The notes under the pieces are model-generated. The model was not told where the DNA came from. It worked only from the letters and a program-made list of their open reading frames with translations, and did no database searches. Below are positions 1 to 34,193 of a stretch of DNA of 34,193 bases, piece after piece (position 1 is the first letter of the stretch; each line of letters opens with the position of its first letter). A program made the translations under genes and the position numbers. The DNA is from Clostridium sp. GTDB lineage: Bacteria; Bacillota_I; Bacilli_A; RF39; UBA660. The stretch spans positions 1-34,193 of the forward strand of contig JAMPDH010000014.1 of the NCBI GenBank assembly GCA_023665725.1, read 5' to 3'.

Positions 1-113
1 ATCCAAATATTTATTTTTCTTTGTTATAAATTTTTTATTTAGTTTTTATTTCAATTTTATATAGTTTATAATTTATTATTTTATATATTTTAAAAAGAAA
101 AAGCAATAAATTA

Positions 114-140
114 TTAAAAAAAATCAGTTTCCTGATTTAA
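114..140 (-). terminator. Rho-independent terminator after der
   Basis: A 7-bp stem (121-127 pairing with 132-138) closes a GAAA tetraloop when read on the minus strand and is followed by a run of T. It sits just past the der stop codon and ends the alr-engB-unknown-der transcript. The first 110 bases of the window beyond it are AT-rich and show no gene. Confidence 0.85.
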
Positions 141-143
141 TAA

Positions 144-1460
144 TTATAATTCTTCTTCACCTTTATTTTTAAATTGTATTACTATTGGTGTTCCCTCAAA
201 ATCAAATGATTCCCTTATTTTATTTTCAAGATACCTTAAATATGAAAAATGTACTAACCCTTTACTATTAACTTGAATATTAAATGTTGGTGGAGCTGTA
301 TTTACTTGAGAACTAAAATATATCTTTAACCTTTTTCCCTTATATGATGGAGGGGGATTAAGTATATAAGCATCCATTATAACTTCGTTTAAAACACTTG
401 TTTTTACTTCTTTTTTACTATTGTTATATACTTTAATTATTTGTGGTAACAATGTATGTATTCTTTTTTTAGTAAGCGCTGATAAAAAAACTATTGGTGC
501 ATATGATATAAACTGAAAATTATCTCTTATTTTCTTTGTAAATTCTTTCATTTCTTGTTCTTTATTCTCTACAGTATCCCATTTATTTACAACTATAATT
601 ATAGGTTTACCTGCATCTATTGCATAAGAAGCTATATGTTTATCATGTTCAATTATCCCTTCTTCTACATTAATAACTAGTAGACAAACATCACTTCTAT
701 CAATTGCTTTTAGAGCTCTAAGTAAACTATATTTTTCTACATTTTCATATATTTTTCCTCTTTTTCTCATTCCTGCTGTATCAATAACAGTAAATTCTTC
801 TCCATTATAAGTGAATAGTGTATCTACTGAATCACGTGTTGTTCCTAAAACATCTGATACTATTGCTCTATCTTCATTTAATATAGCATTTACAAGGCTA
901 CTTTTACCAACATTGGGCCTTCCTATTATACTAAATTTTATAGAAGAATTTTCTTCTTCTATAGTTTCCTTAAAATCAGAGGTAATTTCATCTAATAAAT
1001 CATATATCCCAATTTCCTGCTCACCACTTATATTTACATAATACTCAAAACCTAACTCATAAAAGTCATATATGTTATCACGAGATAGTTTGCTATCTGT
1101 TTTATTTATAGCAACTATAACTTTTTTCCCTGATTTTTTTAATATTTCACCTACTATTTTATCCTGAGAAGTTAGTCCATCTTTTCCATCTACAACAAAA
1201 ACAACTATATCTGATTCATTTATAGCAATATCTACTTGAGCATTTATTAGAGTATTAAATGATGAATTTTCTATATCAATTCCACCTGTATCAATTAAAC
1301 TAAAGCTATAATTTTTATATTTTACATTACCATATATTCTATCTCTTGTTACTCCTGGTGTGTCTTCAATTATAGAAATCTTTTTCCCAACTAAACGATT
1401 GAATAAGGTAGATTTTCCTACATTTGGTCTTCCAACTAATGCTACTATGTATTTTTTCAT
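144..1460 (-). CDS. der: Ribosome-assembly GTPase Der (EngA)
   Basis: Der is an essential GTPase with two tandem G domains that acts in late assembly of the 50S ribosomal subunit in the cytoplasm. The 438-residue product has the full architecture. The first G domain shows GRPNVGKS at 10-17, DTGG at 57-60 and NKTD at 119-122. The second shows GRPNVGKS at 180-187, DTAG at 227-230 and NKWD at 292-295. A C-terminal KH-like domain follows from about residue 350. Length and motif order match the family. The ATG is preceded by AGAGGTG, which overlaps the TGA stop of the upstream gene, so translation of the two is probably coupled. It is the last gene of the alr-engB-unknown-der run and is followed by a clear terminator. 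No truncation or missing motif. Confidence 0.98.
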   Translation of the reverse strand: MKKYIVALVGRPNVGKSTLFNRLVGKKISIIEDTPGVTRDRIYGNVKYKNYSFSLIDTGGIDIENSSFNTLINAQVDIAINESDIVVFVVDGKDGLTSQDKIVGEILKKSGKKVIVAINKTDSKLSRDNIYDFYELGFEYYVNISGEQEIGIYDLLDEITSDFKETIEEENSSIKFSIIGRPNVGKSSLVNAILNEDRAIVSDVLGTTRDSVDTLFTYNGEEFTVIDTAGMRKRGKIYENVEKYSLLRALKAIDRSDVCLLVINVEEGIIEHDKHIASYAIDAGKPIIIVVNKWDTVENKEQEMKEFTKKIRDNFQFISYAPIVFLSALTKKRIHTLLPQIIKVYNNSKKEVKTSVLNEVIMDAYILNPPPSYKGKRLKIYFSSQVNTAPPTFNIQVNSKGLVHFSYLRYLENKIRESFDFEGTPIVIQFKNKGEEEL

Positions 1461-1465
1461 TTATT

Positions 1466-1942
1466 TCACCTCTGTTTTTTTGCACATTTTATTATTTTAT
1501 CCGCTTCTTCTCCATAAATAACTGTAGTATACTCTAACATTTTTATAAATTCAATATTTTTTTCTTTTTGTTCAGGGATCAAATATATATTTCCTAAATA
1601 TGTATAAATATTAAATCCTTTAAATTCTACATTTATATCATTATTTTCTAATTTATAAACAAATTTATTGTATGGGGAAATTACTATTCTCATTTCAACT
1701 TGATCATCAAAATAATCGAAGTATTCTATATCTTCTTTACTTATCGATAAAATTATACCATATATATCATCTTTATATACTTTTATATCATAATACCCAC
1801 TTATGTCTATATGATATCTAGATTTTACTTTATTAAATATTTCTTTAAAATATTCTTCTAAAGAATCTTTATCTTGAAAATTAAACATCTTATTATATAA
1901 AAAAACTATAAAATTGTTTTCATCTTCAATACTAACCTTCAA
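1466..1942 (-). CDS. Conserved-looking protein of unknown function between engB and der
   Basis: I do not recognise this 158-residue protein. It is acidic and rich in Tyr, Phe, Ile and Asp/Glu, with no signal peptide and no obvious membrane segment, so it is probably cytoplasmic; the predicted pattern is mixed helix and strand. The start appears to be TTG at 1942, since GGTGG lies about 9 bases upstream and no ATG is better placed. Its TGA stop overlaps the ribosome binding site of der, 5 bases before the der start, so the two are very likely translated together. Position between two ribosome-assembly GTPase genes suggests, but does not show, a housekeeping role. Codon use and base content match the neighbours. 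Confidence 0.75.
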   Translation of the reverse strand: MKVSIEDENNFIVFLYNKMFNFQDKDSLEEYFKEIFNKVKSRYHIDISGYYDIKVYKDDIYGIILSISKEDIEYFDYFDDQVEMRIVISPYNKFVYKLENNDINVEFKGFNIYTYLGNIYLIPEQKEKNIEFIKMLEYTTVIYGEEADKIIKCAKKQR

Positions 1943-1993
1943 TTAACACCACCCAAAGTATTTTATGAATTTAAAAGTATTATGCGAGTACAA

Positions 1994-2575
1994 TTAAATA
2001 GTTCTCTCAATTTTATCCCTTATTTCATTCTTCCCTACTTTTGTAACATTTGAAAACATTACAAAATCATCACCTACTACTAAATCAAGATCTTCTAATA
2101 TTAAACTCCTTTGTTTTTGCTGCAAAGTCACTCCTATTTTATCTATTTTAGTAGCAACTATAGTTACCGATAATTTATAATATTTTAAATAATTATACAT
2201 CATTAAATCATCATTTGTAGGTCTATGTCTAAAATCAATAAGCATAAATACATTTTTTAAATTTTTTCTAGATGTTAAATAGTCTTCCATCATAAGTCCA
2301 AATTTTCTTTGTTTTGCTTTATTTAAACTTGCGTATCCATATCCAGGCGCATCTACTAAATAAAATTCATCATTTACCAAATAAAAATTTATAGTTTGTG
2401 TTTTTCCTGGAGTTGATGATGTTCTAGCATAATTTTTTCTTCCTATTATAGTATTTATAAAACTGCTTTTACCTACATTTGATCTACCAACAAGCAAAAA
2501 TTCAGGTTTGCCATCAGTAGGATATTGGCTTCGTCTTACTGCCGATACAGCCAAATCGATACTATTTATTTTCAT
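1994..2575 (-). CDS. engB: Ribosome-biogenesis GTP-binding protein EngB/YsxC
   Basis: EngB (YsxC in Bacillus) is a small TRAFAC-class GTPase required for maturation of the large ribosomal subunit. The 193-residue product carries GRSNVGKS (30-37, G1), the conserved STPGKTQT stretch (54-61, G2), DAPGYG (75-80, G3) and TKID near residue 142 (G4), which together are diagnostic. Length is typical. The ATG follows AGGGTGATGTA. It lies 78 bases downstream of alr and about 50 bases before the unknown 158-aa gene, all on one strand without a terminator between them, so a common transcript with der is likely. Two ribosome-assembly GTPases in one operon makes functional sense. Confidence 0.97.
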   Translation of the reverse strand: MKINSIDLAVSAVRRSQYPTDGKPEFLLVGRSNVGKSSFINTIIGRKNYARTSSTPGKTQTINFYLVNDEFYLVDAPGYGYASLNKAKQRKFGLMMEDYLTSRKNLKNVFMLIDFRHRPTNDDLMMYNYLKYYKLSVTIVATKIDKIGVTLQQKQRSLILEDLDLVVGDDFVMFSNVTKVGKNEIRDKIERTI

Positions 2576-2653
2576 TACATCACCCTTTTTTCTAGAATAT
2601 AATTATAACATTTTATATCATCATTGTCAAAATAACCAATTTTTCGATATAAA

Positions 2654-3715
2654 CTATTTATATATCCTGGGTACCCTTTTCCCTATATTACATAATACTT
2701 CATAAACAATAGTATTTAATTGTCGTGCCATTTCTTCAATTTGATATTTATCTCTTATAATTTCTACTTTATCAAAAACCTTAACACTTTCATCTATCTT
2801 TACAAAAAGCATATCCATACAAACATTTCCTATTACTTTATAAGGCTTATTATTTATATAAACTTTCATTCCTGTATTTTTCCGTATTATTCCATCTGCA
2901 TATCCTATAGGTATTACAGCAATTTTTTCTTTTCCGCTAGCTTTATATTCTGCATTATATCCAACAGTATCATTTTTTTCTAAAGTATTTATTTGAATTA
3001 CATTACTATACAATTTAAAAGTAGATTTTAATTTTAATTCATTATCATTATTAAATCCATACATAATTATACCTAGTCTACATCCATTAACATATTTTGG
3101 TTTTTCATATCTAGTTAACGCTTCGCTTGCCTGAATATGTATAATTTTAATCTTCATTAGATCTATATTCCTAGTTATATATTCAAACTTCTTAAATTGA
3201 TTATTAGTCATCATAGAATCACTTGCAGTATGTATATGTGAATATATTCCTTCTATATTGATTTTATTTTTTTCTAAGATTTTATAAATATTATTAAATT
3301 CTTCCATTGTTGAAACCCCTAATCTATTCATTCCCGTATTAATTTTGATATGAATTTTAGCGTCCTTTAATTTACTTATATCAATAGAATTTAAATAATT
3401 AATATTTAATATAGATAATGTAATATTATTTTTTATTGCAACTTCAATATCTTCATTTTTAATTAGGCCTAAACATAATATAGGGATTTCATGATATTTT
3501 GTTCTTAGTTCTAACGCTTCTTCTAAAAGAGCAACAACTAAATAATTTACACCACCTTTTATAATAGCATCGACAGTTTCTAATGCCCCATGGCCATAAC
3601 TATCAGCCTTAACAACACCAAAATAATAATTAAACTTATTATATTTACTAATTATTTCATGAACATTATATTCTATATTTTCCAAATTTATCTCAGCATA
3701 TGTATTTCTATACAT
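2654..3715 (-). CDS. alr: Alanine racemase (PLP-dependent)
   Basis: Interconverts L- and D-alanine, supplying D-Ala for peptidoglycan; in spore formers alanine racemases also modulate germination by L-alanine. The 353-residue protein has the fold-III PLP barrel: VVKADSYGHG with the Schiff-base lysine at K36, the second catalytic residue as Tyr253 in VGYNAEY, GYADG at 271-275, the NVCMDM motif at 297-302, and the family C terminus GKRVPR. Length is normal. The ATG is preceded by AGTAGGAAAATA. It is the first gene of the alr-engB-unknown-der run; a bidirectional-looking terminator separates it from the DUF362 gene upstream. A TATAAT-like element about 30 bases upstream of the start may be its -10 box, but the matching -35 is poor. 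Confidence 0.97.
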   Translation of the reverse strand: MYRNTYAEINLENIEYNVHEIISKYNKFNYYFGVVKADSYGHGALETVDAIIKGGVNYLVVALLEEALELRTKYHEIPILCLGLIKNEDIEVAIKNNITLSILNINYLNSIDISKLKDAKIHIKINTGMNRLGVSTMEEFNNIYKILEKNKINIEGIYSHIHTASDSMMTNNQFKKFEYITRNIDLMKIKIIHIQASEALTRYEKPKYVNGCRLGIIMYGFNNDNELKLKSTFKLYSNVIQINTLEKNDTVGYNAEYKASGKEKIAVIPIGYADGIIRKNTGMKVYINNKPYKVIGNVCMDMLFVKIDESVKVFDKVEIIRDKYQIEEMARQLNTIVYEVLCNIGKRVPRIYK

Positions 3716-3761
3716 TATTTTCCTACTTTCTTACTTTAATTTTATTATATTTAAACTAAAA

Positions 3762-3791
3762 TTAAAACTCTAAACATAAAGTTAGAGTTTT
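3762..3791 (-). terminator. Terminator of the DUF362 gene (CUUUAUG-type loop)
   Basis: A perfect 10-bp stem (3764-3773 with 3782-3791) begins with AAAACTCTAA on the minus strand and ends in TTTT. It lies right after the DUF362 stop and before alr, and would also work on the plus strand. Its loop carries CTTTATG, shared with several other terminators in this window. Confidence 0.8.
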
Positions 3792-3817
3792 AATTACAAT
3801 TATATCATTCTTATTAA

Positions 3818-4708
3818 TTAATCAATATTTATTAATTCGTAATCTCTAGTACCTAAACCTATTTTTTCAGCATAAGGTAAAATATGTCTACCTTCTCTAC
3901 TATCAATTCTTTCTTGTAAAAGTTTTGCTCCAGGATCATTTGAAGACCAAATCATATCTATAAAAGCTTGATCATTCGCAACTGGATCAGTTGATGCAAT
4001 TATACCTAAATCTTTCATAACTGGATCAGATTGATTTTTATCACAATCACAGTCAACAGATAAAAAATTCATTACTGTGATATATAATATTTGTTTATTA
4101 TTGTCTTTAAAATAATCAGATACTGATTTGGCTGATTCGGCCATTGATTCTATAAAATCTTTCTGTTCATAAGGTATATTCCAAGCTTTATCAGGGTCGC
4201 TACTTTTTCCACAACTATGAATATATGCCTTACCATTTCTTGAGGCAACACCAATAGATTGATTTTTAATATTCGCACCAAATCCTCCCATTGCGTGACC
4301 TTTTCCGTGCGCTAAATTAAGCATTGAATCATAATTATCTAAATGGGTTCCTACTAAATTATATTCTAGATGCTTCCCGATTTTAACTGGGATTTTCTTT
4401 TCACCATCACTATCCATAATATCCACATTTGCATATGTTGTAAATCCATGTTTTTCTGCAACTTTTAAATGATCTTGTGCAGTATTTCTTTCTCCATCAT
4501 ATGCTGTATTACATTCAATAATAGTTCCATTTAATTTTTTAACTAATGGTCCAATAATATCAGCTTTTAAGTATCCTCTTGAACCTGCTTCTCCAGTAGA
4601 AACCTTTACTCCAATATTTCCTTTTAATTCTAGCCCTAAACTCTCGTAAATTTTAATTAAATTTTCTGAAGTTATTTCTTTAGTAAAATATACCTTTGCT
4701 TTTTCCAT
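3818..4708 (-). CDS. DUF362 domain-containing protein
   Basis: The 296-residue product matches the DUF362 family, whose members are often linked to iron-sulfur or anaerobic metabolism but whose exact reaction is not established. Recognised features are the N-terminal KVSTGEAGS and ECNTAYDGER stretches, the central HGKGHAMGGFGANIKNQSIGVASRNGK block and the C-terminal LGIIASTDPVANDQAFIDMI block. Unlike many relatives it has no CxxCxxC ferredoxin cluster; only scattered cysteines (including CDCD near residue 219) are present, so metal binding is uncertain. No signal peptide. The ATG has a strong AGGAGG site. It appears monocistronic: 140 bases separate it from the metallopeptidase-like gene upstream and a strong terminator follows. 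Confidence 0.88.
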   Translation of the reverse strand: MEKAKVYFTKEITSENLIKIYESLGLELKGNIGVKVSTGEAGSRGYLKADIIGPLVKKLNGTIIECNTAYDGERNTAQDHLKVAEKHGFTTYANVDIMDSDGEKKIPVKIGKHLEYNLVGTHLDNYDSMLNLAHGKGHAMGGFGANIKNQSIGVASRNGKAYIHSCGKSSDPDKAWNIPYEQKDFIESMAESAKSVSDYFKDNNKQILYITVMNFLSVDCDCDKNQSDPVMKDLGIIASTDPVANDQAFIDMIWSSNDPGAKLLQERIDSREGRHILPYAEKIGLGTRDYELINID

Positions 4709-4848
4709 AACTATTCCTCCTATAATTTATTATAGCATAAATTTTACTATATTTAATTACACTTTATCATAATGTTTGTTAATGCTACTATAAGAATATA
4801 CAAAAAGTCAAAAATGAACAATAAGAAACTAAAAATAGAAATCAAATT

Positions 4849-5880
4849 TTACTGAGATTTTTTCAATACCTTTTCAAGTAGTTTAGTCTTAGTACCTAAT
4901 GAAATATCACTTTCTTTTATTGAAGTATTTAAAATTTCATTATTAAGTGCAGCAAAATCTTTCCAAAGCAATCTATAGTGAAAGTCTAAACTTTTTATAT
5001 ATTCTGCAGTTTGGTTTAAATATTTATCTTCATCTTTTTGATTATCAATGGTTTTTTGATAATTTGAAAGGGCATACCATTTAATTAAGCATTGTGTTAT
5101 AAATAAAATTGTCTCGTTAAATTGTCTATCTTTAAACATTGCAGCATATTCGCCATGCTCAAACATAAAATCAAAAGAACGTATAAATTTAATAATATTT
5201 AATTTATCATCGTAATTTTCTAAATGATTAATTAATCCTAATAAATTCATTTCAAAATAATACTTTTCCAAAATATCAAGTGGAGTAATCTTTGTAAATC
5301 TATCAAATAATACTGTTTCTACACCATACGCATTTTCATTACTTTGATTAAAATATTTTTTTAATAAATGCATATCCATAGCTTCATCCATGCCGACTCC
5401 AATTTCTTTATTATCACGAATTTGTCGTAGCCCACAAAACGTTACTTTTTCGCTTTTAAAATAGGCACTAAGATGTAGTAGCTCATGGTTTATTATCAAT
5501 TCTTTCAACTTTGAAACATTGGCATATTCAATATGATTTTTAGTAGGAGTAAAATTTCCTCCCAGTTGTTGATTTTTTAAAAAATATAAGATAGGATTAA
5601 TTCCATTAATAGTAATACTTTGAAGGTCATTTAATAATTTATTCTTATTGAAATGTGGACATTTTGATATTTTAGCAACAAAATTTTGTATCTCTAAACC
5701 ATCTATTTTTTCAATATCTGTAAAATTATTTAAATTTGGTGCAACTTCAATATTAAAATCATTATCATTAAAATATCCTTCAATATTTTTGTTTTTTCTT
5801 AATATCATCTTTGAAGTTCCAATAGATACTACTCCAATTTCCCCTGCTAAAATAAAATATAGCACAATTAATAAATCCAT
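4849..5880 (-). CDS. Membrane-anchored putative zinc metallopeptidase (HELLH)
   Basis: A 343-residue protein I cannot assign to a named family. It starts with a hydrophobic segment (about residues 3-20) that could be an uncleaved signal anchor. The central NHELLHLSAYF contains HExxH (H132, E133, H136), and a downstream DEAMD supplies a candidate third zinc ligand (E166, 30 residues later), the arrangement of gluzincin peptidases. The rest is mostly helical and acidic, and four cysteines are scattered. The metal site is seen in sequence; the peptidase activity and external location are inference. The ATG follows AGGTGAATAT, and a good promoter lies just upstream. It stands alone between the DUF362 gene and the toxin-antitoxin pair, so context does not help. 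Confidence 0.7.
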   Translation of the reverse strand: MDLLIVLYFILAGEIGVVSIGTSKMILRKNKNIEGYFNDNDFNIEVAPNLNNFTDIEKIDGLEIQNFVAKISKCPHFNKNKLLNDLQSITINGINPILYFLKNQQLGGNFTPTKNHIEYANVSKLKELIINHELLHLSAYFKSEKVTFCGLRQIRDNKEIGVGMDEAMDMHLLKKYFNQSNENAYGVETVLFDRFTKITPLDILEKYYFEMNLLGLINHLENYDDKLNIIKFIRSFDFMFEHGEYAAMFKDRQFNETILFITQCLIKWYALSNYQKTIDNQKDEDKYLNQTAEYIKSLDFHYRLLWKDFAALNNEILNTSIKESDISLGTKTKLLEKVLKKSQ

Positions 5881-5913
5881 ATATTCACCTACTTTTTTAA
5901 CTAATTGAAATGT

Positions 5914-5942
5914 ATAATATCAAAAAATACTAAAAACATCAA
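5914..5942 (-). promoter_or_regulatory. SigmaA-like promoter of the HELLH gene
   Basis: Read on the minus strand, TTGATG (5937-5942) and TATTAT (5914-5919) are spaced by exactly 17 bases and lie about 35 bases upstream of the ATG. This is a good vegetative-type promoter for the membrane-anchored metallopeptidase-like gene. Confidence 0.6.
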
Positions 5943-6035
5943 TACTTTTGCCTTAATTTTCAGATATTTGCTTTTTGCTTTTCAATATTACATTGCTTCC
6001 ATTTTTAAACTCTTTTTCCTCTCATACTTTCAACT

Positions 6036-6060
6036 ACAAAAAAAGAGCATAAAGCTCCCC
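6036..6060 (-). terminator. Terminator of the toxin-antitoxin operon
   Basis: Stem 6043-6048 with 6054-6059 (six pairs including two G-U) on the minus strand, loop CTTTATG-like, followed by a run of seven T. It lies about 60 bases past the toxin stop. The remaining intergenic sequence to 5913 shows no gene. Confidence 0.7.
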
Positions 6061-6119
6061 AAGTATTTATAAAAACAAACTATTTTATATTCAGTTGTGG
6101 ACTTGCACTAATTATAAAA

Positions 6120-6398
6120 TTATAGTTTATCATAATGAGTCCACATTCTAATAATATGTATTTCTTTTAAATTTTCATCAACCTCATATACAATACAGTG
6201 TTGCCTATTAATTCTTCTAGAATATAAACCACTTAATTCCCCACATAATTTTTCATAAGAAGGAGGATAACAAAATGGATCTTTTTGCATTGAATTAAGA
6301 ATTATTTTACAAGTTTTATCAAGCCCTGAACTTTTTAATTTTTTCTTATCGTTTTCTGCTTGTTTAGAAAATTTTATGACATAATTACCATTCTTCAT
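6120..6398 (-). CDS. Type II toxin, Txe/YoeB family mRNA interferase
   Basis: YoeB-type toxins enter the ribosomal A site and cut mRNA when freed from their YefM antitoxin. The 92-residue product starting at the ATG at 6398 has the family core: KFSKQAENDKKK at the N terminus, PFCYPPSYEKL with Glu49 in place of the catalytic glutamate, the signature GLYSRRINRQH with R61/R62, then IVYEV and the C-terminal MWTHYD with His88 and Tyr89. Key residues appear intact, so the toxin looks functional. A longer reading from 6449 would lie almost wholly inside the antitoxin gene and is unlikely. Its start overlaps the end of the antitoxin gene by 14 bases, typical of coupled translation in this family, with the antitoxin first. 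Confidence 0.92.
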   Translation of the reverse strand: MKNGNYVIKFSKQAENDKKKLKSSGLDKTCKIILNSMQKDPFCYPPSYEKLCGELSGLYSRRINRQHCIVYEVDENLKEIHIIRMWTHYDKL

Positions 6399-6642
6399 TT
6401 TCTGTGTACTCCGAAGAATTAGACCAATCCTCGTTTTTTCTAATTTCATTTATATTATCCACAAGTCCTGGAATACTTGAAAGATATAAAGTTTCCTCAA
6501 TATTTTTCCACTCATCCTCTGATATTAAAACTGCATTTTTTCCTTTATTATTCACAATTGTAATAGGATTAAAGCCTACATTAACATCAGAAACAAGTTG
6601 AAATAAATTTTGTCTTGCATTTGTAATATTAATAGTGCTCAT
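6385..6642 (-). CDS. Type II antitoxin, Phd/YefM family
   Basis: An 85-residue YefM-like antitoxin that would bind and neutralise the following toxin and repress its own promoter. The N-terminal DNA-binding part has the family pattern INITNARQNLFQLVSDV, then PITIVNNKGKNAVLISEDEW; the C-terminal tail, ending in EEW, is acidic and is the expected toxin-binding region. The start at 6642 is chosen because AGAGGTGATAAA precedes it; the in-frame extension to 6759 would translate the operator repeats and is rejected. The toxin gene begins inside its last codons. Three evenly spaced GTAC sites lie 25 to 60 bases upstream of the start, as expected for autoregulation. Confidence 0.92.
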   Translation of the reverse strand: MSTINITNARQNLFQLVSDVNVGFNPITIVNNKGKNAVLISEDEWKNIEETLYLSSIPGLVDNINEIRKNEDWSNSSEYTENEEW

Positions 6643-6666
6643 TTTATCACCTCTTGATTTTATTTT

Positions 6667-6699
6667 AACGTACTTTTTAACGTACTTTTTAACGTACGT
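6667..6699. promoter_or_regulatory. Likely YefM operator: three GTAC sites at 12-bp spacing
   Basis: A 12-base unit, AACGTACTTTTT, is repeated; the GTAC cores are at 6670, 6682 and 6694, exactly 12 bases apart, and the third sits in the palindrome ACGTACGT. In the Escherichia coli yefM-yoeB operator, palindromes with a TGTACA core are separated by 12 bp and are bound by YefM. The site lies just upstream of the antitoxin gene. Binding is inferred from this parallel. Confidence 0.65.
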
Positions 6700-6916
6700 A
6701 AAGTGTTTATTATTAGTATATGCTAAACCATAAAAAAATACACCGATTATTCTAACCAATGTATAATATATTATCTATAACAAATCTAAATTTGTTTTAT
6801 AACCATATGGTACCCGAGAGAAGGACATACACAACTCTTTGGACCAAAGAAACAGTTAGCAATAAACTTAACTGACTACAATATATCACAATTATTTTAA
6901 TTTTAAATATAAAATC

Positions 6917-6947
6917 ATAGAAAAAGAACAACTTTTATAATGTTCTT
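6917..6947 (-). terminator. Terminator after the orphan 128-aa gene
   Basis: A 7-bp stem (6924-6930 with 6941-6947) starts 5 bases past the stop codon and is followed on the minus strand by TTTCT. The 170 bases between here and the toxin-antitoxin operon contain no supported gene. Confidence 0.65.
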
Positions 6948-6951
6948 AAGC

Positions 6952-7338
6952 TTAAATCCTTCTTACTTTTTCTTGACTATCATCTTTTTGTAATTCTTCT
7001 ACATTAAGATAATATTGCACTTTTGCATTTTCACTTAATTTTTCTTTTTCTTCTTCATATACACTTGCAATAGAAACTGCTGCATTAATAGCTTTTTCCT
7101 CTGGTGAAACATCTGATGTTTTTGGTGCCTCTAACCAAGTTAATCCAGCATTTGCCATTCTTCCTAATGCTTTAATATCTGCTGAAGCCATTAGCGAATT
7201 TTCAAAATGTAAGCAACCTTTGTGTATTAAGTCAAAATATGCCATTGTTTCTTGATTTCTTTCAAACCAGGCAGCAAGAGGTTTGCACAGATTAATTGTA
7301 GATTCTAAAGTTGGATCAAAGTTAATATTCAATTTCAT
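6952..7338 (-). CDS. Orphan 128-residue protein of unknown function
   Basis: I do not recognise this protein. It is predicted mostly helical, with no signal peptide or membrane segment. The first 70 residues are hydrophobic-amphipathic with an AAWFERNQE patch and two conserved-looking cysteines (near residues 18 and 42). The C-terminal third, rich in E, K and Q, is charged and may form a coiled coil. The ATG has a strong AAGGAGGG site and the stop is followed closely by a terminator, so it is a real single-gene unit. It lies between the toxin-antitoxin pair and the 3' end of the tmRNA gene, a place where acquired DNA often lands, but its base content is not clearly unlike its neighbours. Confidence 0.75.
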   Translation of the reverse strand: MKLNINFDPTLESTINLCKPLAAWFERNQETMAYFDLIHKGCLHFENSLMASADIKALGRMANAGLTWLEAPKTSDVSPEEKAINAAVSIASVYEEEKEKLSENAKVQYYLNVEELQKDDSQEKVRRI

Positions 7339-7483
7339 TTATATACCCTCCTTGCATATATTATAACACCTAAATATTAAAATTAGAATATAAATATAAC
7401 AAATTAATAAAGTTTGTTATCATTCGCATAGCGTGTTTTACTAAATTGAAATTGTCAATTTAATTTCTATAATTATTTTAACA

Positions 7484-7514
7484 TATTAAAACTCGAAACA
7501 TAAAAGTTCGAGTT
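7484..7514 (-). terminator. Terminator of the tmRNA transcript
   Basis: A perfect 8-bp stem (7490-7497 with 7507-7514) containing two G-C pairs, 12 bases past the mature tmRNA 3' end, followed on the minus strand by TTTTAAT. Its loop (CTTTTATG) resembles the CUUUAUG loop of other terminators here. Confidence 0.8.
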
Positions 7515-7525
7515 ATCATTCAATC

Positions 7526-7903
7526 TGGTGGAGCTGAGGAGATTTGAACTCCTGTCCAAATATACAAAACTATAGACACCTACAAGCTTAGTTAGTTAAT
7601 ATTTGTCCTAATGATATCAATAACTAACAAAAAGTATCAAAAGCAAGCTTATTAAAATTCATTGTTACTTATAAGCATCATAACAATATATCCCATTAAA
7701 TCGAACCTTCTATAACTCTCATGGGAGAAAAGTTAAAGAAAGTCGTATTCCTTATATAAGTTTAGGCAAAGGCAACAACGTTTCTATTAAACATTGAAGC
7801 AACACGGTTTTTTAAATTTTTAGCATTTATTTTGCTTTGCATTTAACGTATGCCTACGACTTGCAGCCTATATCCTGTATATCTGTCGAAACCAGGCAGC
7901 CCC
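7526..7903 (-). ncRNA. ssrA: Transfer-messenger RNA (tmRNA, SsrA)
   Basis: Rescues ribosomes stalled on broken mRNA, with SmpB, by adding a degradation tag. The 5' end GGGGCTGCCTGGTTTCGAC is the tmRNA hallmark. It pairs over 7 bp (one G-U) with the 3' end CAGCTCC, followed by discriminator A and an encoded CCA. The T arm with GTTCAAATC is clear at 7535-7560. The tag reading frame (7762-7824) resumes at GCT and encodes AKNLKNRVASMFNRNVVAFA then TAA: 20 residues, ending in AFA instead of the usual LAA. Length is 378 nt, normal for the one-piece form. It directly follows rnr and smpB on the same strand, the common Firmicutes order. Confidence 0.96.
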
Positions 7904-7929
7904 ATATAAATGTTAAAAACATTTATATG
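7903..7929 (-). repeat. Perfect 12-bp inverted repeat at the tmRNA 5' end
   Basis: CATATAAATGTT (7903-7914) and AACATTTATATG (7918-7929) form a hairpin with a 3-base loop. The stem includes the first base of mature tmRNA. No T run follows, so it is not a terminator. A second, near-identical copy of one arm lies at 7935-7944 and could pair instead. It may be a processing signal in the smpB-ssrA transcript; that role is inference. Confidence 0.6.
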
Positions 7930-7954
7930 ATTTTAACATTTATGAATATATATG

Positions 7955-8392
7955 TCAATAATTTTTTAATTGCTTTCTAGTCTCTCTATCTATATCTCTT
8001 TGCTTTATAGTTTCTCTTTTATCATATGTCTTTTTACCTTTAGCAAGACCTAAAAGAATCTTAGCTTTATTTTTTTTAAAATATAATTTTAATGGTACCA
8101 AAGTATTTCCATCGAGAACAACCTTATTATTTAATTTTAATATTTCTTTTTTATGTAATAATAGTTTTCTTGTCCTTTTTTCATCATGATTAAATATATT
8201 TCCTTGTTCATATTCACTTATATGCATTCCAAGCAAAAATACCTCATTATTTTTTATAATTGCATAACTATCTTTTAAATTCGCATTTCCATTTCTTATT
8301 GATTTAATTTCAGTACCAGTTAATACAATACCACATTCTATTGTATCTATTATTTCATAATCAAAATGTGCTTTTCTATTATTTATTTCCAT
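7955..8392 (-). CDS. smpB: SsrA-binding protein SmpB
   Basis: Binds the tRNA-like part of tmRNA and brings it to stalled ribosomes. The 145-residue product shows the OB-fold pattern of the family: NRKAHFDYEI, then GIVLTGTEIKSIRNGNANLKDSY, LLGMHISEYEQG, and the basic C-terminal tail GLAKGKKTYDKRETIKQRDIDRE that inserts in the mRNA channel. The ATG at 8392 is preferred over the TTG at 8410 because AGAGG lies 6 bases before it and the protein then begins at the family's usual place. It overlaps the end of rnr by 14 bases, so the two are co-translated. The tmRNA gene begins about 50 bases downstream. Confidence 0.97.
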   Translation of the reverse strand: MEINNRKAHFDYEIIDTIECGIVLTGTEIKSIRNGNANLKDSYAIIKNNEVFLLGMHISEYEQGNIFNHDEKRTRKLLLHKKEILKLNNKVVLDGNTLVPLKLYFKKNKAKILLGLAKGKKTYDKRETIKQRDIDRETRKQLKNY

Positions 8393-10496
8393 TTTCTTCC
8401 TCTTTAACAATTATAAAATCTATAGTTCTTGCTTCCTTTGATGCAGAAGTAACTTTAATCCTTACCTTGTCCCCTAATCTATAACCTCTTTTATCATTCT
8501 CACTTTTAATAGAAAATGTCTCTTCATCATACACATAATTTCCACCCTTTAAATCATCTATTTTAACAAGACCTTCAACTAAGTTAGGAAGTTCAACAAA
8601 CATTCCAAAGCTTGTTACACTACTTACCATTCCATCATATTCTTCACCTATATGATTCATCATAAATTCTGCTTTTTTCATGTCATCAACTTCACGTTCA
8701 CATGCTGCTGCATCTCTTTCTTTTTCTGAAGAATGAATAGTTAAATCAACTAGCTTATTATCGTAATATTCTACTACTTCTTTATTTATTTGATTTTTAA
8801 ATAAATACTTTCTAAGTAATCTATGAACAGTTAAATCAGGGTATCTTCTTATAGGAGAAGTAAAATGAGTATAACACTTACTTCCAAGCCCAAAATGGCC
8901 AATATTTGTTTTATCATAAATAGCTTTTTGCATACTTCTAAGTGTCATTGATGATAGAATTTGATATTCATCTTTATCTTTTAGTTGTTCTAGTAATGCT
9001 TTTATAGTTGTAGGACGAACATCCTTGATTTCTCCTGTTACTTTATACCCAAGTATACTTATAAATTTTAAAAAGTTATTTATTTTTTCTTTACTAGGTT
9101 CACCGTGAACACGATATACAAAAGGAAGTTCCATATAATATATATGCGTTGCTACTGTTTCATTTGCAGCTATCATGAAGTCTTCTATTAATTTTTCTCC
9201 ATCTTTTCTTTCTCTTTTAATAACATCTATTGCTTTACCCTCATCATCTACTATTATTTTAGCTTCATCTATTTCAAAATCAATATAACCTCTATCTTCT
9301 TTCATTTTTCTTAAAATTTTAGCTAAAGCATTCATCTTAATAAGTGTATCAGCATAATCTTCATAGCCCTCTGGCACTATATTTTCAGTTAGTATTTTAT
9401 TTACATTATCATATGTCATTTTCTTTCTAGATCTTATGACACTTTCAAATATATCATATGAAATAACTTTTCCCTTTGAATCAATTTCCATAACACATGA
9501 TATAGCAAATCTATCTTCACTTTCATTTAGTGAACATATTCCATTGGAAAGCTTATGTGGTAACATTGGTATTACTCTATCTGCTAAATATACACTTGTT
9601 CCTCTATCATATGCTTCAAGATCTATTTCTTTATTTTCTTTTACATAATAACTAACATCTGCTATATGAACACCTAATTTATAATTTCCATTTTCTAAAA
9701 TATCAAGAGATATTGCATCATCTATATCCTTTGTATCCGCACCATCTATTGTAAATATCATTTCGTTTCTTAAATCTTTTCTGTTTCCTATATCTTCACT
9801 TTCTATAGAATTTGGCAAATCCATAGCCTCTTTCATTACTTTTTCACTAAAAGTATCATTAATTCCATACTCTGCCACTATAGATAATATATCTACACCT
9901 GGATCATTTTTATGCCCTAGTATTTTAACAATTTCTCCTTTATATTCATAATCCCTAATTTTGCTAGTAACATGAACCAATACTTTATGTCCATTCATTG
10001 CGCCTTTAGTTTTATCTTTATCTATTTCTATTTTTAATTTTACTTTTTCATCATCTAAATCTACATAACCCTTACCTTGTTTATAGTAAAATTCTCCTAC
10101 CATATTTTTTAAAGTTCTTTCTACTATCTTTAGAATTCTTCCTTCAAATCCTTTACCAGTTGAAGAAGTTATTTCTACTATTACTTTATCATTATGTATA
10201 GCGCCATTTAAATTAGTAGGGGCAACAAAAACATCTTCATCTCCTTCTATATCAACAAAACCAAATCCTTTTTTATTTATTATAACCTTTCCAACCTTTA
10301 TATTACTATTTTCAAATAACATATATTTATCTTTTTTAGTTCTATATATTTTAAATTCATCTTCTAATTTATTTAAAGTTTTTAATAATCCTTTTAAATC
10401 TTCTACTGTTGAAAGGCCTAAATTATCATTTAATTCATAAACTGATAGTGCTTTATTATTCTGTTTTAACATTTCCAATATCTTTTGTTCCATCAC
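8379..10496 (-). CDS. rnr: Ribonuclease R (3'-5' exoribonuclease)
   Basis: Processive 3'-5' exonuclease that degrades structured RNA, including non-stop mRNA released by trans-translation. The 705-residue protein has an N-terminal winged-helix domain (1-60), cold-shock/OB domains (about 65-200), the RNB catalytic domain (about 235-570) with the metal-binding stretch TIDGADTKDIDDA giving D251, D257, D259 and D260, and an S1 domain (about 615-695). The start is either GTG at 10496 or ATG at 10493; AGAGGTG lies 5 and 8 bases upstream respectively, and the products differ by one residue. The lysine-rich tail of proteobacterial RNase R is short here. It overlaps smpB by 14 bases and heads the rnr-smpB-ssrA unit. 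Confidence 0.97.
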   Translation of the reverse strand: MMEQKILEMLKQNNKALSVYELNDNLGLSTVEDLKGLLKTLNKLEDEFKIYRTKKDKYMLFENSNIKVGKVIINKKGFGFVDIEGDEDVFVAPTNLNGAIHNDKVIVEITSSTGKGFEGRILKIVERTLKNMVGEFYYKQGKGYVDLDDEKVKLKIEIDKDKTKGAMNGHKVLVHVTSKIRDYEYKGEIVKILGHKNDPGVDILSIVAEYGINDTFSEKVMKEAMDLPNSIESEDIGNRKDLRNEMIFTIDGADTKDIDDAISLDILENGNYKLGVHIADVSYYVKENKEIDLEAYDRGTSVYLADRVIPMLPHKLSNGICSLNESEDRFAISCVMEIDSKGKVISYDIFESVIRSRKKMTYDNVNKILTENIVPEGYEDYADTLIKMNALAKILRKMKEDRGYIDFEIDEAKIIVDDEGKAIDVIKRERKDGEKLIEDFMIAANETVATHIYYMELPFVYRVHGEPSKEKINNFLKFISILGYKVTGEIKDVRPTTIKALLEQLKDKDEYQILSSMTLRSMQKAIYDKTNIGHFGLGSKCYTHFTSPIRRYPDLTVHRLLRKYLFKNQINKEVVEYYDNKLVDLTIHSSEKERDAAACEREVDDMKKAEFMMNHIGEEYDGMVSSVTSFGMFVELPNLVEGLVKIDDLKGGNYVYDEETFSIKSENDKRGYRLGDKVRIKVTSASKEARTIDFIIVKEEENGNK

Positions 10497-10669
10497 TATT
10501 TCACCTCTATCATAATTATAATTTAAATGGTTTTAAAAATATAGTAATTTTATAATTTTTTTACAGATATTTACGAAAGATATTCATATATATATTTAAC
10601 CATTATGGTATTTTTATTACAGATAGTCATAATATAATTGAATTCTTAAACTTTTTAATATTATTCTAA

Positions 10670-10709
10670 ATAAAAAAGTTATTAACTAAATTATATATAG
10701 TTAATAACT
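10670..10709 (-). terminator. Terminator after the DUF2238-like gene
   Basis: A 12-bp stem (10677-10688 with 10698-10709) of A and T with one G-C pair per arm region, followed on the minus strand by six T. It starts within 10 bases of the stop codon and ends the rmuC-membrane protein transcript. From here to the rnr start I see no gene. Confidence 0.75.
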
Positions 10710-10716
10710 ATATTTA

Positions 10717-11280
10717 TTATAAATTATCTATTTTAGGTCTTTTAAACAAATACCCAACTGAGAATAATATACTACCTATTAATGCACATATTATATCTTT
10801 CATAGTATCGGCAACCCCTGTTTCTATAACACGTTGTGCATCTCCACCTAACAAATTATCTGATGTAAATTCAAATATTTCCCATGTAGCTGCTATGGAT
10901 AAGGTAAATATTATTATAAAAAACACATTCCACAATTCTTTGTCATCATACTTTTTAAATCTATTTAAAATTACAAGTCCTAAAAAAGCAGTTAAAATAC
11001 CTGAAATAAAATGAGTAAATGAATCATACCAATATATAATACCATATACCTTTAAAACACTGCCAATCTCACCTGCAAAAAATATAAATATTAAAAGTAT
11101 AAATTCTAATAAATCTGATATCCTTACCCACTTCCTAAGAAATTTAGGCAATATTACTATTATTGAAAGTGCAATACAAACTAAAATATTAACTTCGTAT
11201 TCAGTAGTAATTTTTAATACTAATGATATTATATTAATTAGCCATGCTAATAATATTATTATATTATTTATTATCTTCAT
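10717..11280 (-). CDS. Integral membrane protein, DUF2238/YjdF-like
   Basis: A 187-residue protein with five or six membrane segments (roughly 5-25, 30-47, 57-76, 87-106, 116-134, 160-178). The loop motifs YWYDSFTHFISG, WEIFEFTSDNLLGG and VADTMKDIICALIG match the pattern of the DUF2238 (YjdF) family, in which a His, a Trp-Glu pair and an Asp-Thr-x-x-Asp motif are conserved. The function of the family is unknown; some members are regulated by small-molecule riboswitches, but none is visible here. The gene overlaps the end of rmuC by 17 bases, so it is translated from the same message. The following terminator closes the unit. Confidence 0.75.
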   Translation of the reverse strand: MKIINNIIILLAWLINIISLVLKITTEYEVNILVCIALSIIVILPKFLRKWVRISDLLEFILLIFIFFAGEIGSVLKVYGIIYWYDSFTHFISGILTAFLGLVILNRFKKYDDKELWNVFFIIIFTLSIAATWEIFEFTSDNLLGGDAQRVIETGVADTMKDIICALIGSILFSVGYLFKRPKIDNL

Positions 11281-12337
11281 AATCTATCTTTTCCATTTCT
11301 ACTTGATTTATAGAATTAAATCTTTTAGTTATTTTATCAGTTGTAATATGTATATCTTTAACATCTTTTGATACGGTTTCTATACTTCTATATAATTTAT
11401 CCCATCTATCTTTATATCTTATAAATTCTTCATCTAATAATCTTAATTCATCATGTATTACCTTAGCATATTTATCTCTCTCTAAATTTTTAATTATTAC
11501 CTGAATGGTTGTTAATGTACTTATAAGTGTTGTTGGAGAAGTTATCCATACTCTTTTTTTATAAGCATAATCTATTATATCTTGGTGATATGCATTTACC
11601 TCTGCAAATATTGCTTCAGCCGGTAAAAAAAGTATTGCTTGGTCTGATGTCTCTCCTGGGATAATATATTTAGTACTTATAGCATCTATATGTTTTTTCA
11701 TATCTTGTTTAAATTGCTTTTCATATGTAGCCCTTAAATCTTTAGAATTATCTTTACTAACCATGTTTTGGTAATTTTCTAATGGAAATTTTGAATCAAT
11801 TGCTATAGTCCCTAAAGGAGATGGCGCGAATAATACACTATCTGCAACTGTTCCATTTGAAAATGTGTATTGTAATTTATATATTGTATTATTATTTTCT
11901 CCAAATACATTTTCAAGTATATGTTTTAAATTTACTTCTCCAAATATTCCTCTTGTTTTTTTATCTGTTAGAACTTCTTGTAAAGATATTATATCTTGAC
12001 CTAATGTATCAATTTTTTTCTGAGCTTCATCTATTTTAGATAAACGTTCTAAAACATTTGTAAAAGTTTTATTTGTTTTCTCAAAATTTTGATCAATTCT
12101 CTCATTTACTTTATCATTTATCATTCTAAGTCTAGTTTCTAATTTATCATTTTGTTCATTAAAATTTCTATTTAATTTTTCACTTATTTCTCCTTGAAAT
12201 GATCCCATTTCTTTCACCATATTTGTTTCTAATTTACCAAGTCTTTCTGTTATATTAGACTCATTTGTATTTTTCATTATATTCATTATTATAAGTACAA
12301 TTATTATTACATTTAATATTACAATAACAACTTCCAC
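11264..12337 (-). CDS. rmuC: DNA recombination protein RmuC
   Basis: RmuC proteins limit inversions at short inverted repeats and carry a PD-(D/E)xK nuclease-like core; the exact activity is not settled. The 357-residue protein has an N-terminal membrane helix (about 2-20), a long coiled coil (about 25-115), then the conserved core: KTRGIFGEVNLKHILENVF, SPLGTIAIDSKFPLENY (the predicted catalytic D and K in DSKFP) and AILFLPAEAIFAEV. The GTG at 12337 is chosen because AGGTG lies 6 bases upstream; the GTG at 12346 is itself part of that binding site. The DUF2238-like gene overlaps its 3' end. Confidence 0.93.
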   Translation of the reverse strand: MEVVIVILNVIIIVLIIMNIMKNTNESNITERLGKLETNMVKEMGSFQGEISEKLNRNFNEQNDKLETRLRMINDKVNERIDQNFEKTNKTFTNVLERLSKIDEAQKKIDTLGQDIISLQEVLTDKKTRGIFGEVNLKHILENVFGENNNTIYKLQYTFSNGTVADSVLFAPSPLGTIAIDSKFPLENYQNMVSKDNSKDLRATYEKQFKQDMKKHIDAISTKYIIPGETSDQAILFLPAEAIFAEVNAYHQDIIDYAYKKRVWITSPTTLISTLTTIQVIIKNLERDKYAKVIHDELRLLDEEFIRYKDRWDKLYRSIETVSKDVKDIHITTDKITKRFNSINQVEMEKIDYEDNK

Positions 12338-12390
12338 ATTTATCACCTAATATAATTTTATCATTCATGTTAAACTTCTTCAATCATTTT

Positions 12391-12681
12391 TTATTTATTT
12401 AATAGCCATGCCTCATATCCACCATCTAAACTTAATATTCTATACCCAAGTTTTGATAAGATTTTTCCAACTTTTAAACTACTAACACCTCTTGTACAAT
12501 ATATACAATACAGTTTATTCTTATTTAGATACTTTTCTGGAGTTGATATCAATTTTTCCATTGGTATATTTATAGAATCATAAATATGATTATTATTATA
12601 TTTTTCAATACTCCTTATATCTACGATTTCAAAATTACCTCTTTGATTTTCGAAATCTTTTAATGAAATTATTGAAAACAT
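12391..12681 (-). CDS. Single-domain rhodanese-like sulfurtransferase
   Basis: A 96-residue rhodanese domain of the PspE/GlpE size. The family landmarks are present: EIVDIRSIEKYNNNHIYDSINIP (the CH2A region) and the active-site loop CTRGVSSLKVGKILSKLGY with a catalytic cysteine (about residue 62) that would carry the persulfide; the domain ends with LDGGYEAW, the usual C-terminal landmark. No signal peptide, so it is probably cytoplasmic. The acceptor of the sulfur is unknown. Its ribosome binding site, GGGTGATG, lies inside a hairpin that could hide it. It sits about 50 bases before rmuC and 79 bases after the glucosaminidase-like gene. Confidence 0.92.
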   Translation of the reverse strand: MFSIISLKDFENQRGNFEIVDIRSIEKYNNNHIYDSINIPMEKLISTPEKYLNKNKLYCIYCTRGVSSLKVGKILSKLGYRILSLDGGYEAWLLNK

Positions 12682-12683
12682 TA

Positions 12684-12718
12684 AAACATCACCCTACAAT
12701 ACTATATGAGTGATGTTT
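12684..12718 (-). promoter_or_regulatory. Leader hairpin covering the rhodanese ribosome binding site
   Basis: A perfect 9-bp inverted repeat (12684-12692 with 12710-12718) encloses a 17-base loop. On the minus strand its 3' arm is GTGATGTTT, which contains part of the GGGTGATG site of the rhodanese gene, then TAATG. The hairpin could act as a terminator for the upstream gene, or could block ribosome access; the sequence does not decide. Confidence 0.45.
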
Positions 12719-12760
12719 ATTTATATATATTTAATTCATTTATTTATATGACTAATTATA

Positions 12761-13960
12761 TTAAATTTGTTTAGAATTTTTTACATAATCAGCTAACATT
12801 CCACTTTCAATTACTTTTAATTTTAATTCATCTACTACTTGGTACCATCTAGGTCCTTCTTCTGGTATATGTGCACAATAAACTGGATCCATATTATAAG
12901 CAAGTGATTTATTTATATCAAAACCTTCTTCGTTATTCTGTACCCTTTCAAGAACTGAATTCATTATATTTACAAATGTTTTAACAAATGAAATTGCACC
13001 TATTTCAAAAGTCTTAGATTTTATATATTCCATTTTTTTAGTTTTGTTGTTATATTGCATTACTCCACCACAATTATTATAATTTAAATAAACTTTAGAA
13101 GTTCCATATCCTGTTTCTAACCTATGCGCTCCTATCATGGTAGCTAAAACATCTTCATCATAAATCCCATATGCATTAGCAATCTCTAATATAAATCTTT
13201 CTTTTTCTTCTTCAGTTAAATTACTCATAATTGGTTGTTTATCTATTCTTTCATCTAACCAATGATATCTTGATAAACAGTCCATAACACCCACTTCGAA
13301 TGTATCACTTTCATTTATATCGTTAATATTTTGTGACACGTAATTTCTAGCGTCATTATAATCAATAAAATATATATCTGCATATTTTTGTATTATTAAT
13401 TCCTCTTCTGTAATTTTTGGAAGTTCTTCTACTTTTTGGGGTTTAAAAAGTTCATTTGGTTTATCTATATTTTTTTTAGTAGATGATTCTTCTAAATATT
13501 TAAAAATATCTTGATTCAAGATCTGATTATATTGATATTGTGATTCGTTTGTATCTATATTATTCTTATAGTCTGGAATTGAAATTGTAGTTATAATAAG
13601 AGCTGCCGAAGTAAAAGCAGAAGCCATTTTTATTTTTCCTTTTACACTCATGCGTTCTAATTTAAATTCTTTCTTAAGATTTAATATAGTTTTTGCTTTT
13701 CTGTAATCCCTTACAATATCATATAAAGGTTTTAGCTCTTTATTCTTTAATAATTTAATATCTTGTAAAACAATACATCTATCTTCAAAATATACTAGTG
13801 TCTTATTATTTCTAAAACTTAGTTTTTTTATAGAGCCATTAATTATTTCTTGTAAAGGAAAATCATCTACTACATGCTTATATACTCCATCATCTGTATA
13901 ATGCATAAGTAGTAAAATATTTTTATTTCTTGCACTTTTAAAATAATAAATATCTCCCAT
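12761..13960 (-). CDS. Transmembrane protein with extracellular glucosaminidase-like domain
   Basis: The 399-residue protein has a cytoplasmic-looking N-terminal domain (1-110) of unknown family, basic at its end, then one membrane helix (about 112-128) and an external part. The C-terminal domain (about 245-390) resembles the glucosaminidase/lysozyme-like fold of cell-wall hydrolases: ATMIGAHRLETGYGTSKVYLNYNNCGGVM carries the probable catalytic Glu282 and the pattern seen where the substrate cleft is built, followed by the helix FEIGAISFVKTFVNIM. Cleavage of peptidoglycan glycan strands is inferred. A low-complexity linker (130-200) joins helix and domain. The ATG has an AAGGGGTGATAAATA site. 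A terminator separates it from tmk upstream. Confidence 0.72.
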   Translation of the reverse strand: MGDIYYFKSARNKNILLLMHYTDDGVYKHVVDDFPLQEIINGSIKKLSFRNNKTLVYFEDRCIVLQDIKLLKNKELKPLYDIVRDYRKAKTILNLKKEFKLERMSVKGKIKMASAFTSAALIITTISIPDYKNNIDTNESQYQYNQILNQDIFKYLEESSTKKNIDKPNELFKPQKVEELPKITEEELIIQKYADIYFIDYNDARNYVSQNINDINESDTFEVGVMDCLSRYHWLDERIDKQPIMSNLTEEEKERFILEIANAYGIYDEDVLATMIGAHRLETGYGTSKVYLNYNNCGGVMQYNNKTKKMEYIKSKTFEIGAISFVKTFVNIMNSVLERVQNNEEGFDINKSLAYNMDPVYCAHIPEEGPRWYQVVDELKLKVIESGMLADYVKNSKQI

Positions 13961-13981
13961 TATTTATCACCCCTTAAACAA

Positions 13982-14015
13982 TAAAAATTCTCCAGTACAC
14001 ATAAGGGTACTAGAG
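13982..14015 (-). terminator. Terminator of the HD-tmk unit
   Basis: A 9-bp stem (13990-13998 with 14007-14015, one G-U) on the minus strand, loop CCTTATGT, followed by AATTTTTA. It lies about 55 bases past the tmk stop and before the glucosaminidase-like gene. Confidence 0.8.
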
Positions 14016-14068
14016 AACACCCATAGATAACATTATACAGAAATGTTTCAAATTGTCAACAATTATTA

Positions 14069-14752
14069 TTATTTTAATGTCAATATTTTGTTTATTTTAT
14101 CCATTATTTCCCCATTTATACTATCTATACTTCTCATATCATTGTTATCTACACATTCTATTTTTATAAAATCATATATATCACATAATTCAAGATATGC
14201 ATTTTCAGCACTTCTTAAAAACTCTGTATTCATTTCGTTCTGATCTTTTTCTTCTTCTCTTTCATTTAATAATTTACATACTATATCTGTTTCAACATGT
14301 AAAAATATCTTTATATCAGGAACAAGAAGTTTCAAAAAGTCTATTTCTAATTTTTCTATCCAATTATACATTTCTTTTCTTTTTGTAATATCTTTTATTT
14401 TCGCACCTTGAAAAGCCATATTAGAATAAAGATATCTATCTAATATAACTATATATCCATTATTTAATAGGCTCTCTATTTTTTTTATATTGTATAATCT
14501 ATCTGCTGCATAATAAAGAGAACTAACATATGGGTCTACATTAGGGCTTCCCTCTTCAAAATAACCTTTACAATAACTTGGCTTTCCTTGTAATGGCCCT
14601 GCTATTATTTTACCTGTTGGAGTATCATAAGCAGGGAAAGAAAAATACTTTGATTTATAACCTAATTTGGTAATATTTTCCACAATTAATTTAGATTGGG
14701 TTTCCTTTCCAGAACAATCTGTACCTTCTATTAAAACTAATTTCCCCTTCAT
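14069..14752 (-). CDS. tmk: Thymidylate kinase
   Basis: Phosphorylates dTMP to dTDP for DNA synthesis, using ATP. The 227-residue protein has the P-loop as GTDCSGKET (10-18), a TMP-kinase variation on GxDGxGKxT, the DRY motif at 105-107 followed by YSN, and a lid region with REEEKDQ. FSFPAYDTPTG (38-48) matches the FPRYD-type substrate-binding stretch. The slightly long length (family about 205-215) comes from an insertion around residues 55-72. The ATG follows AGAGGAG, which overlaps the TAA stop of the HD-domain gene 6 bases upstream. A terminator lies just downstream. Confidence 0.93.
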   Translation of the reverse strand: MKGKLVLIEGTDCSGKETQSKLIVENITKLGYKSKYFSFPAYDTPTGKIIAGPLQGKPSYCKGYFEEGSPNVDPYVSSLYYAADRLYNIKKIESLLNNGYIVILDRYLYSNMAFQGAKIKDITKRKEMYNWIEKLEIDFLKLLVPDIKIFLHVETDIVCKLLNEREEEKDQNEMNTEFLRSAENAYLELCDIYDFIKIECVDNNDMRSIDSINGEIMDKINKILTLK

Positions 14753-14757
14753 AGAAA

Positions 14758-15339
14758 TTACTCCTCTACTATTTTATTATCTTCAAATTTTATATCTAAA
14801 AACTTCTTAGATGATAAAAAATCGCACATGTGAACAAATTTCTGATATTTATTCTTGGGAATATCAAGAACAACATTACCTTTATAATCTTTATTCCATT
14901 CTCCCATATGAGTTTCTATACATGAACACATAAAGTTAACTTCACCATCTGTAAGAGTTAATTTATCCTTATTATCTTTAATTAACTTAGAAACAATTTT
15001 TGGGTGTTCTACTAATGTGTATTCACTTTTTACAAGTCCTGATTTGCAACCATCATGTAATATAAGAGAAAGTATCATTAAATCCTTTTCATCACTATTA
15101 AAAACATTTCCTATAGTATTGTTATTTAATAACTCATAAGCTATTCTAACAGCTGCTTTAGTATGTCTTACTAAACCACCTTTACCTGTTGAAAATCTTG
15201 GATGATATTTTCCTGTAGATGAAGCGGGTACCTCAAAAAAATAATCAGGTAATAGTTCTATTAATATTTTGCCATTTTCGACATATTTCTTATTTTTAAT
15301 ATAATTTAATTCGCTTAAAAATTCACTTGACTTACTCAA
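14758..15339 (-). CDS. HD-domain phosphohydrolase-like protein
   Basis: A 193-residue cytoplasmic protein with the HD metal-binding layout: GGLVRHT (H59), LILHDGCKSG (H95-D96), VEHPKIV (H112), ETHMGEW (H144) and VHMCDFLSS (H170, D173). This matches HD proteins that hydrolyse phosphate bonds in nucleotides; the substrate cannot be read from the sequence. The start is TTG at 15339 with AGGTGG 6 bases upstream. It is immediately upstream of tmk with the stop inside the tmk ribosome binding site, so the two are co-translated, which hints at a nucleotide substrate but does not prove it. Confidence 0.83.
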   Translation of the reverse strand: MSKSSEFLSELNYIKNKKYVENGKILIELLPDYFFEVPASSTGKYHPRFSTGKGGLVRHTKAAVRIAYELLNNNTIGNVFNSDEKDLMILSLILHDGCKSGLVKSEYTLVEHPKIVSKLIKDNKDKLTLTDGEVNFMCSCIETHMGEWNKDYKGNVVLDIPKNKYQKFVHMCDFLSSKKFLDIKFEDNKIVEE

Positions 15340-15375
15340 TTTAAACCACCTAATATAATTTTAGCATATAAATTT

Positions 15376-16455
15376 TTAACTATCAATAAATTTAGAAAGT
15401 ATACGATTTGAAGTATAAATATATTCAGGATTTATATATATATTAGTATCATTTTCCAATAACTCTCTTGTTTTGATTAGATCATTTATAATTTTATGAT
15501 TTTTTATATTCCCATACTTTTCTTTAAAATTTTCTTTGTTAATTCCTTCTATTTTCCTAAATCCTAAAATAAACTCATTTTCCAACTTCTCTTTTTTAGA
15601 AACCTTATGACTTTCATATACATATTTCCCTTTTAAATAATTATTTATTCCTCTGGTATTTTCATATCTAACTCCATTTATATATCCACTAGCGCCTAAT
15701 CCAAATCCATAGTATTCTAAATTATTCCAATATGTTAAATTATGTTTTGACTCATACCCTTTTTTAGCAAAATTACTTATTTCATAATTCTTATATTTTT
15801 CTAATTTTTTCTTTATAGTTTGATACATTTTGTAATCTAAATCTTCATCTATATTTTTAGTCTTATTTATATATAATAATGTATTTGGTTCAATTATAAG
15901 TGAATATGTTGATATATGTTCTATATTTAGTTTTAAGGCAAGTCTTAAATCTTTTTTCAATTCTCTTAAAGTTTGATTTGGTATTGCATATATCAAATCT
16001 ATATTTATATTGTTAAATCCTATTTTTCTAGCAAGTTTTATTTTTTTAAATACCTCTTTTTTATTACATGTCCTATTTAAAAATAAAATGTTTTTTTTAT
16101 TAAATGTTTGTATTCCTATACTTAATCTATTTACCCCTTTTTGTAATAAAAATTGTAATTTTTCTTCATTTAAATCTTCAATATTTGCTTCAACCGTAAA
16201 TTCTAAAGCTTTAGAAACTTTTATTATTTTTATAATATTAAATAACTTTGTAAGTTCTTTTATACTTAAAGTACTTGGTGTTCCACCACCTATATATATT
16301 GTATCAATGATTTCACCTTTATATTTTTTTTTGATTTCGTTTTCTAGTTCATCTAAATATCTACTCACAATATTATTGTAATAAATCTTACAAAAATCAC
16401 AATATGAACATATTGTTTTACAAAAGGGTACATGTATATAAACAGATTTAATCAT
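15376..16455 (-). CDS. hemW: Radical SAM heme chaperone HemW
   Basis: HemW inserts or delivers heme and was formerly annotated as oxygen-independent coproporphyrinogen III oxidase. The 359-residue protein starts with YIHVPFCKTICSYCDFCK, where C12, C16 and C19 form the CxxxCxxC cluster site and C22 is an extra cysteine typical of HemW. IYIGGGTPSTL (54-64), TVEANIED and GVNRLSIGIQTF follow in the usual order, as does the ASGYINGVRYEN segment. Length is slightly short (family about 375-380). The ATG has AAGGTGG upstream. It lies just after lepA on the same strand, a conserved Firmicutes pairing; no hrcA follows. Confidence 0.94.
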   Translation of the reverse strand: MIKSVYIHVPFCKTICSYCDFCKIYYNNIVSRYLDELENEIKKKYKGEIIDTIYIGGGTPSTLSIKELTKLFNIIKIIKVSKALEFTVEANIEDLNEEKLQFLLQKGVNRLSIGIQTFNKKNILFLNRTCNKKEVFKKIKLARKIGFNNINIDLIYAIPNQTLRELKKDLRLALKLNIEHISTYSLIIEPNTLLYINKTKNIDEDLDYKMYQTIKKKLEKYKNYEISNFAKKGYESKHNLTYWNNLEYYGFGLGASGYINGVRYENTRGINNYLKGKYVYESHKVSKKEKLENEFILGFRKIEGINKENFKEKYGNIKNHKIINDLIKTRELLENDTNIYINPEYIYTSNRILSKFIDS

Positions 16456-16491
16456 AAAACCACCTTGTATAAATATATCATTTATTTATTT

Positions 16492-18294
16492 TTAATCTTT
16501 TTCTTTCATGGAAAGAATAGTTAAGAAAGCTTCCTGTGGTATTTCAACATTACCAACAGTTTTCATTCTCTTCTTTCCTTCTTTTTGTTTTTCAAGCAAT
16601 TTTCTTTTTCTTGAAACATCTCCACCATAACATTTAGCAAGTACATCTTTTCTCACAGCTTTTACAGTTTCTCTAGCTATTATCTTACTACCAATTGATG
16701 CCTGTATAGGTACTTCAAATTGATGTCTAGGAATAATTTTTTTCAAATTTTCTGAGATTATTTTACCTCTTTTATATGCAAAATCCTTATGCACAATTAC
16801 ACTAAGTGCATCAACTGGTTCTCCATTAAGTAAAATATCCATTTTTACTAAATCACTACTTTTATAACCAATTAATTCATAGTCAAAGGATGCATATCCT
16901 TTTGTAATACTCTTTAAATCATCAAAGAAATCATATACTATTTCTGATAAAGGTATCTCATAGTGAATATTTACCCTAGTTAAATCTAAATACTCTATTG
17001 ATATATAATTTCCTCTTTTTTCTTGACATAATTCCATTATTGGCCCTATATATTCATTAGGACAAAAAATATTTGTCATTATATAAGGTTCTCTTATATC
17101 TTTTATTTTTACCTTATCTGGCATCTTAATTGGGCTATCAACTTTTATGACTGTGGAATCAGTAAGTTCTACATCATATATAACAGATGGAGAAGTAGCG
17201 ATTAAGTTTATCCCAAATTCTCTTTCTATTCTTTCTTCTATTATATCCATATGGAGCAAGCCTAAAAAACCACATCTAAATCCAAATCCTAATGCCTTAG
17301 AGGTTTCAGGTTCAAATTCTAAAGCCGCATCATTTAATTTTAATTTTTCTAAAGCTTCCCTTAAATTAGTATACTCTCTTGAATCTATTGGATATATTCC
17401 ACAAAATACCATTGGTTTCATAGGTTTATATCCCTTTAAGGCAGATGATGCAGGATTATTATCTAATGTAATTGTATCTCCTACTTTAACATCAGTTATA
17501 CTTTTCATACTAGCGCATACTATTCCAACTTCACCCGGAACTAGCTCATCTACCTTTTTTTCTTCTGGAGTATGCACATAAAGTGAAACAACATCATATG
17601 AAGCATTTGTTGATAACATTTTTATTTTATCGCCTGTTTTTAAAACTCCATTAACAATTCTAACCGAAGCTACAATTCCTCTATATGGATCATAATAACT
17701 ATCAAATATTAATGCTTGAAGTTTATCTTGCTTATTTCCTCTTGGAGATGGTACTTTTTTTATCACTTGTTCAATTAGTTCCTTTATTCCAATACCATTT
17801 TTAGCACTTGTAAGTATTATTTCATCTTCACTAAAACCAAATGTATCCATGAGTTCTTTTTTTACCTTATCTGGATTTGCATTTGGTAGATCTATTTTAT
17901 TAATTACAGGAATTATTACTAAATCACTATCTAATGCTAGATAAAAGTTCGCTAAAGTTTGAGCTTGTATTCCTTGAGCTCCATCTACAACAAGTATTGC
18001 CCCTTCACAGGCGGCTAAGCTTCTACTGACTTCATAGGAAAAATCAACATGTCCAGGTGTATCTATTAAATGAAGAATATATTCTTCATTATTCATTTTG
18101 TATTTCAACTGGACTGCATTTAATTTTATTGTTATTCCTCTTTCTCTTTCAAGTTCCATATTATCTAATAGTTGATTTTGCTTTTGCCTATCTGTTATTG
18201 CATCAGTTATTTCAAGTATTCTATCTGCGATAGTACTTTTCCCATGATCAATATGGGCGATTATCGAAAAGTTTCTAATATTTTCCTGTTTCAC
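16492..18294 (-). CDS. lepA: Translation elongation factor 4 (LepA)
   Basis: Ribosome-bound GTPase that affects elongation and initiation. The 600-residue protein has AHIDHGKST (G1), [14 protein letters not shown] (G2), DTPGHVDF (G3), NKIDLP (G4) and, at the C terminus, the LepA-specific [17 protein letters not shown] stretch and the MKEKD tail. Domain length and order are standard for LepA. The GTG at 18294 is chosen since GAGGTG lies 6 bases upstream; the GTG at 18303 is part of that binding site. hemW follows 36 bases downstream. A terminator in the gap upstream separates it from the gtrA gene. Confidence 0.98.
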
Positions 18295-18364
18295 TTTTAT
18301 CACCTCGTAACTATTATTAAAATTTAATAGTTTTAAATTACATAATATAATTTTAGCATATTAC

Positions 18365-18396
18365 AAAATAAAACTCTATCATAAAGATAAAGTTTT
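18365..18396 (-). terminator. Terminator of the gtrB-gtrA unit
   Basis: Stem 18370-18380 with 18386-18396 (11 positions, one mismatch), loop within CTTTATG on the minus strand, followed by ATTTTG. It begins about 12 bases after the gtrA stop. Confidence 0.65.
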
Positions 18397-18407
18397 ATAA
18401 TATTTTA

Positions 18408-18833
18408 TTATTTAGAATCACTTTTTTTAAATACAAATAATTTGCTAAAAACATAATTTAATACAATAACAATAACTTGATTTATTACTTTAGCAATCAT
18501 ATCATTCATTTTTATAAGTTCTACAAATAAATATAGTAATAATACATCTATCACTAAAGACAATAACCTATATTTTACAAATTGATATATCTGTATAAGT
18601 ACCTTTTTTTTATCTTTTTCTTCGTTTTTAAAAACAAATACTTTATTAGTAATATATGCGAATGCAACAGATATAGTCCATGAGATAACGTTACTTACTA
18701 TGTAATTTATGCCAATTACTTTAGCAAATATAAAATATGCTCCAATTGATACCAAAGTTGTTAAAACACCTATTATTAAATAATTAATTATTTCTTGATA
18801 TTTTTTATATAAATTTAAACATTTATTTATCAT
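18408..18833 (-). CDS. GtrA-family membrane protein (flippase-like)
   Basis: GtrA/DPMS-type proteins are small membrane proteins thought to move lipid-linked sugars across the membrane. The 141-residue product has four hydrophobic segments (about 18-38, 41-63, 79-102, 109-132), with the family pattern YLIIGVLTTLVSIGAYFIFAKVIG, NVISWTISVAFAYITNKVFVFKN and VLNYVFSKLFVFKK, in which the repeated N-x-x-F-V-F-K ends are characteristic. Its start overlaps the end of the glycosyltransferase gene by 11 bases, so the two are a translational pair: the partner makes the lipid-linked sugar and this protein probably flips it. Sequence assignment is good; transport is known only from relatives. Confidence 0.9.
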   Translation of the reverse strand: MINKCLNLYKKYQEIINYLIIGVLTTLVSIGAYFIFAKVIGINYIVSNVISWTISVAFAYITNKVFVFKNEEKDKKKVLIQIYQFVKYRLLSLVIDVLLLYLFVELIKMNDMIAKVINQVIVIVLNYVFSKLFVFKKSDSK

Positions 18834-19764
18834 TATCTTTTTCTGTTTCCTTTACTAAATATATAGGTCTTTTTTTAATTTCTAAATATGTCTTTGATAG
18901 GTATTGCCCAATTATTCCTAAGCAAAATAACTGAATTCCACTTACAAAGAAAATAATACATATCATACTTGGCCAACCTGCTACAGGATCTCCTACAGTT
19001 AGAGTTTTTACAATAATTACAATTATCATTATAAAAGCTACAATACAAAATAATATGCCTATTATAGATGCAAGCGCTAAAGGAGCTGTAGAAAATGCTA
19101 TAATACTTTCTAATGAATATTTAAATAATTTCCAAAATGACCATTTAGTAGTTCCTGCTACTCTTTCTATATTTTCATATTCAAGCCATTTTGTTTCATA
19201 CCCTACCCAACTAAATATTCCTTTAGAATATCTGTTATATTCCTTTAATTCTAGTATAGAATTTACCATTTGTCTAGTCATTAATCTAAAATCTCTCGCA
19301 CCATCTACTATTTCTGTTTTAGAAATTTTATTAATTATTTTATAATAACATCTAGCAAAAAAACTTCTTATTTTTGGTTCGCCTTTTCTAGTAACACGTC
19401 TCGTTGCAACACAATCATATTTTTCATTTTTTATGTAGTTATACATGTCAGGTATTAAAGAAGGTGGATCTTGTAAATCAACATCCATGATTGCAACATA
19501 GTCTCCTGTACTAGCTTCAAGTCCAGCAATCATTGCGGCCTCTTTTCCAAAATTTCTTGAAAATGATATATATCTTACATTCTTATCATTTTTGCTTAAA
19601 GATCTAAGAACATCTAATGTTTTATCTTTAGAACCATCATTTACAAAAATATATTCAAAGGATACTTTTTTCATTTCTTTTGCAACTTTTGTTATTTCTT
19701 TATAAAATATAGGCGCTGCTTCTTCTTCATTATAGCAAGGTACAATTATTGATATTTTTTCCAT
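18823..19764 (-). CDS. GtrB/DPM1-like family 2 glycosyltransferase
   Basis: Transfers a sugar to undecaprenyl phosphate at the inner face of the membrane. The 313-residue protein begins with a GT-A domain: ISIIVPCYNEEEAAPIFYKEI, VNDGSKDKT, SRNFGKEAAMIAGLEAS and the metal-binding DVDLQDPPSLI, then RKGEPKIRSFFARCYYKIINK and GYETKWLEYENIERVAGTTKWSFWKLF. Two membrane segments follow (about 224-251 and 263-288), as in GtrB. The ATG at 19764 is used because AAGAGGAAACAAT precedes it; the in-frame start at 19800 would place that site inside the protein. gtrA overlaps its end. A glucose or N-acetylhexosamine donor is possible; the sequence does not decide. Confidence 0.92.
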   Translation of the reverse strand: MEKISIIVPCYNEEEAAPIFYKEITKVAKEMKKVSFEYIFVNDGSKDKTLDVLRSLSKNDKNVRYISFSRNFGKEAAMIAGLEASTGDYVAIMDVDLQDPPSLIPDMYNYIKNEKYDCVATRRVTRKGEPKIRSFFARCYYKIINKISKTEIVDGARDFRLMTRQMVNSILELKEYNRYSKGIFSWVGYETKWLEYENIERVAGTTKWSFWKLFKYSLESIIAFSTAPLALASIIGILFCIVAFIMIIVIIVKTLTVGDPVAGWPSMICIIFFVSGIQLFCLGIIGQYLSKTYLEIKKRPIYLVKETEKDNDK

Positions 19765-19790
19765 ATTGTTTCCTCTTTTCTTATAAAAAT

Positions 19791-19819
19791 ATAATAACAT
19801 GTATTATAAATTTTTGCAA
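19791..19819 (-). promoter_or_regulatory. SigmaA-like promoter of gtrB with an upstream palindrome
   Basis: On the minus strand TTGCAA (19814-19819) and TATTAT (19791-19796) are 17 bases apart, about 25 bases before the ATG. Two bases further upstream is the perfect 12-base palindrome AAAGTCGACTTT (19822-19833), which could be an operator. Confidence 0.5.
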
Positions 19820-19857
19820 ACAAAGTCGACTTTTAAGTTATTTAAAAACATATATTT

Positions 19858-19900
19858 AAAAATAAAAAGAATTAAATCTTTTTATTTTTAGATTTAATCC
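19858..19900 (-). terminator. Terminator of the gerK operon, overlapping the gerKB stop
   Basis: An 11-bp stem (19869-19879 with 19890-19900, one G-U) followed by TTTTTATTTTT on the minus strand. The stop codon of gerKB lies in the 3' arm, so the last codons (RIKSKNKKI) are part of the terminator. Confidence 0.8.
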
Positions 19901-20957
19901 TTTTTAACTTTATTGCGCCTACAATTAAAATAATAATAAATAGAATAAAATATTTAACATAAAGTGATGTATTAATAATATATTCACTATATATAGTATT
20001 ATTTTTAAATATAAAAGTTGATACAAAAAGTAATAAAACTGCTATCAAAAATATAATAACTTTATTATTTCTCTTATTTATTGTATTTGATATAAAATAT
20101 GTACATAGACTAATATTTATAAATAAACTAAATATCCATTGTAATACTATTAAATTTTCTATTCTATCTACAAAATTAAATATACTTATTCTTTTTAATA
20201 CAATGTACTCAGGATATAAATATACACGCGCTAAATCTATTCCAAGATTACCTATTGTAAGTAGTATAGTTAAAAATATTACTAATATTGAAAAAATATA
20301 AAATAAAATAGTAACAATTTTATATTTTTTATAGTCAACTAAATTATTTTTAGGTACTATAAGAAGTATTATAATAGGAACTATATTTAACATTATTATA
20401 TATAAACTTCCGTGTAAAGGTTTTCCTATTCCAAATTCCATAACTGGCATAAGGTTAGAAAAATCCATATTAAATAAAAGTCCAAATACTTCTATTAAAA
20501 ATAAGGCAGTACAGATTACTATTAAAATAAGAGATACTCTACTAATAACATCTATTCCCTTAATATTTATATATATAATTATAAGTATAAATAGAAATCC
20601 TATTACGAATATTGGTGTTTGAGATAAAAATTGTGATGCAATAAAATTTGTTAAATCATAAAATAAACTGACTAATAGGATAAATATAGCTATACATAAT
20701 AAATAGTTAATAATGGTTCCTATTACATTTCCAAATAGCTTTTTATTTTTTTCAGGGAGAGGCAAATCTGGTTCATAATTTCCAATATATAGATACATAA
20801 GAAGTACTACAACTCCAAGTATACCAGCTATTAGTACACTAATCCATGAATCTACACCAGCTATATTTATAACAGCATACATTCCTTTTCCAATAGTAGC
20901 GGACGCTATTATTAAAGTAATCATGCATCCAAGTTGTAATGAATTAATCTTTTTCAT
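19872..20957 (-). CDS. gerKB: Spore germination protein, GerKB/GerAB-type permease subunit
   Basis: B subunit of a GerA-type germinant receptor in the spore inner membrane; B subunits belong to the APC transporter superfamily and bind the germinant. The 361-residue protein has about ten membrane helices with the family N terminus QLGCMITLIIASATIGKGM, followed by DSWISVLIAGILGV. It ends in a basic tail KRIKSKNKKI. The ATG follows GGTGATACCAA and overlaps the end of gerKC by 14 bases. It is the last gene of the A-C-B operon, the order found in gerK of Bacillus subtilis. Which germinant it senses cannot be read from the sequence. Confidence 0.93.
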   Translation of the reverse strand: MKKINSLQLGCMITLIIASATIGKGMYAVINIAGVDSWISVLIAGILGVVVLLMYLYIGNYEPDLPLPEKNKKLFGNVIGTIINYLLCIAIFILLVSLFYDLTNFIASQFLSQTPIFVIGFLFILIIIYINIKGIDVISRVSLILIVICTALFLIEVFGLLFNMDFSNLMPVMEFGIGKPLHGSLYIIMLNIVPIIILLIVPKNNLVDYKKYKIVTILFYIFSILVIFLTILLTIGNLGIDLARVYLYPEYIVLKRISIFNFVDRIENLIVLQWIFSLFINISLCTYFISNTINKRNNKVIIFLIAVLLLFVSTFIFKNNTIYSEYIINTSLYVKYFILFIIILIVGAIKLKRIKSKNKKI

Positions 20958-22128
20958 TTGGTATCACCGTAACTGCATTCCCTTTCCCTTTTAAAGTAAC
21001 ATTTACATTTATATCAAATTCAATATTCTTTAAGTTTTCTTCATACCACTTATCTTTAATCTGATAATAATATTTTGGATTGCTTTTATAAATTATATCT
21101 AAAAGTCCTAATGTATCTGAATTATATTCAATATTAATTTTATTTAAAGTTTGACTTACCAATTGTTTTATTTTTTCTTCATACATTTTTTCAATATCAG
21201 ATATAACCTTTGGATTATTTAAATCCATGTTACAATGAATTTCACTTATATTTCCTTCTAGATTTATTTTTATTTTTACTTTAAGTTCGTTCTTTATAGG
21301 TGATATATCTGCAATAGCTTTCGTAGTTTGTATTGTTATATATTTATTATTATCACATTCGCAATTAATTATCATTACATTACTTTCATTTGCTAAAATT
21401 GAACTTATTTTACTCTCTTCTTCATTTAAATACCCGACTAGTTTATCTTTTTTTAATATTGCCATATTAGATAATACTAATTTTGTTTCTGGATTTGATT
21501 CCTTTAAATTCTCCAAATTTTCACCAATATCTTCTTCCCCAATAACCTCTATACTAGGTATTATTATATCCTTTTTATTGTTTAAATAAGTTTGAACTAA
21601 TTTTTCAAATAAAATTTCCTGTGATGATCCATAGTATTGTGAATCTACTTCGATACTACTAAGTATATTTTTTGCATTTGTAGTTTCTAAGGGAGTTAAT
21701 ACCTCAAGTACATCCTGAGCTGTTGTATCACGTGCAAGTACCACTGTAAATTGTTTTCTAGATTCTAAATTCCTCATGAAGAAATCAAATATTCCACCTA
21801 TACCTTCTTTCGCATATTCTTCACCTATAACTAACAACTCTAAGTGATTTCCATATAATCTCTTCGGTGATTCAAGTACAACTTTTCTTAAGGCCTCTTG
21901 TAATGTATCCCCTTCAGTTTTATATGTTATAAATTTTGTTTGTTCATTTAAACTTCCATTTTCATCTCCCTGTTGAGTATTTATAACCTGTATTGTGACT
22001 TGATACTTTCCATCTTTTTTATCTATACCAACTGCACTCATAATAGCAAGTGTGTTTAATTCTCTATAGTTATAACACCCTGTAAGTGAAAATATTGTTA
22101 ATATTAAAAATATTATTTTATTCTTCAT
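20944..22128 (-). CDS. gerKC: Spore germination lipoprotein, GerKC/Ger(x)C family
   Basis: C subunit of the GerA-type receptor, a lipoprotein on the outer face of the spore inner membrane. The 394-residue protein begins with a lipoprotein signal, IIFLILTIFSLTGCYN, with the lipidated Cys at residue 18. The typical sequence YRELNTLAIMSAVGIDKKDGKYQVTIQVINTQ follows, then ALRKVVLESPKRLYGNHLELLVIGEEYAKEGI and ARDTTAQDVLEVLTP. The start at 22128 is chosen since AAAGGAGTCATAATA precedes it; the in-frame ATG at 22155 would put this site inside the protein. It overlaps gerKA by 11 bases and gerKB by 14 bases. Confidence 0.95.
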   Translation of the reverse strand: MKNKIIFLILTIFSLTGCYNYRELNTLAIMSAVGIDKKDGKYQVTIQVINTQQGDENGSLNEQTKFITYKTEGDTLQEALRKVVLESPKRLYGNHLELLVIGEEYAKEGIGGIFDFFMRNLESRKQFTVVLARDTTAQDVLEVLTPLETTNAKNILSSIEVDSQYYGSSQEILFEKLVQTYLNNKKDIIIPSIEVIGEEDIGENLENLKESNPETKLVLSNMAILKKDKLVGYLNEEESKISSILANESNVMIINCECDNNKYITIQTTKAIADISPIKNELKVKIKINLEGNISEIHCNMDLNNPKVISDIEKMYEEKIKQLVSQTLNKINIEYNSDTLGLLDIIYKSNPKYYYQIKDKWYEENLKNIEFDINVNVTLKGKGNAVTVIPNEKD

Positions 22129-23569
22129 TATTATGACTCCTTTGTGATACTTCATTATTCGATAAATATGATTCTCTTTTTAATAATTTTTTAATAGGAA
22201 ATCTTATAATACTTTTCTTTAGTCCGGTAAAATTGGTAGGCACATATGGCATTAAATATGGCTTGCCAAACGATTCTATGCTACTTGCTCTAATTATAAA
22301 GAAAAGAAAAATTATTACTACGCCAATTATTCCCATAAATATTGCACCTAGCATGAATAAAATTCTATATGTTCTTAATGTATTAGTTAATTCTATTTCA
22401 GAAAATGGTAGAGAACTAATTGATGTTATTGCAACAATTATTATCATTATAGGAGATACTATTCCTGCATTTACAGCAGCTTCCCCAAGTATTAATGCTC
22501 CAACTATTGATAAAGAACTTCCCGTAAATGTTGGAGCCCTAAGATCACTTTCTCTTAATATTTCAAATGAAAGCAGCATCATTGTTGCTTCAACAAAGGC
22601 AGGAAATGGTACTCCATCACGCTGTGTTGCAAAACTAACTAATAAATCAATTGGTATCATTTCTTGATTATATGTAATAAGCGCTATATAAATAGCAGGT
22701 GTAAGTAGAGCTATAAAAAATGCTATAGCTCTAATAAATCTAGTTGATGTTACATTTATACTTTTACCATATTCATCCTCTATACTTTTAAAAAGGTCAG
22801 TCAACATTGCAGGAATTATTAAAACAAATGGCGAATTTTCAACTACTATTGCTATTTTACCTTCTAATAATGCTTTAGATACCAAATCTGGTCTTTCTGT
22901 AGTTATTACAGTTGGCAACTTTGTATTCTCATTTGTTATTAAATTCTTTATTGTACTACTATTAACAATACCTGCTATATCAATTTGATTAAGCCTTTTT
23001 TTTGCTTCATCAATAAGTTCTTTCTTTGCTACTTTGTTTATATATAATACCCCAACATTAGTTTTTGTATACTTTCCTATCGTAATTTTGTCCATCCATA
23101 AATCATTACTTCTAATTCTTTTTTTTATTAAACCAATATTTATTTGAAAATCCTCAACAAATGCGTCTTTCGCACCTCTTACAACATTTTCTTCACTTGG
23201 TTCTCCTACTGCTCTATTTATAGAAGCCTTTGTTTCTAATGCAAAGCCTTTGTTTTCTCCTTCCATTATTATAATAGTAAATCCGGAATGTAAGTTTAAA
23301 CATAAATCTTCATAATTACTTATTTCTTTAACTTTAAAGTTAGATATATTATTTTTTATTGATGCATATAATTTTTTTCTTGGAACATCCTCTAATCTAT
23401 TTAAACTCCTAATTATAAAATCACTTATCTTATCACTTGAAGTTATAGGTTCATTATAAATAATATAAATTTTTGTTTTTCCTATATATTTTTCTCTATA
23501 TATAATATCATCTATATTATTAGTTTCTTCTTTTAAAATTCTTACTATTTCATCTATATTTTCTAACAT
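22118..23569 (-). CDS. gerKA: Spore germination protein, GerKA/GerA-type subunit
   Basis: A subunit of the germinant receptor; it has a soluble N-terminal domain and a membrane part, and is now thought to form an oligomeric channel. The 484-residue protein has the GerA-family core VSKALLEGKIAIVVENSPFVLIIPAM, followed by four or five membrane helices from about residue 275, with the FPAFVEATMMLLSFEILRESDLRAP motif and GALILGEAAVNAGIVSPIMIIIVA. It ends with PYVPTNFTGLKKSIIRFPIKKL. The ATG at 23569 has GGTGATATTT upstream; the ORF start at 23641 has none. A forespore-type promoter may lie 25-55 bases upstream. First gene of the A-C-B operon. Confidence 0.96.
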   Translation of the reverse strand: MLENIDEIVRILKEETNNIDDIIYREKYIGKTKIYIIYNEPITSSDKISDFIIRSLNRLEDVPRKKLYASIKNNISNFKVKEISNYEDLCLNLHSGFTIIIMEGENKGFALETKASINRAVGEPSEENVVRGAKDAFVEDFQINIGLIKKRIRSNDLWMDKITIGKYTKTNVGVLYINKVAKKELIDEAKKRLNQIDIAGIVNSSTIKNLITNENTKLPTVITTERPDLVSKALLEGKIAIVVENSPFVLIIPAMLTDLFKSIEDEYGKSINVTSTRFIRAIAFFIALLTPAIYIALITYNQEMIPIDLLVSFATQRDGVPFPAFVEATMMLLSFEILRESDLRAPTFTGSSLSIVGALILGEAAVNAGIVSPIMIIIVAITSISSLPFSEIELTNTLRTYRILFMLGAIFMGIIGVVIIFLFFIIRASSIESFGKPYLMPYVPTNFTGLKKSIIRFPIKKLLKRESYLSNNEVSQRSHNNEE

Positions 23570-23592
23570 AAATATCACCAAATTCCTAGTAT

Positions 23593-23623
23593 TATTATGG
23601 AAGAAATATAAAAAATAATTACA
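23593..23623 (-). promoter_or_regulatory. Possible sigmaG-type promoter of the gerK operon
   Basis: On the minus strand CATAATA (23593-23599) fits the sigmaG -10 consensus CATNHTA, with TGTAAT (23618-23623) 18 bases upstream as a poor -35. Germinant receptor operons are usually sigmaG dependent, which supports the call; the -35 match is weak. Confidence 0.35.
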
Positions 23624-23640
23624 TTTTATTTTATATATCA

Positions 23641-23682
23641 AAAAAAATATGAATACACCAAAGTATATCCATATTTTTATTA
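23641..23682 (-). terminator. Terminator after the small pilin-like gene
   Basis: Two arms, AAAAATATG and CATATTTTT, with a further ATAC/GTAT pairing inside (one bulge), flank ACCAAA. The structure lies just past the stop codon and ends in a T run on the minus strand; it may also act on the plus strand. Confidence 0.6.
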
Positions 23683-23691
23683 GTATTTAAA

Positions 23692-24090
23692 TTATGATTC
23701 AGTTGTAGATGATGCTTCTGTTTTAGTAGCTGCACCATTATAATAAGTAAATACTGTATCTCTACCTTCTACTTTACAACCTTCTAGTCTCATTTTACCA
23801 GTTGTAGCATCTAATTGTGGTTTTCCTGTACACTCAACTTTTGAACCACTATAATCAGTTTCTTCTATTGTTATATTTTCAATTTGTGTTGTTGTATCAG
23901 TCATTAATGACATATAATATTTCTTTTCAATAGTACTTGCATATGCTTCAACACTACGTGCATCTGCACTTTCTTGTACATTTTTAATTATATTAGTAAT
24001 TATAGGTACAGTAATTAAAGCAATGATAGCAAGAATAACTATAATAGCAAGTAATTCTACTAATGTAAAACCTTTCTTATTTAACTTCAT
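23692..24090 (-). CDS. Small type IV pilin-like protein (class III prepilin signal)
   Basis: A 132-residue prepilin-like protein. The N terminus MKLNKKGFTLVELLAIIVIL is a canonical prepilin signal: basic leader, cut after Gly7 and methylated at Phe, Glu at position +5, then the hydrophobic helix for assembly. It is a ComGC or type II pseudopilin-sized protein, but the rest is not recognised. Two cysteines (about residues 82 and 99) could form a disulfide and the tail is rich in Thr, Ser and Glu. No pilus ATPase, platform protein or prepilin peptidase is in this window, so its machinery must lie elsewhere. The ATG follows AAGGTGGTGATAAA, with its own promoter upstream and a terminator after it. 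Confidence 0.9.
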   Translation of the reverse strand: MKLNKKGFTLVELLAIIVILAIIALITVPIITNIIKNVQESADARSVEAYASTIEKKYYMSLMTDTTTQIENITIEETDYSGSKVECTGKPQLDATTGKMRLEGCKVEGRDTVFTYYNGAATKTEASSTTES

Positions 24091-24119
24091 TTTATCACCA
24101 CCTTACCTACTCTAATAAT

Positions 24120-24149
24120 AGTTTAACACGAAATATATTATTTAGTCAA
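24120..24149 (-). promoter_or_regulatory. SigmaA-like promoter of the small pilin-like gene
   Basis: On the minus strand TTGACT (24144-24149) is followed after 18 bases by TAAACT (24120-24125), about 30 bases before the ATG. The -35 is good, the -10 moderate. Confidence 0.5.
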
Positions 24150-24181
24150 CTTATTTTTAATTTTTAATAATAAATCTTATT

Positions 24182-24238
24182 AAAAAAATTCATATTTATT
24201 TTATCTTGGTAATAGATAATTATAAAATGGATTTTTTA
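24182..24238 (-). terminator. Imperfect long terminator after the large pilin-like gene
   Basis: Outer arms AAAAAAT and ATTTTTT, with inner pairing of TTATCT and AGATAA separated by mismatches, form a long imperfect hairpin starting at the stop codon and ending in TTTTTTTAAT on the minus strand. Confidence 0.45.
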
Positions 24239-24243
24239 GTTTA

Positions 24244-25623
24244 CTATGGGGCAAGAACTATGCGAAATGTAAATTCCTCCTTACTTGTACCATCTTGTGA
24301 ATCAAATGAAAATTGGCTAGCTGCTTCACCACCATAATTAACATCCCCTCGTATTAACCAAGGATAGTCCGATGAAATGAAATTAGAACGATCATTATAC
24401 CAACTATTACGATACTTTAAACCACTTGATTCATCACTATAATAATTAAATGGTCCTACTTCACCAATAGCATCACCTAATATTCTAAAGTTATATGAAT
24501 TTATATTACTTTCATTATGATATACATCAAAATATTTATCACCATAGCTTCCAATATTATTAGAATTTAAACCACTAGATCCTAATTTACCATTTATATA
24601 ACTTGCCATATATTCAAATCCACCACCTGATAAATCATATATTCCTGTTATATTACCTGTTGAACTAGAGGTATATCCAATCGTTGTATCATATGGTAAT
24701 GTTACTGTAGTTTCTGTTCCTGTTACTCCACTTGATTTATTTATAGAAGAATAACCTGTTAAGTAACTACTATTATTATTTATATTTATTTCTTTATTTA
24801 TTCCATAATTTGAATGTGATAAATATGCAACTGCTCCCCATTCTGTATTTTTCATCATATGAGAATCCAAATCTCTGTTATAGTTATATGATGTTTCAAA
24901 CATTGTTTTTACATTAATATTCCTTAATGAAGTTAAATTTGGCTTTATTGTAATTTTGTCAACAGATCCACTTGTTTCAAATTTCCCTACCCATAATCCT
25001 GTTGTATTCATAGTTATAAATGCAGGATGTGTCATATAGTCTCCTATTTTACAATTTCCTACTGTTCCTGTTGATAGCGGAGCGGTACACTCTCCATCAT
25101 TTAAATCAGAAGTATTATCTATACCAAATTTTATGTCAATACTTTGGGCATTTCCTGTTACATGATTTGTTAAACTAGTCGAATAATTCCCCAAATCCCA
25201 TAATTTATAACTATATTTTGGTATCCATACAAAATATGACTCTATATTTTCCTCTGGTATTGTATCTTCAACATTATAAGTATCTTCACCTATCAGTATT
25301 ACAGCATTTGCCCATTTTTTATTTGAATAATTATACCATTCTTTTGAAGTATCCGCTTTTTTTACAGTACCATCATCTTCTATTGTTACAGCTACTAGAT
25401 TGTTATAAATTACTGGATATGCTCCATTTAAAATCGATTCTTTATATGATATTTTAGATTCACTTGATCCGTTTATTTTATTTAAAACATCAGTTTTTTG
25501 TTTATCAATTATTACTTTTCTAGAACTAAGCATAGAAAGAGTTAATAACATAAGTACTAAAAACAAAATAATCAATGAATATATAATTGCAGAAATTGCA
25601 AACCCCTTTTCATTTTTTGACAT
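24244..25623 (-). CDS. Large pilin-like surface protein with FGE/C-type-lectin-like domain
   Basis: A 459-residue protein with an N-terminal hydrophobic stretch, KGFAISAIIYSLIILFLVL, resembling a prepilin signal without the Glu at +5, then a Ser/Asn/Gly-rich external part with few charges. The region from about residue 115 resembles the formylglycine-generating-enzyme/C-type lectin fold: IPKYSYKLW, MTHPAFI, GLWVGKFETSG, NTEWGAVAYLSHSNYG, IYDLSGGGFEYMA, YPWLIRGDVNYGGEAASQFSF and the ending FTFRIVLAP, close to the RGGxW...GFRxVL pattern. It lacks the FGE cysteine pair, so binding or display is more likely than catalysis. Such domains are also the variable parts of diversity-generating retroelement targets, but no retroelement is seen here. 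Strong promoter upstream; RBS AGAGGTG. Confidence 0.75.
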   Translation of the reverse strand: MSKNEKGFAISAIIYSLIILFLVLMLLTLSMLSSRKVIIDKQKTDVLNKINGSSESKISYKESILNGAYPVIYNNLVAVTIEDDGTVKKADTSKEWYNYSNKKWANAVILIGEDTYNVEDTIPEENIESYFVWIPKYSYKLWDLGNYSTSLTNHVTGNAQSIDIKFGIDNTSDLNDGECTAPLSTGTVGNCKIGDYMTHPAFITMNTTGLWVGKFETSGSVDKITIKPNLTSLRNINVKTMFETSYNYNRDLDSHMMKNTEWGAVAYLSHSNYGINKEININNNSSYLTGYSSINKSSGVTGTETTVTLPYDTTIGYTSSSTGNITGIYDLSGGGFEYMASYINGKLGSSGLNSNNIGSYGDKYFDVYHNESNINSYNFRILGDAIGEVGPFNYYSDESSGLKYRNSWYNDRSNFISSDYPWLIRGDVNYGGEAASQFSFDSQDGTSKEEFTFRIVLAP

Positions 25624-25647
25624 TTAGTTCACCTCTATACTAATAAA

Positions 25648-25676
25648 ATTATATAAAATAAAAATAAATAAATCAA
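25648..25676 (-). promoter_or_regulatory. SigmaA-like promoter of the large pilin-like gene
   Basis: On the minus strand TTGATT (25671-25676), 17 bases, then TATAAT (25648-25653), about 25 bases before the ATG. A good vegetative-type promoter. Confidence 0.65.
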
Positions 25677-25701
25677 GAAAAACAGTTAATAGTAACTGTT
25701 T
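25675..25701 (-). terminator. Terminator-like hairpin between ysxE and the pilin-like gene
   Basis: AACAGTTA (25681-25688) and TAACTGTT (25693-25700), extended by one A-T pair, with a 4-base loop; on the minus strand it is followed by TTTCTTGATTTATTT. It probably ends the spoVID-ysxE message about 200 bases past ysxE. The weak U tract overlaps the -35 box of the next promoter. Confidence 0.5.
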
Positions 25702-25761
25702 ATTAAGCAAATGCCCTTATTCGGTTAAATATTAAACCATATATTATATTAGGTGATATGA

Positions 25762-25935
25762 ATGCACAGAAATTGTGGTGGGCGAGGCAAATGGTGGCTT
25801 TGCGCATTTATATGTACAGTAATAATTTTTTATCAATTTATTATAACTTTGTTTATTTTAACAAGGTTTAACTTATTTTTATTATTTTTATTTATATTTT
25901 TATTATTCTTTTCTTTCTTCAGAATATTCTGGTGA
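25762..25935 (+). CDS. Putative small Cys/Gly/Trp membrane protein, 57 residues
   Basis: A short plus-strand frame in a window that is otherwise almost all minus. The ATG at 25762 has AGGTG 6 bases upstream, a normal spacing. The product begins MHRNCGGRGKWWLCAFIC, a short Cys-, Gly- and Trp-bearing cap, followed by one or two hydrophobic helices (about 13-36 and 38-54) and ends RIFW. It overlaps the 3' end of ysxE on the other strand by 33 bases. Small hydrophobic proteins with Gly-rich caps are common in spores (the YjcZ/SscA type), but I cannot assign a family. The second half is T-rich DNA that gives Phe/Leu/Ile by default, which weakens the case. A 37-residue alternative from 25758 has its start too close to the binding site. 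Confidence 0.42.
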   Translation: MHRNCGGRGKWWLCAFICTVIIFYQFIITLFILTRFNLFLLFLFIFLLFFSFFRIFW

Positions 25936-26796
25936 AATTAGATTTTCTGTTTTATACAATGTATTTATTAACTTACTTACTTTTAATGTATTATTATATT
26001 CAGTATCATCTAATTCAACTTTATCAGGCAATACAATTAATATAAATAATAGTTTTTTTTCATCCTTTGAAAGGGGATACTTACTTTCATATTTATTTAA
26101 TAAATCTGTAAAATTAAATTCTAGACAATGTCTTTTATATAATTTATATAAATCAAATATAGGTAATCCTACTTTTGATTTATTCCAACTTATTAAATAT
26201 GGAGTTTCATTCTCTATAAAATGTTCTAATCTTAAATTATTATGTAAAACAACTAGCCGTTGTTTTTTTAATTTTTTTACATCATCATACCAACTATTAA
26301 GTTCTTCTTTAGAATACGTAAGTGATGCGATTAATTTAGATATATTACTTGCAAGCAAATATTCACTTGGACTCATATACACCTTTGTTTCTATAAACGT
26401 TATCAAATCTGTGTAATAGCTATATAAGTAATTTATATTATTATTTATGTCCTCATATATTTCCTTATAGTCATCTTCTGTAACTTCCTTATAATGAGTT
26501 GTTTTATAATGCAGTAAACTAACTAGTTCTACTAAATCTAAAATTTTTTGTTCTTTAGGTAAATCTATATCTTCTATGTATTCTGTTATTAAATATTCTT
26601 CATTTTCATTATTTAATATTTTTGGATAGTAATTAAAATTTCTAGTTTTTAAATAGTTATATATATCTGTTTCATATTTGTTTTCTTTTACAACTACTTT
26701 TCTATCCTTAGTATCTATTAGATAAACTTTATTATTTTTTGTATATCTATTTGCTACTAATGAATTTTTTTTTAAAATTTCATCTATTTTAAGCAT
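25903..26796 (-). CDS. ysxE: Spore coat-associated kinase-fold protein, CotS/YsxE-like
   Basis: A 297-residue protein with the CotS-family aminoglycoside-phosphotransferase-like fold. The N lobe has KVYLIDTKDRKVVVKE and EEYLITEYIED; the C lobe has VVLHNNLRLEHFI and PYLISWNKSKVGLPIFDLYKLYKR, which match the places of the HGD and IDF/W motifs. Here the catalytic Asp of HGD is replaced (H185-N-N187) and the metal-binding Asp is Ser203 (LISW), so it is probably a pseudokinase. It overlaps spoVID by 8 bases, as ysxE follows spoVID in Bacillus subtilis; this synteny supports the gene symbol. Probably made in the mother cell and placed in the coat. Confidence 0.75.
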   Translation of the reverse strand: MLKIDEILKKNSLVANRYTKNNKVYLIDTKDRKVVVKENKYETDIYNYLKTRNFNYYPKILNNENEEYLITEYIEDIDLPKEQKILDLVELVSLLHYKTTHYKEVTEDDYKEIYEDINNNINYLYSYYTDLITFIETKVYMSPSEYLLASNISKLIASLTYSKEELNSWYDDVKKLKKQRLVVLHNNLRLEHFIENETPYLISWNKSKVGLPIFDLYKLYKRHCLEFNFTDLLNKYESKYPLSKDEKKLLFILIVLPDKVELDDTEYNNTLKVSKLINTLYKTENLISPEYSEERKE

Positions 26797-27424
26797 TAGT
26801 TGGAATTATTAATTTATCTCCAATTTTTAGTTCTTTTATATCATTATACTCAGCTAGTGTTTCTTTATCTATATTATATTTATTTAATATAGTATCTATT
26901 GTATCTGTTTCTCTTACAATGTAAATACTATAGGTAACATATATATCATCGCTATCTTCATATTTAAATAAGGTTTCACTAGTATCTTCTGTTTCAATAC
27001 ATCTTGTATCAATAGTTTCTTCTTTTATTTCATCACAAATTATAGGAATTTCTTCTATTATTTCTTCTTTAGTATCATTTCTAACATCTTCTATCACAGG
27101 TATTTCCTCCATCTTATCAATTGTAACTTCTATGTTAACATCTAGCGAATTATTATCTACTATTTCATAGTAAAAATCTGTTACATTTACAGTAGCTTTA
27201 GATAAATTATATTTATCATCAATACTTATTTCAACGGGTAAATCATAATTAAAACCTTCTGTATTTATGCTTGAGCTGTTCATTTTATATTCACCACTTA
27301 CAATAAAGTTTCCTATAACGGCATTATTATTAATATTTAGGCTATCTTCTAAAGATATACTTGTTATTTCATCTAAATTGGTTTTAAATAAAATATTTTT
27401 CTTAAAAGGTATTATTTTTTTCAT
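26789..27424 (-). CDS. spoVID: SpoVID-like spore coat assembly protein with LysM domain
   Basis: SpoVID drives encasement of the spore by the coat and works with SpoIVA and SafA. The 211-residue product starts FKKNILFKTNLDEITSISLEDSLNINNNAVIGNFIVSGEYKM, matching the SpoVID N-terminal domain, with the continuation VEISIDDKYNLSKATVNVTDFYYEIVDNNSLDV. An acidic linker (about 105-165) follows, then a C-terminal LysM domain (about 166-209, ending LKIGDKLIIPTNA). It is much shorter than the Bacillus protein (about 570 residues), mostly because the acidic linker is short. The ATG has an AGGAGG site. ysxE overlaps its end. A terminator just upstream suggests its own promoter, but I could not identify one. 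Confidence 0.82.
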   Translation of the reverse strand: MKKIIPFKKNILFKTNLDEITSISLEDSLNINNNAVIGNFIVSGEYKMNSSSINTEGFNYDLPVEISIDDKYNLSKATVNVTDFYYEIVDNNSLDVNIEVTIDKMEEIPVIEDVRNDTKEEIIEEIPIICDEIKEETIDTRCIETEDTSETLFKYEDSDDIYVTYSIYIVRETDTIDTILNKYNIDKETLAEYNDIKELKIGDKLIIPTNA

Positions 27425-27448
27425 ACATTTCCTCCTACTTAATTGTAT

Positions 27449-27475
27449 TAAAAAAAAAGTTAGATATTACTAACT
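27449..27475 (-). terminator. Terminator before spoVID
   Basis: A 6-bp stem (27458-27463 with 27470-27475) containing the TAG stop of the upstream gene, followed on the minus strand by nine T. It separates the lon-side genes from spoVID-ysxE. Confidence 0.75.
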
Positions 27476-27934
27476 ATTTTTAATATAATATTCTAATTCT
27501 TTATTTATTTCTTCTGTTTCCTTACATAAATCTTTAAAATGTTCTGATATATAATTAATTTTACTAATTAATCCATTAGTTTGTTTAAATAATTTTTTAT
27601 TACTTTTAATTTGCAAATTATAATCTATAACACTTAAAACATTTTTCATAAATATAGTATCGTTTATTAAACTTATATTTTCATCTATAATAGAGCTAAT
27701 GGAATGTAGGAATTGCTCATTCATAGAGCATTCTTCTAAATCAAATTTTTCATTTAGAGACTTAGCTAAATAATAAAAATCGTATTGAAAGAAATCCATG
27801 CCAAATATTATTTCCTCATTTTTGAATAGAATCCTTGAACAGCATTCATCTATGCAAAATTCAAGGTTTAAATCGAAATTAACATTATTTAATTTTTCTA
27901 TTATATAATTACAAATATCATTTATTTCATCCAT
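27470..27934 (-). CDS. Unknown 154-residue protein between lon and spoVID
   Basis: I do not recognise this protein. It is helical and acidic, with cysteines at residues 8, 26, 30, 31 and 69, including an IDECCSRI patch that could bind metal, and a Lys/Glu-rich C-terminal helix. No signal peptide or membrane segment. The ATG at 27934 has only a weak AAAGGA three bases upstream. The same frame stays open for another 31 sense codons upstream of this ATG, up to 28027, without a usable start, and that stretch reads like protein (KKIADNLYILVSDIREE). It may therefore be the 3' part of a longer gene broken by a frameshift, the 5' part being the small frame after lon. Position between lon and spoVID suggests a sporulation link, unproved. 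Confidence 0.6.
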   Translation of the reverse strand: MDEINDICNYIIEKLNNVNFDLNLEFCIDECCSRILFKNEEIIFGMDFFQYDFYYLAKSLNEKFDLEECSMNEQFLHSISSIIDENISLINDTIFMKNVLSVIDYNLQIKSNKKLFKQTNGLISKINYISEHFKDLCKETEEINKELEYYIKNS

Positions 27935-28023
27935 ATTTCCTTTATTTGTATTTTTATTCTCTTCTCTTATGTCAGAAACTAAAATATATAAATTATCTGC
28001 TATTTTTTTGTTAAAAAATCCTA

Positions 28024-28158
28024 CTAATTATAATCAACGAATTCCTTAATATATATTATATAATTTTTATAATCATAGTTAAAATATGTATCTAAAAAAT
28101 TTCTACAGTTATTTAATGTAAGTGCTGCCTGAATAAACTTATAATCAATATAATCCAT
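28024..28158 (-). CDS. Small 44-residue frame overlapping the lon stop
   Basis: Starts with an ATG that shares one base with the TAA of lon (TAATG), with GGAGG six bases upstream inside the last lon codons, so it is well placed for translation. It encodes 44 residues rich in Tyr and Asp, without signal or membrane segment, and ends in TAG TAG. Just where it stops, the frame of the next gene opens (28027). A single-base change near 28025-28030 would join the two into one protein of about 229 residues. It is therefore either a tiny gene of its own or the start of a broken gene. Family not recognised. Confidence 0.5.
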   Translation of the reverse strand: MDYIDYKFIQAALTLNNCRNFLDTYFNYDYKNYIIYIKEFVDYN

Positions 28159-30479
28159 TATTTACCTCCAAATACTATTTTATATATTTCTTTATAATCC
28201 GAAACTGATATAAATTCTATAGATTTTGTAATTTCTTCTGGAATATCTTTTAAATCCCTTATATTATCAGATGGCATTATTATTTTTTTTATATTATTCC
28301 TATAGGCACCTATGCTTTTTTCTTTTAATCCACCTATTGGCAAAACTTTTCCTCTTAGAGTTATTTCTCCTGTCATAGCTAAATCATTAGGCACTTTTTT
28401 ATTTATAAGTAAACTAATTAAAGATGTAGTTAAGGCAATGCCTGCACTTGGGCCATCCTTTGGAACTGCTCCTTCGGGAACATGAATGTGGATATCATTT
28501 TCATTTAAGATATTTTCGTTAATATGATATTTTTTATAATTAGATTTTACATAATCCATAGCAATATGTGCACTTTCTTTCATTACATCGCCTAATGAAC
28601 CAGTTAAAACTAAATCGCCTTTACCTTTAAAATAAGTGACCTCGATTGGTAATGTATCTCCACCATAATTTGTATAAGCAAGTCCATTCACAACTCCAAT
28701 ATTTTCTTCATTATTTTTATTTGTAAAAAGATATTTTGGTTTTCCTAAATATTGATCTAAATTTTTACATGTAACATTAAGCGTTTTAATTGCTATTTTA
28801 TTTACAACCATAGAAGTTACTATCTTTCTAATTATAGTGCTTATCTTCCTATTTAACTCTCTTACCCCAGCTTCTTTTGTATAACCCCTAATTATTTCTA
28901 AAATAGCATCATCATCAAAATGTATAGATTCATCAGGCAATCCATGTTCTTTTAAAACATTTTTTATAATATGTTTTTTACAAATATCAAGTTTTTCGTA
29001 TTCTGTATATCCACTTAAGTTAATAATTTCTAATCTATCTTTTAGTGGTTCAGGTATATTTTCTATATAATTCGCAGTTAAAATAAATATAACTTTTGAA
29101 AGATCAAATTCTTCTTCTATGTAGTTGTCTATAAAATATTCATTTTGTTCTATATCTAATACGTCTAATAAAGAACTAGCAGGATCTCCCTTTATATCTT
29201 TTGCCATTTTATCAACTTCATCTATAAGAAATAAAGGATTAGAACTTTTTGCCTTTTTAATTGATTGTATTATTCTACCGGGGCTTGCACCTAAATATGT
29301 CTTTCTATGCCCAATTATTTCTGCCGGATCATTAATACCACCCACTGAAATTTTAGCAAAGTTTCTATTAAGTGCTTTTGCCACTGAAAACGCAAGTGTT
29401 GTTTTTCCAACTCCTGGAGGACCCACAAGACAAAGTATTGGACTTTTAACATCTTTTGAAAACTGTCTTACTGCTAAAAATTCTATAATCCTCTTTTTGA
29501 CATCTTCAATTCCAAAATGAGACTCATCTAATTTTTTTCTAACATCTTTTAAATTTTTATTATCTTCTGTATACACTTGCCATGGTAAATCTAATAACCA
29601 GTCAATATATGTTCTAAGGATTCCAACTTCAGGTGAAACAGAGGATAATGTCTCATATCTTTTTATTTCACTTTCTAATCTATCTTTAGCTTTAGGAGGT
29701 AAAGATAGAGAATCCATTCTTTCTTTTATTTTTTCTATTTCTACGTCTTTTGAATTAGTATCTCCTAACTCCTCTTTAATTTGTTTGATTTTTTCTCTTA
29801 AAACATATTCTTTTTGACTTTCATCTATTTGTTTTTTTACTTTTAAATCTATCTTTTTTTCTATCTCATATATTTCTTCTTCTTTATATATATCACTTAA
29901 AATAAATTCTGCTCGTCTTTTACTATTAGTTTCAAGTAAGTATTCATTAAGTCTTTCTATTTTTATAGGTAAAAAAGGTGCGATCATATCAGTTAATTCT
30001 GAAAGACTTTTAGAATCTTGTACAACGCTTAATATTCCGTTCCCCATTTTAGGCACAAAATGTACAAACTTCTCTAATTCATTTGAGATTTTTTTTATTA
30101 AAATATTTTCCTCAGTTTCATCAATTACTTCTGACTTTAACTCTGAAATAATTGATTCCATAGTTTCTAGTTCTTTGTTTGTATTTAAGTATTCATGTAC
30201 TTTAGCTCTTTTTATTCCTTTTAATACTACCCTTGTTTTTCCATTAGGAAGTTCTATTCTATGAGTGATGTTTGCAATAACTCCTATTTTGGGTAACTTT
30301 TCGATAACTATTTTATCAACTAAATCTGGTGTACTTGCAACCAATATATTACTTTCATGAAATAGCTGTGATATATCTAAAACATTTTTACTTACTGTAT
30401 TATCAAATTCCAATCTTATTTCATTTTTAGGAAGTAGTATTATACCTTTTAATAATAGTACTGGTAAATTGCTTTTCAT
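28158..30479 (-). CDS. lon: ATP-dependent protease Lon (LonA)
   Basis: Hexameric cytoplasmic AAA+ protease for damaged and regulatory proteins. The 773-residue product has the N-terminal substrate domain (PVLLLKGIILLPKNEIRLEF, about 1-200), a coiled-coil linker, the AAA+ module with Walker A GPPGVGKT (353-360) and Walker B FLIDEVDK (417-424), and a C-terminal protease domain with catalytic Ser678 in GPSAG and Lys721 in GLKEKS, the dyad distance of Escherichia coli Lon. It is full length. The ATG has a GGAGGTG site and there is a promoter just upstream. No CIRCE element is visible. In Bacillus subtilis lonA is also in the neighbourhood of ysxC, spoVID and ysxE. Confidence 0.98.
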   Translation of the reverse strand: MKSNLPVLLLKGIILLPKNEIRLEFDNTVSKNVLDISQLFHESNILVASTPDLVDKIVIEKLPKIGVIANITHRIELPNGKTRVVLKGIKRAKVHEYLNTNKELETMESIISELKSEVIDETEENILIKKISNELEKFVHFVPKMGNGILSVVQDSKSLSELTDMIAPFLPIKIERLNEYLLETNSKRRAEFILSDIYKEEEIYEIEKKIDLKVKKQIDESQKEYVLREKIKQIKEELGDTNSKDVEIEKIKERMDSLSLPPKAKDRLESEIKRYETLSSVSPEVGILRTYIDWLLDLPWQVYTEDNKNLKDVRKKLDESHFGIEDVKKRIIEFLAVRQFSKDVKSPILCLVGPPGVGKTTLAFSVAKALNRNFAKISVGGINDPAEIIGHRKTYLGASPGRIIQSIKKAKSSNPLFLIDEVDKMAKDIKGDPASSLLDVLDIEQNEYFIDNYIEEEFDLSKVIFILTANYIENIPEPLKDRLEIINLSGYTEYEKLDICKKHIIKNVLKEHGLPDESIHFDDDAILEIIRGYTKEAGVRELNRKISTIIRKIVTSMVVNKIAIKTLNVTCKNLDQYLGKPKYLFTNKNNEENIGVVNGLAYTNYGGDTLPIEVTYFKGKGDLVLTGSLGDVMKESAHIAMDYVKSNYKKYHINENILNENDIHIHVPEGAVPKDGPSAGIALTTSLISLLINKKVPNDLAMTGEITLRGKVLPIGGLKEKSIGAYRNNIKKIIMPSDNIRDLKDIPEEITKSIEFISVSDYKEIYKIVFGGK

Positions 30480-30506
30480 ATATACACCTCCACAAAATTA
30501 TTTTTT

Positions 30507-30535
30507 ATTATAATACAAAAAAAAATAAAAGTCTA
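30507..30535 (-). promoter_or_regulatory. SigmaA-like promoter of lon
   Basis: On the minus strand TAGACT (30530-30535), 17 bases, then TATAAT (30507-30512), about 28 bases before the ATG. The -35 overlaps the terminator of the upstream gene. Confidence 0.55.
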
Positions 30536-30553
30536 TTAAAAATTAAACTTTTA
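30517..30553 (-). terminator. Terminator of the deacetylase-like gene
   Basis: A 7-bp stem (30526-30532 with 30547-30553), followed on the minus strand by nine T. It lies 12 bases past the stop codon and partly covers the lon -35 box. Confidence 0.6.
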
Positions 30554-30564
30554 TCATAATATAT

Positions 30565-31356
30565 TTATTCATCTATTAATTCTGTAATACTATGCATTAT
30601 ATATCCTTTAGATTTTAAATAATCTATAACACTTTGAAGTTCATTTAATGTATTATTATTTATATTTAGATATACTATTAAACCTGGTTTTAAATTATTT
30701 TTTATATTTGCATATGGATTAGAGTTTATATATATTTCTGGTAATATTGAAAAATATTTTTTTGATACACATAAATCTAAAAAATCAAAATCTTTATTTT
30801 TGTTATAGCAATATATGTTAGAATTAAATTTAGTATCTAATGTAGATTGATTTACTAATATATCATATTTATCTAATACCTTTAATTCCTCATATAGGGT
30901 CTTATCAACTTTATCATATAAAAATGATGCTGTAACATTATTATTTTCTAATATTGATATTACTTGTTTAAGATTTTCTGAATTATTGAATCTAAATATA
31001 AAATAAACAGACATTTCTTTTTTATTACCACCAATAATAAACTTATCATAATTATTATATACTGAAATATCTGGTTTTAAAGTATCATATACATATAACG
31101 TTGGATTATAGCTTCCTATTCGTTTCATTTTTTTATAACTTTCCTCAATATTTACAGACATTCCACTAATACCTGGTATAATTGTATCATTATCTATTAT
31201 CGAATTAGTACTTTGAGTGTTATATTTATCCTTTTCTTGATTAATCATTATCATGATTTCATCATTATTTTTAATAACAAGAGATGTTTTCTCTGTACAA
31301 AAAAAACTAAACCAAATCAAAGTAATTACTCCAATTATTTGGAAATGCTTTTTCAT
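30565..31356 (-). CDS. Degenerate polysaccharide-deacetylase-like exported protein
   Basis: A 263-residue protein with an N-terminal signal or anchor (HFQIIGVITLIWFSFFC) and a motif-bearing region IIPGISGMSVNIEESYKKMKRIGSYNPTLYVYDTLKP. The rest looks like a NodB/polysaccharide deacetylase barrel: MSVYFIFRFNNSENLKQVISILENNNVTASFLYD matches the VALTFDDG...TFFV strand-helix-strand, and the end NNNTLNELQSVIDYLKSKGYIMHSITELI matches the last helix and strand. However the metal-binding Asp pair and the HxxxH motif are missing, so it is probably not an active deacetylase. The ATG at 31356 has AAGGTG 6 bases upstream; the GTG at 31365 is in that site. It is divergent to the coat-like gene. Confidence 0.6.
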   Translation of the reverse strand: MKKHFQIIGVITLIWFSFFCTEKTSLVIKNNDEIMIMINQEKDKYNTQSTNSIIDNDTIIPGISGMSVNIEESYKKMKRIGSYNPTLYVYDTLKPDISVYNNYDKFIIGGNKKEMSVYFIFRFNNSENLKQVISILENNNVTASFLYDKVDKTLYEELKVLDKYDILVNQSTLDTKFNSNIYCYNKNKDFDFLDLCVSKKYFSILPEIYINSNPYANIKNNLKPGLIVYLNINNNTLNELQSVIDYLKSKGYIMHSITELIDE

Positions 31357-31400
31357 ATAATTCACCTTAATTAATTATATGATTAAATATAAGTTTTTTC

Positions 31401-31427
31401 ACTAATTTATTTGGATAACATAATATA
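31401..31427 (+). promoter_or_regulatory. Possible sigmaK-type promoter of the coat-like gene
   Basis: CATAATATA (31419-31427) fits the sigmaK -10 pattern CATANNNTA, and AC at 31401-31402 lies 16 bases upstream as the short -35. TATAAT is also present, so a vegetative promoter is not excluded, but no good TTGACA-like -35 is found. Confidence 0.4.
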
Positions 31428-31445
31428 ATATAGAGGTGAATTTAG

Positions 31446-31688
31446 GTGAATAATAACATTAATACTCCAGTAAATATGCCTAATAATATGTATTATCAAA
31501 ATCCAAATTATTATCAAAATGATAATAGATTAGTAGGAGGCTTTGCATTTCCCTTCCTTCTAGGTGGAGTTACAGGAGCAGCTATCGCACCAGCTTTTTG
31601 GAATAGGCCTACATATGGACCAAGACCTCCATATGGACCTCCAGGTGTACCTTACAATACATATTACTATGGACCATATTATAGATAA
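31446..31688 (+). CDS. Small Gly/Pro/Tyr-rich protein, spore coat-like
   Basis: An 80-residue protein on the plus strand. It begins with an Asn/Met/Tyr/Gln-rich segment, has a hydrophobic glycine-rich helix (about 28-52, GGFAFPFLLGGVTGAAIAPAF) and ends with a Tyr/Pro/Gly-rich tail YGPRPPYGPPGVPYNTYYYGPYYR. Such tails are typical of small coat and exosporium proteins cross-linked through tyrosine or insoluble by composition; the family is not named from this sequence. The GTG start has AGAGGTG 7 bases upstream. A perfect terminator follows directly. A possible sigmaK promoter lies in front, consistent with a late mother-cell gene. A general cell-surface role is the alternative. Confidence 0.78.
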   Translation: MNNNINTPVNMPNNMYYQNPNYYQNDNRLVGGFAFPFLLGGVTGAAIAPAFWNRPTYGPRPPYGPPGVPYNTYYYGPYYR

Positions 31689-31713
31689 AAGTCTTTCTTT
31701 TGAAAGACTTTTT
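31687..31713. terminator. Bidirectional terminator between the coat-like gene and rny
   Basis: AAAGTCTTTC (31688-31697) and GAAAGACTTT (31702-31711) make a perfect 10-bp stem with a TTTT loop, flanked by A and T runs. It serves the plus-strand coat-like gene and, read the other way, rny. Confidence 0.9.
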
Positions 31714-31718
31714 GTTAA

Positions 31719-33272
31719 TTATTTTGCTTCTTCAGTAGCCCTTGTTTCCCTAATCACTGTTACTTTAATTGTTCCAGGATATTGTAATTCTTGTTCAATT
31801 CTATTTTTTATATCTCGCGCTATTTTATAGCTTCCTAAGTCATCAACCTTGTCTGGTTTTACGATTACTCTAAGTTCTCTACCTGCCTGAAGTGCATAAG
31901 TTTTATCTACACCATCAGTTTCATTAGCTATATTTTCTAAATCTTGTAAACGTTTAATATAATTTTCGAGTGAATCATTTCTAGCCCCTGGACGAGATGC
32001 AGACATAGCATCTGCAATAGCTACTAATTCTGATATAATACTTGTTGCTTTTTTATCACCATGATGTGACTCTATAGCATTTATAACTACTTCATTTTCC
32101 TTATACTTTTCGGCAAGTTGAGCCCCTAGTTCAACATGGCTTCCTTCCATTTCATGATCTATAGCTTTACCTATATCATGAAGTAATCCAGCTCTTCGTG
32201 CAAGAATTACGTTTTCTCCAAGTTCCGCAGCTAAAATTCCACATAAGTTTGCGACCTCTATAGAGTGTTGCAATGCATTTTGACCAAAACTTGTTCTAAA
32301 ATGAAGTTTTCCAATTATTTCCACAAGTTCAGGATCCATTTTTGTAATTCCTAAGTCAAATAAGGCTGATTGCCCATATTCTAATATTTGATTTTTTACA
32401 TCCTTTACTGACTTATCATATAATTCCTCTATTCTAGTAGGATGAATTCTTCCATCTTTAATTAAATCTTCTATTGTTATACGCGCTATTTCCCTTCTTA
32501 AAGGGTCAAAACTAGAAATTACTATTGCTTCAGGTGTATCATCAATTATTAAATCAACTCCCGTTACAGCTTCAATCGTACGTATATTTCTACCCTCTCT
32601 ACCAATTATTCTACCTTTCATATCATCATTTGGTAAATTTACTACCGTTACTGTTTGTTCACTCACTACATCGCCTGCATATTTTTGCATACTAGAAACA
32701 AGCATAGATTTAGCTTTTTTATCAACTTCTAATCTAGCTTCTGATTCACGGTCTTTTATATAAGCAGCTATTTCTAAATCCATCATTTCTTCTACTTTTT
32801 TTAATACCATATCTCTGGCTTGATCTTTAGAGTACCCAGCGATATTTTCTAATAGTTTAATTTGTTCTTGTTTTATATTATCCAATTCTACTTGTTCATT
32901 TTGAATTTCTCTTTGCTTATTAATTATATTATTCTCTTTTTCTTCAAGCATTTGTTCACGATTTTGAAGAGTTTGATCTCTACGATCTATATTACCTTCA
33001 CGGATAAGTAATTTTTCTTCTGTCTCATTAAGTTCCGCTTTTTTTTCTTTTATCTCTTTTTCAAAATCTATTTTTAATTTGTAAGCTTCTTCTTTTGCTT
33101 CAAGTAAAAAATCTCTTTTTATTTTATCTGCATCTTTTTTAGCTTTTTCTAATAAATCAGATGCTTTTTTTGAAATTAAAGACGCCCTAATATAATTAAA
33201 TATGAACATGGCTACTACACCAATTAAAATTCCAATAAATATAAGTAAAATGGAGAATCCTATTTTATCCAT
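31719..33272 (-). CDS. rny: Ribonuclease Y
   Basis: Membrane-bound endoribonuclease that starts mRNA decay in Firmicutes. The 517-residue protein has an N-terminal membrane anchor ([21 protein letters not shown], about 4-24), a long coiled coil (about 30-160), a KH domain with [29 protein letters not shown] (about 210-240), and an HD domain with [10 protein letters not shown] and [12 protein letters not shown] (catalytic His-Asp) followed by SHHGD. It ends with VTVIRETRA, the usual Rny C terminus. The ATG at 33272 is preferred since GGAGG lies 6 bases before it; the ATG at 33284 precedes that site. A near-consensus promoter is upstream. Confidence 0.97.
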
Positions 33273-33318
33273 ATATACCTCCATTATTATTTTTAGAGTA
33301 ATTACTAACTCTATATTT

Positions 33319-33347
33319 ATTGTAATGTTTTAATTAAAATAAGTCAA
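33319..33347 (-). promoter_or_regulatory. SigmaA promoter of rny
   Basis: On the minus strand TTGACT (33342-33347), 17 bases, TACAAT (33319-33324), about 45 bases before the ATG: the best vegetative promoter in the window. Confidence 0.75.
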
Positions 33348-33390
33348 GAAAAAAGGGTATGGTTTATTTTGATGTAATTATAATTAAAAT

Positions 33391-33435
33391 TTAAAAACGT
33401 GAGATTATCTTAGTTAAGACTAAAATCACGTTTTT
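33391..33435 (-). terminator. Terminator of the surface-protein gene
   Basis: AAAAACGTGA (33393-33402) and TCACGTTTTT (33426-33435), 10 bp, enclose a 23-base loop that can itself fold. It begins 4 bases after the stop codon and ends in TTTTTAAATTTT on the minus strand. Confidence 0.75.
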
Positions 33436-33438
33436 ATT

Positions 33439-34193
33439 TTATAATTTAGATTTTGAAACTTCGATAACTGGGCGCCCAGCAGCTGGATAAGCTCCACTAA
33501 ACTTAACACCTTTGCAAACTAAAAAACCATCATAAGATATAGTGTATGCATATGCATATGTTTGATTTTTTTCTGCCACAGCAGAAGCTGTATAAATTTC
33601 ACCGGCACCATTAACAGAATTATTTAGACATCCATATTTTGTACAATTTGAGTTTGTTCTATCATATAGCCATCCATATTTACATCCTGATGTGTCTCCC
33701 TCTTTACATGTTGAATTTTTATTAAGGTTATATGTAGTAGTCCCAACAATTGCTGTTGTCTCTATGCCAAGTATATCTGCTACCTCTTCAACAGTAATTA
33801 ACCTCGCCTTATATCCAGTATAATCTATGGTATATGTGAATTGATAATCTGGGTTAATAGATTCACTCGTATAAGTATAATTTGTTGGAGTTTCAACACC
33901 TTTCCAATTTGACGTATCCGATTTTAATTGAGCCAAAGCTAGTGTTGGTCCATTTGCATAATCTTCATTTGAATTCCATGAAACTCCATCTGATGTATTA
34001 TGATCCAATAATAAGTTCACCGTTGTTGAATCTAAGGTATCATTAAATACATACCATTTCATACATCCAGATTTTACACCTGTATTACTTTGTGAGTCAG
34101 TATAGTTTGTACATTTTGTTCCTGTTGTTGGATTAAAATATACATAATTACCATTTTCACATACCCCATTTGATGTATATGTACATTCATTTT
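33439..34193 (-). CDS. Surface protein, 3' part only (5' end beyond the window)
   Basis: The frame is open from the stop at 33439 to the right edge, at least 250 codons, so the 207-residue reading from the ATG at 34062 is internal and the true start is outside. The visible part is Cys-, Thr-, Asn- and Tyr-rich and extracellular in character, with repeated CT/CK(N) motifs (TYTSNGVCENGNYV, TGTKCTNYTDS, VKSGCMKWYVFND, STCKEGDTSGCKYGWLYDR, SNCTKYGC), probably paired in disulfides. The core ARLITVEEVADILG followed by the end GRPVIEVSKSKL resembles the C-terminal part of pilin-anchored FGE/C-type-lectin-like proteins, and the missing N terminus may be a prepilin-like signal as in the protein at 24244. 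Binding of sugars or host surfaces is inference. Confidence 0.72.
   Translation of the reverse strand, partial: NECTYTSNGVCENGNYVYFNPTTGTKCTNYTDSQSNTGVKSGCMKWYVFNDTLDSTTVNLLLDHNTSDGVSWNSNEDYANGPTLALAQLKSDTSNWKGVETPTNYTYTSESINPDYQFTYTIDYTGYKARLITVEEVADILGIETTAIVGTTTYNLNKNSTCKEGDTSGCKYGWLYDRTNSNCTKYGCLNNSVNGAGEIYTASAVAEKNQTYAYAYTISYDGFLVCKGVKFSGAYPAAGRPVIEVSKSKL

Follow-up and report, generated by a model that had tools for sequence, protein, structure and literature searches.

An AFA-ended tmRNA tag in a bacterial family without ClpX, with Lon as first candidate for its reader

The tmRNA gene of a Clostridium sp. genome, located in a stretch of 34,193 nucleotides that we analysed in full (the window; G000 denotes its genome), encodes a tag that ends in AFA and is conserved among relatives, and the genome encodes Lon, ClpC and ClpP and no ClpX. 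The most likely reading is that ClpX was lost, that the need for a final Ala-Ala was relaxed, and that tagged proteins would be degraded by Lon, our first candidate, and/or by ClpCP; we infer the identity of the tag-reading protease from gene content. Coordinates are collected in Table 1.

Table 1. Features of the window, followed by protease-related genes elsewhere in the same genome (G000)
Feature	Position	Strand	Basis and remarks
YefM/YoeB-type toxin-antitoxin pair	6120-6759	(-)	about 1 kb from the tmRNA
tmRNA (ssrA) gene	7526..7903	(-)	full length, 3' CCA encoded; ARAGORN and Rfam RF00023
Tag reading frame	7762..7824	(-)	AKNLKNRVASMFNRNVVAFA + stop; ARAGORN, third-position excess and shared motif in relatives
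SmpB	7955..8410	(-)	PF01668 205 bits; TIGR00086 199.8 (cut-off 119)
RNase R (rnr)	8379..10496	(-)	RNB domain 401.7 bits, with CSD2, OB_RNB and S1
GerA / spore permease / GerAC germination genes	19872-23641		
Lon protease	28158..30479	(-)	773 aa, full length; TIGR00763 851 bits (cut-off 608)
Second, divergent ClpP	L179:5019-5633; G000:C28:6036-6542	(-)	directly 3' of an SSB-like gene, near a primase-like ORF
ClpB without N-terminal domain	L237:160-2271; G000:C27	(+)	703 aa; TIGR03346 matched from position 146
Divergent ClpX-like ATPase	L177:6989-8593 = G000:C23:67009-68094	(-)	534 aa; LGF loop

The tmRNA gene and its tag

A single tmRNA exceeded the Rfam cut-off in the whole genome (1.09 Mb, 95% complete), and it matched RF00023 over model positions 1-374 without truncation (146.6 bits, E 7.8e-58; the gathering cut-off is 47 bits). 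Its acceptor stem, read from the sequence, contains the alanine identity pair G3-U70. The AFA-ended tag frame found by ARAGORN was exactly the one written in the original prediction (codons GCT AAA AAT TTA AAA AAC CGT GTT GCT TCA ATG TTT AAT AGA AAC GTT GTT GCC TTT GCC TAA). The rnr gene overlaps smpB, and ssrA belongs to the same rnr-smpB-ssrA cluster; smpB is listed from a TTG, and the ATG six codons downstream (MEINNRK...) is probably its true start. Addition of the tag by tmRNA-SmpB is established for such systems, and with a full-length model match, a conserved, stop-ended tag frame and an encoded SmpB, the best explanation is that this is an ordinary rescue system in a lineage without ClpX. 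The nearby toxin-antitoxin pair is of a type in which YoeB cuts mRNA on ribosomes, producing tmRNA substrates, and YefM-type antitoxins elsewhere are Lon substrates.

The tag peptide itself is under selection. Across 14 disjoint pairs of related long tags there were 29, 29 and 58 base differences at codon positions 1, 2 and 3, a third-position share (58/116) well over one third (one-sided p = 1.5e-4), which indicates selection at the protein level. An extended motif, KxKN..A.(M/L)F....VAFA, also written [AG]NKIKN.xA.(M/L)F....(A)VAFA, is common to about 30 relatives, and its internal segment KxKN...A.(M/L)F occurs in a large subset of genera, this genome included; short tags such as GNRNQLAFA occur in other genera of the family, so that tag length within the family ranges from 8 to 23 residues. 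ARAGORN readings unlike a tag were excluded (G080, G109, G227, G157, G246, G108 and the second copy of G254), and a few tmRNAs yielded no tag reading.

Loss of ClpX

We compared tags and proteases in 146 genomes of the order, which represent one family and 75 genera, and in 149 genomes from 22 families of the class; all comparison genomes, those of the wide comparison included, belong to the same class. None of the 146 order genomes, this one among them, exceeded the cut-off of the ClpX model TIGR00382, whereas all ten bacterial controls did, and because most of the order genomes are more than 90% complete the absence does not stem from missing sequence. Elsewhere in the class ClpX was found in 38/149 genomes, all within eight of the 22 families. 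By coordinates, clpX adjoins lon directly upstream in ClpX-positive relatives; it is not directly upstream of lon in the window, where a tblastn search of that region found no clpX remnant, the sole match being the AAA core of Lon itself. The ClpX-negative calls for three class genomes (G150, G169 and G182) may reflect assembly gaps: the G182 contig starts inside lon, and G150 has neither lon nor clpX, two genes that sit side by side in the related genome G161.

A check for ClpX and ClpP in the genome, proposed along with the original prediction, found ClpX absent and two ClpP genes present. Given the absence of ClpX, the tag must be handled by some other protease than ClpXP, and we are nearly certain that ClpX is not its reader here. 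In the open-licence literature we found no paper on loss of ClpX with retention of ClpP in this group, or on its tags.

The remaining proteases

The full-length Lon that had been noted in the window is indeed there, with its Lon_C, AAA, lid and substrate-binding domains. Lon exceeded its cut-off in 131/146 order genomes and 138/149 class genomes and is present also in class families with neither ClpX nor ClpP; among the proteases searched for (FtsH had no model of its own) it is the one present in nearly all ClpX-negative class families. ClpP was found in 129 of the 146 order genomes, and outside this family it is largely limited to the ClpX-positive families and one other (f13). Besides its two ClpP genes, G000 encodes ClpC and ClpB. 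Its ClpP scored 308.2 bits with TIGR00493, just below the cut-off of 308.6, and exceeded the cut-off of NF001368.

The second ClpP is possibly carried by a mobile element, and a few more of the order genomes contain a second copy like it. A weak second match to the ClpX model, in a 674-aa frame of contig C22, looks by inference like FtsH.

Tag endings and protease content

When tags were compared across related genomes, AFA-type endings proved widespread: among 95 usable family tags, 61 have AFA itself as their last three residues, 80 close with FA or YA, 12 close with AA, and 87 have F or Y in one of the last three places. With FA or YA in 80/95, the ending is a family trait and nothing special to this genome. 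In ClpX-positive genomes of the class the tags end in AA in 26/32 cases and in FA or YA in two of 32; in ClpX-negative genomes outside the family the counts are 49/74 and 14/74, and ClpX-negative families have varied endings (YAA, FAA, ACA, ALA, YAC, LAA).

Two minor observations concern tags elsewhere in the class. Cysteine-ended tags (AFC, FAC, YAC) occur in families f5 (L115, L123, L127), f13 (L110) and f21 (L111), whether or not the genome has ClpX. G265 (L105, L131), G254 (L123, L180) and G044 (C14, C36) each gave two tmRNA matches that exceed the cut-off, and in G265 one match encodes ANNNYVYAA and the other ANNQPKLSFAF; the second tmRNA in such genomes may come from contamination or be a mobile copy.

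In the usual account, Lon took over the tag from ClpXP once the latter was lost in mycoplasmas, and AFA is the mark of that change. Our comparison did not support AFA as a sign of such a switch. FA or YA ends 58 of the 70 tags of family genomes that have Lon, ClpP and ClpC; the same endings are found in 9/10 tags of family genomes without Lon, and FA ends 8/9 tags of those without ClpP and ClpC. In genus g61 none of the three genomes sampled has Lon, and both readable tags of that genus end in LAFA. Long tags form a lower share in Lon-less genomes (1/10, from few, related genomes). Two genomes of class family f3 (G147, G159) have the tag GNKQQLAFA, with the same last three residues as here, together with an intact, canonical ClpX next to lon, so that AFA does not imply loss of ClpX. 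A simple link to Lon is also hard to square with genomes that appear, from the TGA codons inside their lon genes, to be Spiroplasma-like: they have Lon and neither ClpX nor ClpP, and their tags end in ALAA. A close match to the Mesoplasma florum tag, also within the class, ends in YAFA; here too the likeness to a named organism is judged from sequence. With AFA found beside ClpX, and LAA beside neither ClpX nor ClpP, in other families, the ending predicts the protease poorly. A Lon tree requires at least 11 changes of ending, scored as AA or other, and two of ClpX status; this gives two independent contrasts, too few for a correlation between ending and status.

One part of the proposed change of protease therefore stands, namely that the usual reader is gone and another protease must read the tag; the part in which AFA itself points to Lon does not. 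Likewise, the proposed intermediate state holds in one sense, in that ClpX has been lost while ClpP and ClpC stay, whereas Mesoplasma-like genomes lack ClpP too.

Comparison with known systems

The ssrA tag of M. florum and other mycoplasmas is reportedly read by Lon, according to work by Gur and Sauer in 2008 and Ge and Karzai in 2009. The system described here shares several traits with it: the tag is extended, contains a hydrophobic stretch and ends in AFA, ClpX is missing, and Lon is full-length. It differs in keeping ClpP and ClpC, and since the absence of ClpP is a defining feature of the mycoplasma system we count it as a variant of that system and not as a member. It differs also in its spore-germination genes, which make the earlier description of the host as a spore-former reasonable, in its standard bacterial code, and in the range of tag lengths within the family; moreover, reading by Lon is here a prediction. 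With the canonical (A)LAA tags of Bacillota and E. coli, which are read by ClpXP, it shares the tmRNA fold, SmpB, the gene cluster and the alanine identity pair, but the tag lacks a C-terminal Ala-Ala and the genome lacks ClpX, so that neither the (L)AA end nor the ATPase of a ClpXP-read tag was found. What distinguishes this case is a large family with spore-germination genes in which ClpX alone was lost, ClpP and ClpC were kept, and AFA-type tags are already present.

Candidate readers of the tag

We favour an explanation in which, once ClpX was lost in the lineage, a C-terminal (L)AA degron would no longer have been required; the tag may then have come to end in FA or YA, and tagged proteins would be degraded mainly by Lon, an enzyme that accepts hydrophobic and aromatic tails without structure; ClpCP would be a second or alternative route. 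For mycoplasmas, AFA tags are described as read by Lon (PMC3985003, PMC9382460), and Lon preferentially cleaves after Phe, with Leu and Ala next (PMC11986505). This, together with its presence in nearly all ClpX-negative class families, makes Lon the first candidate, and we lean slightly towards it as the main reader here. The FA tags of genomes without ClpP and ClpC indicate that a non-Clp protease suffices in those genomes. Counting against Lon are the LAFA tags of g61, which lacks it, the LAFA tags of f3, which has ClpX, the ALAA tags of genomes with Lon only, and the retention in most genomes of ClpCP, which could be the reader.

That ClpC and ClpP, and not Lon, took over the tag, by direct or adaptor-mediated binding and with an ending that drifted to suit ClpC, seems to us rather doubtful. 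The genome does encode both, its ClpC having a Clp_N domain and a VGF ClpP-docking loop, and ClpC was lost in 11/17 ClpP-negative versus 5/129 other family genomes (p = 4e-9), a joint loss which suggests that the two form a working pair; in addition, the Lon-less g61 genomes G092 and G107 keep ClpP, ClpC and LAFA tags, which leaves ClpCP as the main candidate in that genus. However, the same tags are still found in genomes without ClpP and ClpC, tmRNA and tags persist in families without any ClpP, and neither McsA/McsB nor CtsR adjoins clpC here. Tentatively, we consider it possible that ClpCP, kept after the loss of ClpX, became a reader alongside Lon, with genera that would use Lon only, ClpCP only, or both. 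If true, such sharing would provide a natural series between ClpXP-read and Lon-read states. With some genera that have only Lon and others that have only ClpCP, the identity of the reader can be tested directly. It is unlikely, in our view, that reading is redundant (Lon, ClpCP, FtsH) or weakly needed, with an ending that is near-neutral save for a hydrophobic tail and an AFA specific to no protease: the uncoupling of ending from protease content in family and class and the wide range of endings in ClpX-negative families would fit, but the ending is non-random within the family, both in its AFA share and in its F or Y residues, and the tag is constrained at the codon level.

Replacement of ClpX by the divergent ClpX-like ATPase encoded on contig C23 is extremely improbable. 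This protein has a ClpX-type core with a GYVG pore loop, a DVSGRGV segment and the LGF loop, but it scored 148 bits against the ClpX cut-off of 371, has neither the zinc-binding domain nor the RKH motif, and is sporadic (about 55/146 genomes). It matches phrog_4339 and lies beside phrog_1314, phrog_1297 and a reverse transcriptase, which suggests that it is probably part of a prophage, and we rejected it as a tag reader for being phage-type. Its relatives (L036-L050) form a family of 470-860 aa proteins with GYVG and an (I/L)GF loop that likewise have no zinc-binding domain and no RKH motif, and in G000 its neighbours comprise a DUF2201 metallopeptidase/VWA protein, an ATPase and the reverse transcriptase, all with phage-family matches.
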